From NCBI GenBank assembly GCA_021108395.1, contig JAIOQZ010000001.1:1-61843 (forward strand): a stretch of 61,843 nucleotides of DNA, written 5' to 3'. Under the pieces are notes generated by a model. It did not search any database. It was not told the DNA's origin and saw nothing but the letters and a program-made list of their open reading frames with translations. The translations under genes were made by a program, and so were the position numbers. This stretch comes from Candidatus Cloacimonadota bacterium. GTDB lineage: Bacteria; Cloacimonadota; Cloacimonadia; Cloacimonadales; JAIOQZ01. Numbering within the stretch: the stretch's first letter is position 1; each line of letters opens with the position of its first letter. Below, in pieces: positions 1-61,843 of the stretch.

Positions 1-2
1 TG

Positions 3-308
3 CGCCTGCATGCGATGGCGCACATCACCGGTGGGGGCATCCCCGGCAATCTCAAGCGCGTTATTCCCGAAGGGCTGGCCGCCGAGATCGAAACATCCGC
101 CTGGGACACGCCACCGCTTTTTCAGTTCCTTGAACAGCAAGGCAAAGTAGAGCGCGACGAGATGTATCGTGCCTTCAATATGGGCATAGGCTACATCGTC
201 GTCGCCGACGAAAACACTGCCAATGATGTGATCGATGCCACCGATGGCTTTGCAATCGGCAGCATCGTCGCCTCGGAAGGGGGCGACCGCGTGAGGCTGC
301 TCGGTTGA
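3..308 (+). CDS. purM: Phosphoribosylformylglycinamidine cyclo-ligase (AIR synthase), C-terminal part
   Basis: This is the end of PurM, which closes the imidazole ring of FGAM with ATP to give AIR in purine synthesis in the cytoplasm. The reading frame is open from the left edge, so the N-terminal ATP-binding part lies outside the window. The visible part has the family signature MAHITGGGIPGN, then the DTPPLFQFLEQQGKV and EEMYRAFNMGIG-like stretch (here DEMYRAFNMGIGY) and the usual short tail. It stops in a TTGA overlap with the next gene, whose TTG start uses the last bases of this one, which suggests co-transcription. Nothing in the visible part looks broken. Identity is firm; the start cannot be seen. 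Confidence 0.93.
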   Translation, partial: RLHAMAHITGGGIPGNLKRVIPEGLAAEIETSAWDTPPLFQFLEQQGKVERDEMYRAFNMGIGYIVVADENTANDVIDATDGFAIGSIVASEGGDRVRLLG

Positions 309-1129
309 CAAACTGGCGTATCCTCGACAGCGGCGCCGGCGCCCCCGCCTGGAACATGGCCGTTGACGAGGCCATTCGAGACGGCGTTCTGCGAGGCGAC
401 TCACCGCCAACCGTGCGTTTCTATGGCTGGTCGCCGCCTGCGGTTTCCATCGGCTATCACCAGGAAGCTGAGAAGGAAGTCGATATGGAGCGCCTGGTCG
501 CACACGGCTGGAGCTTTGTGCGCCGTCCCACCGGCGGACGCGCCGTGTTGCATCGCGACGAGGTGACATACGCCGTCATCGCGCCCATCGAGAGCATGCT
601 GGGGGGCAGCGTGAACGAAAGCTATGCCGCCATCAGCGAGGCGCTGGCGTGCGGGTTGCGATTGCTGGGCGTGCAGGCCGAGCTACAGCGCGGCAGCCTT
701 AGCGCGGCATCCCAGCGGGAGGCGGCCAACCCGTGTTTTTCGAGCACATCCAGGTTTGAACTGAGCGTGGACGGGCGCAAAATCGTGGGTAGCGCGCAGA
801 TGCGCAAGGACGGTGTGCTGCTACAGCACGGCAGCATCCTGCTCGCGCATGACCAGTCTGCAATGGCCTGGCTGTTGCCCAGCCTTGACGACGCCAGACG
901 ACAGCGGGTGGAGGCCTACCTCGGTCGCAAAACAGTGAGCGTCGTTCAGGCCAGTGGCCGCAATGTTTCTTACGACGAAGCGGTTCAGGCTTTGAAGGGA
1001 GGCTTTCAACAGACTTGGGCCGGGTGCGAATTTGAAATATCCGGCGAGTTGCAAGCCGCAGAGCGATTTGCAGCCTTCGATCGAGTGCGTATGCGTTACG
1101 GCACAGATGCCTGGAATTGGCGGAAATGA
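305..1129 (+). CDS. LipM-like octanoyltransferase / lipoate-protein ligase A family protein
   Basis: A 274-residue member of the biotin/lipoate ligase fold that moves an octanoyl or lipoyl group onto the lysine of lipoyl domains (GcvH, 2-oxoacid dehydrogenases). Seen in the sequence: NMAVDEAI near residue 17, RRPTGGRAVLH near residue 73, NPCF with Cys144, and GRKIVGSAQMRKDGVLLQHG near residues 157-176. The RRPTGGRA motif plus the cysteine just before the GRKI-x-GSAQ lysine segment matches LipM-type octanoyltransferases, where that cysteine carries the acyl intermediate, better than true LplA ligases. The start is TTG, overlapping the purM stop; the ribosome site is weak (GTGAGG), so translational coupling is likely. 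LplA-type activity cannot be excluded. Confidence 0.82.
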   Translation: MTNWRILDSGAGAPAWNMAVDEAIRDGVLRGDSPPTVRFYGWSPPAVSIGYHQEAEKEVDMERLVAHGWSFVRRPTGGRAVLHRDEVTYAVIAPIESMLGGSVNESYAAISEALACGLRLLGVQAELQRGSLSAASQREAANPCFSSTSRFELSVDGRKIVGSAQMRKDGVLLQHGSILLAHDQSAMAWLLPSLDDARRQRVEAYLGRKTVSVVQASGRNVSYDEAVQALKGGFQQTWAGCEFEISGELQAAERFAAFDRVRMRYGTDAWNWRK

Positions 1130-1162
1130 AGCCTCTTGCGCAGCTTCATATCAAAAAAACAT

Positions 1163-1189
1163 TTGACATGGTTATTCTGCATGGATAAT
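1163..1189 (+). promoter_or_regulatory. Probable promoter for the TonB receptor gene
   Basis: A perfect -35 hexamer TTGACA at 1163-1168 is followed after 15 bases by GATAAT at 1184-1189, a five-of-six match to the -10 consensus. The spacer is short. About 145 bases of leader would then precede the receptor start, containing a weak stem (CTCGG/CCGAG) near 1231-1256. No other pair in this 205-base gap is better. Confidence 0.45.
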
Positions 1190-1334
1190 GTTGGCAGCTA
1201 TATGGTAACGTGTAAAGCATTGTCGCTTGGCGAGTTAGTCTCGGCAGCCATGAGGAGGGCACCGAGCTTGAGCGGCGTGAACCATAAATAACTATACAGA
1301 ATATACATTGCATGAACTGTAAGGGGGTCTTGAC

Positions 1335-4300
1335 ATGCGTAAGTCATTTTTATTGGTGATCGTGGTTCTTTTGGCTGCGGCAGTCCTGCACGCCGGCACC
1401 ACCGGCAAACTTCTTGGCAAAGTGAAGGATGCGTCTGGCAATCCGATTCCCAACGCCAGCGTAATCATTCCAGATTTGGAAACCGGCGCCAAAACCAACG
1501 AGAAGGGCGTGTTCATTATCATCAACCTGCCGCCAGGCTCGTACAGCGTTATCTGCCAACTCATGGGTTTCCAGTCGCAGCAGGTGAACAACGTGCAGAT
1601 CAGTGTTGACCTGACCACCACTCAGAATTTTCAACTCAACAGGCAGTCGGTCGAGATCGAAGGCCTTATCATTACCGAGCGCGCCGAGCAGCTTGTGAAG
1701 AAAGAGGGCGGTTCGGACATGACAATTAACGCCGACGCCATTGGGGAGCTGCCGATGGACGACATCAACGAGATCGCCTCGCTTCAGGCGGGCGTGAGCG
1801 TCGTCAACGGCGTGCTTCATGTTCGCGGCGGCCGTGGCAACGAAGTGCAATATACTGTTGACGGCATGAGCGTGAGTGACCCGGTGGACGGCGGCCGCGC
1901 CCTCACCATAGACACCGACGCCATCGCCCACATGAAGACGATGATTGGCGGCATCACCGCCGAGTATGGCAATGCCCAGTCCGGCGTCATCAACATCGTC
2001 ACCAAGTCTGGCAATCGTGAATACAGCGGCAAGATCGAGGCATCGAGCAATCACCTGTTCGCTGACGGCAGCAACATGGACGAAGTCAAGTTCGCCATCG
2101 GCGGCCCTGTGCTGGGTTACTTCAGCGATGGCCTGCGCAACCGTTTCACTTTTTTCCTCAATGGCGCCGCGCTGTGGCAGGACGGCAGTCTGGGTTCATA
2201 CCGCGTGGGCAACCCCAACGCCGACTTCACAATGGATGGCCGCCCGCTGTTGTTTCAAGACTTCGACAGCTTCGATCCTTATCAAAATCGTGATAACGTA
2301 TTGGGCTTCGACACCGGCGACCGCAACTACAACCAGTACAACTTCAACCTGAAAACCAGATTCAATATTACCAATACCTCGAATATCACTGTCGCCGTCC
2401 GTGGCGACATATCTCGTTCAAAGCCATTCGACTGGGGCTGGCGTTACGCCCTGCAACATTACCAGGAAGTGGAGACCATCCAGCGTCAATACATAGCGAC
2501 GTTCGACCATACATTCACTCCTCAGATGAACCTCAAGGTGAAGCTGAGCTACTACAACAAGACCATCGAGCGTGGCCCTATCGGGATTGGCAGAAACGAC
2601 TACTTCTCCATCAGCGAAGATCCCGAAGACTACAACCCCGAAAACAGCCTGTACGGCTATAACTCCATCGACGCCAACAACGACGGCGTGGTAGATTTCG
2701 GTTATCTTGGCGCTGAGTATCTTGACGCTGACCAATGGGCATACCAGGTGCAGGGCAGCGCAAACAGCCGCCCCGTCCCCGGATTCAACGCTCCGGGCAC
2801 AATCTATAACGTCATCTGGGACGACGAGACGAGCAATATTCAGTTCCGTTCAGATTTCGAATATGCCTACAACACGGTTCACGGTTTCAAAACAGGCTTC
2901 GAACTTATCTCGCACGACCTGTTCAAAGACCGGTTCACCAATCCCTGGTTGGTCGAGGAAGGCCGCTTTCAGCGTTTCCTCCAAAACTTCATTTGTACTA
3001 ATCCAGACTCTACGGATTTCTTTATACATACCTTCAACGGGATAATCGATACCATCCGGGTGGGCGGCGACCCCCAGAATCCAATCGAGATGCTGGTTTT
3101 CATGGATCCTGTCAGTGTCGTTGACAGTGTGCGCATTTATTACGATACATCCGGTGAGATCACGGCTGTTATTCCTTACTTTCAGCCCAACATCTATCTC
3201 GACGCAGCTTTTGCCGCGTCGGGTGAGAGCGACGGCTACAAGGCCAATCCCTGGCAGGGCGCATACTACATTCAGGACACCATGGAATGGGAAGGGCTCA
3301 TCGTAAACCTCGGCCTGCGTTTTGATGGCTGGTATCTGGGCAAAAGCTATGATGTGAGGAACGATGACGGCAGCTACTCGACTGTCCCCTTCGACAAAGA
3401 CGACCGCTACCAGATTATGGTATCGCCACGCCTTGGCATCTCGCATCCAATCTCGGAGCGCGACGTGATTCACTTCGCCTATAACTATCAGAATCAGTTG
3501 CCGCAGTTCCAGTACATCTTCACGAGCGCCAAACCCGAAGACGCCATTATCAGTACCCAGAACATCATCGTTGGCAACCCGGCTCTCGAACCGCAGATTA
3601 CCATCACCTATGAGGTGGGTTTGCAGCACCAGATGGGCGAGGACTATGTCTTTGACATCACCGCCTACTATAAAAACATCTACAACTATGTGAACACGAA
3701 GAAGGAAATACTCGAGGGAGATGAGACTATTAGTTACTATAAGTACATCTCCGAGGATTACGGCAGCGCTCGCGGCCTCAATCTCAACCTGCAGAAGATG
3801 CTGTCCAGCTACATATCGGGCAGTGTCTCCTATACCATCGCCTGGGCAGACGGCAACAACTCGGCGGCGGTTGTGCAGAATGAAAACACCAGCCTGCGAG
3901 AATTCCCGCTCGATTGGGACGTGCGCCACGACTTCAACCTCAACTTCCGCTTCACCGTGCAGCGAGACGAGGACTTCTATCTGCCGTTCACCGACTGGTC
4001 AATTCCTCTTGGTCGCGCCGGTGACTTCAACACGAGCCTCGTATATCACATCGCTTCTGGTAAACCATACACTCCCGCTACAGAGGAGGGTACGGCCCTC
4101 ACCACAAACAGTGAGCGCATCGAGTTCTCGCAGAGCGCCAACTTCAGCCTCTCGAAGCGTATTTTCCTGGGTGAGAGGACCAACATGAAACTCTCCTTTC
4201 AGGTCAGTAACCTGTTCAATCACAAGAATGTGCTGGGCGTATATCCCATCACCGGCTCACCCACTGACCCCGGCGCTGACATATCCGAGCCGAATTCGGA

Positions 4301-4406
4301 CTATGTCAACAGCGAGGTGAGTTTCATGAATGACAAGTTCACTCACAACCCCGAGAGATATAGCGCCGGCCGTACGTTCACTTTCGGCATGGCTTTCAAC
4401 TTCTAA
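1335..4406 (+). CDS. TonB-dependent receptor with carboxypeptidase-regulatory-like N-terminal domain
   Basis: A 1023-residue outer-membrane receptor of the SusC/CirA type that takes up large or scarce solutes using energy from TonB. Residues 1-20 form a signal peptide. Residues about 24-105 are a CarboxypepD_reg-like beta-sandwich (GKVKDASGNPIPNASVIIPD). A plug domain with LHVRGGRGNEVQYTVDGM follows at about residues 160-180 and AEYGNAQSGVINIVTKSG near 210, and then a long barrel that ends in aromatic residues (MAFNF). The start has AAGGGGG ten bases upstream. ExbB, two ExbD and TonB follow directly on the same strand, so the receptor sits with its own energising complex. The substrate cannot be told, and no SusD-like partner lies next to it. 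Confidence 0.9.
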   Translation: MRKSFLLVIVVLLAAAVLHAGTTGKLLGKVKDASGNPIPNASVIIPDLETGAKTNEKGVFIIINLPPGSYSVICQLMGFQSQQVNNVQISVDLTTTQNFQLNRQSVEIEGLIITERAEQLVKKEGGSDMTINADAIGELPMDDINEIASLQAGVSVVNGVLHVRGGRGNEVQYTVDGMSVSDPVDGGRALTIDTDAIAHMKTMIGGITAEYGNAQSGVINIVTKSGNREYSGKIEASSNHLFADGSNMDEVKFAIGGPVLGYFSDGLRNRFTFFLNGAALWQDGSLGSYRVGNPNADFTMDGRPLLFQDFDSFDPYQNRDNVLGFDTGDRNYNQYNFNLKTRFNITNTSNITVAVRGDISRSKPFDWGWRYALQHYQEVETIQRQYIATFDHTFTPQMNLKVKLSYYNKTIERGPIGIGRNDYFSISEDPEDYNPENSLYGYNSIDANNDGVVDFGYLGAEYLDADQWAYQVQGSANSRPVPGFNAPGTIYNVIWDDETSNIQFRSDFEYAYNTVHGFKTGFELISHDLFKDRFTNPWLVEEGRFQRFLQNFICTNPDSTDFFIHTFNGIIDTIRVGGDPQNPIEMLVFMDPVSVVDSVRIYYDTSGEITAVIPYFQPNIYLDAAFAASGESDGYKANPWQGAYYIQDTMEWEGLIVNLGLRFDGWYLGKSYDVRNDDGSYSTVPFDKDDRYQIMVSPRLGISHPISERDVIHFAYNYQNQLPQFQYIFTSAKPEDAIISTQNIIVGNPALEPQITITYEVGLQHQMGEDYVFDITAYYKNIYNYVNTKKEILEGDETISYYKYISEDYGSARGLNLNLQKMLSSYISGSVSYTIAWADGNNSAAVVQNENTSLREFPLDWDVRHDFNLNFRFTVQRDEDFYLPFTDWSIPLGRAGDFNTSLVYHIASGKPYTPATEEGTALTTNSERIEFSQSANFSLSKRIFLGERTNMKLSFQVSNLFNHKNVLGVYPITGSPTDPGADISEPNSDYVNSEVSFMNDKFTHNPERYSAGRTFTFGMAFNF

Positions 4407-4446
4407 CACATAGTAGTACATGAAATATATTCAGGAGGATAGACTC

Positions 4447-5205
4447 ATGAGAAAACACTGGGTGATCATTGTGATGCTTTTGAGCATGCTGATGTCGTTC
4501 GCCGTCTGTTTTGCACAGGATGACGTGATTCAGGTCGAGCAAAAGGGCGGTGGCCTCGAAGACGTGGCGGCCAAAATCGTGGGCAGCGGATTCGTCAAGC
4601 TGTTCAAAGAAGGTGGGTTCGTTATGTGGCCCATGTTGATTCTTGTCATCTGGTCGCTGGCCACCATCATCTGGAAGATTGTGGTGCTCAGTTTTGCCAA
4701 GATCAATGTGAACATGCTGCTCGAAAAGATGATTCCGATGGTGGAGGAAGGGAACTATTCCGAAGCCGCGACTGTGTGTGAAAACGCACGCGGACCGGTA
4801 GCATCCATCTTGCACATGGGCCTGCTGAAAGCCGACTTTGGGGTCGAGGCGGTCGAGAAGGCAATCGAAAACGCCGCCGTGCTCGAAATGGCATTCCTCG
4901 AGAAGGGAATGATCGCTCTGGCCACCACCATCAACCTGGCGCCGATGTTCGGTTTCTTCGGTACGGTGGTTGGCATGATTCGCGCCTTCAAAGACATTGC
5001 CGCTGCCGGCGAAGTGGAACCCACTATCGTCGCTACCGGTATCCAGATTGCCCTCATCACCACTGCTGCCGGTCTGGCCGTGGCCATTCCGGTGCAGTTC
5101 TTCAACAACATCTTCGTATCCATGATTGATGGTCTTGTCATGGACATGCAAAAGGGCAGCGAGAAGCTCATAGAAGCTATGGTGGAGAAGAAACAAGCCG
5201 CCTGA
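4447..5205 (+). CDS. exbB: MotA/TolQ/ExbB proton channel family protein
   Basis: The proton-channel subunit of the inner-membrane Ton motor. It uses the proton gradient to energise TonB and the receptor upstream. The start at 4447 is chosen over an ATG 27 bases earlier because AGGAGG lies just before it and because it gives a clean signal-like first helix (MRKHWVIIVMLLSMLMSF). Membrane segments are visible at about residues 57-79, 155-178 and 200-225. The family core motif GFFGTVVGMIRAF and the helix GIQIALITTAAGLAVAIP are intact. At 252 residues with an extra exported N-terminus it follows the pattern common in Bacteroidetes and relatives. The exbD genes follow at 13 and 9 bases, so this is one operon. 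Confidence 0.92.
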   Translation: MRKHWVIIVMLLSMLMSFAVCFAQDDVIQVEQKGGGLEDVAAKIVGSGFVKLFKEGGFVMWPMLILVIWSLATIIWKIVVLSFAKINVNMLLEKMIPMVEEGNYSEAATVCENARGPVASILHMGLLKADFGVEAVEKAIENAAVLEMAFLEKGMIALATTINLAPMFGFFGTVVGMIRAFKDIAAAGEVEPTIVATGIQIALITTAAGLAVAIPVQFFNNIFVSMIDGLVMDMQKGSEKLIEAMVEKKQAA

Positions 5206-5218
5206 CCGAGGAGTAGCG

Positions 5219-5644
5219 ATGGTAACGAAAAAGAAGCGCGACATGGGTGGGATTCCCACCTCCTCGATGGCTGACATCGCCTTTCTGCTGCTGGTTTTCT
5301 TTCTCACGACAACGGTGTTCGACATCAAGAAGGGCCTGGGCATGACATTGCCCCCCCACAGTGAGAACACCGACGTCAAGCAGCGCCTGAAGGACGAAAA
5401 CATCCTGCGAGTGTGGATCAACAAGCAGGGGCTTATCTACATCGACGGTATCCGTATGCAGATTCCCGATATACGCGCCGAGATAGAAAAGCGAATCAAT
5501 GGTCGCCCCGAGTTGGTGATTTCGCTCAAGACGCACCGTGAAGCCCGATATGAGCTGATGGTGAAGGTGCTCGAGCAGTTGCAGCTCGCCGACGCTGAGA
5601 AGATTTCGCTGTCAACGGGTTTCCAGGGCAAGGAAAGCCCCTAA
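5219..5644 (+). CDS. exbD: Biopolymer transporter ExbD/TolR (first copy)
   Basis: A 141-residue ExbD: a short cytoplasmic tail, one membrane helix and a periplasmic domain that couples proton flow to TonB. The helix is preceded by the conserved acidic residue Asp19 in SSMADIAFLLLVFF, the proposed proton-carrying site. The periplasmic part contains the usual LPPHSENTDV-like stretch and ends in the short helix-strand fold. The ribosome site GAGGAG is directly upstream. It lies 13 bases after exbB and 9 bases before a second, diverged exbD. Paired ExbD paralogues with different tails are usual in FCB genomes and probably form a mixed complex. Confidence 0.93.
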   Translation: MVTKKKRDMGGIPTSSMADIAFLLLVFFLTTTVFDIKKGLGMTLPPHSENTDVKQRLKDENILRVWINKQGLIYIDGIRMQIPDIRAEIEKRINGRPELVISLKTHREARYELMVKVLEQLQLADAEKISLSTGFQGKESP

Positions 5645-5653
5645 GGAGACGAC

Positions 5654-6097
5654 ATGGCCAAAATAAAAAAGAAAACCAAGCTCACGACCGATATTCCGAA
5701 CGCTTCGATGTCGGACATCGCGTTTCTGCTTCTCATCTTCTTCATGGTCAGCACCGTTTTCGTCAAGGAGCAGATCCCGAAGAATCTGGTTATGCCAAAG
5801 GTGGGGCGCGACATCCTCGAAAGGGGCAAGATTCCCCGCAAGCACGCGGCCACCATCTATCTCGATGACCACGGCGTCATTCGCATCGACGACTATCCTA
5901 TCGAATACACCCCGCTGGGATTCGAGCTTATCCGTGATATGATCGGCAAGAAACGGCGCATGGACGCCAACCTCATCATCAGTTTCCGTGCCGATGAGGC
6001 TACCCCATACAGCATGGTCGATGACATCATGCTGCAGCTACGCAAGGTGGAAGCGCTGCGCATCTTCTTTGAAGCGCGGCTCAACCAGATAGATTAA
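5654..6097 (+). CDS. exbD: Biopolymer transporter ExbD/TolR (second copy)
   Basis: The second ExbD, 147 residues, with the same plan: a lysine-rich cytoplasmic tail (AKIKKKTKL), the conserved Asp21 in ASMSDIAFLLLIFF, a single membrane helix and a periplasmic domain (YLDDHGVIRIDDYPIEY). The periplasmic domain is clearly different from that of the copy upstream, so the two are paralogues rather than a recent duplication. AAGGAGA precedes the start. It probably forms the motor together with the upstream ExbB and ExbD. Confidence 0.92.
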   Translation: MAKIKKKTKLTTDIPNASMSDIAFLLLIFFMVSTVFVKEQIPKNLVMPKVGRDILERGKIPRKHAATIYLDDHGVIRIDDYPIEYTPLGFELIRDMIGKKRRMDANLIISFRADEATPYSMVDDIMLQLRKVEALRIFFEARLNQID

Positions 6098-6145
6098 CCG
6101 TTCGGCCTTCTGTGGCTGCACGGTAACGTTAAACGGAGCAGAGAT

Positions 6146-6793
6146 ATGACGAAGGGAAAACTCGACTGGAAAGATGTCGCCTCGACATATTACGACAAGG
6201 CAATGGCTCTCGCCGTGCTGTTTCTATTGTTCTCGTTCATGGTCTCGCCGGAGATAAAGGTGAAACCCTACGAACGCCAGGAATTGCAAGATATCCAGGT
6301 GATCGACATTCCCGAAATATCCGAACCGCAGCGTCAGGAAATCCAGCAGACTAAACCGATTGTGGAGATTGTCATCGAGGACGACCTGGGTGACGATGAC
6401 GATGACGAGATCGAGATTATCGATACAATCGAGGCCACCTCGCTGGATGCCTGGGAAGTGGTGGTGAACGTTGACGAGATCGGCCGCGCCGAGACATCTC
6501 GCTTTACCGTATATGATGAAGCCCCCGTTCCCATTACCCGCATACCTCCAGATTATCCCCAGTTTGCGAAAAACCAGGGGATTCAGGGCAGCGTGCTGCT
6601 CGATGTAGAGGTTTACGAAGACGGCACTGTGGGCCATGTAGATGTGGTCGGGTCATTGCTTGCCGGCCCTGGCGGGCTGGATGAAGCCGCCGTCAAAGCG
6701 GTGAGGCAATGGAAGTTTCAACCCGCCAAGAGCAATGGCGAGCCGATTGCCTGCTGGGTGTCGTTTCCAATCGAATTCACGTTGCGCGATTAG
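6146..6793 (+). CDS. tonB: Energy transducer TonB
   Basis: A 215-residue TonB that transmits motor energy across the periplasm to receptors. After a cytoplasmic start (MTKGKLDWKDVASTYYDK) there is one short membrane helix (residues about 21-36), then a periplasmic linker, then the TonB C-terminal domain from about residue 128 with PPDYPQFAKNQGIQGSVLLDV and the closing AAVKAVRQWKFQPAKSNG. The linker is odd: instead of the usual Pro-Lys/Pro-Glu repeats it is strongly acidic (IEDDLGDDDDDEIEIID, about residues 75-91). The start follows ACGGAGCAGAG. It is the last gene of the receptor-exbB-exbD-exbD group; a 180-base gap follows. Confidence 0.9.
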   Translation: MTKGKLDWKDVASTYYDKAMALAVLFLLFSFMVSPEIKVKPYERQELQDIQVIDIPEISEPQRQEIQQTKPIVEIVIEDDLGDDDDDEIEIIDTIEATSLDAWEVVVNVDEIGRAETSRFTVYDEAPVPITRIPPDYPQFAKNQGIQGSVLLDVEVYEDGTVGHVDVVGSLLAGPGGLDEAAVKAVRQWKFQPAKSNGEPIACWVSFPIEFTLRD

Positions 6794-6852
6794 AATAAAG
6801 AAAACATATCATCTGCACCGGTTGCAGACGATTGATAGAGTGAACTGAGAAG

Positions 6853-6920
6853 AGGAGGACTCGCCGGGATGGCGCTACGCGCCTGGTTCCGGTGAGTGTG
6901 AGGCATATTGCACACCCTCC
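6853..6920 (+). promoter_or_regulatory. Structured leader with a possible 8-residue leader peptide
   Basis: AGGAGG at 6853-6858 is followed after ten bases by ATG at 6869 and an eight-codon frame (MALRAWFR) that stops at 6893-6895. The same bases form a stem, GGCGC-TAC-GCGCC, inside an outer CCGG/CCGG pairing, and a second small stem GTGTG/CACAC follows near 6896-6917. This lies 80-100 bases before the next large gene. It could be a translated leader that controls it, or chance; no attenuator-type T-run is present. Confidence 0.25.
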
Positions 6921-6973
6921 TGAACTTCTCCATGTATTATACAAAAAATCAATACAGTATCTGGAGGATCCTG

Positions 6974-9970
6974 ATGTTTAATTTCAGAAGGCTGGCATGG
7001 TTGCTGCTCATGCTGTTTGTCCTGGGTGGCGCCCTGTATGCCATGCAGGCGACCGAAAGCGCACCTGACAAGAAATTGGACCTTCTCAAGTGGCACGATG
7101 TGGGCAATATCTGGCTTCGCGTGTCCAATTACGGTTTCTTTGGCTCGGGTGACGACGTTATCCCGCGGTATCCCTCGCTGGAGTACCCCGGCGGCAGTGG
7201 TATAGATTATCTCTACCAGGGCTCGTTGTGGTTCGGCGCCAAGAAATACCGTCGCAACGCCGCCGGTAGATTGCTGTACTGGAATCACATGCCACCGGAG
7301 GACGCAGACGACTATCTGGACGAGAATGACCCTGATTGCATTTTTCTGTATCCTGTCATCGACACGCTGGTCACGGTTGGTTTTGACGGCGACAGTGACC
7401 TGTACGAATTTCTGCCTGCCTACAATCCGCTCGAACAGTCGGCGATGGGGCAGACGTACCAGATGTACAATCTTCGCGATACCGTCCTCTATTCCTCGAC
7501 CCGCAGACAGCGCGCTGGTACAGATGACGATGGCGACGGGCGCATCGACGAAGACCCGCCTGGCCAGGCATTTCCGCTTCGCCCTGGCGATGAATTACCC
7601 CAAGCGCTGGACGAAGCAGGTTTTGGCGGACAATATCTTCACATGATTGAACCGGATATCCAGTACAGTACTATTCAGTACGTCAACGAGGAGTTGGGCA
7701 TCTGGTTCCCGCTCGGCTTCGTCGATCTTGGCATTGTCGAGAGCGAAACCTGGATATTTTCCGAACCCTGCGACGATGACACCGATGGTCTCTTCGACGA
7801 AGACGGCTATCCTGTCTCCGAGCAGGACTACATTTCCTACTACTACGACTACAGCCCGTTCGACACGCCAGGACAGCGAGACTGGGGTGGGTCCAGGACC
7901 CGGAACACCCATGTGCCGCTCAATATCATGGTTCGCCAGATGAGTTATCAGTGGAGCTACGATTACATCAAGAACCTCGTCTATGTCGAGTTCGACATCA
8001 CCAACAAGAACGACATCGACGATTTATACGACTGCGCAATGGGCGTCTATATGGACTCGGATGTCGGCCCCCAGAGCTGGGGCGCCGACGAGGTTTCGCT
8101 GGACGACATATCAAGCTATGTTTCCGGCGAGGGTTTCGAGTTCGCCTACACCTACGACGCAGACACAGACCAGGGTCTCACCACCGGATATGTAGGTTCG
8201 CGCGTATGTACGCCAGACCCTGATCAGCTCGAGTTCGCCTGCTGGACATGGGAGCGCGGCGACGGCCCTGATGACGAGGACCCGCTGGATGTATCGCCAA
8301 CAGGCACGATAACCGCCAACGAGAAATACTATCTGCTCACCGACCGTAACCCGGATAACAGCAAATTCACCTCTCTGCGCGATTTCCCCGACACACAGCT
8401 CAACGACCCATGCGATACGCGCTATCTGTTCGCCTTCTATGGCGACATGCAGGGAATCGACAACCCATCGGAAACCTCGTGGAACCTGGAGCCGGGCGCA
8501 ACGATGAAGATCGTTATCGCGATATTCCCGGGCGAGTCGGTGGAAGAACTGAAGCAGACCGCAGAATGGGCCAAGGAAATCTATGGCGACGCACAAGTTC
8601 TTGAAAATGTCGTTATGCCCGATATATTCCCCCACTACACGCCGCCGGAACCACCGACCGTGCCCAACGCCGCCTATTTCCCCAGCGCCGATGGCCGCAG
8701 CTTCCGCTTTGTGTGGGACAACCGTTCCGAGTTCTTCTACGACTACCAGACAGTGAGCAACGGCTCGATTGGCTATCAGGACTCGATTCCCGTATTGCCC
8801 AGCTACGACCCGAACGTGCATGAGGGTGACGAAGGGTATAACATCAACGCTATCCTCGATCCCACCTCCGCACATATTCTGCGCCACGACTTCCAGGGCT
8901 ATCGCATCTGGCATCGCATTGGCTCTGGCAGCTATGAGGCGTGGATGTCTCTCGAATCCTGGGACAAGGTGGACACGCAGACCGACCTGTGGCATTACGA
9001 CATCGTCAAGGATTTGTTTGAAGCCAATTACCTCGACTATGGCGGCGAGCTTGGCCGTGACACCGGCTTGCCCAATCCTGGTTTCGCCACTGAACAAGAC
9101 ACGGTGTTCTATCGTCTGAACAACGTTTACGAACTGGTGCATTACGCCGTCGGCGACACCATCTATGGTAGCCCGCTCTACGACCCGGCGCTCACCGATT
9201 CAACAGAAATCTTATACATAGCGCAGAACTGGTACGATTCGGCCATCAACCCGAAGTATAACCCGCTGTACGACCAGTTTATCAACGAGGCGCTCATCTT
9301 CCGCCACCCAGACGTTTCCGAAGACATCTATCTGGCGCTGTACGATGACAACCTCATCACTGTGGCCACTCATCTCGGCCAGAGCTTCACGGGTGATTTC
9401 GATACAGTGAAGGATCGCCTGGCGCGCCGCTACTACGATGTGTATATGCGCGACATCGGACGACGCGGCATCGAGAACTACCTCGCCGTGACCGCCTTCG
9501 ACCGCGGTATGCCATCGAAGGACCTTCTGGCTCTCGAATCAGGCCGTGACGCAGACGCCAACATGGTGGTGTTCTTCCCCGGACCCAGCGCCACAAATGG
9601 TTCGAGTGACAACGTATATGTCGTACCCAATCCCTACACCGGCCTGTCGGCATTCGATGGACGCCGTGAAATGGATGACAAGGGCGACAAGAGCCGTCGT
9701 GTCTGGTTCGTAAACCTCCCCGAGGAATGCACGATTCGCATCTTCACCCTCGCCGGTGACCTCGTGGATACCATCGAGCATAATGGCGCCTACATGGAAG
9801 ACGTCATCAATCCCAGCAAGGCCGCTCAGTTCGGTATCGCCGCCAGTGGCACTCACACCTGGGATTTACTGTCACACAACAATCAAATCGTCGTCAGTGG
9901 CGTCTATCTGTTCAGTGTCGAAGACGCTGGCGGTGATGTCAAGGTCGGCAAATTCGTTATCATTCGATAA
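6974..9970 (+). CDS. Large secreted protein with FlgD-like C-terminal domain, function unknown
   Basis: I do not recognise a specific family for most of this 998-residue protein. The start at 6974 is chosen because GGAGGA precedes it and it begins with a good signal peptide (FNFRRLAWLLLMLFVLGGALYA). Two acidic calcium-loop-like motifs are visible: DDDGDGRIDEDPPG near residue 182 and DDDTDGLFDEDGYP near residue 266. The C-terminal 110 residues start at VVPNPYTG (about residue 885) and form a FlgD-like/sorting-type beta sandwich ending GVYLFSVEDAGGDVKVGKFV. This pattern (a large aromatic-rich surface protein next to a PorV-like partner) suggests secretion to the cell surface. The next gene starts 9 bases later, so they are co-transcribed. 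Confidence 0.8.
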   Translation: MFNFRRLAWLLLMLFVLGGALYAMQATESAPDKKLDLLKWHDVGNIWLRVSNYGFFGSGDDVIPRYPSLEYPGGSGIDYLYQGSLWFGAKKYRRNAAGRLLYWNHMPPEDADDYLDENDPDCIFLYPVIDTLVTVGFDGDSDLYEFLPAYNPLEQSAMGQTYQMYNLRDTVLYSSTRRQRAGTDDDGDGRIDEDPPGQAFPLRPGDELPQALDEAGFGGQYLHMIEPDIQYSTIQYVNEELGIWFPLGFVDLGIVESETWIFSEPCDDDTDGLFDEDGYPVSEQDYISYYYDYSPFDTPGQRDWGGSRTRNTHVPLNIMVRQMSYQWSYDYIKNLVYVEFDITNKNDIDDLYDCAMGVYMDSDVGPQSWGADEVSLDDISSYVSGEGFEFAYTYDADTDQGLTTGYVGSRVCTPDPDQLEFACWTWERGDGPDDEDPLDVSPTGTITANEKYYLLTDRNPDNSKFTSLRDFPDTQLNDPCDTRYLFAFYGDMQGIDNPSETSWNLEPGATMKIVIAIFPGESVEELKQTAEWAKEIYGDAQVLENVVMPDIFPHYTPPEPPTVPNAAYFPSADGRSFRFVWDNRSEFFYDYQTVSNGSIGYQDSIPVLPSYDPNVHEGDEGYNINAILDPTSAHILRHDFQGYRIWHRIGSGSYEAWMSLESWDKVDTQTDLWHYDIVKDLFEANYLDYGGELGRDTGLPNPGFATEQDTVFYRLNNVYELVHYAVGDTIYGSPLYDPALTDSTEILYIAQNWYDSAINPKYNPLYDQFINEALIFRHPDVSEDIYLALYDDNLITVATHLGQSFTGDFDTVKDRLARRYYDVYMRDIGRRGIENYLAVTAFDRGMPSKDLLALESGRDADANMVVFFPGPSATNGSSDNVYVVPNPYTGLSAFDGRREMDDKGDKSRRVWFVNLPEECTIRIFTLAGDLVDTIEHNGAYMEDVINPSKAAQFGIAASGTHTWDLLSHNNQIVVSGVYLFSVEDAGGDVKVGKFVIIR

Positions 9971-9979
9971 GGGGGAAAC

Positions 9980-11017
9980 GTGAAACATACAATCATATGG
10001 CTCGTCATTTTTGGGCTGATTCCTGCATTCGCGTTTGCCGAAATGTTCCCGAAGTCTGGCACGGCCGGCCTTCAGTTCCTGAAGCTGGGCATTGATGCCC
10101 GCGCAATCGGAATGGCCGAAGCCTATACAGCGGTGTCCGATGACATCTCGGCAATCTACTGGAACCCCGGCGGATTGGCCGTGAAGTACCAGAACCAGGT
10201 GATTTTCTCGCATACCGAATGGCCGGCAGACATCATGCACGATTACTTCGCGGCGTCATACATCTCCGACTACGGCACATTCGGTTTTCAAGCCAGCGTG
10301 CTGCACATGGATGACATGCCTGTGAGAACCGCAGACCATTATGAGGGTACCGGCGAATTATTCACCTGTAGCGACATCTGTATCGGCCTTACCTATTCGC
10401 AGGCTTTCACCGACAAGTTCAGTTTCGGCATCACCGGTAAATATCTGCGCGAGAACCTCTCGGAATACGATGTCAATGGTTTTGCCTTCGACGTCGGCTC
10501 GCTCTACAATACCGGCTGGAACAATCTGACTATCGGCATGGCTCTGCGCAACTTCGGCCCCGACCTGAAGTATGAGATAGACAATGACGGCGACGGCCAG
10601 ATCGACGAAGACCCCTTCGATCTGCTCGACAACGATGGCGATGGCCTGATTGACGAAGACCGCGAGGAATTCCCGCTCAAGATTCCAATGAGCTTCTCGT
10701 TTGGCATCAGTGGTGATATCATCCGCGATGACCATAGCCATCTCATTTCATCGTTCCAGATTGATAACTGCGTTGACCGCGAGGAGACATTCAATCTTGG
10801 ATTTGAATATCGCTGGTCAGCGCTTTTCGTGCGTAGCGGTTGCCAGTTCCAGATCGATACAAATGAGAGCGGGGTGCGCCCCACATTTGGCCTCGGCTGG
10901 AAGGTAGCAAGCAGAATTGGCGTGATTAACGTTGACTGGGCATACACCGATATGGGGTGGCTGGCAGAAAGCTTCATGACAAGCGCTCACCGACTTTCGG
11001 TGAAAATGGCGTTTTGA
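9980..11017 (+). CDS. PorV/PorQ-family outer-membrane protein
   Basis: A 345-residue outer-membrane beta-barrel of the PorV/PorQ (UPF0164) type, FadL-related, which in type IX secretion receives cargo proteins at the cell surface. The signal peptide is followed by the family hallmark: GLQFLKLGIDARAIGMAEAY, then VSDDISAIYWNPGGLA. Unusually, it carries two calcium-loop-like inserts, NDGDGQIDEDP and NDGDGLIDED, at about residues 199-230, the same motif type as in the upstream secreted protein. The start is GTG with GGGGGAAAC upstream. Sitting between two exported proteins, it may be their specific surface partner; that is inference. Confidence 0.85.
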   Translation: MKHTIIWLVIFGLIPAFAFAEMFPKSGTAGLQFLKLGIDARAIGMAEAYTAVSDDISAIYWNPGGLAVKYQNQVIFSHTEWPADIMHDYFAASYISDYGTFGFQASVLHMDDMPVRTADHYEGTGELFTCSDICIGLTYSQAFTDKFSFGITGKYLRENLSEYDVNGFAFDVGSLYNTGWNNLTIGMALRNFGPDLKYEIDNDGDGQIDEDPFDLLDNDGDGLIDEDREEFPLKIPMSFSFGISGDIIRDDHSHLISSFQIDNCVDREETFNLGFEYRWSALFVRSGCQFQIDTNESGVRPTFGLGWKVASRIGVINVDWAYTDMGWLAESFMTSAHRLSVKMAF

Positions 11018-11116
11018 TCGAAACTGAAGTGAGCCACGTTTTACGATAACGAATAACTTTGTGTTGAGGGACATAGAGCTAAACGTAGCAACTTAACCAA
11101 ACTGAGGAGGAGAGTT

Positions 11117-13231
11117 ATGAAGAAAGGACTAATCCTGGCCATGTTGGCCGCACTCGTGGTAGTAGCGAGTGCAGACATGATGCAGGCTATCGAGAAGCAG
11201 GAGATTCCCTACGAAATCGATGCCAACGCAATTCTGCGGCCACAGAGCCGTATCGTACCTGAGTTTTCGTTTATGATCGAACCTCAGGACATTGTAACCA
11301 CATTCTATGATTACATGCCCGGCAGTTACATCTCGTATCCCCTGCGGATTCAGAGTAACAACGACCCCGGCGATAACGGAGCCTACATCGGCTTCCACGC
11401 CACAGAAACCGCAAACGCCACCCGCCGCGGCTACTACGCCTACATCGAAGCCGACGGCACAGTGGCCTCGACTGCCTACATCAGCCAGTCGGACCTGCGT
11501 GAAGGCTACGTTGGCACGGCGCTCGACCATGAGACGCAGGATCCGTTCTTCGCATGGCACGTCGACCTTGACGAAGATGTAGATTACGATGTCGCCATGT
11601 CGTTCGACATGTGGCATGTGCTGCAAGGCCCCGGCCTGGTTTCGACCCCGATCAACGTGCTCGATCCCGCTGTGTACGCCGGTGTCTATTCACCTGCCGA
11701 CGATGACGAATTCATCTGGCCAACCATGTTCATCGTCCAGTCGCCCACCTACAACACCGACGGCAAACGCCGCCTGTTCGTAATTGGCAGCAACTACGTC
11801 AGCCATTCAGGCAACCCGTCCGAGAACGTGCTGATCAAATGGTGCGACTTCCAAACTTCGGACATCGACAACACCAACTTCGCCAATCTCGAATGGACAT
11901 ACCTCACCTTCCCGCTGCTCGACGCCTACAACATGGGCCCGACCTGGGGTCGCTATAACAAGGGCTTGGCCTTCACCGACGACGGCCAGTGCGCACTTAT
12001 CGGCTACCTCGGCGCCGATGACATCGATCTGGGCAACGACCTGGTTATCTTCTACAACGATAACTGGGCTGAAGGTACCTGGGAAGTCATTCAGACAGGT
12101 TCCAACTTCATCGTTGACATGCCTTTAAACCAGGACAATACTCCTTACTTCGACGTGAGTTCGGATATTTTCTTCTCATTCGTCAACTCGAGCCACCCGA
12201 ATGCCCGCTTCGATGCCGAGGGTAATCTCCATTTCCTGGGCAACATGGTTCTGGGTCATATCGACGACACAGGCTCACATATGCTGTGGGCATACTTCAG
12301 CTACCTCAAGGGTGTGGTCTATAATCCGTTGAATGGCGATGTGACCTGGCAGGACATCTATCCCCAGAGCACCAACGAAGACCCCACCTTCCCATACCTT
12401 CCCTGGGATGGGGATCAGGACGGTGTGCTCGAATATTCTGATGAAGGTAATTTACTCAACGATCTCGGCTGGCCCATCTGGTGGTACGGCTGGGACGAAG
12501 CCTTCCATGAGAACAGCTTCAAGTTCGCCAAGGGCGGCGACTACATGGCTGCCGTATGGCAGGATGGCCTCTACAGTCGCTTTTACAACGACGCGGGTGA
12601 CGAGGACTACGCAGACTGGGCGACATGCCCCGAAATCGCCATTTCCCTGTCAGCCGACAATGGCGTCCACTGGTCAGAGCCCATCTTCATGAACGCCAAT
12701 GTCAACGCAGAGGTTGGCTATACAACTGAAATCGACGGCATGATGCCCAACTACGTCTATCCCGGCGACATCATCGAAGATATCGGTGAAGGCCACGGCA
12801 AACTGCACTTGTTCTTCCTGGACGACAACAGCTTCGGCTCATACATCCAGGAACAGGGCGCCAATGACGGCGGTACGCTCAAGTACGCCGCCCTCGACGT
12901 AGATTTCAGCCAACTGCCCGGTTATGGAGCCAATGATGATGGAGAGGTCACTCCCTTCACTACCAGCCTCATCAACTACCCCAACCCGTTCAACCCCACC
13001 ACCAACATCAGCTTCTCGCTTCCTGTAGCCCAGGACGTCGAGCTGAAGATCTATAACGTGCGTGGCGAACTGGTGAAGACTATGGCCACGGGCGTCATGC
13101 CCGCCGGCCCGCACACGTTCGTTTGGGAAGGCAATAACAACAACGGTTCGGCCGTTGCCAGTGGCGTTTACTTCTGCAAGCTGAGCGCCGGCGGCAGTGT
13201 CGAGACCAACAAGATGCTGCTTCTCAAATAA
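11117..13231 (+). CDS. Secreted protein with type IX sorting domain
   Basis: A 704-residue exported protein. Residues 1-24 resemble a signal peptide (KKGLILAMLAALVVVASA). The middle (about 60-600) is rich in aromatic and acidic residues and has the look of a beta-propeller, with scattered S-x-D-x-G-x-x-W segments such as SADNGVHWSEPI, similar to sialidase/BNR-type repeats. That is only a suggestion. The C-terminal 85 residues are a textbook sorting domain: YPNPFNPTTNISFSLP near residue 619, IYNVRGELVKTM, then SGVYFCKLSAG and a KMLLLK end. GAGGAGGAG precedes the start. A strong terminator follows the stop. Confidence 0.86.
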   Translation: MKKGLILAMLAALVVVASADMMQAIEKQEIPYEIDANAILRPQSRIVPEFSFMIEPQDIVTTFYDYMPGSYISYPLRIQSNNDPGDNGAYIGFHATETANATRRGYYAYIEADGTVASTAYISQSDLREGYVGTALDHETQDPFFAWHVDLDEDVDYDVAMSFDMWHVLQGPGLVSTPINVLDPAVYAGVYSPADDDEFIWPTMFIVQSPTYNTDGKRRLFVIGSNYVSHSGNPSENVLIKWCDFQTSDIDNTNFANLEWTYLTFPLLDAYNMGPTWGRYNKGLAFTDDGQCALIGYLGADDIDLGNDLVIFYNDNWAEGTWEVIQTGSNFIVDMPLNQDNTPYFDVSSDIFFSFVNSSHPNARFDAEGNLHFLGNMVLGHIDDTGSHMLWAYFSYLKGVVYNPLNGDVTWQDIYPQSTNEDPTFPYLPWDGDQDGVLEYSDEGNLLNDLGWPIWWYGWDEAFHENSFKFAKGGDYMAAVWQDGLYSRFYNDAGDEDYADWATCPEIAISLSADNGVHWSEPIFMNANVNAEVGYTTEIDGMMPNYVYPGDIIEDIGEGHGKLHLFFLDDNSFGSYIQEQGANDGGTLKYAALDVDFSQLPGYGANDDGEVTPFTTSLINYPNPFNPTTNISFSLPVAQDVELKIYNVRGELVKTMATGVMPAGPHTFVWEGNNNNGSAVASGVYFCKLSAGGSVETNKMLLLK

Positions 13232-13254
13232 GCAATCACCAAACGCTGAATATT

Positions 13255-13283
13255 CCGGGCGGCTTCTGTCGCCCGGTTTTTTT
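13255..13283 (+). terminator. Rho-independent terminator closing the envelope block
   Basis: A perfect 7-bp stem CCGGGCG/CGCCCGG (13255-13261 and 13270-13276) with an 8-base loop is followed directly by seven T residues. It lies 24 bases after the sorting-domain gene and separates it from the kor/mmd operon. Confidence 0.92.
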
Positions 13284-13512
13284 ATCAATTGAGGCGTATG
13301 CGCGCTACGCGACGATATTGTTTGTCCGTTATGTTGGATGGATTATCTTGTTGTTGTGACAAAAATCCTCGATTGCTATTTGATTGCGAGTGGGTATGAA
13401 ACTTGTTCATTTGCCGTCACTTGCCGGTGGGGGATTTTTTTTTGTAAAAACCTTGATGGAAAAATGGGTGGTAATAGGTTTGGCACGAATTACTGGGACA
13501 AGGAGTCCACAC

Positions 13513-13815
13513 ATGGCCGAGAAGATTGAAAAGCATCGGGAAGGAAGCATAATCCTCCAGGAGGATTCCCCCGAAAAGATGGAGGTTGAAGTCACCGAGG
13601 TGAAAACATCGGGCGACTACAACAAAGAACCCGTTTTCATCTATCACCAGTGGTGCAAGCGCTGCGGCATATGCAGCACTTTTTGCCCCACCGGCACCCT
13701 GGGCCGCAATCCAGACGGCTCACCGTTCGTCGAACACCCCGAAAAATGCATTCACTGCATGACCTGCGATCGCCTGTGCCCCGATTTCGCTATTACCGGG
13801 GCCAAGAGGAAGTAG
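13513..13815 (+). CDS. korD: 2-oxoglutarate/2-oxoacid:ferredoxin oxidoreductase, delta (ferredoxin-like) subunit
   Basis: A 100-residue electron-carrier subunit that passes electrons from the oxoacid-oxidising core to ferredoxin. It has two complete 4Fe-4S motifs: CKRCGICSTFCP and CIHCMTCDRLCP. The start at 13513 is chosen because AAGGAG precedes it; an open frame continues upstream but lacks a ribosome site and family similarity. The short N-terminal part is charged and not conserved. korA follows after 8 bases. The korDABC order matches KGOR-type enzymes of anaerobes; related 2-oxoacid specificities (branched-chain, pyruvate) cannot be excluded from sequence alone. Confidence 0.9.
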   Translation: MAEKIEKHREGSIILQEDSPEKMEVEVTEVKTSGDYNKEPVFIYHQWCKRCGICSTFCPTGTLGRNPDGSPFVEHPEKCIHCMTCDRLCPDFAITGAKRK

Positions 13816-13823
13816 GAGGAGCA

Positions 13824-15005
13824 ATGCCCAAGAAAACAACCAAAAAGACTACTAAGAAAACCGAAGAGCTGGATTCGATTGTGCTCATGCAGGGTAATGA
13901 AGCTGTGGCCCGCGGAGCCGTTGACGCCGGAGTGAATTTCTTTGCCGGCTATCCCATAACGCCATCCACCGAGATTGCCGAAATCCTCTCCCGCGAGTTG
14001 CCCCTGCGCGGCGCCGCGTTCATTCAAATGGAGGACGAGATCGCCAGCATCTGCGCTATCATCGGTGCGTCTCTGGCTGGAGCCAAGGCAATGACGGCCA
14101 CCAGCGGCCCAGGCTTTTCGCTCATGCAAGAAGCAATCGGCTACGCCAAGATTACCGAAACCCCATGCGTGGTGGTGAACGTGATGCGTGCCGGTCCCAG
14201 TACCGGCCTGCCCACCAGCCCCTCGCAGGGCGACATCATGCAGAGTCGCTGGGGTTCTCACGGTGACGCTCCCGCCATCGTGCTCTATCCAGACTCAGTG
14301 AAAGAGAGCTATGAGCTCGCCATTCGCGCCGTCAACCTCAGCGAGAAGTATCGCACCTGCGTGGTGCTGTTGCTGGACGAGGTGCTGGGCCACATGCGCG
14401 AAGCGGTTCGCTTGCCCGATCTTCGCAAGCATCGCGTTATCAACCGCATCAAGCCGACTGTGCCGCCCGAGTGGTATAAGCACTACGACGAGAACCAGAA
14501 ATACCTCTCGCCCGTAGCCAGTTTTGGCGAAGGATACCGTTTTCATGTAACCGGCCTGGCGCACGATGCCACCGGCTTCCCCACCGGCAGGCCCGCAGAA
14601 GTGGCCGATATGATGGCACGCCTGAAGAAGAAAATCACCAGCAACATCCGCGATCTGGTTCAGATCGAGAGCTTTCATATGGAAGACGCCAAAATCGCTA
14701 TCTTCGCCGCCGGCATTACGGCGCGGTCTGCCAAGTCCGCCGTTATGATGGCGCGCGCCGAGGGGCTCAAGGTGGGGCTGTTACGGCCGCTCACCATCTG
14801 GCCATTCCCCGATGACGCCGTGCGCAAGATGCTCAAGAACGTCGAGACAGTCATCGTCGCCGAGCTGAACCAGGGACAGTTCCTGCGTGAGATTGCGCGA
14901 TTGATTAAAGACAAAGACGATTCGGACATCGTTCCGGTGCGTCGTGTGGACGGCGAGTTGATTACTCCGGCTCAGATTCTGCGGATCATCAAGGAGGTGA
15001 ACTGA
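13824..15005 (+). CDS. korA: 2-oxoacid:acceptor oxidoreductase subunit alpha
   Basis: The 393-residue alpha subunit of a 2-oxoglutarate:ferredoxin oxidoreductase-type enzyme, which oxidatively decarboxylates a 2-oxoacid to its acyl-CoA. Visible landmarks are the lysine-rich start, QGNEAVARGAVDAG, the pyrimidine-binding domain signature GYPITPSTEIAE, then QMEDEIASICAIIGASLAG, TATSGPGFSLMQEAIGYA and PSTGLPTSPSQGD. The C-terminal third carries the domain II fold with AELNQGQFLREI. AGGAGGA directly precedes this ATG and fixes the start; an upstream open frame is excluded because it would run through korD. The stop overlaps the korB start (TGATG). Confidence 0.93.
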   Translation: MPKKTTKKTTKKTEELDSIVLMQGNEAVARGAVDAGVNFFAGYPITPSTEIAEILSRELPLRGAAFIQMEDEIASICAIIGASLAGAKAMTATSGPGFSLMQEAIGYAKITETPCVVVNVMRAGPSTGLPTSPSQGDIMQSRWGSHGDAPAIVLYPDSVKESYELAIRAVNLSEKYRTCVVLLLDEVLGHMREAVRLPDLRKHRVINRIKPTVPPEWYKHYDENQKYLSPVASFGEGYRFHVTGLAHDATGFPTGRPAEVADMMARLKKKITSNIRDLVQIESFHMEDAKIAIFAAGITARSAKSAVMMARAEGLKVGLLRPLTIWPFPDDAVRKMLKNVETVIVAELNQGQFLREIARLIKDKDDSDIVPVRRVDGELITPAQILRIIKEVN

Positions 15006-15844
15006 TGAAAAATCAGCCACAGAAGACGGTTCACAGCTACCTCCGGCACAACAAGAAATTCCCGCATGTATGGTGCGCCGGTTGCAGCAACGGCATCGTT
15101 CTGGGCGCGCTCATCCGTGCGGTGGACGAACTGGGTCTTGGCCGCGACGATGTGGCGATGGTCTCCGGTATTGGCTGTAGCAGTCGCATGCCCGTGTATG
15201 TGGACTTCAACACGCTGCACACCATACATGGCCGTGCTATCCCATTCGCCACAGGCGTGAAGCTGCACAAACCGCACCTCAACGTCATCGTCGTCACCGG
15301 CGACGGCGACTGCACTGCCATCGGCGGCAACCACTTCATCCACGCCTGTCGCCGTAACCTCGACCTCACGATTGTGGTCGTGAACAACAACATCTATGGC
15401 ATGACCGGCGGCCAGTTCTCGCCCACCACGCCCACCGGCGACATCGCCACCACCAGTCCCCACGGCAACATCGACCCCGTGTTCGACATCTGCGACCTGG
15501 CCATTGGCGCCGGCGCCACCTTCGTGGCTCGCAGCACCGCCTTCCATTCACTCGAAAGCGAGGAGTTCATCAAGCGGGGCTTGGAGCACAAGGGGATGAG
15601 CGTCATCGAGATTGTGAGCGCCTGCCCGGTCATCTATGGCCGGCTGAACAAAAAAGGCGGCGCCCCTGAGATGATGAAGCAGATGCGAGACAACTCGATT
15701 CCCGTGAAAGCTCTCGATAAGCTGCCCCCCGAAAAGACCAAAGGCAAGCTTGTGCGCGGCATCCTGAAGCATGTGGAAAAGGACGAATACACCCTGCGTT
15801 ACCAGCGACTTGTCGACAGCCTGAAGCAGGAGGAGTCGAAATGA
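15005..15844 (+). CDS. korB: 2-oxoacid:acceptor oxidoreductase subunit beta (thiamine pyrophosphate-binding)
   Basis: The 279-residue beta subunit that binds thiamine pyrophosphate and a 4Fe-4S cluster. WCAGCSNG near residue 22 and the cysteine in SGIGCSSR fit the cluster ligands. The TPP-Mg motif is GDGDCTAIGGNH followed by NNNIYGMTGGQ. The conserved threonine-rich stretch SPTTPTGD follows. It overlaps korA by one base and korC by four, so the subunits are translationally coupled. All catalytic landmarks look intact. Confidence 0.94.
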   Translation: MKNQPQKTVHSYLRHNKKFPHVWCAGCSNGIVLGALIRAVDELGLGRDDVAMVSGIGCSSRMPVYVDFNTLHTIHGRAIPFATGVKLHKPHLNVIVVTGDGDCTAIGGNHFIHACRRNLDLTIVVVNNNIYGMTGGQFSPTTPTGDIATTSPHGNIDPVFDICDLAIGAGATFVARSTAFHSLESEEFIKRGLEHKGMSVIEIVSACPVIYGRLNKKGGAPEMMKQMRDNSIPVKALDKLPPEKTKGKLVRGILKHVEKDEYTLRYQRLVDSLKQEESK

Positions 15845-16401
15845 GCAAGACATATATGCGCAAGGAGATTCGCCTGAGCGGCAGCGGCGGCCAGGGGCTC
15901 ATTCTGGCCGGCATCATTCTGGCGCGGGCAGCCGTGCAGGAGCGCTATCGCGTGGCCCAGAGCCAGAGCTACGGTCCCGAGTCTCGCGGCGGCGCCAGCC
16001 GGGCCGATGTCATCATCAGCAACGACGATATACACTTCCCCGAGGCCACGCACTTCGACGTGCTGCTGGCGCTCACCCAGGAATCGTGCGACAAATATCT
16101 GTTCGATCTGAAAGACAAGGGCATCCTTATCGCCGACACAACCGGCGTGAAGAACATTGCCCTCGACAGCTCCAACATCTACGAGCTGCCGTTCACCGAC
16201 ATCGCCGCCGAAAAACTCGGCACGATATTGCCCACCAACATCCTCTCGCTGGCGTTCCTGGTTCGCAAGACAGGATTGGTGAGCGAGGCATCGTTGCGCA
16301 AGGGCATCGAACAGTCGGTGAAGCCGCACTACATCAAGCTGAACCTCAAGGCCATGAAGCTGGGCTTCAAGCTGGCCGACGACTACGGCAAAACGGACTG
16401 A
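15841..16401 (+). CDS. korC: 2-oxoacid:acceptor oxidoreductase subunit gamma
   Basis: The 186-residue gamma subunit (pyruvate/ketoisovalerate oxidoreductase gamma domain). It begins with RLSGSGGQGLILAG, the conserved glycine-rich CoA-side motif, followed by QSYGPESRGGASRADVIIS. The start overlaps the korB stop by four bases (ATGA). The order delta-alpha-beta-gamma is complete, so the enzyme should be functional. The neighbouring epimerase and decarboxylase suggest that its acyl-CoA product (succinyl-CoA if the substrate is 2-oxoglutarate) feeds methylmalonyl-CoA; the B12-dependent mutase is not in this window. Confidence 0.93.
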   Translation: MSKTYMRKEIRLSGSGGQGLILAGIILARAAVQERYRVAQSQSYGPESRGGASRADVIISNDDIHFPEATHFDVLLALTQESCDKYLFDLKDKGILIADTTGVKNIALDSSNIYELPFTDIAAEKLGTILPTNILSLAFLVRKTGLVSEASLRKGIEQSVKPHYIKLNLKAMKLGFKLADDYGKTD

Positions 16402-16415
16402 CTCGCGGGAGTGAG

Positions 16416-16829
16416 ATGATTACCAAAATCAGTCATATCGGCATCGCAGTGAAAAATCTGGAAGAGTCAATCGAGCTCTACCGCCGCATGGGACTGGAGT
16501 GTGAAGCAATCGAGGAAGTGCCGTCGCAGAAGGTCAAGGTGGCCTTTATTCCGGTGGGTGATGTGCGAATCGAGCTACTTGCGGCCTCGTCACCCGACAG
16601 CCCCATCGCCAAGTACATCGAGAAACGCGGGGAGGGCATTCAACACCTTGCCCTGGCCGTGGACGACCTACCCAAAGAGCTTGCCAAAGCCGAAGATATC
16701 GGCCTGCGGCTTATCGACAAAACACCACGCCCTGGCGCACACGGCGCCAGCATTGCCTTCCTGCATCCCAAATCCACCCACGGCGTCCTGCTGGAGCTGT
16801 GCAAGGAACGTGACCACAACGAGGAGTGA
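16416..16829 (+). CDS. mce: Methylmalonyl-CoA epimerase
   Basis: A 137-residue glyoxalase-fold protein that interconverts (R)- and (S)-methylmalonyl-CoA. It contains [43 protein letters not shown] and HGVLLELCK. The metal-binding His/Gln/His/Glu set is recognisable from HIGIAV, GIQHLAL and LLEL. The start at 16416 follows GGGAGTGAG and gives the normal family length; upstream in-frame sequence lies inside korC. It sits between the oxidoreductase and the methylmalonyl-CoA decarboxylase genes, as expected for a succinyl-CoA/propionyl-CoA route. Confidence 0.95.
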
Positions 16830-16831
16830 GC

Positions 16832-18382
16832 ATGGAGATGGAGAACAAGATCGCCCGGCTGCGCGAGATGCGCGCCAAAGCAGAACTGTGCGGCGGACAG
16901 AAACGTATCGACGCGCAGCATGCAAAGGGCAAGCTCATAGCGCGTGAGCGTATCCGCAAGCTTGTTGACCCCGACAGCTTCGAGGAATTCGACATGTTTG
17001 CGCAGCACCAGAGCCACAACTTCGGCATGGAGAAGAACAAAATCCTCAGTGACGGCGTAATCACGGGTTGCGGCACCATCAATGGCCGTGTGGTTTACGT
17101 TTTCGCGCAGGATTTCACCGTGTTCGGTGGTTCGCTGTCGAGCACATACGCCAACAAGATATGCAAGATCATGGACATGGCGATGAAGGTGGGCGCTCCC
17201 GTCATCGGGTTGAACGATTCCGGCGGCGCTCGCATCCAGGAGGGCGTTGACGCGCTGGCCGGCTACGCCGAAATCTTCTGGCGCAACGTGCAGGCGTCCG
17301 GTGTCATCCCGCAGATTTCAGCCATCCTCGGCCCCTGCGCCGGTGGCGCGGTCTATTCGCCGGCCATCACAGATTTCGTCATCATGGACCGCAAGAACAG
17401 CTACATGTTCGTAACCGGCCCTAAGGTGGTGAAGACGGTGTTGAACGAGGACATCACCACCGAGAACCTGGGTGGCGCTATGGTGCACGCCGGCAAGAGC
17501 GGCGTGGCGCAGTTCGTCACCGACGATGAGGAAGAGACGATTCTGCTCATCCGCAAGCTGCTCAGTTATATTCCTTCCAACAACATGGAAGAGCCTCCCT
17601 GCCTCACCACCACCGATCCCATCGACCGTGTGTGCGAGGAGCTGAACAACATCATTCCAGAAAACCCGAACAAGCCATACGACATTATCGAGGTTATCCA
17701 TACACTGGCCGATGACGGCGAGTTTCTCGAAGTGGCGCGCAACTTCGCGCAGAACATCGTGGTGGGCTACATGCGTCTCAACGGCTATGTCGTTGGCGTG
17801 GTGGCCAATCAGCCGCGCATACTGGCCGGCGTTCTCGACATCAACGCCTCGGTCAAGGCCTCGCGCTTCGTGCGCTTCTGCGACGCCTTCAACATACCCC
17901 TGCTCGTGATCGAGGACGTGCCCGGCTTCCTGCCCGGCTCGAACCAGGAGCACAACGGCATCATTCGCCACGGCGCCAAGCTACTCTATGCATTCGCCGA
18001 GGCCACCGTGCCCAAAGTGACTCTCATTGTGCGCAAGGCCTACGGTGGTGCCTACTGCGTGATGAACAGCCGCCACATGCGCGCCGACATGGTCTATGCC
18101 TGGCCCAGCGCCGAGATTGCCGTGATGGGGCCCAAGGGCGCTGTCGAGATTATCTTTCGCAAGGAGGCCAAAGACGCCGCCGATGCGGACGTCCTGCTGG
18201 CCGAACGTGAGGAAGAGTACCGCGACAAGTTCGCCAACCCCTACGCTGCTGCCGAAAAGGGCTACATCGATGACGTCATCGAGCCGGCGGTAACACGCTT
18301 CCGCCTCATCCGCGCCTTCGAAATGCTGGCCACCAAGAAAGACACGAACCCGCCGAAGAAACACGGCAACATCCCGCTGTAG
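16832..18382 (+). CDS. mmdA: Methylmalonyl-CoA decarboxylase / propionyl-CoA carboxylase carboxyltransferase subunit
   Basis: A 516-residue carboxyltransferase that moves CO2 between methylmalonyl-CoA and biotin. N- and C-terminal crotonase-type halves are visible: [20 protein letters not shown] in the first, and [20 protein letters not shown] with [12 protein letters not shown] in the second. The ATG at 16832 is preferred over a GTG 6 bases earlier because GAGGAG lies 5 bases before it. Together with the OadG-, biotin carrier- and OadB-like genes downstream it makes a complete sodium-pumping decarboxylase rather than an ATP-driven carboxylase; no biotin carboxylase gene is nearby. Confidence 0.94.
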
Positions 18383-18390
18383 GCGCTGAT

Positions 18391-19146
18391 ATGAGATGGA
18401 TCATCGCCCTCGTCGCTACGCTGTTGGCCGCCTCCGTGTCTGCTGTGCCCTCAGCCGAGGCAGCGCAGCAGCCCGAGCAGCCCGAAGTTTCCACGCTGGC
18501 GGACTTCGCCCACCAGGAGATCATCCCCGTCGCTACGCTCTTTGTCTTGCTCGAACTGCCTGCCGAGACACCGCCGCAATCAATTCTCGACGAGTTGAAC
18601 ATTGCGCCGGAGCGCCTCAATGCCGCCGTGCAGGCTTACTACACGAACGAGTCGCTCATCACGATTGCCAGGGATCGAGGCATTCCAGTGAAGAAGCTGA
18701 TGGTATTCCTGCCTGGCGAAGACACCGATCCGAATATGACATTAGGCAAGCTGGGCCTTGGCAAGAGCGATGTGGACGCGGCGCAAACGGAGTTCAATGC
18801 CCAGAAGCTGACATTCATCTTCGGTATCATCATCATCGGCATGCTGGTTGTGTTCACCAGTCTCATGCTTACGGGGTTCATCATCAGCCAGTTGCGCCGT
18901 CTCAACCCGCAGAGCCGCAAGAAACCAACCGCTTCCGCTCCCACAGCAGCGCAGCGGCAGGAACCGGAACCAGATGTGAGCACCAACGCCATCATCGCCG
19001 TTATCACGGCCCTGCACCTGCATGTGCGCGAGGCCGAAGAACAGCACAAACTGATGCTCACCTGGCGTCGCACTTCGCTGTCGATGTGGCGCGCCGGTAA
19101 GCTTACCATGCCTAACCGCGAATATGTCCTCACCAGGAGGAAATGA
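18391..19146 (+). CDS. OadG/MmdD-like sodium pump subunit with an extra exported N-terminal domain
   Basis: A 251-residue protein, much longer than the usual OadG of about 80-130. Its C-terminal part is recognisable: the membrane helix FGIIIIGMLVVFTSLMLTGF (about residues 147-170), a Pro/Ala/Gln linker, and the AIIAVITALHLHVRE helix typical of the gamma/delta subunits that anchor the carboxyltransferase to OadB. Before it lies a signal-peptide-like start and about 110 residues holding two similar helical repeats: one around STLADFAHQEIIPVATLFVL, the other around SLITIARDRGIPVKKLMVFL. I do not know a function for these repeats; they should lie outside the membrane on the periplasmic side. It overlaps the next gene at the stop. 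Confidence 0.78.
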   Translation: MRWIIALVATLLAASVSAVPSAEAAQQPEQPEVSTLADFAHQEIIPVATLFVLLELPAETPPQSILDELNIAPERLNAAVQAYYTNESLITIARDRGIPVKKLMVFLPGEDTDPNMTLGKLGLGKSDVDAAQTEFNAQKLTFIFGIIIIGMLVVFTSLMLTGFIISQLRRLNPQSRKKPTASAPTAAQRQEPEPDVSTNAIIAVITALHLHVREAEEQHKLMLTWRRTSLSMWRAGKLTMPNREYVLTRRK

Positions 19147-19895
19147 TGAAGACCTACAAGATGAAGATAGACGGGCAGAGCTATGAAGCCCGTGTGCGCA
19201 AATACGACGGCTCTACCGCCACGGTCAACGTCAACGGCGTTGATTACCACGTTGAGCTGGACAACCAGGCCCCGCAAGGAGCGCCGCGTTTGGTCCGCGC
19301 CGAAAAGAGCGCTCCCAGCGTCAGCCTGCGCTCCGACAGCAAGCCTGCAATCGCCGGTGGCCAGATTACCGCGCCCATTCCGGGCGTCATCATCGATGTG
19401 AAGGTGAAGCCTGGCGATGTGGTTAGCGCCGGTGACGTGCTGTGCATTCTCGAGGCGATGAAGATGGAGTCGGAGATTACCGCGCCTTTCGAGGGCACGG
19501 TGAAGGAGATACGCTGCACTAAGGGCGGCAACGTGAACGAAGGCGATGTGCTGGTCGTGCTCGAAGCCGTCGGCGGCGCTGCCGAGCCTGCTCCGCAACA
19601 GCCCACTGTGCAAAAGCCTGTCCAACCGCAGGCCGCGCCTGCCGCCGCTCCCACGCCACCACCACCACCGGCAGCGGCTGCCTGCGATGTGTGCGCACCA
19701 ATTCCAGGCACCGTCCTCGACATCAAGGTGAAGGTGGGCGATATGGTGCAGGCCGAGCAGACGGTCGTCATACTCGAAGCGATGAAAATGGAATCCGAAA
19801 TCGCCGCGACAACTACCGGTCGCGTCAAATCGATCCCTGTGTCCAAAGGTGAAAACGTGCAGGAAAACCAGCTTCTCGTCGAAATGGAGGGTTGA
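19146..19895 (+). CDS. Biotin carrier subunit with two biotinyl domains
   Basis: A 249-residue carrier for the carboxyl group between MmdA and the membrane pump. It contains two full biotinyl domains, each with the biotin-accepting lysine in EAMKMES: at about residues 103-109 (VLCILEAMKMES) and near residue 212 (VVILEAMKMES). They are joined by a Pro/Ala/Gln hinge (about residues 150-180). The first about 60 residues form a small beta-rich lead (YKMKIDGQSYEARVRKYDG). AGGAGG lies five bases before the ATG at 19146; an ATG at 19143 is too close to it. Single-domain carriers are the rule in known decarboxylases, so the duplication is notable. Lipoyl domains are unlikely because MKM is the biotin signature. 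Confidence 0.9.
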   Translation: MKTYKMKIDGQSYEARVRKYDGSTATVNVNGVDYHVELDNQAPQGAPRLVRAEKSAPSVSLRSDSKPAIAGGQITAPIPGVIIDVKVKPGDVVSAGDVLCILEAMKMESEITAPFEGTVKEIRCTKGGNVNEGDVLVVLEAVGGAAEPAPQQPTVQKPVQPQAAPAAAPTPPPPPAAAACDVCAPIPGTVLDIKVKVGDMVQAEQTVVILEAMKMESEIAATTTGRVKSIPVSKGENVQENQLLVEMEG

Positions 19896-19898
19896 CGC

Positions 19899-21014
19899 AT
19901 GGCCGAACTGACCCAGTTCTACCAGACCACCGCATTCGCCCAGATGGACTGGTCTTTCGCCATCATGATCGTCATTGGGCTTGTCTTTGTGTGGCTGGGC
20001 ATCTCAAAGGACTATGAACCCCTGCTGCTCGTGCCCATCGGTTTCGGCATCGTCCTGGGCAACATCCCCGGTTCGCTTGGCGTGTATGTGCAGGGGTCGG
20101 TGCTCAACCAGCTCTACTTCGGCGTTCAGCACGGCCTCTATCCGCCGCTCATCTTTCTGGGCATTGGCGCCATGACCGACTTCTCGACTCTTATCGCCAA
20201 CCCCAAGCTCATCCTGCTGGGAGCGGCAGCGCAGTTCGGCATCTTCGCCACCTTCATCGGGGCAATCTATCTCGGATTCAGCGTGGTTGAGGCAGGCGCA
20301 ATCGGCATCATCGGCGGCGCCGACGGCCCCACATCCATCTTTCTCAGCAGCAAGCTCGCACCTCACCTGGTGGGGCCTATCGCCATCGCGGCCTACAGTT
20401 ACATGGCGCTGGTGCCGGTCATCCAGCCGCCCATCATCAAGCTGCTCACCACGAAAAAAGAGCGCGTCATCAAAATGAAAACGCCACGATTGGTGAGCAA
20501 ACGCGAGAAGATTCTGTTCCCCGTCATTGGCGCCATCGTCACCATATCTATCGCCCCGGGCGCTTCGGCGCTGCTGGGCATGCTGTTCCTGGGTAATATC
20601 CTCAAGGAGAGCGGCGTTACCGAGCGACTGGCCAACACTGCCCGCAACGCACTGATTGACATCGTCACCATTGTGCTCGGATTCGCCGTTGGCGCCAGTA
20701 CACAGGCGGACTACTTTCTCCGTTTCGACAGCGTCAAGATATTCGCGCTGGGTGCGTTCAGCTTTTGCATCGCCACCGCCGCCGGACTGCTCTTCGCCAA
20801 GTTGATGAACCTCTTCCTCAAAGAAAAAATCAACCCGATGATCGGCGCAGCCGGCGTCTCCGCCGTCCCCGACAGCGCCCGCGTGGTGCACACCGTCGGC
20901 AGACAATACAACCGCACAAACTTCCTGCTCATGCACGCCATGGCACCTAACGTCTCCGGTGTAATCGGCTCCGCAGTCGCCGCCGGTGTGTTGCTCGGCA
21001 TACTGGGTAATTGA
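19899..21014 (+). CDS. oadB: Sodium ion-translocating decarboxylase beta subunit (OadB/MmdB family)
   Basis: The 371-residue membrane pump that decarboxylates carboxybiotin and exports Na+. It has about nine hydrophobic segments and the family landmarks [29 protein letters not shown] with the conserved Asp in the Na+ site, and [11 protein letters not shown] toward the end. Its length matches the family. TGGAGG lies 8 bases before the ATG. It is the last gene of the kor/mmd operon and is followed by paired stem-loops. In context the Na+ gradient is driven by methylmalonyl-CoA decarboxylation to propionyl-CoA. Confidence 0.95.
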
Positions 21015-21037
21015 GGAGAAGGAAAAGAGGCAAGTCA

Positions 21038-21092
21038 CCCACCTTTTCGTGAAAAGGTGGGGCCAAAAGCTTTTGACAGATACTTCGTATCT
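21038..21092 (+). repeat. Two-hairpin intergenic repeat unit, site A, forward copy
   Basis: An 11-bp stem CCCACCTTTTC/GAAAAGGTGGG (21038-21048, 21051-21061), a linker GCCAAAAGCTTTTG, then a 6-bp stem AGATAC/GTATCT (21078-21083, 21087-21092). The same plan recurs at 45862 and 53874, and inverted at 21172 and 53953. It is the most diverged copy. Confidence 0.7.
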
Positions 21093-21110
21093 TGGGCTCA
21101 ATCACATTAA

Positions 21111-21155
21111 TGAAAGCAACAGGGGCGCCCTCTTCGGGTACCCCTGTTGCTTTCA
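21111..21155. terminator. Strong bidirectional stem-loop between convergent genes
   Basis: A perfect 15-bp stem (TGAAAGCAACAGGGG at 21111-21125 and its complement at 21141-21155) with an inner CCC/GGG pairing in the loop. It lies between oadB (+) and the DUF401 gene (-), inside the inverted pair of repeat units. No long T-run follows on either strand, so termination is inferred from position and stem strength. Confidence 0.6.
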
Positions 21156-21171
21156 ATGATATCATAGGATC

Positions 21172-21226
21172 AAGGATGCGCAGCATCCGTTAGAAGTTTT
21201 TGGTCTCGCTTTTTTCAAAAAGCGAG
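21172..21226 (-). repeat. Two-hairpin intergenic repeat unit, site A, inverted copy
   Basis: Read on the minus strand it is a 10-bp stem CTCGCTTTTT/AAAAAGCGAG, the linker GACCAAAAACTTC, then the 6-bp stem GGATGC/GCATCC (21174-21188). The stem and linker nearly match the inverted copy at 53953-54008, so the two are members of one dispersed family. Confidence 0.8.
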
Positions 21227-21248
21227 TATTCGCCTTCTCTTCTTTTCC

Positions 21249-22436
21249 TCAATTGCCGAGCAGCAGCGCTGTGGCGTAGGCGATGGCGAGCGAGATGATT
21301 CCTGGCATGATGATACGTCGGTAGAACTTACGCATACCGCAGCCGAAGAACTCGAGTGTCACCAGCACACATGGGTGCAGCGGACTGATGACGTAGCCCA
21401 TGAAGATGCTGAAGTAGAGGATGCTGAAGCTGGTGTAGTCGAGTGCGCCGAACTTGGCTGCGAGGATGGGCAGCATCAGCGACATGGCAGCCGACACCCT
21501 CGCGGTGACAAGGCCTACGGCGGCGCTCACCACCACCAGCATGAAGCTGTGCGGCAGCTCGATCGAGGCGATGAGATCGGGCAGGGGGGAGGCGCTGAAG
21601 ACGTGCAGGAAGAAGAAAATCATCACGATGAGCAGGAAGAATATCCAGGGTTTCATGTTCACCACCACCTTGCCGAACGAGCGGAAATCAGTGCGGGCGA
21701 AGTACATTGACAGCACCATGCCAAAACTCACGCCGATGAGCAGCGTGATGCGCTCGTGCAGACCTGGCAAAATATACTGTAGCAGCACATGCAGTCCGGG
21801 CGCCGCCAGGATGATGAACACCGGGATGACGAGGTCGCGGCGACGGGCGTTCGCCGCACGCACCAGCTTGCCGCGAATGCCTCGCAACAGAAACACCCAG
21901 CCCAGCGCCAGCAGCAGCACCAGCCACGGTGACAGATAGAGCATTGCCACAAATGGGTTCAGGCCGGCTATCTGCGTGCATATCAGCAGCGAGGCCAGCG
22001 GATAGATGAAGGTGAGCAGGTGGCGAAACCACACATTGATGGCGGCGTAATCGGCGGTGGAAATATCATCACCGGCGCGCAGCACCAGCGGCGCAGACAG
22101 CAGAGCGCCGCCTGGAATGGGCAGCATACCCAGAAAGGCCGGGCCGGTGACGAGGAACATGTCGCGGCGCATGGAAAGGTTGTCCACCATGCCACTCAAC
22201 ATGCCGCTCTGCTGCAGGATGCCGCCCATGATGGGGATGATGGCCACAATCAGCCCGAGGTAGATGATGCCGGGGTCTGCGATGGTGTGCAGCGCCAGAC
22301 GCCCCAGCTCCGGCAGCGGCAGGTTGAACACGCCCACGATGAGCGCGGCGGCCATGAGCGCCACCCACAGGCTGCGCCGAGCAACGACCAGCAGCACAAC
22401 GATGGCCAGCACGAGGCTGAGAACGGGCATCAGCAT
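21249..22436 (-). CDS. DUF401-family integral membrane protein (putative permease)
   Basis: A 395-residue, highly hydrophobic protein with about ten membrane segments. The motif MLPIPGGALLSAPLVLRAGDD near residue 106 is characteristic of the DUF401 family in the ion-transporter superfamily. It also has the matched second-half segment SPLHPCVLVTLEFFG. These proteins resemble anion or organic-acid permeases but no substrate is established. The start overlaps the end of yjbQ by seven bases, so the two are co-transcribed with the helicase upstream. Confidence 0.8.
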   Translation of the reverse strand: MLMPVLSLVLAIVVLLVVARRSLWVALMAAALIVGVFNLPLPELGRLALHTIADPGIIYLGLIVAIIPIMGGILQQSGMLSGMVDNLSMRRDMFLVTGPAFLGMLPIPGGALLSAPLVLRAGDDISTADYAAINVWFRHLLTFIYPLASLLICTQIAGLNPFVAMLYLSPWLVLLLALGWVFLLRGIRGKLVRAANARRRDLVIPVFIILAAPGLHVLLQYILPGLHERITLLIGVSFGMVLSMYFARTDFRSFGKVVVNMKPWIFFLLIVMIFFFLHVFSASPLPDLIASIELPHSFMLVVVSAAVGLVTARVSAAMSLMLPILAAKFGALDYTSFSILYFSIFMGYVISPLHPCVLVTLEFFGCGMRKFYRRIIMPGIISLAIAYATALLLGN

Positions 22437-22831
22437 GAGGCAACCCCCAGAACGAGCTTGCGGGTGCGCGGGCCATCGAATTCACAGAACCAGATGCCCT
22501 GCCATGTACCTAGGAGCAGGCGGCCGTCCTGCACCAGCACGTTTTGACTACAACCCACCAGACTGCTTTTGATGTGGGCGTCGCTGTTACCCTCGGCGTG
22601 GCGGTAACCGGCGTCTCTGGGCGCCAGCTTTGCCAGTCCTGACAGCATGTCGGTGACGACATCAGGGTCGGCGTTTTCGTTGATGGTAACCGCGGCGGTG
22701 GTGTGCGGCACAAACAGCGTCAGGCGGCCATCGCGGATGCCGCAGTCGCGCACGAATGCCTCTGCTTCGCGGGTCACGTCGAGCATCTGGCAGCGCTGGC
22801 GCGTGGATACGGAAATGGTTTTGAATTGCAT
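22430..22831 (-). CDS. YjbQ/UPF0047 family protein (secondary thiamine-phosphate synthase-like)
   Basis: A 133-residue small enzyme of the YjbQ family, for which weak thiamine-phosphate synthase activity has been reported; the true role is unsettled. Landmarks are FVPHTTAAVTINENADPDV, GYRHAEGNSDAHIKSSLVG and LGTWQGIWFCEFDGPR. The start at 22831 is chosen because it begins the conserved MQFKTISV strand; AGGAC lies upstream. It sits 1 base after the helicase stop and overlaps the DUF401 permease. Confidence 0.88.
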   Translation of the reverse strand: MQFKTISVSTRQRCQMLDVTREAEAFVRDCGIRDGRLTLFVPHTTAAVTINENADPDVVTDMLSGLAKLAPRDAGYRHAEGNSDAHIKSSLVGCSQNVLVQDGRLLLGTWQGIWFCEFDGPRTRKLVLGVASC

Positions 22832-22832
22832 G

Positions 22833-25184
22833 TCAATCGTCCTGTTGTGTGGTTTGCCAGAAGCGGTGCAGGGCACGCTTCACCCCTGGCGTGTTTCTCT
22901 CATAACGAACATGGCGCCAGTGTGGCGGGAAGATGTTTCTGTAATCGCGCCGTGCAAATCGCTCGTCCACCAGCGCCACAGCGCCGCAGTCGCTGCCGGT
23001 GCGGATGACCCGTCCGGCGGCCTGCATCACGCGGTTGAACCCCGGCAGCATGTAGGCGTAGGCGAACCCCCGGTTCTCGCGCTCGTCATAGAACTTGCGC
23101 AGCAGCTCGCGTTCGAGGCACACCTGCGGCAGCCCCACGCCCACTACCACAGCGCACACCAGGCGGTCGCCGGCCAGGTCGATGCCCTCGGCGAACACGC
23201 CCCCCATCACGCCCATGCCCACAACGGGCGTTTCGCCGGGTGACTCGAACGCGGCGAGGTAGGTGTCACGCTCGGGTTCGCTCATGCCTCGGCTCTGCAC
23301 CAGCAGCGTGGTTTGCGGCAGTTGCACGAGGGGCGCTACGGATTCGAGGTAACGGTATGAGGGGAAATAGACGAACGTGTTGCCCGCCGCCGCCTGCACT
23401 GCCGCCTCGATTACCCGCGCCACCTCGTCATACGACTCGCCGCGCCGTCGCCAGGTGGTGGGAACGCCGCCATGCACCAGCAACCCGAAGTGCTCTTCTG
23501 GAAACGGGCTGCCCAGCTCGAACTGTGGGTCGTCGGGGCGGCCGCCCAGCAGTTCGCGGTAGAACGACAGCGGGTGCAGCGTGGCCGAAAACACCACCGC
23601 CGCCGCGCTGCGCTCGAAGGCAGCATCGAGCAGGCGCGCCGGATCCTGGCAGAACAGCTTCAGCACGAGGTCGCGTCCCTGGCGCTGGGCATAGGTGACG
23701 TAGTCATCGCCATACATCTCGGCAATGCGCAGCACATGAAGTGACTCGAAATACATTTCCAGCAGGTCGGCGCGGAAGGAGGCCGGGCGATTGTGCGCCA
23801 GCCACTGCTCGGCAGAGCGGGTAAACCCACGCAACGCTTTGCACAGCGCTTCGGGCAGCTCCGCTTGCACCACTGCGCCACTGCCGTCTTCGTCGCAAAG
23901 CTTGCGCCAGGCCAGCAGCTCGGTGTTCACCTTGCCCAGCGATTTATACACGGCGGGCAGGGGTTGTCTCAGCGGGCGTCGCACGTCCAGCACACGCCGT
24001 TTACTCAGCATGGCCGAGAACATCTCACGTCCGCGATCCACCAGGTTGTGCGCCTCGTCAACAAGGAACAGCCACGGCTCGTTGCTCTCCAGGAAGAAAC
24101 GGCGCAGATACACACGCGGGTCGAAAGCGTAGTTGTAGTCGCAGATGATGCAGTCGGCGTACAAGCTCATTTCGAGCGAGAACTCGAACGGGCACACTTG
24201 ATGTTCACGCGCCAGCTCCTCCACCGCTGCCCGGTCGATGGCCTCGTGCGCCAGGCTTGCCTCGAGTGCCCCACGCAACTTGTCGAAATATCCCGCCGCA
24301 TATGCGCACGAGTCGCCGTTGCACTCCGACCCCGGCGACAGGCAAATCTTTTCTTTGGCGGTGATAGTAAGCGCTCGGCAGGCCATCCCTCGGGTTCGCA
24401 TCTTCGCCAGCGTTTGCTCTGCCATAGCGCGGCCTGTTGTCTTGGCGGTGAAGTAAAACGCTTTCTCGGCATGACCGTGCGCCAGCGCCTTCAGCGCCGG
24501 ATACAGCACCGCCGCCGTCTTGCCGATGCCTGTGGGCGCCAGCGCAAACAGCCGCTCGCCGCGCTCGAAGGCCTTCCAGGCGCGCACAGCGAGGTCGCGC
24601 TGTCCACCGCGATACTCCTCGAAGGGGAAAGGCGCGGCTTTGATTGCCTGGTCGCGGCGGGTGCGCCAGTTGGCTAAGCGTTTTGCCCAGCTTGCATAGT
24701 CGGCCAGCAGGCGGGCGAAGAATTCCGCCAGTTCTGCGGCAGTGTAATCGCGGCGATACTCGCGGGCCTCGCTGCTGTCGAGGCTGAGGTAGGTGAGCTG
24801 CACCCCCACGCGCTCGTGGCCTTCGGATGCCGCCAGCACATGCGCATAGACCTTCGCCTGCGCCCAGTGCAGTTCGTTGTCGTCGGCAATGGCAGTCACA
24901 GGCAGCGTGGTGGTCTTTATCTCGTCGATGATTGGTCCGTCCGGCAGGCGGAAAACGCCGTCCATGCGGCCTCGCAACTGGAAGCTCAGGCTGTCTGCCT
25001 CGCAGTCCCAGGCGAAGGCCACTTCGGCCTCGTAGTGTGCGGGGCGCGCTTTTTGCACCTTCTGGTGTCCGCGAGTGCCGGCAACAGCCCGCGACGGCGC
25101 ACTGAATGTAGTGGCCACCAGGTCGCCGCGCCGCAACACGAACTCGATGAGTTGCCGTACGGCCAGCGAAATCGGTTGTGGCAT
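22833..25184 (-). CDS. Rad3/XPD-type (DinG-like) DNA helicase fused to a PD-(D/E)XK nuclease domain
   Basis: A 783-residue ATP-dependent helicase with an iron-sulfur domain and an N-terminal nuclease-like domain. Residues about 45-130 hold GRMDGVF (Asp75) and IIDEIKTT (Asp87, Glu88, Lys90), the expected nuclease core. Walker A is APTGIGKT at residues 216-223. Four cysteines (CLSPGSECNGDSC and later HQVCPF) suit a 4Fe-4S cluster, and the DEAH box is FLVDEAHNLVDRG. The C-terminal helicase domain contains GVMGGVFAEGIDL and QAAGRVIRTGSD. It probably acts in DNA repair on branched or flapped DNA. It is 3 bases from the PPC-domain gene, so they share a transcript. Confidence 0.88.
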   Translation of the reverse strand: MPQPISLAVRQLIEFVLRRGDLVATTFSAPSRAVAGTRGHQKVQKARPAHYEAEVAFAWDCEADSLSFQLRGRMDGVFRLPDGPIIDEIKTTTLPVTAIADDNELHWAQAKVYAHVLAASEGHERVGVQLTYLSLDSSEAREYRRDYTAAELAEFFARLLADYASWAKRLANWRTRRDQAIKAAPFPFEEYRGGQRDLAVRAWKAFERGERLFALAPTGIGKTAAVLYPALKALAHGHAEKAFYFTAKTTGRAMAEQTLAKMRTRGMACRALTITAKEKICLSPGSECNGDSCAYAAGYFDKLRGALEASLAHEAIDRAAVEELAREHQVCPFEFSLEMSLYADCIICDYNYAFDPRVYLRRFFLESNEPWLFLVDEAHNLVDRGREMFSAMLSKRRVLDVRRPLRQPLPAVYKSLGKVNTELLAWRKLCDEDGSGAVVQAELPEALCKALRGFTRSAEQWLAHNRPASFRADLLEMYFESLHVLRIAEMYGDDYVTYAQRQGRDLVLKLFCQDPARLLDAAFERSAAAVVFSATLHPLSFYRELLGGRPDDPQFELGSPFPEEHFGLLVHGGVPTTWRRRGESYDEVARVIEAAVQAAAGNTFVYFPSYRYLESVAPLVQLPQTTLLVQSRGMSEPERDTYLAAFESPGETPVVGMGVMGGVFAEGIDLAGDRLVCAVVVGVGLPQVCLERELLRKFYDERENRGFAYAYMLPGFNRVMQAAGRVIRTGSDCGAVALVDERFARRDYRNIFPPHWRHVRYERNTPGVKRALHRFWQTTQQDD

Positions 25185-25187
25185 AGG

Positions 25188-25610
25188 TCAGTCGAGGTCG
25201 ATGGTGTGCAGGCCGATGGACGCTTTGCCGGTGCGCTCGATGCTGGCGGCAAGCGGACGCAGCACGATTTCGCAGGTGGCGCTGATCTCGCACTCGAACA
25301 GATGCCCGCCGAACAACTGCAGTTGCTCGTTGGCGAAGCTGATGTGCACATGGGCGAAGATGCCGCCCTCTTTGCGGGTGATGTTGCCCAGCAGGCTGGT
25401 AATCTCGAACTCGCCCTCGAAGGTCTTATCGACGTATTCTCGGCTCGTTGTGTTAAACAATCCCGCTCTGATGCGCCTTGCCGCCCCGATACCGCGAAGC
25501 TCGGCGGTGGCGATGCCCTGCTCGGCGCAGAAGGCGGTCAGCTCGTGCATAATCTCCTCGCCCGGATCAAAACGCAGCACCCATGTATCGTCGATGCACT
25601 TGCTCTGCAT
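25188..25610 (-). CDS. PPC/DUF296 domain protein (putative DNA-binding)
   Basis: A 140-residue single-domain PPC protein, the fold found beside AT-hooks in plants and as stand-alone trimers in bacteria. Recognisable segments are WVLRFDPGEEIMHELTAFC, TAELRGIGAARRIRAG, FEITSLLGNIT, and IFAHVHISFANEQLQLFGGHL, where the histidines may bind a metal. The start at 25610 is chosen for AAGGAG upstream and normal family length. It leads the helicase-yjbQ-DUF401 gene group. Its role in bacteria is not established. Confidence 0.82.
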   Translation of the reverse strand: MQSKCIDDTWVLRFDPGEEIMHELTAFCAEQGIATAELRGIGAARRIRAGLFNTTSREYVDKTFEGEFEITSLLGNITRKEGGIFAHVHISFANEQLQLFGGHLFECEISATCEIVLRPLAASIERTGKASIGLHTIDLD

Positions 25611-25733
25611 GGAACGCTCCTTGTCTGTTTGGCGCAGGGTGAGCAAGCGAGAACATGGCGACAAGCTTTTTTTCGCGGAGGAAAACAATTGACACTCGCC
25701 GGAAAAATGAAAAATTCACACGGGGAGCGCACC

Positions 25734-26753
25734 ATGTGGGCAGAAATCCTTTACAGCAGCATCTGGTTTCACCTCGCCGTCATCGCGGCTGCGTTCGTCA
25801 TTCTGTTTCGCGGCGCCGATCTCTTCGTTGATGCGGCGGTGGGCATCTCCGAAAACCTGCACATGCCGCGTATGCTCGTGGGCATCGTCATTGTGGGGAT
25901 TGGCACTACCGCTCCCGAGATCACCGTCTCGATCATCTCAGCCATGCGGGGCAAGTCGGAGTTCGCGCTGGGCAACGCGCTGGGATCGGTCATTGTCGAT
26001 AACGGCGTGGCTCTGGCTCTGGCGGCCATACTGGCGCCCACGCTCATCCTCATCGATAAGGTGATATTCAAACGCAACGGTTACTTTCTCATGGCAGTAG
26101 CCTGCTTCACTTACATACTGGGCTTTGACGGCCTCATCACCAGGTTCGAGGGAATCCTGCTCGTGCTCACGCTGATTGGCTACTGGGTCTGGATGTTTCT
26201 GGCCGAACGTAGCGACAAGAAGAAGCGCACTCCGCCTCCCGAAGCAGACCAGGCCGGTATCGGCAGGCATGTGTTCAATTTTCTGTTGGGACTGGCCGGC
26301 GTCATCATGGCCAGCTATGCCGTTGTGGGTTCTGCCGAGGTTGTTGCGTTGCACTTCGGCGTGCCCGAGGTGATCATCGGCCTCACAATCATCGCCATCG
26401 GTACATCATTGCCAGAAATCAGCACTGCCATTGTGGCTGCCCGCAAGAACGAGGGCGAGATTGCCGTGGGCAACATCCTGGGCGCCAATATTCTCAATCT
26501 GCTGTGGATCATCGGGGTTTCTTCGCTGGTCAATCCCATAGACATTCGCGGCGACAGAATCGACGTCGGCCTTGTCTTCACCCGCCTGCACGACATCCCC
26601 TCGGTGCACTTCAGCTTCCTGTGGATGTTTGTGCTCACCTTCATCATGCTGGCAATGATGCGCACCGGCTATAGTCTGCGCAAGCGTGAAGGGATCATTT
26701 TGCTGGCGTTGTATGCCATCTATTTCTACATGAACTTCTCGATGTTTACCTAA
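25734..26753 (+). CDS. Calcium/sodium antiporter (CaCA family, YrbG-like)
   Basis: A 339-residue antiporter with two inverted halves of about five helices. Each half carries the alpha-repeat: GIGTTAPEITVSIISAMRG in the first and IAIGTSLPEISTAIVAARKN in the second, the GTSxPE motifs that bind the cation. The start at 25734 follows GGGGAGCG; an in-frame ATG at 25707 is also possible. It may exchange Ca2+ (or K+) for Na+, which fits the sodium-based energetics implied by the decarboxylase operon. It is divergent from the PPC gene. Confidence 0.9.
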   Translation: MWAEILYSSIWFHLAVIAAAFVILFRGADLFVDAAVGISENLHMPRMLVGIVIVGIGTTAPEITVSIISAMRGKSEFALGNALGSVIVDNGVALALAAILAPTLILIDKVIFKRNGYFLMAVACFTYILGFDGLITRFEGILLVLTLIGYWVWMFLAERSDKKKRTPPPEADQAGIGRHVFNFLLGLAGVIMASYAVVGSAEVVALHFGVPEVIIGLTIIAIGTSLPEISTAIVAARKNEGEIAVGNILGANILNLLWIIGVSSLVNPIDIRGDRIDVGLVFTRLHDIPSVHFSFLWMFVLTFIMLAMMRTGYSLRKREGIILLALYAIYFYMNFSMFT

Positions 26754-26765
26754 GCTTGGCCTCTT

Positions 26766-28820
26766 CTAAGTCTTGCCCACTGGTGCGCTGTCGGCAAACC
26801 GCTCGGACGGGATGACAATGCTGAAACGGCTGCCGCGCCCCAGCTCGCTATTTACAAGAAGCTGCGCTCCATAGGCCGAGAGCAGTTGCCGCGAGATGGA
26901 CAAGCCAAGTCCCGCCCCGGTGGTGTCATCCTGCGTTTTCGTCGAGTAGAACGACTCGAAAATCGTCTCCAGCTTGTCCGCCGGGATGCCCACGCCCGTG
27001 TCCTCGACTGTGATGCGCATGCCTTTCTCGCACAGCTCTGTGCTGATGCACAATTCTTTGCGTTTGCTGACCTTCAGTGCGTCCACAGCGTTGGAGATGA
27101 GATTGGCTACCGACTGGCTGATGTCGCTATAGACGGCCATCACCAGCGGCAGATTGGGCGCGAGTTCGATGCGCTTTTGCACGTTGTTCTTGAAGTAGAG
27201 GTTGTGGTCGAAAAAGTCGAGCTCACGGCGCACGAGTTCGTTCACGTCGATTGGCCTGGGAGCGAACACCATCTCCTCGCCCATACGGTTCATTAGGCTT
27301 TTAATGATGTCTGCCATGCGGATACCGTTGGCCTGGATACGATTGAGATCACGGTTATCGGGGTAAACATCGAGCAGCAGGTGCACATAGCCCAGAATGT
27401 TGTGCAGTGGACCGTTCAGGTTGTGGCTGATGCCCTCGATGAGCAGGCCGAGGTCGGCCAGTGTACGCGCTTTTGCCAGCTCGAGCTCCAATTTCTTGCG
27501 GGCTTCCTCATGTTCTTTCTGCTGGGTGATGTCGGAGATGAGGCCGAGAAAGTTGGGGCTGCCATCGACTGTTATCTCGTTAACAAACAACAGATAAACA
27601 CGCTCGCCAATGATAAACTCACGGCCGTCGAAGAATTGCGAGATACGCTGATAGAAATGTTCCGGCTTCCAGAAGAACAGGTCTGGCAGATTGTCGGCCT
27701 CGCGCTCGAACACGCGCATAAAGGCATCGTTCGAGATGATGAGCCGTCCGTCCTCGTTGGACCAAAAAATGCCCTCCTGTAGGTTGGTGACGATAGTCTG
27801 GAATTTGAGCACAGACTCGAAGTAGCTCTTGAATGAGCGCAGGATGCCGTTGAACGAGTTGATTACCATCTCCAGCTCTGGATATTGGCGCTGAGACAGC
27901 TCTTCGGAGTTAATCGGGTCGGCGGCGATACGGTTCATTTCGAGCGCCAGCTTTTCCACCGGATTCACGATGTAGTTGGCCACACGGTGCGACAGCAATG
28001 TGGCCAGCAGGATAGAGAAGAACGAGAGCGTGATGCCTCCCAGCCAGAACAGGCGTCGCATCTGGTTGAGAAAGTAGCGCTCGGTGCGCATGGTGGTAAT
28101 GGCCAGCGGACGTCCCGTCACGTCTTTTATGAAATAGTAGGCTGCCAGGTCGCTGGGGTCTTCTTTTTGGATGTATGTCTGATCGGCGCTGAGGAAAATG
28201 CGCTGTATGAGAGCTTTCAGGTCCTCATTTATGTCTGGTTGCGATGTCATGATCGCATTATAATCGATGTCGAGCAGGTTGAAGTCTTTCAGCGCGTGCA
28301 CATAGATATTCTCGACGGGCACGGTTTTCCACAGGATAACCATGAATTCGTTGTCATGATCGAGCTGCGAGAACGACAGAATGTACATGCGGTTCTGGCG
28401 ACGCAGGTGCCCCACACCCTCGGCCTGATGCTGGAACATCCTGTATAGCTGGCCGGTTTCTTCGGTTGGCAGGCCAAGCTGTTGATGGAGGCTGGTCGAG
28501 TCGGTGATCGAGTGCGCTTCGATCAGATCGGGGTGATTTATTGCCAGGCGTTCAAGATATTGCGACTGAGAAGGTTGCGGAAATTGCAGCAGCGAATCGG
28601 CCAGAGCGCTGTGACGGGCATTATATTGGTTCAACCGCTGAGACTCGAGTTGCCTGACAGTGAGCGCCAGGTTGCGCAGGGTGTTGTTGTCCTTTTCCGA
28701 AACGATGTAGCTGACCAGCATGTAGCCGGTGAAGAGAAAGGCGCTGATGGGCAGGATGAGCGACAATGCCAGCAGTCTGGTGCCGCGTTCCTGAATTCGT
28801 CTGCGGGATGTTTGTGCCAT
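26766..28820 (-). CDS. Membrane sensor histidine kinase (HAMP-PAS-HisKA-HATPase)
   Basis: A 684-residue sensor kinase. A membrane helix (about residues 18-40) precedes a periplasmic sensor of about 200 residues, a second helix (about 252-272), HAMP, a PAS domain (about 330-430), and the kinase core. The phosphoacceptor is His466 in EGISHNLNGPLHNILGYVHL; the N box is NLISNAVDAL, and the G boxes are VEDTGVGIPADKLETIF and TGAGLGLSIS. The start at 28820 is chosen for AGGGA upstream; a start 30 bases earlier would fall inside the predicted promoter. No response regulator lies next to it, so it is an orphan. Confidence 0.9.
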   Translation of the reverse strand: MAQTSRRRIQERGTRLLALSLILPISAFLFTGYMLVSYIVSEKDNNTLRNLALTVRQLESQRLNQYNARHSALADSLLQFPQPSQSQYLERLAINHPDLIEAHSITDSTSLHQQLGLPTEETGQLYRMFQHQAEGVGHLRRQNRMYILSFSQLDHDNEFMVILWKTVPVENIYVHALKDFNLLDIDYNAIMTSQPDINEDLKALIQRIFLSADQTYIQKEDPSDLAAYYFIKDVTGRPLAITTMRTERYFLNQMRRLFWLGGITLSFFSILLATLLSHRVANYIVNPVEKLALEMNRIAADPINSEELSQRQYPELEMVINSFNGILRSFKSYFESVLKFQTIVTNLQEGIFWSNEDGRLIISNDAFMRVFEREADNLPDLFFWKPEHFYQRISQFFDGREFIIGERVYLLFVNEITVDGSPNFLGLISDITQQKEHEEARKKLELELAKARTLADLGLLIEGISHNLNGPLHNILGYVHLLLDVYPDNRDLNRIQANGIRMADIIKSLMNRMGEEMVFAPRPIDVNELVRRELDFFDHNLYFKNNVQKRIELAPNLPLVMAVYSDISQSVANLISNAVDALKVSKRKELCISTELCEKGMRITVEDTGVGIPADKLETIFESFYSTKTQDDTTGAGLGLSISRQLLSAYGAQLLVNSELGRGSRFSIVIPSERFADSAPVGKT

Positions 28821-28844
28821 TGCTCGTTCCCTGCATTTTTTCAC

Positions 28845-28872
28845 ATTCAATCATTCAGCGTGTCACTGTCAA
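28845..28872 (-). promoter_or_regulatory. Probable promoter of the sensor kinase gene
   Basis: On the minus strand TTGACA (plus positions 28867-28872) is followed after 16 bases by TTGAAT (28845-28850), a four-of-six -10. It sits just upstream of the chosen kinase start. A second TTGACA, for the plus strand, lies at 28904-28909 before the permease gene but lacks a clear -10. Confidence 0.4.
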
Positions 28873-28936
28873 CTCAAAACACGCTTTGCGTGCGCTTGAA
28901 CATTGACAGCTTTGCGCTTTGGTGCATCCTGACGAC

Positions 28937-30169
28937 ATGAATGCCCTCACGCGATTTTATCTCGAACGCTTCCTGCTTTCGCGCCGGCGTTGCTGGTTGC
29001 GGTTCGACACTTTGCTCACAGTGCTTGGGGTTGTCATCTCGGTGGCGGCGCTCATAGTCACGTTCGCCGTGTTTCGCGGCTACGAAACAGCGCTCAAGGA
29101 CGCCATTCTGGGCACCAACGCGCACGCCTATGTGTTCGCCTGGGGCGAGGACGGCATGACCGCCGCCGATGTCGATACACTGGCGGCATACTTCGAGGGC
29201 CGTCCCGAAGTGGCGGTGTTCGCCGGACTGGTGAGCACTCAGGCGATGGTGCTTCGCGGCGAACGTCAACACGGCGTCATGCTGCGTGGCATCGACACGG
29301 AGGCCGAGGCCATGCCCACGCGCTATGCCGACTACATCACGGAAGGCCGGGGCCGCCTGGTCGGCGACGGCGAGGCGGTGGTTGGCGCGTCTCTGGCGCA
29401 ATCATTAGGTCTTTCGGTGGGTGACACGCTGCGGGTGGTGAGTCCACTGAACGCCAAGCCCAGCCTCATGCGGCTGTTCCGGCTGCAGCAGAGAAGCTTT
29501 CGCATTGTGGGGTTGTATCGCAGCGGCATGCATGAGTTCGACAGTCGGCTGGTGGTGGTCACGCCGGCTGCCGCGAGGCCGTTCATGGCGGGTTCGGGCG
29601 AGTTCACCTGGGTAGAGGTGAAGCTGCGGGCGGACGCCGTTGACCAGGCCGACCTGCTGGCTTTGAAGTGGGAGAAAGACCTGGGCAACAGCTACCAGGT
29701 ACATTCGTGGATATTCTTCAACCGCGAGCTGTTCGCGCTCATCACACTCGAAAAGTGGATATTGTTCATTATCCTCAGCTTTCTGGTGCTCATCGCTTCG
29801 TTTAACGTGGCCTCGTCGGTGTCAACCACCATCATCGAGCATCAGCGCGAGATTGGCATCATGAAAACATTCGGGGTGACCAACCGAACGCTGCACAATA
29901 TTTTTCTTGGTCGCACCGTCCTCATCACCGCGTTATCCGTGTTGTCTGGCGAGTTCGTCGGCTGGGCGCTGGCGCAGGTTCTCACGCGGCAGAATTTCTA
30001 CCAGCTCAAGGGCGATGTATATATGCTCGAGCGTATCCATGTGCGCTTCGATGTGCAGACATGGCTGCTGGTGTTTGTGGTTGCCATGATTATCGTAACG
30101 ACCGCCTCGCTGCTGCCATTGCGGCGTCTTGGGCGGCTACAGGTGATAGACGTGATGCGAAACGGTTAG
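28937..30169 (+). CDS. LolC/LolE-like ABC transporter permease (FtsX domain)
   Basis: A 410-residue permease of the lipoprotein-releasing type, which pulls lipoproteins out of the inner membrane for transfer to the outer membrane. It has one N-terminal helix after RRRCWLRFDTLLTVLGVVIS, a large periplasmic domain (about residues 45-265) with GIDTEAEAMPTRYADYI, and then the FtsX unit with three helices, including EHQREIGIMKTFGVTNRTL. The ATG at 28937 gives the standard family start; the ribosome site is poor. lolD follows after 50 bases and tamB after that, an outer-membrane biogenesis group. One permease gene suggests a LolCE-type homodimer. Confidence 0.88.
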   Translation: MNALTRFYLERFLLSRRRCWLRFDTLLTVLGVVISVAALIVTFAVFRGYETALKDAILGTNAHAYVFAWGEDGMTAADVDTLAAYFEGRPEVAVFAGLVSTQAMVLRGERQHGVMLRGIDTEAEAMPTRYADYITEGRGRLVGDGEAVVGASLAQSLGLSVGDTLRVVSPLNAKPSLMRLFRLQQRSFRIVGLYRSGMHEFDSRLVVVTPAAARPFMAGSGEFTWVEVKLRADAVDQADLLALKWEKDLGNSYQVHSWIFFNRELFALITLEKWILFIILSFLVLIASFNVASSVSTTIIEHQREIGIMKTFGVTNRTLHNIFLGRTVLITALSVLSGEFVGWALAQVLTRQNFYQLKGDVYMLERIHVRFDVQTWLLVFVVAMIIVTTASLLPLRRLGRLQVIDVMRNG

Positions 30170-30219
30170 GAGGGCGCAACTCATGCGAAACAGAGATAGA
30201 CATCAGCGCAGGCGGCCAC

Positions 30220-30897
<678 letters not shown>

Positions 30898-30907
30898 CGG
30901 AGCGAAG

Positions 30908-33900
30908 GTGAAACGGCGCAAGTGGTTGTTCGTGGTGGTGGCTGTGCTGATAGCAGTCGGTGCCGCGTTCACTCTGGCGGTGCGCTCGGGATGGGCAGAT
31001 GAATTCATCCGGGAGCGCATCGAGCGCCAGCTTGCCGAGGCCATTCAGGCCGAAGTTCACCTCGGGCAGCTTTCAGCCAACGACCGTTCGGCATACATCT
31101 TCGACACCTCAATCCAGCTCAAGGATGACCTGGGCGCTCTCTACGTCCGGCGGCTGTATGTGCGCTATAACCTCTGGAGATACCTCTTTTCGGGGTTCCA
31201 ATTTGACGGCGTTATCGAACACGTCAGCATCGAGGAGCCGGAACTTCATCTGCGCCTGAAGCCCGCCACAGCTGACACCACTACCACAAAAGCGTTTGAG
31301 CTGCCCGACCTCGCCGGATTTTTTGACAGCATAGAGCTGAAAGACGGCAGTGTACACATAGTGGCCGGCGACAGCCTGGCCGGAATTGCCCAGACCATCC
31401 GCGACATCCAGCTCGATGTGAATAACCGGCAGCAGACGCAAGGCGTGCTGCGGGCGAGATTGGGAGAGGCCAGGCTGGAAGGCAGCGCCACGCTCGAGGG
31501 CGGCGAGCTGCTTCTGGCCGAAGTGAAGCTGCTGGGTTGGCATCCTCACGCTGTGCATCTGCCCGTGCTCGATTCGCTCGATTTGCGCCTGGATGTCTCT
31601 GTGCAACTGCACGGCGACACCCTGAGCTACACTGGCCGTATTGACAGCCTGCATGTGGACGCAGCCGGACGCACCGTTCGCGGCGGCATTACATTCAAAG
31701 GCGGCCTCGAACGACTGCGCGTCGATTCGGAGTCGCTGCTGATTGACGGCCAGCTTGTGCGGCTGGCGACAACGTTGCGTCAGCCATTTGACGCCGAGCG
31801 GCCATTGGATGGCAATTTGCGCGGCGTAATAGATATCGATCGCTACACAACGCAAGCCGGCGGCAAAGTGCGGGTGGATGTCGAGCTTGGCGGCACAGTG
31901 GGCCATCCGCGCATCCGCGCCCAAATATCGAGTGATAGTTTGGTGGCGTCCGGTGAAGCGCTGCGCGATATTCGTGCTCGTGTCAACTGGCAGCCGGGCA
32001 GCGCAGACTTCGAGCTGCGGCAGGCGAACTGGCGGGGCAATGCTCTTTATGGCCGAGGCGATTGGCGTCCCCGTGAAGGCCTACAGGCTTGGATCGATTG
32101 CGATACGCTTCGGTTCACGGCCGGCGGGTGGTCGGTGGCCGGATACACTCGTGCGCGAGTGGAACTCCAGGGGAGCAGCATTCGTGGCGAGGCCGAGGTG
32201 TTTGACATGTCGGTGCGGGGCGGGCCGGTTGCGCTCAACGGACTGGGCGTGCGCGCCCGTTATGGCCGCAATCGCCTGCGCCTCGAGTTGCAAGACCCAG
32301 AACGGCGGATGCAGCTTACGCTCAGAGCTTCACCGGTAGATTCGACCGCGACCGTGTCTGTCGATTTTCGCCGCTTTCCACTTGCCGAAATACTTCCCGG
32401 CGTCGCCAGAAGCCTGCCGAGCCTCAGTGGCGGCCTCGAACTGACCGCCTCGCCCCGCAATGTTCAACTCACCAGCGGTTTGCGTGTGTTCGACAGCCGT
32501 TATGGTCAGCTTGACGGTTTTTTCAAGACATCCGCCGCCATAGATTTCGTTCACGACCGGAGCTTTCTCAGCTTCACCACCGAGCACGGCGTGTATAACT
32601 ATGAACCGTTCTCACTGAACCTGCTTGCCGATGGCGCCATAGACAGCATCAGTACGCGCAACTTCACGATAAACGACGAGATCGACATTGACATGTGGGT
32701 CAAGCTGGCACCGAAATTCGACATCGGGTTGCGTCTGCGGGCGCCGCGGGTGCGCATTCCCCGGTATCTCGCATACGTTATGGGTTCATATGCCGCCCGC
32801 CAATATGGCGGCTCTCTCGATCTTGAACTGGCCTACAACCGTCGCGGCGGGAGGCGGATTTCGGCTCGCGCCCGCACCGAAGGGCTGCATGTGGCGGGCC
32901 TGAAAAACCTGGCGATTGACCTGTCGCTGTCCGGCACGCCCAAACGCCTGCTGCTCGCTCGCTCGCGATTGCTCTCCGACGATCGCATCATCTGCGACCT
33001 TGGCGGCAGCGTCAACCTCACCAACGGCGAATATCGCATCAACGCCATCAACGACAGCCTCAACCTGGCGCATGTGTTTCCCGGCCAGAAGCTACAGGGC
33101 AAACTGCGATTTCAGTGCACTGCTTTCAAGCACACTGTCGCCGGTCAGGGTCTGGATGTGCGTTTGAATGGCCTGGACTGTAATTTTTATGGCATCGAGG
33201 CCGACACCCTCGAGGTTGAGCTGACACAGCGGGAGGAACTTCTCTCGGTGCATCGGCTGTATTCGCACAGTCGTGCGCAATATACCCTGGAAGCCGATGG
33301 CGCCATCGCTTATAACGTATTGACCAACAAGGCGTATAGCGATTCGGTGTCGTTGAGCCTCCGCTTCCTGGGGGACCCATTTCGCATGCTCAGTAACGCC
33401 TCGCCAGTCTTTGAGAACGGCCGTGGATTCGCAAAGCTGGACCTCGATTTGTCGGTGCGCGACGAGCATCTGTCGGTTGAACATGGCAGCATCGAGGTTA
33501 CCAAGGGGCGGATCGAGATTGTCGGGCAAGTCGAACGCATCGATAAAATCAGTGTTGCGATGAACATCGAGCAGAATGTGTTGAGTATTCAGCGGGCGCG
33601 CTTTCGGATGGGTGAGGGCAGGATATACCTTTCCAACGATCATGAAAACGCCGAGGAGTCGCTGTTTCTGGGGCGGCTGAATCTCGGCGCGTTCAATGTG
33701 CGCACGAACAGCAAGGGCTTGCTGGTGCATGTGCCGCAATTCACGCCGGAGGGTTCTGTTGTGAAGGCGATCATCACCGGCCGCGACGGGGACGCCATGC
33801 GCATCACCGGCCCGTTCGACCAACTCGAGATCGTGGGCGATGTTTTCCTGTCGAACGGTGAGGCGATCTTTCCGCCTAACACGAAGAACCTGATGGACTT

Positions 33901-34858
33901 CGTCACCGGCAAGCCATCCGGGCCGAAAGAAGGCGAGGTGGTGAACCTGCCGTTGCGTTTCGACATCATCATCCACGTTACCGAGCATATGCGCTATGTT
34001 ACCCGCCCCGCCGACTTTCTGCTCAACCCCGACAGCTTCCTGCATCTGGTCTATGATGGCGAGCAGTTCCTCGTCCCCGAAGCCGTCTTCACGAGCGAAA
34101 GAGGTACCGCCGAAGTGTTCGGCACCATGTTCCATGTCGATTTCCTTCAGATTCAAATCAGTCAGTTCAATCCGACGCCGCGCATCGTTGGCTCCCTTTT
34201 TCGCAAGACCGCCGACGGCACTCTCATCACGCTCAAGGTGTTGCCGGGCGGCGAAGACGCTCCGGGTACCTGGGTCATCGAGTTGGAGAGCGACGACCCG
34301 GCCGACCAGTCCATGATGGACATCCTGGCCAAGCTTCGCTACAACCGCAGTCGGGACGAGCTGTCGCCACAGCAGCAGCAGTCATTGTTGCAGGACGAGG
34401 CGCTCGACATGGCAGGGGTGGAAATCGAAAACGTTTTGTTCGATCCGCTCATCTCTCCGCTCGAGAATCGTGTGCGGCATCTGCTTCGCCTCGATTCATT
34501 CACCATGCGTCCCAGCGTAGTGCGCAACCTGTTCAATGAATACACCGGCAGCGATGATCCGGCAGCCCACGAAATAGACGGGGGCGACGCTGAACTCCTA
34601 CAAACGGGCGCCGGTCTGCTGCTAAACAACCTGTCGATCAATTGTGGCAAGTATGTGGTGCGCAACGTTTACATCGACTACGAGCTTCTGGTGCAGGAGA
34701 CGACGGACATCGAGACGATGGATCTGAAGCTCAATCACACAATGTCGCTACGCTACGACCTTCCCTGGCGTCTCCAGCTTTCCTATAAATACATCATTGA
34801 CACAGAGGCCGAAGAAACCAATCATGAGATATGGCTTGAACGCGGTTTCCGCTTCTGA
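30908..34858 (+). CDS. tamB: TamB-like translocation and assembly module protein (AsmA/TamB family)
   Basis: A 1316-residue inner-membrane-anchored protein with a long periplasmic beta-taco, proposed to move phospholipids to, or help assemble proteins in, the outer membrane. Residues about 5-25 are the anchor helix (KWLFVVVAVLIAVGAAFTLAV), followed by RERIERQLAEAIQAEVHLGQ, an AsmA-like start. The body is repetitive beta-strand sequence with many DGxI patterns. The C-terminal 350 residues match the TamB domain (LPLRFDIIIHVTEHMRYV and GTLITLKVLPGG). The GTG at 30908 is preferred because GGAG lies upstream and because an earlier start would run into lolD. Co-transcription with lolCD-type genes fits an envelope-biogenesis role. 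Confidence 0.86.
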   Translation: MKRRKWLFVVVAVLIAVGAAFTLAVRSGWADEFIRERIERQLAEAIQAEVHLGQLSANDRSAYIFDTSIQLKDDLGALYVRRLYVRYNLWRYLFSGFQFDGVIEHVSIEEPELHLRLKPATADTTTTKAFELPDLAGFFDSIELKDGSVHIVAGDSLAGIAQTIRDIQLDVNNRQQTQGVLRARLGEARLEGSATLEGGELLLAEVKLLGWHPHAVHLPVLDSLDLRLDVSVQLHGDTLSYTGRIDSLHVDAAGRTVRGGITFKGGLERLRVDSESLLIDGQLVRLATTLRQPFDAERPLDGNLRGVIDIDRYTTQAGGKVRVDVELGGTVGHPRIRAQISSDSLVASGEALRDIRARVNWQPGSADFELRQANWRGNALYGRGDWRPREGLQAWIDCDTLRFTAGGWSVAGYTRARVELQGSSIRGEAEVFDMSVRGGPVALNGLGVRARYGRNRLRLELQDPERRMQLTLRASPVDSTATVSVDFRRFPLAEILPGVARSLPSLSGGLELTASPRNVQLTSGLRVFDSRYGQLDGFFKTSAAIDFVHDRSFLSFTTEHGVYNYEPFSLNLLADGAIDSISTRNFTINDEIDIDMWVKLAPKFDIGLRLRAPRVRIPRYLAYVMGSYAARQYGGSLDLELAYNRRGGRRISARARTEGLHVAGLKNLAIDLSLSGTPKRLLLARSRLLSDDRIICDLGGSVNLTNGEYRINAINDSLNLAHVFPGQKLQGKLRFQCTAFKHTVAGQGLDVRLNGLDCNFYGIEADTLEVELTQREELLSVHRLYSHSRAQYTLEADGAIAYNVLTNKAYSDSVSLSLRFLGDPFRMLSNASPVFENGRGFAKLDLDLSVRDEHLSVEHGSIEVTKGRIEIVGQVERIDKISVAMNIEQNVLSIQRARFRMGEGRIYLSNDHENAEESLFLGRLNLGAFNVRTNSKGLLVHVPQFTPEGSVVKAIITGRDGDAMRITGPFDQLEIVGDVFLSNGEAIFPPNTKNLMDFVTGKPSGPKEGEVVNLPLRFDIIIHVTEHMRYVTRPADFLLNPDSFLHLVYDGEQFLVPEAVFTSERGTAEVFGTMFHVDFLQIQISQFNPTPRIVGSLFRKTADGTLITLKVLPGGEDAPGTWVIELESDDPADQSMMDILAKLRYNRSRDELSPQQQQSLLQDEALDMAGVEIENVLFDPLISPLENRVRHLLRLDSFTMRPSVVRNLFNEYTGSDDPAAHEIDGGDAELLQTGAGLLLNNLSINCGKYVVRNVYIDYELLVQETTDIETMDLKLNHTMSLRYDLPWRLQLSYKYIIDTEAEETNHEIWLERGFRF

Positions 34859-34876
34859 TAAACGAAGGAAAACGAT

Positions 34877-35964
34877 ATGATCTGGCGAATTGACTGGAAA
34901 GAACTGCATCGCTTCATCGGGGAAGTATTCGTTAAACTGGGCGTACCTGCCGCCGATGCCCGAGTGTGCGCGGATGGCACGGCATCGAGAGTCACGGCAT
35001 TGGCCGACTGAAGATGTATTTCGACCGCATCCGCGCCGGCATCCAGTTTGCGCATACCGACATCGAAGTGGTGAGCGACAGCGACGCCACCGCCGTGTGG
35101 GACGGCCGGCACGGCATGGGGCATGTTATCGGACACCGCGCCATGCACGTGGCCATCGATAAAGCCCGTCGTTTTGGACTGGGCAGCGTGGCCGTGCGCA
35201 ACTCGACTCACTACGGCATCGCGGGCTACTACGCCAAGCTCGCCGCCGAGAACGATATGGTCGGCATGACGTTCACCAACGCTCGGCCCAGCATCGCGCC
35301 CACGTTCGCGGTCAGTCCCATGCTGGGCACCAACCCCATTTGCCTGGGGGCGCCATCGGATATGGATTTCCCATTCCTGTTCGACGCTGCCACTTCCATT
35401 GCCCAGCGAGGCAGGATCGAGATGAAAAACCGCGCCCACGAAGACATGCCGGCGGGCTGGGCCATTGACAGCGAAGGCAACCCCGCCACAGACACCGCAC
35501 GCCTGCTGAACGACCTGGTGGCAGCGAAGGCCGCGCTGCTGCCGCTTGGTGGCGCCAGCGAACTGCTGGGAGGGCACAAGGGCTACGGACTGGCCACGAT
35601 GGTCGAGATTCTGAGCGCCGCGCTGCAAAATGGCAGCTATCTGCACGATCTTCACGGCTGGAAGGATGGCAAGCAGGTTCCCTATTGCCTGGGGCATTTT
35701 TTTCTGGCCATCGACATCGCCCACTTCATCGATCCGGCCATCTTTCGTCGCATTACCGGCGATATTATGCGTCAACTGCGACAGGCCGACCGTGTGCCCG
35801 GCGAGGAAAGGGTTTACGTTGCCGGTGAAAAGGAATGGCTGAGCGAACAGCGCGTTCGCAGCGAGGGTGTGCCCGTCAACGAAGAGCTGGCGGCCAACAT
35901 CCAGACGATGCAGCGCGAGCTGGGTATTGACTATCCCCGCTTCGAGACGAAAACGGAGGCTTGA
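34877..35964 (+). pseudogene. Malate/L-lactate dehydrogenase (Ldh2 family), frameshifted
   Basis: An NAD(P)-dependent 2-hydroxyacid dehydrogenase of the Ldh2/YlbC fold split by a frame change. The first frame starts at 34877 (AAGGAA upstream) and gives WKELHRFIGEVFVKLGVPAADARVCAD-like family sequence, running out of frame after codon 33 and stopping at 35011. The second frame carries all the rest from about 34975: HGIESHGIGRLKM with the catalytic-region SHG, NSTHYGIAGYYAKLA, TNARPSIAPTF, GTNPICLGAPS and GGHKGYGLATMVEIL. Compared with the family, a few residues between ARVCAD and GIESHG are missing, so a small deletion not divisible by three is likely. It may be a real mutation or an assembly error; the rest of the gene shows no other damage. 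Confidence 0.82.
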
Positions 35965-36021
35965 CAACCGCGCAGTCATCGGCTAAACAGGAAACGATCA
36001 ACGAAAACTTGGAGGAATCGC

Positions 36022-37722
36022 ATGAAACAATACACGATCACGCTTGTCATGGCAATGCTGGCATTCTCGCTGTGTGCCCAGCAACCGCCACTCAATCTCA
36101 CCGCCACGCCGGGCAACGGCTATGTAAACCTCAACTGGCAGCCGCCAATGGTCAACGGCATGTATGAGCTGGTTTATCATGACGGCATACCCTTCAACGG
36201 ATACATCCAGCACTACGACCAGGGCTACGGCGTCATCTTCGACCTGAGCGAGTATCCCTCGTGCACTCTGTCCGAGCTGGATTTCCGTCACTCGTCCTAT
36301 GGTATCAACGGCCCGCATCAGTACAACATTCACATCATCGACTGGGTCAACCAGCAGTCGCTTGCCGTTGTCGAGAATCTGACCACAACGGACGACGATG
36401 CCTGGGAAGAGGGTCTCGAACTGGGCGACGTTACCGCTTCCGGACTGGTGGGCGTGTTCATCGAGCCGCTCAGCAACGATTCCGAGGATGCCTATCCAGT
36501 GGTGGACTGCGATGCCCAGCTCGACTACACCTCTTTTGTTATCGACGTGGACAACCTCCAGATTCTGACCCCAGGCGGCGCTGACGGCGATTTCCTCATC
36601 GACTTGTGGATTACGCCTCAGGTGGGTGCAGTCGTGCAGGCTCCGCAGGCGCCGATGCTCTCTCCTCTGGCCCATCGCGCCACTGGCGTTTCCACTCAGC
36701 AGCTTCGTCAGGGCCGCCCGCACCCGCTGCCGCCATCACGCGATCTGTTGGGCTACAATGTATATCGCGACGACGACCTGCTCACGCTCGAACCGCAGTC
36801 ATATCATCTGCTCTCCTACACAGATGACGACGTAACGAATGGTCAGACATACACCTACTGGGTCACCGCGCTTTATGACGAGGGCGAATCCGGCCCCTCG
36901 AATGAGGTGCAGGCCACGCCCACAGGGCCCGCCGACATCATCTTCTATGAGAGCTTTGAGAGCGGTATCATCCCAGGCGGTTGGGTGTGCCATGACGAGG
37001 ACGGCGACGACTTCCAGTGGCAAATCGCGCCCATAGCCGTCGAAGCATACGAGGGACAGAAATGCATCTGGTCGCAGTCATTCGACAACGGTGTCATGCA
37101 GCCGCTGACGCCCGATAACTGGATCGTGACGCCGCCCATCGAGATTACGGAGCCCTGCTATCTCAAGTTCTGGGTGCGCACACAGGACTTCGTCTATCCC
37201 ACCGAGCATTTCGAGGTGTGGGTCTCGACGGACAGTAGCGATGTCGAGGACTTCGCTGTAATGCTTTACGAAGAAACGACCGTCGCCGAGGACTGGCACA
37301 GGGTTTCGCTCGAGCTCTCCGACTACGTCGGCCAGATATGCTACTTCGCCTGGCGTCATTGCGACAGCAACAACAACTACGCCGTCGTCATCGATGAGAT
37401 ATTCATCACCACCAACCTGCCCACCAACGACGATATGGCTCCCGCGCTGCAAAATGAATTGCGCGCCTGGCCAAACCCGTTCAATCCCACGACGACGCTC
37501 GCCTTCGAGCTGGAACGCCCGGAGCGCGTCCGACTGGCAGTCTATGACGTCCGCGGTCGTCGGGTGACCACGCTTATTGACGGGCCGATGGCCGCCGGCG
37601 CCCACAGCCTGTGCTGGAACGGCGTCAATGATAACGGCGAGTCCATAGCCAGTGGGATATATTTCTGCCGCCTCGAGGCAGGAGAACATAAGAGCGTGCG
37701 CAAGCTGGTGTTGCTCAAGTAA
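36022..37722 (+). CDS. Secreted protein with fibronectin-III-like and cleaved-adhesin-like domains and sorting domain
   Basis: A 566-residue exported protein. A short signal peptide (QYTITLVMAMLAFSLCA) leads into a fibronectin-III-like strand set (PLNLTATPGNGYVNLNWQPP), then an unassigned domain of about 180 residues, a second fibronectin-like segment (LLGYNVYRDDDLLTLEP), and a jelly-roll of the cleaved-adhesin/choice-of-anchor type starting at YESFESGIIPGGW (about residue 310) and containing NWIVTPPIEI. It ends with a type IX sorting domain: WPNPFNPTTTLAFELERP, YDVRGRRVTTL, SGIYFCRLEAG. TTGGAGG precedes the ATG. It is likely a surface-bound or released adhesin/protease-associated protein; no catalytic residues are recognised. 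Confidence 0.85.
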   Translation: MKQYTITLVMAMLAFSLCAQQPPLNLTATPGNGYVNLNWQPPMVNGMYELVYHDGIPFNGYIQHYDQGYGVIFDLSEYPSCTLSELDFRHSSYGINGPHQYNIHIIDWVNQQSLAVVENLTTTDDDAWEEGLELGDVTASGLVGVFIEPLSNDSEDAYPVVDCDAQLDYTSFVIDVDNLQILTPGGADGDFLIDLWITPQVGAVVQAPQAPMLSPLAHRATGVSTQQLRQGRPHPLPPSRDLLGYNVYRDDDLLTLEPQSYHLLSYTDDDVTNGQTYTYWVTALYDEGESGPSNEVQATPTGPADIIFYESFESGIIPGGWVCHDEDGDDFQWQIAPIAVEAYEGQKCIWSQSFDNGVMQPLTPDNWIVTPPIEITEPCYLKFWVRTQDFVYPTEHFEVWVSTDSSDVEDFAVMLYEETTVAEDWHRVSLELSDYVGQICYFAWRHCDSNNNYAVVIDEIFITTNLPTNDDMAPALQNELRAWPNPFNPTTTLAFELERPERVRLAVYDVRGRRVTTLIDGPMAAGAHSLCWNGVNDNGESIASGIYFCRLEAGEHKSVRKLVLLK

Positions 37723-37735
37723 GATATTAGTCGAG

Positions 37736-37763
37736 AAAAAGGGGATACCGGTCGGTATCCCCT
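37736..37763 (-). terminator. Rho-independent terminator of the methyltransferase gene
   Basis: An 11-bp stem AAGGGGATACC/GGTATCCCCTT (37739-37749, 37753-37763) has an A-run on its left side, which on the minus strand reads as TTTTT followed by CTC. It terminates the minus-strand gene at 37810 and lies 14 bases beyond the convergent plus-strand gene, which it may also serve. Confidence 0.75.
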
Positions 37764-37809
37764 TCGATTGCTGGTGAGGTCAGAAAGCTGATGCGTATTG
37801 CTTGTGTGC

Positions 37810-38394
37810 CTAATACACCCAGGGCACTACTTTCTTAGTTCGTTTCATGTAGTCGATATACTTTTGCCCAAATTCATCGATCATCATTTTTTCTTCGTCA
37901 GGCAATCGAGTGAAGAATAGTATGCTCCAGGTCAACAAGCCGACTATTCCAACAACCCAATTCGATAACATCAACCACTGGCATATCAACCAAATCCATA
38001 TGTAGGTGTACATGGGGTGTCTTACATATCTGTAAGGTCCGGCGGTGACCAACTTGTGATCTTCTCTGATTTCCGTTACCGGAGACCAGTTTCTGCCCAA
38101 CGTTTTGTGTACCTGCCAAAACAGGATAAGAGCAAACACGGAAGCCACGGCTCCAATCCATCTCGCCCAATCGGGCAAACCCATATTGAAAGAATCCAGC
38201 CACGGAGAAAAAACATAGACCATTGGTATCAGCATCATGCCAATTGAAACGAGAGAAATATTGACTATTTCTCTTGAGGTAGCCACGGATTTCTTTTTTA
38301 TGGTTTTTTTGTATCTTTTGCCATGAGGCATTCTGATAAGACCGGAGCTAATCCAAAAAACGACATAAATGATTTTCCAGATAATCTCTTCCAT
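37810..38394 (-). CDS. Isoprenylcysteine carboxyl methyltransferase (ICMT)-family protein
   Basis: A 194-residue integral membrane methyltransferase with about five helices. The ICMT/phospholipid-methyltransferase signature is present: GRNWSPVTEIREDHKLVTAGPYRYVRHPMYTYI contains the SAM-binding RHPMY motif, and LPDEEKMMIDEFGQKYIDYMKR contains the conserved Glu-Glu and E-F-G-x-x-Y block. The start at 38394 follows AAGGGAG. The gene is visibly more A+T-rich than its neighbours, which may mean recent acquisition. It is preceded by a promoter covered by a perfect palindrome. The substrate is unknown in bacteria; lipids or small molecules are possible. Confidence 0.85.
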   Translation of the reverse strand: MEEIIWKIIYVVFWISSGLIRMPHGKRYKKTIKKKSVATSREIVNISLVSIGMMLIPMVYVFSPWLDSFNMGLPDWARWIGAVASVFALILFWQVHKTLGRNWSPVTEIREDHKLVTAGPYRYVRHPMYTYIWIWLICQWLMLSNWVVGIVGLLTWSILFFTRLPDEEKMMIDEFGQKYIDYMKRTKKVVPWVY

Positions 38395-38450
38395 GCTGCT
38401 TCTCCCTTTGGTGTATGTGACAAGTTCCGCGATTCTCCATATCCAGATAC

Positions 38451-38490
38451 ACAATTGTTAGGCGCGCCTAACAATTGTCAAGTTTTTTTT
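38451..38490 (-). promoter_or_regulatory. Promoter overlapped by a perfect 28-bp palindromic operator
   Basis: Positions 38451-38478 are a perfect inverted repeat; each half reads ACAATTGTTAGGCG. On the minus strand -35 TTGACA is at 38476-38481 and -10 AACAAT at 38454-38459, 16 bases apart, so the palindrome covers the spacer and the -10 and touches the -35. A run of eight A residues on that strand (38483-38490) sits just upstream, like an UP element. The leader to the methyltransferase ATG is about 50 bases. A dimeric repressor is the simplest reading; the regulator is not in view. Confidence 0.75.
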
Positions 38491-38520
38491 GGGATGTCGC
38501 CCTGCTGTATGCAAGAAATC

Positions 38521-39444
38521 TTACTCGACGACCCGTGTATAAACGGTCTGTCCGCTCAGTGAGCCAAACCAGCCGACGCCGTTGTGGACGCCGCCGTGGC
38601 GGTAACCCTCGGGCTTATAGAGATAATGATAGTAGTTGTCATCTATATGGTCAATGGTGATGCTGTAGCGACCATAGAACCAGATGTTCATATTGTAGCC
38701 ACGATCGATGACGTAATAGTTGCCGTCGTCGTGAAGCTGGGGTTGGAACTTATAGAAGAAGTCATTCTTGCGCGGCCAGCCGCTGACCGGATCTTCATAT
38801 TCGTCTTCATCCTCTGGCTCGCCGCTCATTCCCATAAAAGACATCGTGTAGCTGACGTCCTGCCACTCTTCGAGGCAATAGAACTCGAACCGCAGCACGG
38901 TTGTGGTGTCGGTTTCCGCTTGCAGGCGCAGCGGATGTTCGATGTTGGCCGTTTCCCACACCAGTTCCGGCCAGCCACCGGTTGTGTCGAAGGTGAAGGC
39001 GTCGTCGGACACTATCTGAAGCGGATTTGGGACGATGGTTTCGGCCCAGATGCTGTCTGCTTCACCAGGGATATTGACCACGATGCGGTACTTGTGTCCC
39101 ACTTGCGGTATGAACGAGCTGTCAGGATCGATATAGCCCATAAGGATGCCGTCATTCGAGAGATTGGAATCGAACTCGAGCGAATCGACTGTGCCGTCGT
39201 TCAGATCACGCACAATCACTTCGGCGTCGTCTATGAACATGTCCATATAGCTGCCACCGTTGGTGCTGGTTGTACGGCCTACAAAGATTGCGCGTTCGAG
39301 CGTGATGGGTCGGCCCATCTCCAGATTGCCGGTTATGACAATGTAGGGGCCATTGGTCCAGCGTTCGGGGCCGGTGAAGCTTTCGCAGGCCGCCAGCAGC
39401 AGCACGGTCAGAAGGATGAGGGCGTAGATGATATTATTGCGCAT
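38521..39444 (-). CDS. DUF4249-family outer-membrane lipoprotein
   Basis: A 307-residue lipoprotein. The signal peptide MRNNIIYALILLTVLLLAACES ends in a clear lipobox (LAAC). The mature part matches the DUF4249 pattern: YIVITGNLEMGRPITLERA near the start, DDAEVIVRDLNDG, HKYRIVVNIPGEADSIWAET, and a long aromatic C-terminal half. In FCB genomes DUF4249 lipoproteins are typically encoded directly after a TonB-dependent receptor, as here (10-base gap), and may form its extracellular lid, in analogy to SusD. The start at 39444 is fixed by AGGAGG. Confidence 0.86.
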   Translation of the reverse strand: MRNNIIYALILLTVLLLAACESFTGPERWTNGPYIVITGNLEMGRPITLERAIFVGRTTSTNGGSYMDMFIDDAEVIVRDLNDGTVDSLEFDSNLSNDGILMGYIDPDSSFIPQVGHKYRIVVNIPGEADSIWAETIVPNPLQIVSDDAFTFDTTGGWPELVWETANIEHPLRLQAETDTTTVLRFEFYCLEEWQDVSYTMSFMGMSGEPEDEDEYEDPVSGWPRKNDFFYKFQPQLHDDGNYYVIDRGYNMNIWFYGRYSITIDHIDDNYYHYLYKPEGYRHGGVHNGVGWFGSLSGQTVYTRVVE

Positions 39445-39454
39445 CGTAAACCTC

Positions 39455-41791
39455 CTACCACTCCACATTCACGCCCAATAAGGGCAGGAACGGCAGCATG
39501 GTGGCGTCGTCATATTTGAGGGTGATTATTCCGACATCGGCATCGTCCGGGTCGGTATGATAGTTACGGAACCAGACGTTTTTCTGGTTGAAAGTGTTGA
39601 TAACCTGGAAGTATGGTTCGATGGCGCCCCAGTTATTGGTCCATTTCAGGTATATGGCCAGGTCCAGGCGCGAGTAGGCGGGCAGGCGGAACCGGTCACT
39701 GTAGCTGTAAAGGAATTGAAAGTTCTCACCATCGAAGTAAACTTCCTCCGGCTCCAAATATGGTTGGCCGGACATGAGCGAGTAGCTTGCGCCGAACCGC
39801 AGATCACCTTTCCAGAGCTGGCGTCCGGTTGCATTGCTGAAGTAATAGTTCTCGATTATATTGAGCTGATGAGTGCGGTCGTACTTGGGGTAGAAATATT
39901 GCTCCTCGTCTGTCTCTGGATCGAGATTGAGCGACGTGATCTTGCGACGAGTCTGGCTGAATGAGTAGCCGATAAAGCCGCGCAGGCCGTTCCAGTCGGT
40001 GCGGAATAGGAAATCCAGACCATACGAGTAGCCCTCGCCCATATTGACGACATCTCCCAATGTGCCCTCAGCATTGTTCCATTCGTAGTCGGTTTCAGGT
40101 CGGTATTCGGCGAGATTGTCGTAGGTTTTGTAGTAGGCTTCCACGTCAAAGCCGAACTGCTCGTTGAGCTCGGTCTTGTAGCCGGCGATGTAGTGCACCG
40201 ACTGCCCTGGCTCGACCGTTTCGTCGATGGGGAACCAGAGGTCCATCGGTGTGCTTTCGCCCATACTTAGCATCGAGAGATATTGGTGATACATGCCCCA
40301 GGCGACGTAGATGTTGCTTTGCGGAGTGAGCTTGCGCCGCAGCGAAGCACGCGGTGACCACCTGTAGTAATCGACGGTTGGTTCGCCATCGAGATATACC
40401 GAGCGGGTGTTGCACCAGGTGACGCGCAAGCCGGGCTGGAACGTCCAGAAGGCGTCGATGTCCCAACTGTCCTGCACATACATCGCGGTGATGACGCTCT
40501 CGACTTCGATGTCGTCCGGCATACTGTTTTGGTCCACATAGGCGTTGGTGTCACTATCAAACAACACGCTGTTCCACTTGAGATCGAAGCCGTAGTCGAT
40601 CATGTGCCGCGAGTCGGGCTTCCAGCTCAAGCCACCCTTGATGGAGAGGTCACTGATTTTGTTCGAGCGTTCCCAGAATTCGTCGCCGTCGGTCTCGAAG
40701 CGCATTAAACTGAAGAACCTGCTGCCGGCGAACAGGAAATGCGAGAAGAGCTGCGGGTTGAAGATATGCGTCCATTGCGTACTGAAGGTTTCGTTTCCCC
40801 AGCTCATGTCCATGTTGAATGGTGGATCGAAGCTCAGCACGTCTTTGCCAGTGTAGAAGCTCACACTGAACTTGTCACGCTGAGAAAGGTCCCAGTTGAG
40901 CTTTGTGTGCCCATCGTAGAAATAGTAGTCGGGCATGTCCAGGCTTGCCAGCTTCTTCACCAGGTCGATGTAGGTGCGGCGGAACGAGACCATGAACGAA
41001 CCTTTCTGGCCTGCCAGCTTCCACGGGGTCTCGAGCGTGACGCTGCTGGCGATGAGGCTCAGGCGGGCAACGCCGGAGAATTCTTTGCGGTTGCCGTCTT
41101 TGTTGTCCACATCCAGCACCGACGAAAGCCTGCCGCCATACCTAGCCGGGTAGCCGCCCTTCAGCAACTCGACATTCTTGATGGCGTCTGTATTGAAAGT
41201 ACTGAAGATACCGCCAAAGTGGGCTGGATTGTACACGTCGATACCGTCGAGGAGAATAAGATTCTGGTCGGGGCTGCCGCCGCGAACGTACAGTCCGCTC
41301 GAAAAGTCGGAGATGGGAGTGACGCCGGGCAGCGCCATCACCGAGCGGAACAGGTCGGGCTCGGCGAGACTGATGACTTCCTTGAGCTGCTCGGTGGTCT
41401 GATAAACATTGGCCACCCGGATGTCGCGGCTGTTGACCGTGAATTCCTCGCTCTCGCCTTCCACCACCAGACCTTCGATTTGCACTGCGGCTTTCACCAT
41501 TTCGAGGTTAAGCGTGACCTGCTCGTCTTCCGAGCTGATATAGATGGCCTGCGAGGTTACTCGATAGCCGAGCTGCTGCGCCGCAATCTCGATATTGCCG
41601 GTGGGCACATGATTCAGGACGTAATAGCCCTTCCTGTTGGTGTATATCCCCAGATTGCTGCCGCGAACCATCACCGCCACGTAAGCGAGCGGCTCGCCTG
41701 TGGCCGCTTCGGTCACGAAGCCATTGACGATGGCGGCAGGCAGCATGGAAACGGCCAGCCAGCACGTTATTAACAAAAGAGTTCGTTTCAT
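39455..41791 (-). CDS. TonB-dependent receptor with carboxypeptidase-regulatory-like domain, paired with DUF4249
   Basis: A 778-residue outer-membrane receptor. It has a signal peptide (KRTLLLITCWLAVSMLPA) and a CarboxypepD_reg-like domain (VNGFVTEAATGEPLAYVAVM to about residue 100). The plug follows, with LPGVTPISDFSSGLYVRGGS, DQNLILLDGIDVYNPAHFGG and GYPARYGGRLSSVLDV, and then a barrel up to about residue 778 (LPLLGVNVEW). The conserved ARYGGRLSSV-type block is typical of the receptor class that partners DUF4249 lipoproteins. It depends on a Ton motor such as the one encoded at 4447-6793. The transported compound is unknown. Confidence 0.9.
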   Translation of the reverse strand: MKRTLLLITCWLAVSMLPAAIVNGFVTEAATGEPLAYVAVMVRGSNLGIYTNRKGYYVLNHVPTGNIEIAAQQLGYRVTSQAIYISSEDEQVTLNLEMVKAAVQIEGLVVEGESEEFTVNSRDIRVANVYQTTEQLKEVISLAEPDLFRSVMALPGVTPISDFSSGLYVRGGSPDQNLILLDGIDVYNPAHFGGIFSTFNTDAIKNVELLKGGYPARYGGRLSSVLDVDNKDGNRKEFSGVARLSLIASSVTLETPWKLAGQKGSFMVSFRRTYIDLVKKLASLDMPDYYFYDGHTKLNWDLSQRDKFSVSFYTGKDVLSFDPPFNMDMSWGNETFSTQWTHIFNPQLFSHFLFAGSRFFSLMRFETDGDEFWERSNKISDLSIKGGLSWKPDSRHMIDYGFDLKWNSVLFDSDTNAYVDQNSMPDDIEVESVITAMYVQDSWDIDAFWTFQPGLRVTWCNTRSVYLDGEPTVDYYRWSPRASLRRKLTPQSNIYVAWGMYHQYLSMLSMGESTPMDLWFPIDETVEPGQSVHYIAGYKTELNEQFGFDVEAYYKTYDNLAEYRPETDYEWNNAEGTLGDVVNMGEGYSYGLDFLFRTDWNGLRGFIGYSFSQTRRKITSLNLDPETDEEQYFYPKYDRTHQLNIIENYYFSNATGRQLWKGDLRFGASYSLMSGQPYLEPEEVYFDGENFQFLYSYSDRFRLPAYSRLDLAIYLKWTNNWGAIEPYFQVINTFNQKNVWFRNYHTDPDDADVGIITLKYDDATMLPFLPLLGVNVEW

Positions 41792-41930
41792 GAATACCTC
41801 ATCTATAATTAATCAGACGCAAGGTGCGGCTGGGATTATTTCTGTCAATGTATAATGAAGACTGGTTCATTATCGGCAAGAGCTTTGACGAATGCTGCGT
41901 GTCCTCGTTTCTTTTCCCCAGTTTAATAAA

Positions 41931-42071
41931 TATTCTGAAGCATGATTTTCAGAATTATGAACTAAGAGCAATGGCCTGCTTGTTCTATGTGAACCGTTCG
42001 CGCAGCGCGGTTCTATACTCATCATCTTATCCAGAAAATATCTTCAATCCTGAAAATCATGCTTCAGAATA
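41931..42071. repeat. 22-bp inverted repeat pair bounding a 141-base element
   Basis: TATTCTGAAGCATGATTTTCAG at 41931-41952 returns as its exact complement at 42050-42071. Each arm is itself partly self-complementary (CTGAA/TTCAG). The enclosed 97 bases have no gene. The layout is that of a miniature inverted-repeat element or a large cruciform; target-site duplications are not obvious (AATAA on the left, AGATA on the right). Confidence 0.7.
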
Positions 42072-42248
42072 AGATATAGGCCCCCCTCTCAATCGCCCAT
42101 CCATGCCCAGGACAAGCATTCCCTGCCAAGCTATGACGCTCAGTTTCACCACTTCTTCCTGCCGAAAATGGCGCCGCTGTTGAACATTGAGAAATGTTTT
42201 CAGGAAAAAGTTCTTGCCAAAGTAAACAGGGAATTGTAGATTAGTGTC

Positions 42249-42348
42249 GAAGTTCAGAAGAGCCTTCTTTACTTCAATCGAAGATTCTTGGAATCTTCGA
42301 CCTTTCCCCTGGAAGCCTGTTTTCCCCCCAGATGCAGGCTTCTTTTTT
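42249..42348 (+). ncRNA. Candidate small RNA with own promoter and terminator
   Basis: A -35 TTGCCA (42214-42219) and -10 TAGATT (42237-42242) are spaced 17 bases and predict a start near 42249. From exactly there three stems follow: GAAGT..AGAAG/CTTCT..ACTTC (42249-42275), a perfect 10-bp TCGAAGATTC/GAATCTTCGA with a 3-base loop (42278-42300), and GAAGCCTG/CAGGCTTC (42312-42342) followed by six T residues. No protein start lies inside and no plus-strand gene ends upstream. It could also be an attenuated leader for the cyclophilin gene at 42496. Confidence 0.6.
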
Positions 42349-42495
42349 GTGTACCGTCATTTCACTGAGCAGGCTGTCTGTCTCGCTCCGTCGTTCGCCC
42401 ACAAACACGCCAAACTCGCTCAAATCCAGTAAAATCTCTTGACGCCTCAATTGTCAATCGACACCCTATGGTCATCAAACTCTGGAGGCTGCCTG

Positions 42496-43554
42496 ATGAA
42501 ACGAATGCTCGCTGTTATAATGCTTTTAAGTCTGATTGTGCTGCCGCTGTGCGCCACCAGCTATGCCGAATGGCAAACCTCGATGGGCATGTTTCGCTGT
42601 GAACTGTATGAAGAGCTTGTCCCCATCACCGCCAATAACTTCATGGACCTGGCCAACGCCGAGTTCTATGACGGCTGCATCTTTCACCGCGTCATCGATG
42701 ATTTCATGATTCAGGATGGCGACCCCACAGGCACCGGCTACGGTGGCCCCGGCTACGCTATCCCCGACGAGTTTCACCCCGACCTCGTTCACGACAGCCC
42801 TGGTGTGCTGTCCATGGCCAACGCCGGACCGAACACCGGCGGCTCGCAATACTTCATCACCCTGGCGCCAACCCCCTGGCTGAACGGCGCTCACGCAATC
42901 TTCGGCCACGTTATCGAGGGCATGGACGTGGTCTTCGACATCGGCGCCGTGCCCACCGACGAGAACGACCGCCCCATCACGCCGGTTGTCATCAACACCA
43001 TTCGTATATTCGATTTCCAGGTCGGTGGCGTTTTGCCGGAGGATTTCGAGATCACGCTCGAAGTGGGCGTCGAGGAATTCTTCGTTGTCCAGGCGACCGG
43101 CATCGAGAACGACCCGACCTTCGCGTGGACAGTTGACGGCGAGCCGGCCGGCACGCTGTTCTTCATCTACCACACGTTCACCCAGCCCGGCGAGCATGAA
43201 GTCATCTGCACTGTCTCCGACGGTACCTACGACCTCGACTTCACCTGGCAGGTGGATGTGACCGGCACCGACGTGGACGGCGACACACCGCTCGCCGCCG
43301 CGCCGCTTCTGGCCTGGCCCAACCCGTTCAATCCAAGTACTACGATCGGCTTTGGCATGCCCAAGGCCGACCACGCACGGCTCGACGTGTTCAACGTCCG
43401 TGGCCGGCGCGTGGCTACGCTGCTCGACGAGCACATGCCGGCAGGCACGCACAGCGTTACCTGGACAGCCGAAGGCCTTGCCAGCGGGGTGTACTTCGCC
43501 AGACTGAATACACCAGCCGGTGTGAAAACAACGAAGTTGTTGCTGATGAAGTGA
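42496..43554 (+). CDS. Exported cyclophilin-type peptidyl-prolyl isomerase with PKD-like and type IX sorting domains
   Basis: A 352-residue exported proline isomerase. After a signal peptide (KRMLAVIMLLSLIVLPLCA) the cyclophilin domain spans about residues 22-175: FHRVIDDFMIQDGDPTGTG, then MANAGPNTGGSQYFITL and LNGAHAIFGHVIEGMDVV, with the catalytic Arg in FHRV and the Gln and Phe of GSQYFI. A PKD/Ig-like module follows (about 176-255). The C-terminus is a sorting domain with WPNPFNPSTTIGFGMP and SGVYFARLNTP. The start at 42496 has TGGAGG upstream. Soluble periplasmic cyclophilins are common; one tagged for type IX export should work at the cell surface or outside. Confidence 0.9.
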   Translation: MKRMLAVIMLLSLIVLPLCATSYAEWQTSMGMFRCELYEELVPITANNFMDLANAEFYDGCIFHRVIDDFMIQDGDPTGTGYGGPGYAIPDEFHPDLVHDSPGVLSMANAGPNTGGSQYFITLAPTPWLNGAHAIFGHVIEGMDVVFDIGAVPTDENDRPITPVVINTIRIFDFQVGGVLPEDFEITLEVGVEEFFVVQATGIENDPTFAWTVDGEPAGTLFFIYHTFTQPGEHEVICTVSDGTYDLDFTWQVDVTGTDVDGDTPLAAAPLLAWPNPFNPSTTIGFGMPKADHARLDVFNVRGRRVATLLDEHMPAGTHSVTWTAEGLASGVYFARLNTPAGVKTTKLLLMK

Positions 43555-43657
43555 AAGATGGGGCGGCGTCTATGCTCTTAGCGCCACCCACTTTCAACTT
43601 GACAGCATCTACCAGCCTCCCATCTTGAATAATCTGAATAACTGAAAGGGAGAGAGG

Positions 43658-45853
43658 TTGGATACCAACGCGGATGTAACCAAATTCGGTACGTTCCTGG
43701 GAGTATATACGCCCAGCGTTCTCACGATTCTGGGTTTGATCATGTATCTGCGTTTCGGTTGGGTTCTGGGCAATGTCGGCCTGGGGTTAACCGCGTTCAT
43801 CGTTCTTCTCGCGGGTTCAATCACTGTCATTACCGCTCTCAGCGCCTCTGCAATCTCAACGAATATGCGAGTGGGTGTGGGCGGCGAATACTACATGATC
43901 TCTCGCAGCCTGGGACTGGAACTGGGCGGAGCGATTGGTATCCCGCTGTTCCTTTGCAGAACCCTGAGCATTACATTCTACAGCTTTGGTCTGGCGGAAG
44001 CCATCGCCATGTTCGTTCCAGGCGATGTCTCGGCGCGGACGATACAGCTAATGACAGCGATCATCATTATCGCCATCACCTTTGTATCGGGCAAAAGCGC
44101 TTCGGTGGTGCTCAAGCTTCAAGTACCTATCATGATTGCCGTCGGGCTATCGATAGCGGCATTGATAATCGGCGCTCTCTCAAGTGATTTGCGAGCGCCG
44201 GAAATGGTCGCCACATATCGAACAGCGCCACAGGGATTCTGGTATGTGTTTGCCGTATTCTTCCCTGCGGTCACCGGATTTACGGCCGGGATCGGCATGA
44301 GTGGCGACCTGAAAGACCCGCGAAGATCGATACCTCTGGGCACAATGCTGGCAGTAGCTACCGGCATGTTGATATATCTGCTCGTTCCTGTCCTGCTGTC
44401 AGTCAGCTCCACAATCAGCTTCGAGGATCTGGCGAGCAAAGGGGTGGTGACATGGAGCATGATTGCAATCCTGGGGGCGTGGCTGGTGGTTCCCGGGATA
44501 TTCGGGGCAATCCTGTCCTCTGCATTCGGTAGCGTTCTGGGCGGGCCAAGAGTGTTGCAGTCACTGGCGACGGATGGCCTTGCTCCTGGGTTCCTCTCGA
44601 AGCTGTCCAAAACCGGCCAACCAACGGCGGCGACGTGGGTAAGTGGCGGAATCGCCCTTCTGGCGGTTGCACTGGGCGGGCTGAACGCTGTCGCCCAATT
44701 TGTGACGATCATGTTTCTCACGCTTTACGTTATGATTAACTTCAGCGCTGCCATCGAAAAGCTGACCGGTGATCTCTCATACAGGCCAAAGATCAATATC
44801 CCCTGGTTTGTCTCTCTTCTGGGTTGCCTGGGCGCTGTTATCGTAATGGCGCTTATCAATCCAATCGCCTGTGTCGGGGCAATCATGCTGGAAGCTCTTT
44901 TGTTTATCGGGCTGCGGCGGCGTGCGATGAAGAAAGAGTGGGGGGATGTTCGCGCCGGGTTCTGGGGCACCCTCGCCAGATTCGCCCTGCAAAAACTGAA
45001 AGCGCACGAGGATGACCCTCGCAACTGGAGGCCGCACATTCTGGTGTTTTCCGGTGAGGTAGAGAAAAGGATGTCTCTGGTTTACCTGGCCTCTTGTTTC
45101 AACCGACAGCGTGGAATACTTACCATCTGCAATCTCGTCATAGACAGTTTTTCTCACAACAAGCTCGATATCAGGGCGGAAACGGAAAAAATGAATGCCT
45201 GTCTCGAGCAGGAAGGCATCCTTGCTTTCAGTGAGATAGACTTGGTCCCCGATTTTGAAAATGGGGCGATAACCGTAACGCAGGCGAACGGCATCGCCGG
45301 CCTCAACTCGAATACCATACTGTTTGGCTGGTCGGATAAAAGGGAACGAATGCAGGCGCAGATTCGCATAATGCGCGCTGTGGAAATAGCCAATAAGAGC
45401 ACGATTATTATTCGCACAGATGAGTTTTCCAGAGAGACGCCCAAGAAACGCATCGACCTCTGGTGGCGGGGCAAACACAGCAATAGTGACATCATGCTTC
45501 TGCTGGCTTACATGCTCACCCTCAACGTTGACTGGAAAGGCGCGAAGATATATCTTCAAACTATTATCCTGCACGAAAACGATATGGAATTCATGATGAA
45601 AAGCCTTACGGATATGATTGATGAAATCAGAATCAGCGCAGAGCCGCGGGTAATTGTCAAACCACCGGAAAAAACGGTTATCGAGCTTATGCATGATTAC
45701 AGTCAGGACGCGGATGTTGTGTTCCTCGGACTGATGATTCCCGCGGAGGGTATGGAAAGTGAATACGTCGATAGAATGGATGAGCTTTCCAGAGGATTCA
45801 GCACAACGGTATTTGTGAGAAATGGCAGCAAGTTCGTCGGTGATCTGTTGTAA
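43658..45853 (+). CDS. SLC12-like amino acid/cation-chloride cotransporter family permease
   Basis: A 731-residue transporter of the APC superfamily. The first about 430 residues hold twelve helices, beginning GTFLGVYTPSVLTILGLIMYLRFGWVLGNVG, which is the SLC12 (Na-K-Cl type) signature, then GGEYYMISRSLGLELGGAIGIPLF. The last about 280 residues are a soluble domain similar to the SLC12 C-terminus (LVYLASCFNRQRGILTICNLV). The start is TTG at 43658, directly after GGGAGAGAGG, and gives the usual short cytoplasmic tail. It ends 8 bases before the repeat unit preceding the lipid operon; whether it belongs to it functionally is unclear. Confidence 0.87.
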   Translation: MDTNADVTKFGTFLGVYTPSVLTILGLIMYLRFGWVLGNVGLGLTAFIVLLAGSITVITALSASAISTNMRVGVGGEYYMISRSLGLELGGAIGIPLFLCRTLSITFYSFGLAEAIAMFVPGDVSARTIQLMTAIIIIAITFVSGKSASVVLKLQVPIMIAVGLSIAALIIGALSSDLRAPEMVATYRTAPQGFWYVFAVFFPAVTGFTAGIGMSGDLKDPRRSIPLGTMLAVATGMLIYLLVPVLLSVSSTISFEDLASKGVVTWSMIAILGAWLVVPGIFGAILSSAFGSVLGGPRVLQSLATDGLAPGFLSKLSKTGQPTAATWVSGGIALLAVALGGLNAVAQFVTIMFLTLYVMINFSAAIEKLTGDLSYRPKINIPWFVSLLGCLGAVIVMALINPIACVGAIMLEALLFIGLRRRAMKKEWGDVRAGFWGTLARFALQKLKAHEDDPRNWRPHILVFSGEVEKRMSLVYLASCFNRQRGILTICNLVIDSFSHNKLDIRAETEKMNACLEQEGILAFSEIDLVPDFENGAITVTQANGIAGLNSNTILFGWSDKRERMQAQIRIMRAVEIANKSTIIIRTDEFSRETPKKRIDLWWRGKHSNSDIMLLLAYMLTLNVDWKGAKIYLQTIILHENDMEFMMKSLTDMIDEIRISAEPRVIVKPPEKTVIELMHDYSQDADVVFLGLMIPAEGMESEYVDRMDELSRGFSTTVFVRNGSKFVGDLL

Positions 45854-45861
45854 ATCAGACA

Positions 45862-45914
45862 CCAGCTTTTTGTAAAAAGTTGGAGCAAAAAAATTTGCGG
45901 ATGCTGACGCATCC
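45862..45914 (+). repeat. Two-hairpin intergenic repeat unit, site B (single copy)
   Basis: A 10-bp stem CCAGCTTTTT/AAAAAGTTGG (45862-45871, 45874-45883, one G-T pair), the linker AGCAAAAAAATTTGCG and the 6-bp stem GGATGC/GCATCC (45899-45904, 45909-45914). It has the same orientation as the forward unit at 53874. It lies between the transporter and the UbiA-led operon. Confidence 0.75.
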
Positions 45915-46007
45915 TGGTGTCATAAGAGTAACGGTTGTACACAGGAAACGCAAAGCCGCGCAGTCCACAAAAAATGAGTGTGAGAAAGTAGATTTCCGGG
46001 GGAACAG

Positions 46008-46985
46008 ATGTTCAGTTTTCTCAAGCAATATGTGAAATCCATGCGACTGTATTACTCCTTTGTCACTGGAATTGCCGGTTGGCTCGGAGTCGCCTTTTAT
46101 GAACACATTGCCACCGACTTTCACACTGTCGAGATATTGCCGACTGTCGAAAAGAAATTGGTGATAGTCACCCTGTTGTTTCTCAGTTGGGGAATCAACC
46201 AGATAGTCAACGACTACCTGGGGCGCAGGGAAGACAGAATCAACGCGCCGGAAAGGCCGATGGTGAGCGGCAAGCTCAATCCGCGCGCCGCCATTACTCT
46301 CTCTGGGGTTCTGATGGTCTTGTGCGCGGTGATTACATACATCTATCTCGAACCAATCGCCCTGATTCCCCTGGCCGCCGGCGTTGTGCTGAATATTATT
46401 TACGAATACGCCAAGAGTTACGGTATATGGGGCAACATCATTTTTGGACTCATGATTACCATGTGCTCCGCCTTTGGCTTTCTGGCTGCCGGCCCCAGCT
46501 CCGTTCCCTATTTCACCTCCAGCAGAATTTCGGTCTTGCTCGTCGTCTGGCTGATGAACGGCCTGATGACCTTCTACACCTATTTCAAGGACTACGAAGG
46601 CGATAAAGCCGCCGGAAAGCGCACAATCGTCGTGAAATACGGCCTGGAGAAATCCCGTGTTATCGCGATAATCTCAGCCTTTCTGCCCATCATTCTGTTC
46701 ACGGCGCTATACTGGAACAATCTCATCGTGGCTTCCCTCAACAGCACATTCATCATTCTCGGCGTATTGACCTTCTTTCTTGAAATTCAAACAGGATGGC
46801 TCTATTTCAAGAATCCCAAGGGCAAAGTGACCTACTACTCCCTCGCGACCAATTTCCGCGCCTGCACCTGTGGCCAGGCCACTTTTGTGGCGCTGTTCAA
46901 CCGTGAGCTTGCCCTCATTCTGTTTCTTGTTTCCTATGTGTTTGTCGGGTTTCTGTTTAACCTGCATTCCAACAGTAAGGCCTGA
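46008..46985 (+). CDS. UbiA-family prenyltransferase
   Basis: A 325-residue integral membrane enzyme with about nine helices that transfers a prenyl chain to an acceptor. Both Mg-diphosphate motifs are visible: NQIVNDYLGRREDRIN (an N/D-x3-D-type motif, about residues 62-77) and YFKDYEGDKAAGKRT (about 189-203). The family includes quinone, heme O, chlorophyll, archaeal ether-lipid and phosphoribose transferases, and the acceptor cannot be told here. The start follows CGGGGGAAC. Its stop overlaps the reductase start by one base (TGATG), so it is the first gene of a tightly coupled operon with acyl-carrier and alpha-oxoamine synthase genes. A lipid or quinone-like acceptor is therefore possible. 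Confidence 0.9.
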   Translation: MFSFLKQYVKSMRLYYSFVTGIAGWLGVAFYEHIATDFHTVEILPTVEKKLVIVTLLFLSWGINQIVNDYLGRREDRINAPERPMVSGKLNPRAAITLSGVLMVLCAVITYIYLEPIALIPLAAGVVLNIIYEYAKSYGIWGNIIFGLMITMCSAFGFLAAGPSSVPYFTSSRISVLLVVWLMNGLMTFYTYFKDYEGDKAAGKRTIVVKYGLEKSRVIAIISAFLPIILFTALYWNNLIVASLNSTFIILGVLTFFLEIQTGWLYFKNPKGKVTYYSLATNFRACTCGQATFVALFNRELALILFLVSYVFVGFLFNLHSNSKA

Positions 46986-48196
46986 TGAAAGCTTTCAGAA
47001 AGTTTGACCATGATGCCTGCCGCGTAGAAGATCATACCATCAGGTCAGCGACCTTCGAAGGAATGTGTGATGACGCAGGGCGCCCCACAGACGAGTACCG
47101 GCGGCATTACGAGGCTCTCGCCAGGGGTGGAGTGGCCAAAATCATCACCGGTTTCGCCTACATCTCGGTGCAGGGCAGGGCAATCCACCCAGGCCAGGCG
47201 GGGATTGATTCAGACGAGAAAATACCCTTCTTCAAAGCTGTCACCGACGCGGTTCATCGACACGGCGCAGAGATATACCTACAGATTGCCCACGCAGGCA
47301 GGCAAACGAGCAAAAGTGTCACCAACACAGACATTGTGGCGCCTACGCCGCAGAAATCACGCTACTTTGGCGGCAAGCCACAGGCTCTTACGCTTTCCCA
47401 GATCAAGGCTGTCGTCGCTGACTTTGCCCAGGCGGCGCTGAGGGCAAAGTCGGCAGGGTTTGACGGTGTTCAACTTCATGCGGCGCACGGGTATCTGATT
47501 CACGAGTTCATCAACCCTGTAGTGAACAAAAGGACAGATGAGTACGGAACCGGTGAGCCGCATCGACCAGGTATCCGCTTTCTGACAGAGATTGTCGCCC
47601 GAACAAGAGAGCTGTGTGGGGCAGACTTTCCCATTCTGGTGAAGATCAGCGCGGGTGATGGCAAAGAAGATGCCGCCAACCACTTTCTGCACCTGATACA
47701 GGCGTTGGACAAGCTGCAACTGGCGGCGATTGAGGTCAGTTATGGAACGATGGAGAATGCCTTCAACATATTTCGCGGGGAGAGCATCCCATATGAGACG
47801 ATATTGAGATACAATTTTCGCTATGGAACCGACAGCGCAGTGAGAAAGTTCCTGTGGAGAGTGTTCGCCGCTCCGATTCTCCAGCACAGGGTCATCAAAT
47901 TCTCGCCGAACTATAACCTGAAATACGCCAGACTGGCGAAGCATGGAACCGACACTCCCATTGTGTGCGTGGGCGGATTTCGTACGAAGTCATCCATCCA
48001 TGAAGCCTTGCGGCAGGGCAGCGTCGATTATGTGAGTATGTGCAGGCCATTTATCTGCGAACCGGACTTGATGAAGAAATTTGCCAGGCACGATGACTAC
48101 ACATCCCTGTGCCGGAATTGTAATATCTGCGCAGTCATGTGCGATTCAACGAAATCCACGCGGTGCTATTGCGTTACTAAGGAGAGGAAACGATGA
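46985..48196 (+). CDS. NADH:flavin oxidoreductase (Old Yellow Enzyme family) with Cys-rich C-terminus
   Basis: A 403-residue FMN TIM-barrel ene-reductase. Landmarks are IRSATFEGMCDDAGRPTDEYRRHYEALARGGV, then QIAHAGRQ, DGVQLHAAHGYLIHEFINPVVNKRTDEYG (His pair for substrate) and KISAGDG. The C-terminus carries CRNCNICAVMCDST and then TRCYC, resembling the 4Fe-4S ligands of 2,4-dienoyl-CoA reductases, but the FAD/NADPH domain of those larger enzymes is absent. It probably reduces a C=C bond in an acyl or prenyl intermediate. It overlaps UbiA by 1 base and the acyl carrier gene by 4. Confidence 0.88.
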   Translation: MKAFRKFDHDACRVEDHTIRSATFEGMCDDAGRPTDEYRRHYEALARGGVAKIITGFAYISVQGRAIHPGQAGIDSDEKIPFFKAVTDAVHRHGAEIYLQIAHAGRQTSKSVTNTDIVAPTPQKSRYFGGKPQALTLSQIKAVVADFAQAALRAKSAGFDGVQLHAAHGYLIHEFINPVVNKRTDEYGTGEPHRPGIRFLTEIVARTRELCGADFPILVKISAGDGKEDAANHFLHLIQALDKLQLAAIEVSYGTMENAFNIFRGESIPYETILRYNFRYGTDSAVRKFLWRVFAAPILQHRVIKFSPNYNLKYARLAKHGTDTPIVCVGGFRTKSSIHEALRQGSVDYVSMCRPFICEPDLMKKFARHDDYTSLCRNCNICAVMCDSTKSTRCYCVTKERKR

Positions 48197-48426
48197 GCAT
48201 GGAAACAATAATGCAGATAATAGCGGACAACCTCACGGATGTTCCGCAGCTCACGGAGACCACCTCCCTGCGAGCCGAATTGAACGTCGATTCGCTGGAC
48301 GTGATAATGATTATCAACGCCCTCGAAGACGAATTTTCGCTCACCATAGACGAGGATGATTTCGTCGAGGTGGATACCCCGGCGGAGATATTCAACCTGC
48401 TGAAAAGCAAATACTCTGTGGAGTGA
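48193..48426 (+). CDS. Acyl carrier protein
   Basis: A 77-residue carrier that holds acyl chains on phosphopantetheine. The attachment serine is Ser34 in ELNVDSLDVIMI, the D-S-L motif; helices I to IV and the acidic surface (ALEDEFSLTIDEDD) are as in the family. It starts inside the end of the reductase gene (ATGA overlap) and is followed after 2 bases by the alpha-oxoamine synthase. A dedicated carrier next to such a synthase resembles the Caulobacter sphingolipid locus, where an ACP partners serine palmitoyltransferase. It is not the housekeeping acpP by context. Confidence 0.93.
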   Translation: MSMETIMQIIADNLTDVPQLTETTSLRAELNVDSLDVIMIINALEDEFSLTIDEDDFVEVDTPAEIFNLLKSKYSVE

Positions 48427-48428
48427 GG

Positions 48429-49628
48429 ATGAGCGTCAGAGACAAATTCGCCTTCAACTACCGCGAGGAAGACAGGCTTGTGCGGGAGCTGAAGTATAAT
48501 CCCTACTATCAGGTAATAAGTTCAGGGGCAGGCAGCTCTGTCGAGATAGACAGCCGCGAATATCTGAATCTCGCCTCGAACAACTACCTGGGTTTCTCGC
48601 GCAACCCGGAGATACTGGCCCGGATGAAGCAGACCATCGACCAGTATGGCGCCTCGATGTGCGGAACACCGGTGGCCTGTGGGAATGTCGATTTGTATGC
48701 CGAGACAGCCGTAGCGTTCAGCAGGTTCCTGGGGCTCGAAGACACCATCATCTTCCCGTCCTGCTATCAGGCAAATGCCGGCATCATCGGCACGCTGGCG
48801 AAGCCAGGCGATATTATCCTGGTGGACAGGTCTTCGCACGCCTCCCTGCTGGATGGAATCCGAGCGGCAAAATGCAAAGTGCGCCCCTTCAAGCACAACG
48901 ACGTCGATCATCTGCTGCGGTTGATAAAACGCACCGATGGCTATGACAATATCTTCGTCATCACCGAATCCGTGTTCTCCACCGAAGGCAGCATTGCCCC
49001 GTTTGACAAAATCTACCGCATCTGCCAGGAATTCGACGCCATACCCATTGTTGACGATTCACACGGCATCGGCGTTATCGGCAAAAATGGCGGGGGGATA
49101 CTCGAAGAAAAGGGAATAGAAAACTACGAGGGGATTTACACGGCGTCAACGGGGAAGGCTCTGGGACTTGCCGGTGGCATAGTGAGCAGTGTTTCCGAGG
49201 TGATAATGTACTTGAAGTACAATTCCGCCAGTCTGTTGTATTCCACAGCCCTGCCCCCTGTTTTCCTTTCGGCGACAACGAAGGCTCTCGAAATCCTGAG
49301 CGCCACTGGCGCAGAACTGATGCAGAAGCTGCGGGCAAACAAAGCCTTTCTCACCAGCCAGCTTACTGAGCTGGGTTATCGCACCACAGAGGCGGAAGCG
49401 CCCATCTGCTCTGTCATTGTCGGCTCGAACGAAAAAACGTTCCTGATGAGCAAATTGCTGTTCGAGCAGAGCATTCTCACCACGCCTTTCATCTTCCCGT
49501 CAGTCGCCCGTGATAAGGGGGTTATCCGCATGATTCCGCGGGTTGACCTTACTCAACAGCAACTGGAGTGCGTAATTGAGGCCTTCAGAAAAATCAAGGC
49601 CGAGCGCCCTGAACTGTTCGAGCAATGA
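48429..49628 (+). CDS. Alpha-oxoamine synthase (serine palmitoyltransferase/BioF/KBL-like), PLP-dependent
   Basis: A 399-residue fold-type I PLP enzyme of the group that joins an amino acid to an acyl thioester with loss of CO2. PLP residues visible: DRSSHASLLDG (His137), PIVDDSHGIGVIG (Asp209, His212) and STGKALGLAGG with the Schiff-base Lys243. The substrate-side segment GTPVACGNVDLYAETAVAFS departs from the usual G-x-R...G-x-x-x-x-H-x-x-L-E pattern, so this is a diverged branch. The ATG at 48429 has GGAG five bases before it. With its own ACP, a ketosynthase and a short-chain reductase in the operon, long-chain base synthesis (sphingoid-like) is the best guess; aminoketone natural products are the alternative. 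Confidence 0.85.
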   Translation: MSVRDKFAFNYREEDRLVRELKYNPYYQVISSGAGSSVEIDSREYLNLASNNYLGFSRNPEILARMKQTIDQYGASMCGTPVACGNVDLYAETAVAFSRFLGLEDTIIFPSCYQANAGIIGTLAKPGDIILVDRSSHASLLDGIRAAKCKVRPFKHNDVDHLLRLIKRTDGYDNIFVITESVFSTEGSIAPFDKIYRICQEFDAIPIVDDSHGIGVIGKNGGGILEEKGIENYEGIYTASTGKALGLAGGIVSSVSEVIMYLKYNSASLLYSTALPPVFLSATTKALEILSATGAELMQKLRANKAFLTSQLTELGYRTTEAEAPICSVIVGSNEKTFLMSKLLFEQSILTTPFIFPSVARDKGVIRMIPRVDLTQQQLECVIEAFRKIKAERPELFEQ

Positions 49629-50578
49629 AAATGAGATACTGCTTTATCCACAATCCCGGTTCAAATCACGGCAGAAGCGGAAAATGTGTGCCTTATTTTC
49701 AGAACATATTGAAAGCCCAGAATATCGCCCATGACTACAACATCACCAGCAGCCTCGCCGAAGCTGCCGAGCTGTCTGAAAAAGCGAACAGAGCAGGCTG
49801 TGACTGCATCGTGGCCGTGGGTGGAGACGGTACCATAAACCGTGTTGTCAACGGGTTTTATGACACCAGCGGCAAGCGATTATCAAATGCACGGCTGGGG
49901 GTGGTCCACACCGGAACCAGTCCCGATTTCTGCCGCAGCTACGGCATCCCCACAGAGCCGTTTGCCGCCCTGGACACCGTTCTGGAAGGCCATACGGTCA
50001 AAATCAGCGTTGGCAAGGTCGATTACCGCAAATCTCAGGGCAACAGAGAGCGCCTGGACACCAGATATTTCTCGTGCTGCGCCAATATCGGCCTGGGGGC
50101 GGCGGTGGCGCGGTATGCAAACTCGGGTTTCAGACGGCGGCTTGGAGACAGCTCGGGTACCCTTGTGGCCATTCTCATGGCTCTCATCACCTTCAAGCTC
50201 TCGCCCATCGAGATTGTAGCCGACGGCAAAACAACACGCATCCCCAGGAACATCAACACCTTCATCGGCAAGACAGATTTCGTCGCGTCGGGCATAAAAA
50301 TATGCAATAACCTTGAACTGGACGACAAACGACTGTATGTGCTGACGCTCGATGATGTTAACTGGAGGAACGTCGTTCCCCTGCTGCGGTGCATATATTC
50401 CGGCGCGCCTCTGAGGAACTCTCGCAGCCTGTCGTTTGGGTATGCGACAAGTGTTGTCATCGAAGCTGAGAGCGATAGCTATGAGGTGGAGTTTGACGGT
50501 GATCCGCAGGGGACGCTGCCGTGCACAATATCTGTTGCCGAGGAGCTGTTGGACTTGATTGTGGAGCAGAGGCCATGA
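49625..50578 (+). CDS. Diacylglycerol/sphingoid-base kinase family lipid kinase (YegS/LCB5-like)
   Basis: A 317-residue lipid kinase that phosphorylates a hydroxyl group on a lipid with ATP. It has the N-terminal FIHNPGSNHGRSGK loop, the catalytic GGDGTINRVVNG motif (residues 66-70 for GGDGT) and GVVHTGTSPDFCRSYG; the C-terminal beta domain contains EVEFDGDPQGTLP, matching the family D-G-E/D-x-x-x pattern. The stop of the oxoamine synthase overlaps its start by 4 bases. A kinase of this class next to an oxoamine synthase parallels eukaryotic long-chain base kinases and the ceramide kinase known from Caulobacter. This supports a phosphorylated amino-lipid product. Confidence 0.88.
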   Translation: MKMRYCFIHNPGSNHGRSGKCVPYFQNILKAQNIAHDYNITSSLAEAAELSEKANRAGCDCIVAVGGDGTINRVVNGFYDTSGKRLSNARLGVVHTGTSPDFCRSYGIPTEPFAALDTVLEGHTVKISVGKVDYRKSQGNRERLDTRYFSCCANIGLGAAVARYANSGFRRRLGDSSGTLVAILMALITFKLSPIEIVADGKTTRIPRNINTFIGKTDFVASGIKICNNLELDDKRLYVLTLDDVNWRNVVPLLRCIYSGAPLRNSRSLSFGYATSVVIEAESDSYEVEFDGDPQGTLPCTISVAEELLDLIVEQRP

Positions 50579-51594
50579 GCCGCGAAAAAGAGATAATCAG
50601 CCTGATTAACGCGCAGATGCCTACATCCCCGCTGCGAGCCAGCGCCTGCTTCGAGGCAGACGCGGAGGCCATTCTTCTGGACGACAAGGTATATCTGTTC
50701 ACAACCGACGATTTCTCCGCCGAAGACCTGCTGGGGGAGAGTGACCCGTTCACCCTGGGCTGGAACTTGGCCTGCGCCTCGATCAGCGACATCGTGGTCT
50801 CCGGCGGCAACCCTTTGACATATGCTCACTCCATGGCGCTGCCCGGCGCCTGGTCTGCCGACTACATCCGCAAGCTGTCACAAGGCATCGCCGCGGTATT
50901 GAAAAGGCACGCAGTGTCCTTTATCGGCGGAGACCTGGGCGTCTCGGCGAACTGGCGCTACACAGCCTCGGTAATCGGCTCGCCCATCACAACGCCTGTC
51001 ACCAGAAAAGGGGCGAAAGCGGGCGACCTGGTTTACATCACGGGCGACGTGGGCAGAGGCAACCTGGCAGCGGCAATGAATCTCTACCCCGAGGCGCAGG
51101 AAGCCGACCAGTCAGCCGTGCCCATCAAGTTCCGCTGCCTGAGCAAGCTCCCGGCGTTGGTTTCCCGCTTCGCCACCTCCGCCATCGACACCAGTGATGG
51201 CGTGCTGTGCGGCCTCAAGACAGTGGCGGAGATAAACAAGACCGGCTTTGCAATATCAGACATCCCATACAACACTGCCGGGCTGCTTGCCGCCGAAGTT
51301 CTTGGCATTCCCAGCACATTGCTGCTGGCTGGAGAATGCGGTGAATATGAAATCCTGCTCACTGTCAATTCCTTGCGGCAATCGGAATTGAAACAGTATG
51401 CCGAGGATAGTGGCATAGAGATTCATGAAATCGGGAAAATAGTGAGTGACGCGAAGTGCCAGCGACTCATTGAAGGCGAGACGGAGTATGATGTGCTGGG
51501 CTATCACCTGAGGGCGCGAGACTTCGCTGTCGTGACGGACTATTTGCGGCAGATGACGGAGTGGTTCAATGCCAATGGGAAACGCCATGCATAG
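50575..51594 (+). CDS. ThiL/PurM-superfamily ATP-dependent enzyme, role unknown
   Basis: A 339-residue protein of the PurM/ThiL/SelD/HypE fold. Recognisable segments are FTTDDFSAEDLLGE, GWNLACASISDIVVSGGNPL, FIGGDLGVSANWRY, YITGDVGRGNLAAAM, AIDTSDGVLCGL and LAGECGEYEILLTV. These are the positions of ThiL's D-x-F, S-D-I/A, GGD, TG, D-x-SDG and G-E-D/E-YE motifs. Thiamine-phosphate kinase activity is possible, but no thiamine genes are near and some motifs differ (GGDLG for GGDTT). In this operon it may phosphorylate or cyclise a pathway intermediate. It overlaps the lipid kinase by 4 bases. Confidence 0.8.
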   Translation: MSREKEIISLINAQMPTSPLRASACFEADAEAILLDDKVYLFTTDDFSAEDLLGESDPFTLGWNLACASISDIVVSGGNPLTYAHSMALPGAWSADYIRKLSQGIAAVLKRHAVSFIGGDLGVSANWRYTASVIGSPITTPVTRKGAKAGDLVYITGDVGRGNLAAAMNLYPEAQEADQSAVPIKFRCLSKLPALVSRFATSAIDTSDGVLCGLKTVAEINKTGFAISDIPYNTAGLLAAEVLGIPSTLLLAGECGEYEILLTVNSLRQSELKQYAEDSGIEIHEIGKIVSDAKCQRLIEGETEYDVLGYHLRARDFAVVTDYLRQMTEWFNANGKRHA

Positions 51595-52834
51595 AAGAGT
51601 GGTCATTACGGGCATCGGGCCGGTTACAATCGCGGGAATCGGCGCGGCGGAGCTGTTCGCCAATCTGTTGAACGGCATCGATGTCGCCAGGGAAATCGAG
51701 ATTGACCTGCCCTACAAAAACAGGTCGTCATTCTATGTGCCGCTGCCGGAAGTGGAAATAAGCCATTATGGTATTGCGAGGTATTATAAGTTTCTGCAAC
51801 CGGAAGATAAAATGGCGATCATCGGTGCCAAACTGGCCTTGCAGGATGCCGGCATCGAACAGGCAGGCGACGAACAGGCTTTCGCGGACATCGAAGACGC
51901 CTGCATTGTGCTGGGCACCGGGTTCAGCGGACTGGAACCAGCGTTTTTCTCCTATCTGTCGCATCTGGGGCACGAATATACAGCGAGAGCCACCAACAGA
52001 AAAGTTAATTTCAATCGCATGGTAATCCCCATGTTGATGCCGTCATCTCCAGCCGCCTGGATTTCTATCCTGCTGGGCGTGAAGGGCGAAAGCTATACGC
52101 TGAACACAGCCTGCGCTTCGGGCACATTCGCCATTGGAGAGGCGTTTAGAAAGATTAGGTTCGGTCTGGCGGATATGGCCATTACGGGCGGGGTGGAAAA
52201 CCTCCACGATGAGAATTACGCTATCTTCCGCGGTTTCGATTCTTTGGGGGCTTTAACTCGTTCAAGCCAGGGGCAGGCGTTCTCGCAGGATCGTTCCGGT
52301 TTTCTGTTCGCCGAAGGGGGGTGCTGCGTCCTCGTCCTGGAGGAGCTGGGCAGGGCAAAACGCCGAAACGCCCGCATTTACGCAGAAGTGCTCGATTACC
52401 AGGCCAACAGCGATGCCCACCACATTGTCAAAATGGAGCCGGATGGCAAACAGGTGACGGCGCTTCTCGGCAGCTTTGCGTCCCGGCACAAAATCGACTA
52501 CCTGAACTCACATGGAACCGGCACAATCCCCAACGATAAAATCGAAGCTCAGTCAATACAGGATGTGTTCGGGGCAATGAGCGCGCAACCGTTCATCAAC
52601 TCGACAAAAGCGGTTCTGGGGCACACCATCGGTGCGAGCGGGGCCATCGAAGCAGCGGTGACGGCTCTCAGCATATTCAACGGCAAAATTCACCCGAACC
52701 GGATAAGCAACCCTATGGTCAACCTGAACCTGGCCACACGGATAATCGAGCAGCCGCTTGACAGGGCGCTGTCGGTTTCGTACGGATTTGGCGGGCACAA
52801 CGCCGGTATTCTGCTGGGTAAGCTTGATGAGTAA
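51569..52834 (+). CDS. Beta-ketoacyl-ACP synthase (FabF/KAS II-like)
   Basis: A 421-residue condensing enzyme that extends acyl-ACP chains. The catalytic triad is complete: Cys182 in NTACASGTFAIGEA, His315 in NSHGTGTIPND, and His352 in KAVLGHTIGASGA. It starts RRVVITGIGPVTIAGIG as in FabF. ATG 51569 has GGAG seven bases upstream; ATG 51587 (MHRRVVITG) is the alternative and would reduce the overlap with the upstream gene from 26 to 8 bases. As a stand-alone KAS with a dedicated ACP it may set the chain length or starter for the oxoamine synthase. No malonyl transferase, dehydratase or KR of a full PKS is present. Confidence 0.9.
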   Translation: MPMGNAMHRRVVITGIGPVTIAGIGAAELFANLLNGIDVAREIEIDLPYKNRSSFYVPLPEVEISHYGIARYYKFLQPEDKMAIIGAKLALQDAGIEQAGDEQAFADIEDACIVLGTGFSGLEPAFFSYLSHLGHEYTARATNRKVNFNRMVIPMLMPSSPAAWISILLGVKGESYTLNTACASGTFAIGEAFRKIRFGLADMAITGGVENLHDENYAIFRGFDSLGALTRSSQGQAFSQDRSGFLFAEGGCCVLVLEELGRAKRRNARIYAEVLDYQANSDAHHIVKMEPDGKQVTALLGSFASRHKIDYLNSHGTGTIPNDKIEAQSIQDVFGAMSAQPFINSTKAVLGHTIGASGAIEAAVTALSIFNGKIHPNRISNPMVNLNLATRIIEQPLDRALSVSYGFGGHNAGILLGKLDE

Positions 52835-53852
52835 GACGCTTATCACCGGAGGCTGCGGGTTCATTGGCAGCCACATAGTGCAGGAGTTTCTCGCCAACGA
52901 GGTGGATGTAGTTTGCTTGGTGAAATCGTCCAGCGACACATCCTTTTTGAACTCGCTGAACGTAGAGCTTGTGACAGGCGACATAACCGATATTGACTCG
53001 ATTGTCAGCGCTCTCGCGGGGATTGATTATGTGGTTCATGCTGCCGGCAAGTCTTCCGATTGGGGCAGGTATCAGGATTTCTATAATGCAAACGTTCTGG
53101 GCACGATGAACATCCTGAAGGCGTGCCGGAAATGCGGGATAAACGACCTGACCATCACCGGCTCTATCTCCTCGTATGGAGAGGAGAACAGCAGGACTGT
53201 GAAGGATGAGAACTCGCCGTACAAGTCGCATTATTCCTATTTCGGGTTCTTCCCTTCCGCCATGAACTACTACCGTGACACGAAAGCGGAACTAACGAGG
53301 CAAAGCATCGCGTTTGCCCGACGCAACGCCATGAACCTGACTGTGATCGAGCCGGTCTGGGTGTACGGGGAGAGAGAATTTCACACTGGCTTTTACGAAT
53401 ATATCAAGGCGGTTGGCAACGGTATGAGCTTCGCGCCCGGCTCACAAACCAACCGGTTTCACGTTGTCTATGCAAAAGACCTTGCCAAAGCATACTATCT
53501 GGCCTATGCAAAAAGACTCAACGGGGTGAGCAGAATGATAATCGGCCAGCCGCGTACTGTTTTGCTGGATGATGTTTATCGGCTTTTCTGCAAGGAGGCG
53601 GGACTGAAGAAGCCAACTTCTCTGCCGAAATGGCTGGTCTATCCCCTGGGTTTTGCCCTGGAGGCGTTATATACGTTGCTGCACAGTGCCTCTCCGCCAA
53701 TACTCACCAGAGCCAGGGTGAACATGATGTACGACAACATCGAATATTCGACAGAGAAGGCGAAGAACATGCTGGGGTTCGTTGCAGGCACCTCTTTGGA
53801 AACAGGCATAAAGAACACTGTGAACTGGTACAGGACGAACGGATACTTGTAG
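52827..53852 (+). CDS. NAD(P)-dependent epimerase/dehydrogenase (extended SDR, 3-beta-HSD/CerR-like)
   Basis: A 341-residue extended short-chain dehydrogenase. The Rossmann motif is LITGGCGFIGSH (residues 5-16), followed by GDITDID and HAAGKSSDWG; the catalytic pair is Tyr149 and Lys153 in NYYRDTKAEL. The C-terminal half resembles the 3-beta-hydroxysteroid dehydrogenase/nucleoside-sugar group (RFHVVYAKDLAKAYYLA). In Caulobacter an SDR of this type (CerR) reduces the keto group made by serine palmitoyltransferase, so reduction of the 3-oxo amine is a sensible proposal. It overlaps the ketosynthase by 8 bases and ends the operon just before a pair of repeat units. Confidence 0.87.
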   Translation: MSKTLITGGCGFIGSHIVQEFLANEVDVVCLVKSSSDTSFLNSLNVELVTGDITDIDSIVSALAGIDYVVHAAGKSSDWGRYQDFYNANVLGTMNILKACRKCGINDLTITGSISSYGEENSRTVKDENSPYKSHYSYFGFFPSAMNYYRDTKAELTRQSIAFARRNAMNLTVIEPVWVYGEREFHTGFYEYIKAVGNGMSFAPGSQTNRFHVVYAKDLAKAYYLAYAKRLNGVSRMIIGQPRTVLLDDVYRLFCKEAGLKKPTSLPKWLVYPLGFALEALYTLLHSASPPILTRARVNMMYDNIEYSTEKAKNMLGFVAGTSLETGIKNTVNWYRTNGYL

Positions 53853-53873
53853 CAGGATGATGACAAAGACAAG

Positions 53874-54032
53874 CCAAACTTTTTGCAAAAAGTTTGGATC
53901 AAAAACTCTTGCGGAAACTTCGTTTCCTATGTACAAAAGTATTTCTATGACACAAGGATGCGTTAGCATCCACAAAAGTTTTTGGTCTCGCTTTTTACAA
54001 AAAGCGAGTGGGGTTCAGGGGCAGCGCCCCTG
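53874..54032. repeat. Inverted pair of two-hairpin repeat units, site C
   Basis: The forward unit has the stem CCAAACTTTTT/AAAAAGTTTGG (53874-53884, 53887-53897), the linker ATCAAAAACTCTTGC and the stem GGAAAC/GTTTCC (53913-53927). The inverted unit has GGATGC/GCATCC (53956-53971), then the linker, then CTCGCTTTTT/AAAAAGCGAG (53987-53996, 53999-54008). A further stem CAGGGGC/GCCCCTG (54016-54032) ends six bases before the AGGAGG of the radical SAM gene. Confidence 0.85.
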
Positions 54033-54048
54033 CCTCTCAGGAGGAATC

Positions 54049-55359
54049 ATGAAAAGCGTACGCGGGTTCAACAAGATGCTGTTTATCCTGTATCTCAAGC
54101 TCTATGTGGGCGTGTCCGTCATCATCGGGTTCCGCCGCAAGCGCAGCGTTGGCCAGTTGATAACCATCCTGAAACGGCTTAACTACTTCATCGACAGGAT
54201 ACGGCACAACAAGTTCATTCATACGGCAAAAGGTGTCCGGCTGAACCTGTATATCCCGGCATTTCCCAGCAGAGCTTTTTTTACCTCCTGCGCCAAGTTC
54301 GCCGTCTTCGGAGAAAAACTTCCGGCCACAACCGCCTTGGTGTCAATCACTTCCGCTTGTCCATACAGTTGCAAACACTGCTACCAGAAACTGGACACAG
54401 GGCCGGACATTGACATCGAGTTCTTAAAAAGCGCTGTCGCCAACCTTCAGGACAAAGGAATCGCCTTTTTCAATATCGAAGGAGGGGAGCCATTCCTGCG
54501 TTTCGATAGGCTGCTCGCATTGTGTGAGGTAATCGACAGCAGGTCTGAAATCTGGATAAACTCCACCGGCCACGGGATTACCAGAGAGAGACTGCTGCAA
54601 TTGAAAGCGACGGAGCTGACAGCCATTATGTTTTCTCTGCACTTCCACGAACCACAGCAATTGAACTCATTTATGGGTAGCGACAATGCCTGGTCAACTA
54701 TGGAAAACGCTATCGCCTTGTGCCACGAGCAAGGTATCCCGGTGGCTTTTAACGCCTGTCTGGGCAGAGCGGATTTCTATAATGGCAACTTCGAGAAAAT
54801 CATGCAAACCGCATATATGTTTGGCGGCTCCATTATTCAGCTCATCAAGCCCAAACCATCGGGTGGCTGGCTGGCCGATGGAGTCGAGGAGTTCACGCTT
54901 GCGGATGTGAAGCTGATTGCGGAAAAAGTGGAGCTGTACAATTGCCACAGGCTGTTCTCGGGCTATCCGGCCATTTCGCCTCAGATTCTCGAAGAGGCGC
55001 CCGAGATGTTTGGTTGCACCGCGGGTGGAACCGACAGGTTTTACATCAATGCAAAGGGCGATGTTCAGCCGTGTGAATTTCTCAACATCTCTTTTGGCAA
55101 TCTGCAAGAGGGTGACTTCAACAGTATTTACAGCAGAATGAGGGCCGTTTTCGATACGCCAGGGGACTGCATTCTCTGCGAGAAGTACTCGAAGAAGATA
55201 CACGACGTTTTCTTGCGGAATCAACTGACGGTTTTACCGCTGGATAAAGTTCTCTCTGAAAAAATCTACCAGGACTGGGATCGGGGAAGGCCCACCAGGT
55301 TGTACTGGATGGTCGAGAAGGTGCTCGAGTACTCTGGAGGCAAGCAAGGCCCAGAGTGA
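54049..55359 (+). CDS. Radical SAM protein with SPASM-like C-terminus
   Basis: A 436-residue radical SAM enzyme. An N-terminal membrane-prone or amphipathic segment (FILYLKLYVGVSVIIGF) and about 80 residues precede the cluster motif CPYSCKHC (Cys104, Cys108, Cys111). The SAM-binding GGEP motif is FNIEGGEPFLRF. C-terminal cysteines in FGCTAGG, GDVQPCEF and CILCEKYS fit an auxiliary cluster of SPASM/twitch type. AGGAGGA lies just before the ATG at 54049. It may modify a lipid or peptide; separation from the lipid operon by the repeat leaves the link to it as inference. Confidence 0.88.
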   Translation: MKSVRGFNKMLFILYLKLYVGVSVIIGFRRKRSVGQLITILKRLNYFIDRIRHNKFIHTAKGVRLNLYIPAFPSRAFFTSCAKFAVFGEKLPATTALVSITSACPYSCKHCYQKLDTGPDIDIEFLKSAVANLQDKGIAFFNIEGGEPFLRFDRLLALCEVIDSRSEIWINSTGHGITRERLLQLKATELTAIMFSLHFHEPQQLNSFMGSDNAWSTMENAIALCHEQGIPVAFNACLGRADFYNGNFEKIMQTAYMFGGSIIQLIKPKPSGGWLADGVEEFTLADVKLIAEKVELYNCHRLFSGYPAISPQILEEAPEMFGCTAGGTDRFYINAKGDVQPCEFLNISFGNLQEGDFNSIYSRMRAVFDTPGDCILCEKYSKKIHDVFLRNQLTVLPLDKVLSEKIYQDWDRGRPTRLYWMVEKVLEYSGGKQGPE

Positions 55360-55446
55360 GCAGAACACGGCTGCCGGGGGCAATGGCTGCGTTTTGTGCC
55401 GCCCGCCGACACAGAGACCGGCGAGCGTGTTTTATATTCGTGTGCC

Positions 55447-57399
55447 CTATTCTGTCATGCTCTCCAGTTGCAGTTTCACCTCAGACCAGCGTACCGGTTC
55501 CTGCGAGATGTTCAATTCATCCAAGAATGTAAGTTGCCTGGTAGAGTAGGTTTTAATCGCCATGACTCTATAGAACATATGGTTAGCGGGAGCGCCATTG
55601 TTGCCATACTCCAGTACGCCAATATGGTTGAAGCTCGTATTGGGATGCAGAACATAGTATAAGTAGTAGAATTCACTATCCTCGGCCACTTCACTGTATT
55701 GAAGAACATACAAGCTTGGGGTAAGTGGAAGACCATCTATATCGTGCGTAACAGCATCCCAGGAAATGATGGCATCATCGCCAGAAAGTGTTATCTGAAC
55801 ATTCTGTGGAGGAAGCGGGGTGTTGTTCACCGCTATATAGTCTGCTCTCACAAGTGAATCAACCTCAATACCATCGGTGACGGTTAGTTTCACAGTGTAG
55901 ATGCCTGAAGAACTGTATGTATGGCTTGGGTTCTGCTCAATGGAATCGTAAGTTTCGTCATTCTCGAAATCCCATTGCCACCCCGTAGGATTGTTGATGG
56001 AGGTGTCGGTAAACTGAACTGGTGTCCCAATGAACATTTCTGTGGGCGTTGCAGTGAAATTGGTTCGATCCACTTGCCATGTTAAAAACGGATAGTTATC
56101 ATTGATGTAAGGGATGATATCCCAGTAATCGTTGTTACCGCTGTCATCATTCGGATTGCCGATGAAATCCCATGCAGTGGATAAACCTACAGTGAGTAAG
56201 TCAGTAAATGTAGCCACGTCTTGCATTTCGGCTGTTATTTTGCCGGTGCCGCCGGCGCTGGCGCTTTGCCCGGATGTCTGGGTATCCCAGAAAGAATCTG
56301 TAACAGAGCAGAAATTATACCCCACCAGGCCGCCGGTGTAACTTGTTCCCGTTACACTGCCGGTGCAGTAGCAGTTTGTGATGCTGGAGCTATAGCTATT
56401 CTGTCCCACCAGGCCGCCGGTGTAACTTGTTCCCGTTACATTTCCGGTGCAGTAGCAGTTAGTGATGCTGGAATAATCGCAGTTCCTCCCCACCAGACCG
56501 CCAGTGTTAGCGCCACCGCTTACACTGCCAGTGCTATAGCAGTTGCTGATGCTGGAGTTTAAATAGTTATACCCCACCAGGCCGCCGGTGTAACTTGTTC
56601 CCGTTACACTTCCGGTGCTGTAGCAGTTAGTGATGATGGAGCAGCTATTATCCCCCACCAGGCCCCCGACGTAATTTGTTCCCGTTGCACTGCCGGTGCT
56701 GTAGCTGTCAGTGATGGTGGAAGAGTTGACATTACGTCCCACCAGGCCGCCGACGTAATATGTTCCCGTTGCACTGCCGGTGCTGTAGCAGTTAGTGATG
56801 ATGGAGCAACCGTAGTTCCTCCCCACCAGACCGCCGGCGTGATTTGTTCCCGTTACACTGCCGGCACTGTAGCAGTCAGTGATGCTGGAGTTGACTATAT
56901 TCTCCCCCACCAGGCCGCCGGGGTAGCCGCTTCCACTCACACTGCCGGCGCTGTAGCAGTTGCTGATACTGGAGCTGCCATTATACCCCACCAGGCCGCC
57001 GCTGTGGGAATTTCCGTTCACATAAACATCTGTAACACCGAGATTCTCGATTGTGGCGCTATCGGTGCGACCAAACAAGCCTTGATAGTTAGTTGCTGGC
57101 CGGTTGACATACAGGTAGTTAATTGTGTGGCCCTGCCCATCGTAGGCGCCTGTATAATAATTGGGATAGCTACTACCAATCGGGATAAAGCCTTCGCCGC
57201 CGTTCCAGCCGCTTGTGGCTGTGGCATCAATATCGGCTGTCTGGATGAAGTGGGAGCTCAAGTAATTGCCGACGTCCTGCAACTCGGTTACATTACTCAC
57301 CTGGTAGGGGTCACCGGCCGAGCCGTCCCCGCCGGCAAAGGCGGACAGGTTGACGCTCGCGAGAAGGGTGATGATTACAAAAAGGCTCAGCTTCTTCAT
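55447..57399 (-). CDS. Secreted GLUG-repeat protein with PKD domain
   Basis: A 650-residue exported protein. The signal peptide (KKLSLFVIITLLASVNLSAFA) is followed by a beta-helix lead (YQVSNVTELQDVGNYLSSHF). Then come about nine GLUG repeats (GGLVGYN/RN ... NCYSTGSVTGTSY), each about 26-30 residues, between residues about 135 and 375. A linker follows and then a PKD domain (about 460-545) with GWQWDFENDETYDS and HTYSSSGIYTVKLTVTDG. The C-terminal about 100 residues are fibronectin-like; no sorting domain is seen. The repeats are also close at DNA level (56300-57010), so recombination is likely. Such proteins act as surface adhesins. GGAGAGAG precedes the start. Confidence 0.86.
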   Translation of the reverse strand: MKKLSLFVIITLLASVNLSAFAGGDGSAGDPYQVSNVTELQDVGNYLSSHFIQTADIDATATSGWNGGEGFIPIGSSYPNYYTGAYDGQGHTINYLYVNRPATNYQGLFGRTDSATIENLGVTDVYVNGNSHSGGLVGYNGSSSISNCYSAGSVSGSGYPGGLVGENIVNSSITDCYSAGSVTGTNHAGGLVGRNYGCSIITNCYSTGSATGTYYVGGLVGRNVNSSTITDSYSTGSATGTNYVGGLVGDNSCSIITNCYSTGSVTGTSYTGGLVGYNYLNSSISNCYSTGSVSGGANTGGLVGRNCDYSSITNCYCTGNVTGTSYTGGLVGQNSYSSSITNCYCTGSVTGTSYTGGLVGYNFCSVTDSFWDTQTSGQSASAGGTGKITAEMQDVATFTDLLTVGLSTAWDFIGNPNDDSGNNDYWDIIPYINDNYPFLTWQVDRTNFTATPTEMFIGTPVQFTDTSINNPTGWQWDFENDETYDSIEQNPSHTYSSSGIYTVKLTVTDGIEVDSLVRADYIAVNNTPLPPQNVQITLSGDDAIISWDAVTHDIDGLPLTPSLYVLQYSEVAEDSEFYYLYYVLHPNTSFNHIGVLEYGNNGAPANHMFYRVMAIKTYSTRQLTFLDELNISQEPVRWSEVKLQLESMTE

Positions 57400-57545
57400 G
57401 GCTCTCTCCTTGTATGGTTTGTTGATAATCATCCAGTTCAGACTGACAATCTAACGGTATGTATATGCGGCAATCTTTGTCAAGATTTCTTGTTTCAGGG
57501 GTTGCGATAACATCTAATTGCTTGAAATGTATAGGATACAAGAAA

Positions 57546-57622
57546 TGGCACCCCCGACACGACTCGAACGTGTGACCTTTTCCTTAGGAGGGAACTGCTC
57601 TATCCAACTGAGCTACGGGGGC
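57546..57622 (-). tRNA. tRNA-Arg(CCT)
   Basis: On the minus strand the sequence folds as a full cloverleaf: acceptor GCCCCCG/CGGGGGT, D arm with AGCTCAGTTGGATAGAGC, anticodon loop CTCCTAA (anticodon CCT), T arm with GTTCGAGTC, and an encoded CCA end. A promoter-like TTGACA (57654-57659) with GATGCT (57632-57637) lies just upstream. It reads AGG codons. Confidence 0.95.
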
Positions 57623-57675
57623 ACGGCTCCCAGCATCGGCGTCACCGGCTTCGTGTCAAGCCGAAATGTTTTGCG

Positions 57676-57703
57676 TTGACAAATCGGAGCACACCAGTAC
57701 TCT
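57676..57703 (+). promoter_or_regulatory. Possible promoter of asd
   Basis: A perfect TTGACA (57676-57681) lies 16 bases before TACTCT (57698-57703), a weak -10. It sits about 25 bases before the asd start, whose ribosome site is GGGAGG. It lies back-to-back with the tRNA promoter on the other strand. Confidence 0.35.
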
Positions 57704-57727
57704 CACACAAAACATGCGGGAGGCTGG

Positions 57728-58699
57728 ATGAAGATTGCCGTTGCCGGAGCCACTGGAGAAGTCGGGCGCATGATGGTGCGCACCCTGGCCGAGATGAACA
57801 TCCCTGTGAAATCGCTCACGCTGCTGGCCAGTCGGCGTTCACAGCATGTGCGCATACCCTGGGGCAAAGCCGACCTGCCGGTGTTCGAGCTGACAGACTC
57901 CAACCTGCGCACCGGGTTCGACTATGTGCTGTTCTCGGCGGGGGGCGAGGCTTCCCTGCGGTTCGCGCCCGTGGCCGCAGACGCCGGAGCAGTGGTCATC
58001 GACAACTCGAGCGCTTTTCGCCGCAACGCCGCCATCCCGCTGGTGGCGCCGGAGGTGAACGGCGATTTGCTGCGCGACTACAGCGGCATAGTGGCAAACC
58101 CCAACTGCTCGACAATTCAGCTTGTGCTGGCGCTGCACCCGCTACGGCGTTTCGGCTTGACACGGGTGGTGGTGAGCACCTACCAGTCGGTTTCGGGCGC
58201 AGGGCGCAGGGGCATCGAGGCCTGGGAAGCCGAGCGTGAAGGCCACGACGCAAAGCCCGTGTTCCCCCGCCGCATCGACGCCAACGTCATCCCGCAGATC
58301 GGTGAGATTTTGCCCGATGGCTGGTCGGTGGAGGAAGACAAGATGCGCCACGAAGTGCGCCGCATCCTCGGCCTGCCGACGCTGTCTGTCTGCGCCACCG
58401 CTGTGCGAGCGCCCGTGCGCTATGGCCATGCCGAATCGGTGTGGGCACAGTTCGAGCAGGCGATGACGCCACAGGCGCTGGCGGAGGCATGGTCTGCCGC
58501 CGCCTCGCTCGACTATGCCGGAACGGACTACATCACCCCTGTTGAACTGGCGGACTCAACCGACAGCCATGTGGGCAGAGTGCGGCTGCTGGACGATGGC
58601 CGCTGCATCGCGTTCTGGAATGTGGGGCACAACGTGCGATTGGGCGCAGCCACCAACGCTGTGCGCATCCTGGCGCATCATGCTGCGCTGAATCGTTAA
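57728..58699 (+). CDS. asd: Aspartate-semialdehyde dehydrogenase
   Basis: A 323-residue NADPH-dependent enzyme that makes aspartate semialdehyde for lysine, threonine, methionine and diaminopimelate. It has the Rossmann motif VAGATGEVGRMM (residues 5-16), SAGGEASLRFAP, the catalytic Cys127 in ANPNCSTIQL, the substrate segment EEDKMRHEVRRILG, and the catalytic His234 in RAPVRYGHAESV. The length fits the bacterial family. The gene has no pathway partners beside it. Its stop is 75 bases before the next gene. Confidence 0.96.
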   Translation: MKIAVAGATGEVGRMMVRTLAEMNIPVKSLTLLASRRSQHVRIPWGKADLPVFELTDSNLRTGFDYVLFSAGGEASLRFAPVAADAGAVVIDNSSAFRRNAAIPLVAPEVNGDLLRDYSGIVANPNCSTIQLVLALHPLRRFGLTRVVVSTYQSVSGAGRRGIEAWEAEREGHDAKPVFPRRIDANVIPQIGEILPDGWSVEEDKMRHEVRRILGLPTLSVCATAVRAPVRYGHAESVWAQFEQAMTPQALAEAWSAAASLDYAGTDYITPVELADSTDSHVGRVRLLDDGRCIAFWNVGHNVRLGAATNAVRILAHHAALNR

Positions 58700-58774
58700 T
58701 AGTTTCCAGAAAAACATTGCCCATGAGAGCTGAGTTGTATTATCTTATACAAGATTTTCATTGCGGAGGACACA

Positions 58775-59212
58775 GTGGCTATACGAGACGCATTTGCCAG
58801 CGCCGAGGAGTCGGTGACGCGCTATCCCATTGCGTATCAGAAAGAGAAAATATATGTATATGAGCTCAAGCTGAGTAACGCCGAGGAGGTGTTGCGCCAG
58901 TGCCTGGCCCTCGTTCAGAGGGATGCGACGAGGCAAAAGCGCTTCGTTCTTGTCTTCAATGCGAAACATGTGAAATCCACCACCGTTGGCTTGATGAAGC
59001 TGAAGAAGATTCTGGACGACTATAAGGACTTACTGTTCAGCGACCGCCTGCTCAAGTTCGCCATCATTGTAAAAAGCTTCATTCTACACCGCCGAGTCAT
59101 CGGCATGTTTGACGACATATTCGATGAGGCAGGCGTGAGCCGCTCGAAGTACAATTATTTTACCATGAAGGACAAAGATAAAATGCTGCAATGGCTCGTA
59201 GCCGACAAGTAG
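58775..59212 (+). CDS. STAS-sized conserved protein of unknown function, next to a hybrid kinase
   Basis: I do not recognise a named family. This 145-residue protein has alternating strands and helices (FVLVFNAKHVKSTTVGLMKLKKIL, then LLKFAIIVKSFILHRRVIGMF) and no membrane segment or signal. The layout and size recall STAS/SpoIIAA-like signalling domains, with KSTTVGLMK in the position of the phospho-Ser loop, but that is a weak resemblance. The start is GTG with GGAGGA upstream. A TTGCCC/TATCTT pair near 58718-58747 may be its promoter. The hybrid kinase begins 19 bases after its stop, so they likely act together. Confidence 0.6.
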   Translation: MAIRDAFASAEESVTRYPIAYQKEKIYVYELKLSNAEEVLRQCLALVQRDATRQKRFVLVFNAKHVKSTTVGLMKLKKILDDYKDLLFSDRLLKFAIIVKSFILHRRVIGMFDDIFDEAGVSRSKYNYFTMKDKDKMLQWLVADK

Positions 59213-59231
59213 TAGTTTCGGAGGAAACGTT

Positions 59232-61175
59232 TTGCGCCAGGAAAGAGTCAAGCAACCAACTCCCTTTGTCATTCTCGTCATAGAGGACGACAGGAGTTTT
59301 CAGAGCCTTGTACGGGAAGTCGCCGAAAAGAGTGGGGCGACATGCGCTGTTGTCTCCAGCGGTGCAGAATGCCTGGCCAGGATTGAAGCTGTGCAACCAT
59401 CTCTGTTGCTTGTCGATTATATGCTGGGAGACACCACCGCACCAGAGCTTGTCAGGAAGCTGCGTGGACTGGGGCATGAGCAGCCCTTCGTTGCGATGAC
59501 TGGTTATGGCAGCGAAGAGATTGCCGTTGAGATAATGAAACAGGGCGCCCTCGATTACATCAACAAGGATGATATATTTCTCGACCGACTGTCAATCGTG
59601 CTTAAGAGCGCCAGAGAGAAATTGAGGATCGAGCAGGAACTGGCTGCTGCACAGCTTGCCCTCGAGCAGCAGAAAAACTATTATCAAAGCTTCATCGACC
59701 ACAGTCTCGATATCATCATTCTTTTGGATAACCAGGGCCGCATTCGTCAGACAAACCCCGCGTTTCCTCGTGAAACCGGTTTCAGCGACGCAGATTTCAA
59801 TGGGCTGTATCTCAAGGAGATGCTCGACGGAGATAGCCACGCCAGATTTGACGCCATGCTACAGGCCGCCAGGCGTGGCCAAACTCCCGAGCCATGCGAG
59901 ATGCTGCTGCTGGACTTCAACCAAGCGTTGCTGCCCATCGACGCCGTTTTGATTCCCCTGCCCGCCGACGATGGCCGCGAAAGTGAACTTCTGTTCATGG
60001 GGCGTGTGCTCAGCGAGCGCAAAAAGCTCGAAGAGCAGCTCCGTCAATCACAGAAAATGCAGGCGATTGGCCGCCTCGCCGGTGGAATCGCCCACGATTT
60101 CAACAACATACTGACGACCATCATCGGTTTCTCGGAACTCATCGCCCATAGCGTACCGGAAGACTCGGAGGTGTTTGAATATATCAATGAGGTTCGTGGC
60201 GCCTCGCGGCGGGCAACCTCGATTACCAATCAGTTGCTGATGTTCAGTCGCCGACAGGTGTTACAGCCGCGAGTGCTGCATCTGAACAGATTCATCCACG
60301 AGATGCGCCGTATGCTCGATCGGCTGCTGCTCGAAGACATCGCCCTGAAGCTCGAACTGGCCAGCGAACTGATGGCGGTGAAGGTGGATCACGGCCAGCT
60401 TTCGCAGGTGCTGCTGAACCTGGCGGTAAACGCCCGCGACGCGATGCAGGATGGCGGCACACTGCTCATCCAGACCCGCAATGTGTTGTCCGGCCAGGTG
60501 CCTCGGCTGTCAATCGAGTCGCAGCGCATCGAGTGGTATGTTTGTCTCACTATGACCGACACCGGCACAGGAATGGAGCCTGAGGTGTGCAAACAGATAT
60601 TCGAGCCGTTCTTCACCACCAAACCAGAAGGCAAGGGCACCGGACTGGGGATGGCGGTTGTCTATGGCATTGTCAGCCAGCACAACGGCGTAATTGACAT
60701 TGAGAGCGAGCTGGGCGTGGGCACGTCGGTTCATGTCTATCTGCCGGCTGTGTACCGCGAGAAGCGGAGGGCAAGCAACGAGGAGGAGACCCCGCGAACA
60801 ATGCTTCAGGGAAAGGGGCGTAAAGTGCTGATTGTGGAGGACGAACCGCATGTTCTGCTCATCGCCCGAAAGATCCTCTCACGCAATAACTATCAGGTGA
60901 TAGAGGCCACAAGCAGGCACGAGACCGAGACTATCCTGGGCAATGATGATGGCGGCATCGATCTCGCGTTCATCGATGTAGTGCTGCGTGATGGCAACGG
61001 CCTCGAACTCGCTCGTCACATCCGCAAGCATCACAGCAAGATACACGTGCTCCTCACCAGTGGATACACCGGCGATAAAGCCCAATTCAAAAGCATCAGC
61101 GAGGAAGGATTCCCGTTCCTGCAAAAGCCGTTTTCAGCCATCGAGCTGTTGCAGGCGGTCGCGGATGCCCTCTGA
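59232..61175 (+). CDS. Hybrid signalling protein: receiver-PAS-histidine kinase-receiver
   Basis: A 647-residue cytoplasmic phosphorelay protein. The N-terminal receiver (about 13-130) has the phosphoacceptor Asp62 in LLLVDYML. A PAS domain follows (about 150-260). The kinase core has His288 in GGIAHDFNNILTTIIGFSEL, the N box VLLNLAVNARDAMQDGG and the G boxes MTDTGTGMEPEV and GKGTGLGMAVVYG. A C-terminal receiver (about 530-647) has Asp582 in AFIDVVLRDGNG. The start is TTG, six bases after GGAGGA. No membrane segments are present, so the signal is internal. Its end overlaps radC by 11 bases. Confidence 0.9.
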   Translation: MRQERVKQPTPFVILVIEDDRSFQSLVREVAEKSGATCAVVSSGAECLARIEAVQPSLLLVDYMLGDTTAPELVRKLRGLGHEQPFVAMTGYGSEEIAVEIMKQGALDYINKDDIFLDRLSIVLKSAREKLRIEQELAAAQLALEQQKNYYQSFIDHSLDIIILLDNQGRIRQTNPAFPRETGFSDADFNGLYLKEMLDGDSHARFDAMLQAARRGQTPEPCEMLLLDFNQALLPIDAVLIPLPADDGRESELLFMGRVLSERKKLEEQLRQSQKMQAIGRLAGGIAHDFNNILTTIIGFSELIAHSVPEDSEVFEYINEVRGASRRATSITNQLLMFSRRQVLQPRVLHLNRFIHEMRRMLDRLLLEDIALKLELASELMAVKVDHGQLSQVLLNLAVNARDAMQDGGTLLIQTRNVLSGQVPRLSIESQRIEWYVCLTMTDTGTGMEPEVCKQIFEPFFTTKPEGKGTGLGMAVVYGIVSQHNGVIDIESELGVGTSVHVYLPAVYREKRRASNEEETPRTMLQGKGRKVLIVEDEPHVLLIARKILSRNNYQVIEATSRHETETILGNDDGGIDLAFIDVVLRDGNGLELARHIRKHHSKIHVLLTSGYTGDKAQFKSISEEGFPFLQKPFSAIELLQAVADAL

Positions 61176-61842
61176 TACCCACCTGCATCACAAGGAGCGC
61201 ATGCGCCAACGCTATATGCGCGGGGGACTGGCCGGTTTTCACGACTACGAAGTCCTCGAACTCATCCTCTCATACAGCCATGTACGCCGCGATACCAAGC
61301 CGGTCGCCAAGCGTCTCATCGACCGCTTCGGGTCGGTCACGGCGGTGATATCCGCGCCGGTTAGCCAGCTTACCGAGGTGGACGGAGTGGGAGAGCGCAC
61401 GGCTCTGCTGCTCAAGCTCTTTCGCGATACCGGAGAATATCACATGCGCGAGAGCATCCTCGGTCGAAACGCTGTGGCCGGCAGCAAAGAGGTTTACGAC
61501 TACCTGATGCGGTTCGCCAAGGGCAGGTTGATCGAGGAATTCAAGGTGATATACCTCAACGCGCAAAACATCATTCTGGACGAGGAGACTCTGTCGAAGG
61601 GCACAGTCAACGAGACGAAGGTATATCCGCGCATTATTTGCGAGCACGCGCTCATTCGGCATGCGGCGGCGGTTATTGTGGCGCACAATCACCCCGGCGG
61701 CAGCCTCAAGCCCTCCACTGGCGACATCGCCATTACCGCACAACTGCAAAGAGCGCTCGCTCTGCTCGACATACGCCTGCTGGACCACATCGTCGTCACC
61801 GGCGAGGGCTTCTTCTCCTTCGCCGCCGAAAAGCTGCTCTGA
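61165..61842 (+). CDS. radC: RadC/UPF0758 family JAB-domain protein
   Basis: A 225-residue member of the RadC family. A helix-hairpin-helix-like N-terminal half (HDYEVLELILSYSHVRRDTKPVAKRL, then LTEVDGVGERTALLL) precedes a JAB/MPN domain with the metal motif VIVAHNHPGGSLKPSTGD. The old link to recombination repair has been withdrawn for the E. coli protein and the true role is not settled. The start at 61165 gives the family N-terminus and lies inside the end of the hybrid kinase; the stop is complete one base before the window ends. Confidence 0.9.
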   Translation: MPSDTHLHHKERMRQRYMRGGLAGFHDYEVLELILSYSHVRRDTKPVAKRLIDRFGSVTAVISAPVSQLTEVDGVGERTALLLKLFRDTGEYHMRESILGRNAVAGSKEVYDYLMRFAKGRLIEEFKVIYLNAQNIILDEETLSKGTVNETKVYPRIICEHALIRHAAAVIVAHNHPGGSLKPSTGDIAITAQLQRALALLDIRLLDHIVVTGEGFFSFAAEKLL

Positions 61843-61843
61843 G

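Follow-up and report, generated by a model that had tools for sequence, protein, structure and literature searches.

A patchily distributed Cloacimonadota operon combining an oxoamine synthase, two putative kinases and a variant UbiA enzyme as a candidate amino-lipid pathway

Several described systems resemble parts of the locus reported here. In plants and cyanobacteria, phytol salvage takes an alcohol through its monophosphate to a diphosphate with a phytol kinase (VTE5) and a phytyl-phosphate kinase (VTE6), after which a UbiA-family transferase acts. Sphingolipid synthesis in Caulobacter uses a dedicated acyl carrier protein (ACP), SPT, a reductase, an N-acyltransferase and a ceramide kinase (PMC11324152), and 33 Cloacimonadota MAGs are reported to carry SPT-like proteins with neither bCerS nor CerR in the vicinity (PMC11334938). 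Published work already has Cloacimonadota crossing the lipid divide, and their archaeol pathway comprises GGGP synthase and DGGGP synthase (PMC7852524). ThiL, the thiamine-monophosphate kinase, transfers a phosphate in line onto a monophosphate (PMC6416309).

We analysed a window of 61,843 nucleotides, the whole stretch examined, from a Cloacimonadota genome (2.89 Mb, 98% complete). We tentatively read nine of its genes (Table 1) as a patchily distributed operon for a specialised amino-lipid, in which two kinases would produce a diphosphate and a variant UbiA enzyme would couple it. A sequence-only reading had described eight genes at 46008-53852, and that description holds: all eight ORFs are open and follow one another head to tail along the + strand, and their Pfam families all score above cut-off (UbiA, Oxidored_FMN, PP-binding, Aminotran_1_2, DAGK_cat with YegS_C, AIRS, ketoacyl-synt N and C, and Epimerase/3Beta_HSD). 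Its end at 53852 does not hold, as it missed a ninth gene, for a radical SAM enzyme. This gene is counted in the operon because its orthologue in another Cloacimonadota genome (G062; 55% identity) is fused in frame to the SDR gene, in an 801-codon ORF (L023:7141-9546). The radical SAM ORF is listed as 53857-55359; its good start is ATG 54049, with AGGAGG just upstream. A repeat search yielded just two features, both in the spacer: a 24-base perfect palindrome at 53874-53897 and a dispersed 22-mer that recurs upstream of the operon.

Table 1. Coordinates of the operon features in the window.
Feature	Coordinates	Strand	Evidence or position
UbiA-superfamily membrane enzyme, variant motif I NDYLGRRED	46008..46985	+	Pfam UbiA 102 bits
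OYE/FadH-type FMN ene-reductase, single domain	46985..48196	+	Pfam Oxidored_FMN 176 bits
Dedicated ACP, DSL phosphopantetheine site	48193..48426	+	Pfam PP-binding 41.7 bits
PLP alpha-oxoamine synthase (AOS), divergent clade, type A	48423..49628	+	Below all curated AOS-family models
YegS/DgkB-type lipid kinase	49625..50578	+	Pfam DAGK_cat 82 bits, YegS_C 46 bits
ThiL-like AIR-synthase-superfamily enzyme	50575..51594	+	TIGR01379 128 bits, cut-off 184
FabF-like ketosynthase (KAS), Cys-His-His triad	51569..52834	+	Pfam ketoacyl-synt N and C
Extended SDR (3beta-HSD/OleD/HpnA-like), YRDTK site	52827..53852	+	Pfam Epimerase 117 bits; HpnA 140 bits, below cut-off
196-base spacer	53853..54048		Between SDR and radical SAM gene
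Radical SAM/SPASM enzyme, ninth operon gene	54049..55359	+	Pfam Radical_SAM 50 bits, SPASM 26 bits

Overlaps of 1-26 bases between adjacent genes, as previously proposed, are obtained with the most plausible starts (1, 4, 4, 4, 4, 8-26 and 8 bases along the eight genes), while the proposed 2-base gap requires the ACP to start at its second ATG, 48199, and then replaces a 4-base overlap with OYE. UbiA and OYE overlap by 1 base, ACP and AOS by 4, AOS and kinase by 4, kinase and ThiL-like gene by 4 (ATG 50575), ThiL-like gene and KAS by 26 (8 with ATG 51587), and KAS and SDR by 8 (ATG 52827). The ThiL-like ORF is also open from GTG 50521, a start that would extend its overlap with the kinase gene to 58 bases.

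A relative of the ThiL-like protein at E<=1e-15 is found in only two others among 125 genomes of the phylum. A first search of relatives, covering 59 genomes, gave no close match, and matches were obtained only through phylum-wide and profile searches. Plasmid searches with the AOS and the ThiL-like protein returned nothing above 60% identity, and the ThiL-like matches resemble true ThiL. Conservation of these genes as a set was borne out: the same order, here called type A, occurs in other genomes that include one from another phylum. The most complete of these is a Calditrichota-group genome (G491/L064), found by searching the phylum of a Calditrichaceae genome. It carries the full order at 40-63% identity (UbiA 63, OYE ~50-51, ACP 49, AOS 48, kinase 44, ThiL-like 40, KAS 51 and SDR 55%), with a 3.3 kb insert of unrelated genes between AOS and kinase, and ends 31 bases before the contig end. 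In G062/L023 the first half of UbiA, the last third of AOS, and the kinase, ThiL-like, KAS, SDR and radical SAM genes are collinear with those of the window at 48-64% identity. Everything between the middle of UbiA and the middle of AOS is missing there, at a junction that carries no N's and may be either a true deletion or a misassembly. A further Cloacimonadota genome (G076/L130) has UbiA-OYE-ACP-AOS and then the contig end. Because the order recurs in these genomes, the gene set is more than a chance association.

A scan with a ThiL-like alignment over 84,980 species genomes, extended by profile searches, uncovered a second arrangement (type B) in which the UbiA, YegS kinase and ThiL-like genes stand alongside a different AOS, in Calditrichota, Aquimarina and one unplaced bacterium. 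The order is UbiA-kinase-ThiL-AOS in two Calditrichota-group genomes (L029 and L063) and AOS-UbiA-kinase-ThiL in the unplaced bacterium (L027/L065); locus L040 also combines the trio with an AOS. A Calditrichia genome has UbiA-kinase-ThiL at a contig end (L028). In another Cloacimonadota genome (L024) the trio is present without an adjacent AOS, so the AOS may not be indispensable. The Aquimarina sp. RZ0 cluster comprises genes for a FabA-like protein, KAS, ACP, ThiL-like protein, AOS, DUF3089, carbamoyltransferase, UbiA, kinase and fatty-acid hydroxylase, and is rare in its family, where 1 of 351 sampled genomes reaches an operon-level score. An AOS lies beside the trio or a trio remnant at eight of ten loci; one lacks it and one, L028, ends with its contig. 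The conserved core is the UbiA, YegS kinase and ThiL-like trio. The sequence-only reading had set the ThiL-like enzyme apart as foreign to the sphingolipid set; it is indeed outside that set, yet it belongs to the most conserved core.

Phylogenies separate the history of this core from that of the AOS. The ThiL-like proteins of types A and B are joined in a single clade that excludes true ThiL (100/99), and their UbiA partners also group together (88/88, a modest support on long branches). The type A AOS form a 100/100 clade with a long stem beside KBL (99/93), and type B AOS fall on the SPT side; a single clade of both was rejected (AU p=0.0045), a result tempered by the long branches. Since the ThiL-like proteins are one clade and the AOS are not, the simplest reading seems to be that an AOS joined the same three-gene core on two occasions.

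The identity of the window AOS was judged by NCBIfam equivalog cut-offs, none of which it reaches. It scores 310 bits against the BioF model TIGR00858 (cut-off 426), 255 and 307 bits against the KBL models TIGR01822 and NF005394 (493 and 460), 260, 229 and 179 bits against curated SPT models (640, 500 and 670), 213 bits against ALAS (339) and 210 bits against the CqsA-type model (428). ALAS and CqsA were rejected on these scores. BioF was rejected on its score and on the lack of bio genes in the operon, which agrees with the earlier view of the enzyme. The KBL assignment was likewise rejected, and the genome already has two other AOS that are true KBLs, above cut-off. SPT was also set aside, as a clade of the window AOS with two SPT references was rejected (AU p=0.0015). 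With these scores and its place beside KBL, the parallel with the Caulobacter sphingolipid genes that had been drawn from sequence is weak. Unlike in many Cloacimonadota, no SPT-like AOS was seen in the window genome outside the operon. The PLP Lys (GKA), the Asp (DDSH) and the stacking His (H(A/S)S) are kept in all three type A proteins, as in the AOS superfamily, and all three carry Tyr or Phe in place of the His that is typical of the family in LHxELE.

The ThiL-like protein retains the motif II Asp, SD, GGD and DTSDG. True ThiL was rejected as its identity, given the sub-threshold score in Table 1 and the lack of EGVHF and GEDYEL, motifs absent from all nine operon ThiL-like proteins; the window genome holds another ThiL-family gene. 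The IGDD loop, a nucleotide contact in AbThiL (PMC6416309), is also partly lost, so kinase activity is uncertain. The predicted fold is nonetheless that of ThiL (pLDDT 81; TM 0.69-0.70/0.80 to 3c9t). Foldseek matches the model to ThiL-family structures at E 1e-25 to 1e-23, and the profile fits ThiL about 100 bits better than PurM structures. The neighbouring kinase is of the YegS/DgkB class: GGDG and E-x-D-G are invariant in nine homologues, the nearest solved structure is DgkB 2qv7, and the TIGR00147 score of 104.8 is narrowly under the cut-off of 118.65.

Motif I of the operon UbiA proteins is NDYLGxxED for type A and TDCxQxDTD for type B. All ten lack the central Asp of NDxxDxxxD (Gly in the window protein), and type B has lost the Asn as well, whereas five of five comparators, among them the window genome's own DGGGPS-like UbiA, read NDxxDxxxD. 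Motif II DxxxD is kept except for ExxxD in L064, and the basic residues are mostly kept. The proteins are members of the UbiA superfamily that do not show the combined NDxxDxxxD and DxxxD signature of UbiA prenyltransferases. The missing Asp corresponds to AfUbiA D72, which coordinates Mg; D72A abolishes GPP binding, and both D72A and N68A abolish prenyl-diphosphate binding (PMC4106721). New acidic residues nearby, which in AfUbiA numbering are E75 for type A and D74 for type B, may make metal binding possible again. The low-confidence UbiA model (pLDDT 61) finds UbiA members as its nearest folds, closest to the DGGGP synthase 7bpu (TM 0.64/0.73). We rejected the operon protein as the genome's DGGGP synthase, since a better candidate with an intact motif, a separate DGGGP-synthase-like UbiA, lies on another contig. 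The genome also encodes its own GGGP synthase elsewhere.

Among the remaining genes, the OYE has a conserved C-terminal Cys-rich motif, with the Cys and HAAHGYL motifs kept in L064 and L130. The ACP DS(L/F)D site is conserved among the homologues compared, the KAS catalytic Cys and both His in four homologues, and SDR orthologues in relatives are 54-56% identical. The earlier proposal of a specialised operon around an AOS with its own ACP and KAS is supported, and Pfam confirms that no ceramide N-acyltransferase is encoded among the operon genes.

Gene content, order, conservation, phylogenies and motifs are observed; every reaction and the order of reactions, and with them the final product, its chain and amino acid and the acceptor of the UbiA, are inferred from the gene families. 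A particular acyl-ACP would come from the KAS and dedicated ACP. Its condensation with an amino acid by the AOS would give an alpha-amino ketone, which the SDR would reduce to an amino alcohol, and the OYE and radical SAM enzymes would tailor the chain. The YegS-type kinase would then phosphorylate the alcohol, and the ThiL-like enzyme could add a second phosphate, as ThiL itself converts a monophosphate to a diphosphate. The variant UbiA would join the activated lipid diphosphate to an acceptor in the membrane. We favour this kinase relay because UbiA enzymes use diphosphates, GGPP needs no kinases and the trio travels as a unit. The case is made from gene adjacency and the chemistry of the families and is not a proof. 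Against it, the diphosphate that UbiA enzymes normally need is allylic, a property that is not obvious in the AOS product. A broader claim is possible but doubtful, namely that the trio represents an undescribed lipid-activation module, converting an AOS-derived amino-lipid alcohol stepwise to a diphosphate for a non-prenyl UbiA, in a new membrane-lipid class of at least three bacterial phyla. Literature searches found no description of the gene combination, which is weak evidence of absence.

The chief rival, which we consider unlikely, has the UbiA act like DGGGP synthase and transfer GGPP onto the phosphorylated long-chain base that AOS, SDR and kinase would form, with the ThiL-like enzyme building a diphosphate head group. 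Such a prenylated phospho-amino-lipid would suit the nearest solved relative of the UbiA and its retained motif II and basic residues, and archaeol-type ether lipids reported in Cloacimonadota (PMC7852524) place prenyl donors and chemistry at hand. The altered motif I speaks against it, in type B at both positions whose replacement abolishes binding in AfUbiA. The product had been described from sequence as a phosphorylated, possibly prenylated, amino-lipid; a phosphorylated amino-lipid is reasonable, but "prenylated" is doubtful when every operon UbiA lacks the metal ligand needed for prenyl diphosphate in AfUbiA (PMC4106721).

A variant sphingolipid of the ceramide-phosphate type appears distinctly improbable. 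Here the AOS would substitute for SPT, the SDR would be the reductase, the YegS kinase the ceramide kinase, and an N-acyltransferase would be encoded elsewhere. The Caulobacter precedent and the lack of an SPT-like AOS elsewhere in the genome fit this scheme, yet UbiA and the ThiL-like enzyme have no place in it, the AOS is far from SPT by score and phylogeny, and G062 and G076 appear to retain separate SPT-sized AOS. Also improbable, if somewhat less so, is a specialised non-lipid metabolite derived from an ACP-bound amino ketone, such as a pigment or signal of the pyrrole or pyrazine type, with the ThiL-like enzyme activating a carbonyl as PurM does. ACP, KAS and AOS are the start of prodigiosin-type pyrrole chemistry, the ThiL-like protein lies within the PurM/SelD/HypE superfamily, and the Aquimarina cluster, in the manner of natural-product clusters, includes an additional carbamoyltransferase and hydroxylase. 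However, YegS kinases and UbiA are lipid-active families, and ThiL structures fit better than PurM. Every family in the operon is common, so a chance cluster of housekeeping genes (BioF or KBL, FabF, ThiL, diacylglycerol kinase) was also weighed. It is extremely improbable, already contradicted by gene order conserved across phyla; none of the proteins reaches the curated cut-off of a housekeeping model, and the genome has its KBLs and another ThiL-family gene besides.

If the amino-lipid diphosphate reading is true, the operon would encode an AOS lipid pathway distinct from sphingolipids and sulfonolipids, and would suggest both that a UbiA enzyme can take a donor other than a prenyl group and that ThiL-family proteins can have a lipid role. 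It gives a second, testable reason to examine Cloacimonadota membranes, and its conserved core can guide a search for the product in hosts that can be cultivated, such as Aquimarina. Like the Caulobacter/Rhodobacteria sphingolipid genes (SPT, AcpR, AasR, CerR, bCerS and the ceramide kinase CpgB), it combines an AOS having a dedicated ACP with a reductase and a lipid kinase; unlike them, its AOS is not SPT, it has no N-acyltransferase or acyl-ACP synthetase, and it adds UbiA, ThiL-like, KAS, OYE and radical SAM enzymes. In common with the archaeol pathway of the phylum it has a UbiA related to DGGGP synthase, but this UbiA belongs to a separate clade, has an altered motif I and sits beside an AOS and kinases, and the genome's GGGPS and DGGGPS-like UbiA lie elsewhere. 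ThiL offers the same fold, GGD and DTSDG, and a precedent for phosphate-on-phosphate chemistry, whereas the operon protein falls in a separate clade, lacks EGVHF and GEDYEL and has lost some of the IGDD loop. With phytol salvage only the logic is shared: that route has no AOS, its substrate is a prenol and, to our knowledge, VTE5 and VTE6 belong to families unrelated to the operon kinases, but it too leads from an alcohol through two phosphorylations to a UbiA-type enzyme.

The eight genes have similar repeats on both sides: a 22-mer in the spacer that precedes the radical-SAM gene recurs, inverted and with two mismatches, just upstream of UbiA. A perfect 24-base palindrome also lies inside this spacer, 5' of the radical-SAM gene. 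In Cloacimonadota genome G062, SDR and radical-SAM are fused in a single ORF of 801 codons.

Coordinates of the operon surroundings and related loci
Feature	Location	Strand	Detail
K-Cl cotransporter-like (SLC12) protein	window 43658-45853		directly upstream of operon
Inverted 22-mer copy	window 45899-45920
Spacer	window 53853-54048
Long secreted-looking protein	window 55447-57432	-	many near-identical GGLVGYN-type repeats, PKD-like end
SDR/radical-SAM fusion	L023:7141-9546
Extended cluster, Aquimarina sp. RZ0	L040:7925-18549		operon core plus FabA-like, DUF3089, carbamoyltransferase, fatty-acid hydroxylase
Long UbiA, window's genome	L068 (own C13:34100)
Long UbiA, another Cloacimonadota genome	L024:5893-7473
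GGGP synthase (PcrB), window's genome	L069 (own C21:21340)		149 bits

Elsewhere in the window's genome, the oxoamine synthases include two true KBLs (L131 and L132, on contigs C6 and C12). No SPT-like member was seen in this genome, unlike in many others of the phylum. The Aquimarina sp. RZ0 cluster may offer a cultivable route to the operon product.

The two long UbiA proteins (~500 aa) carry an extra N-terminal membrane region and an intact motif I (NDxxDxxxD); the one in G119 (L024) lies ~1.4 kb past the ThiL-like gene of the UbiA-YegS kinase-ThiL-like trio. The GGGP synthase fits with the archaeal-type lipids reported for Cloacimonadota.
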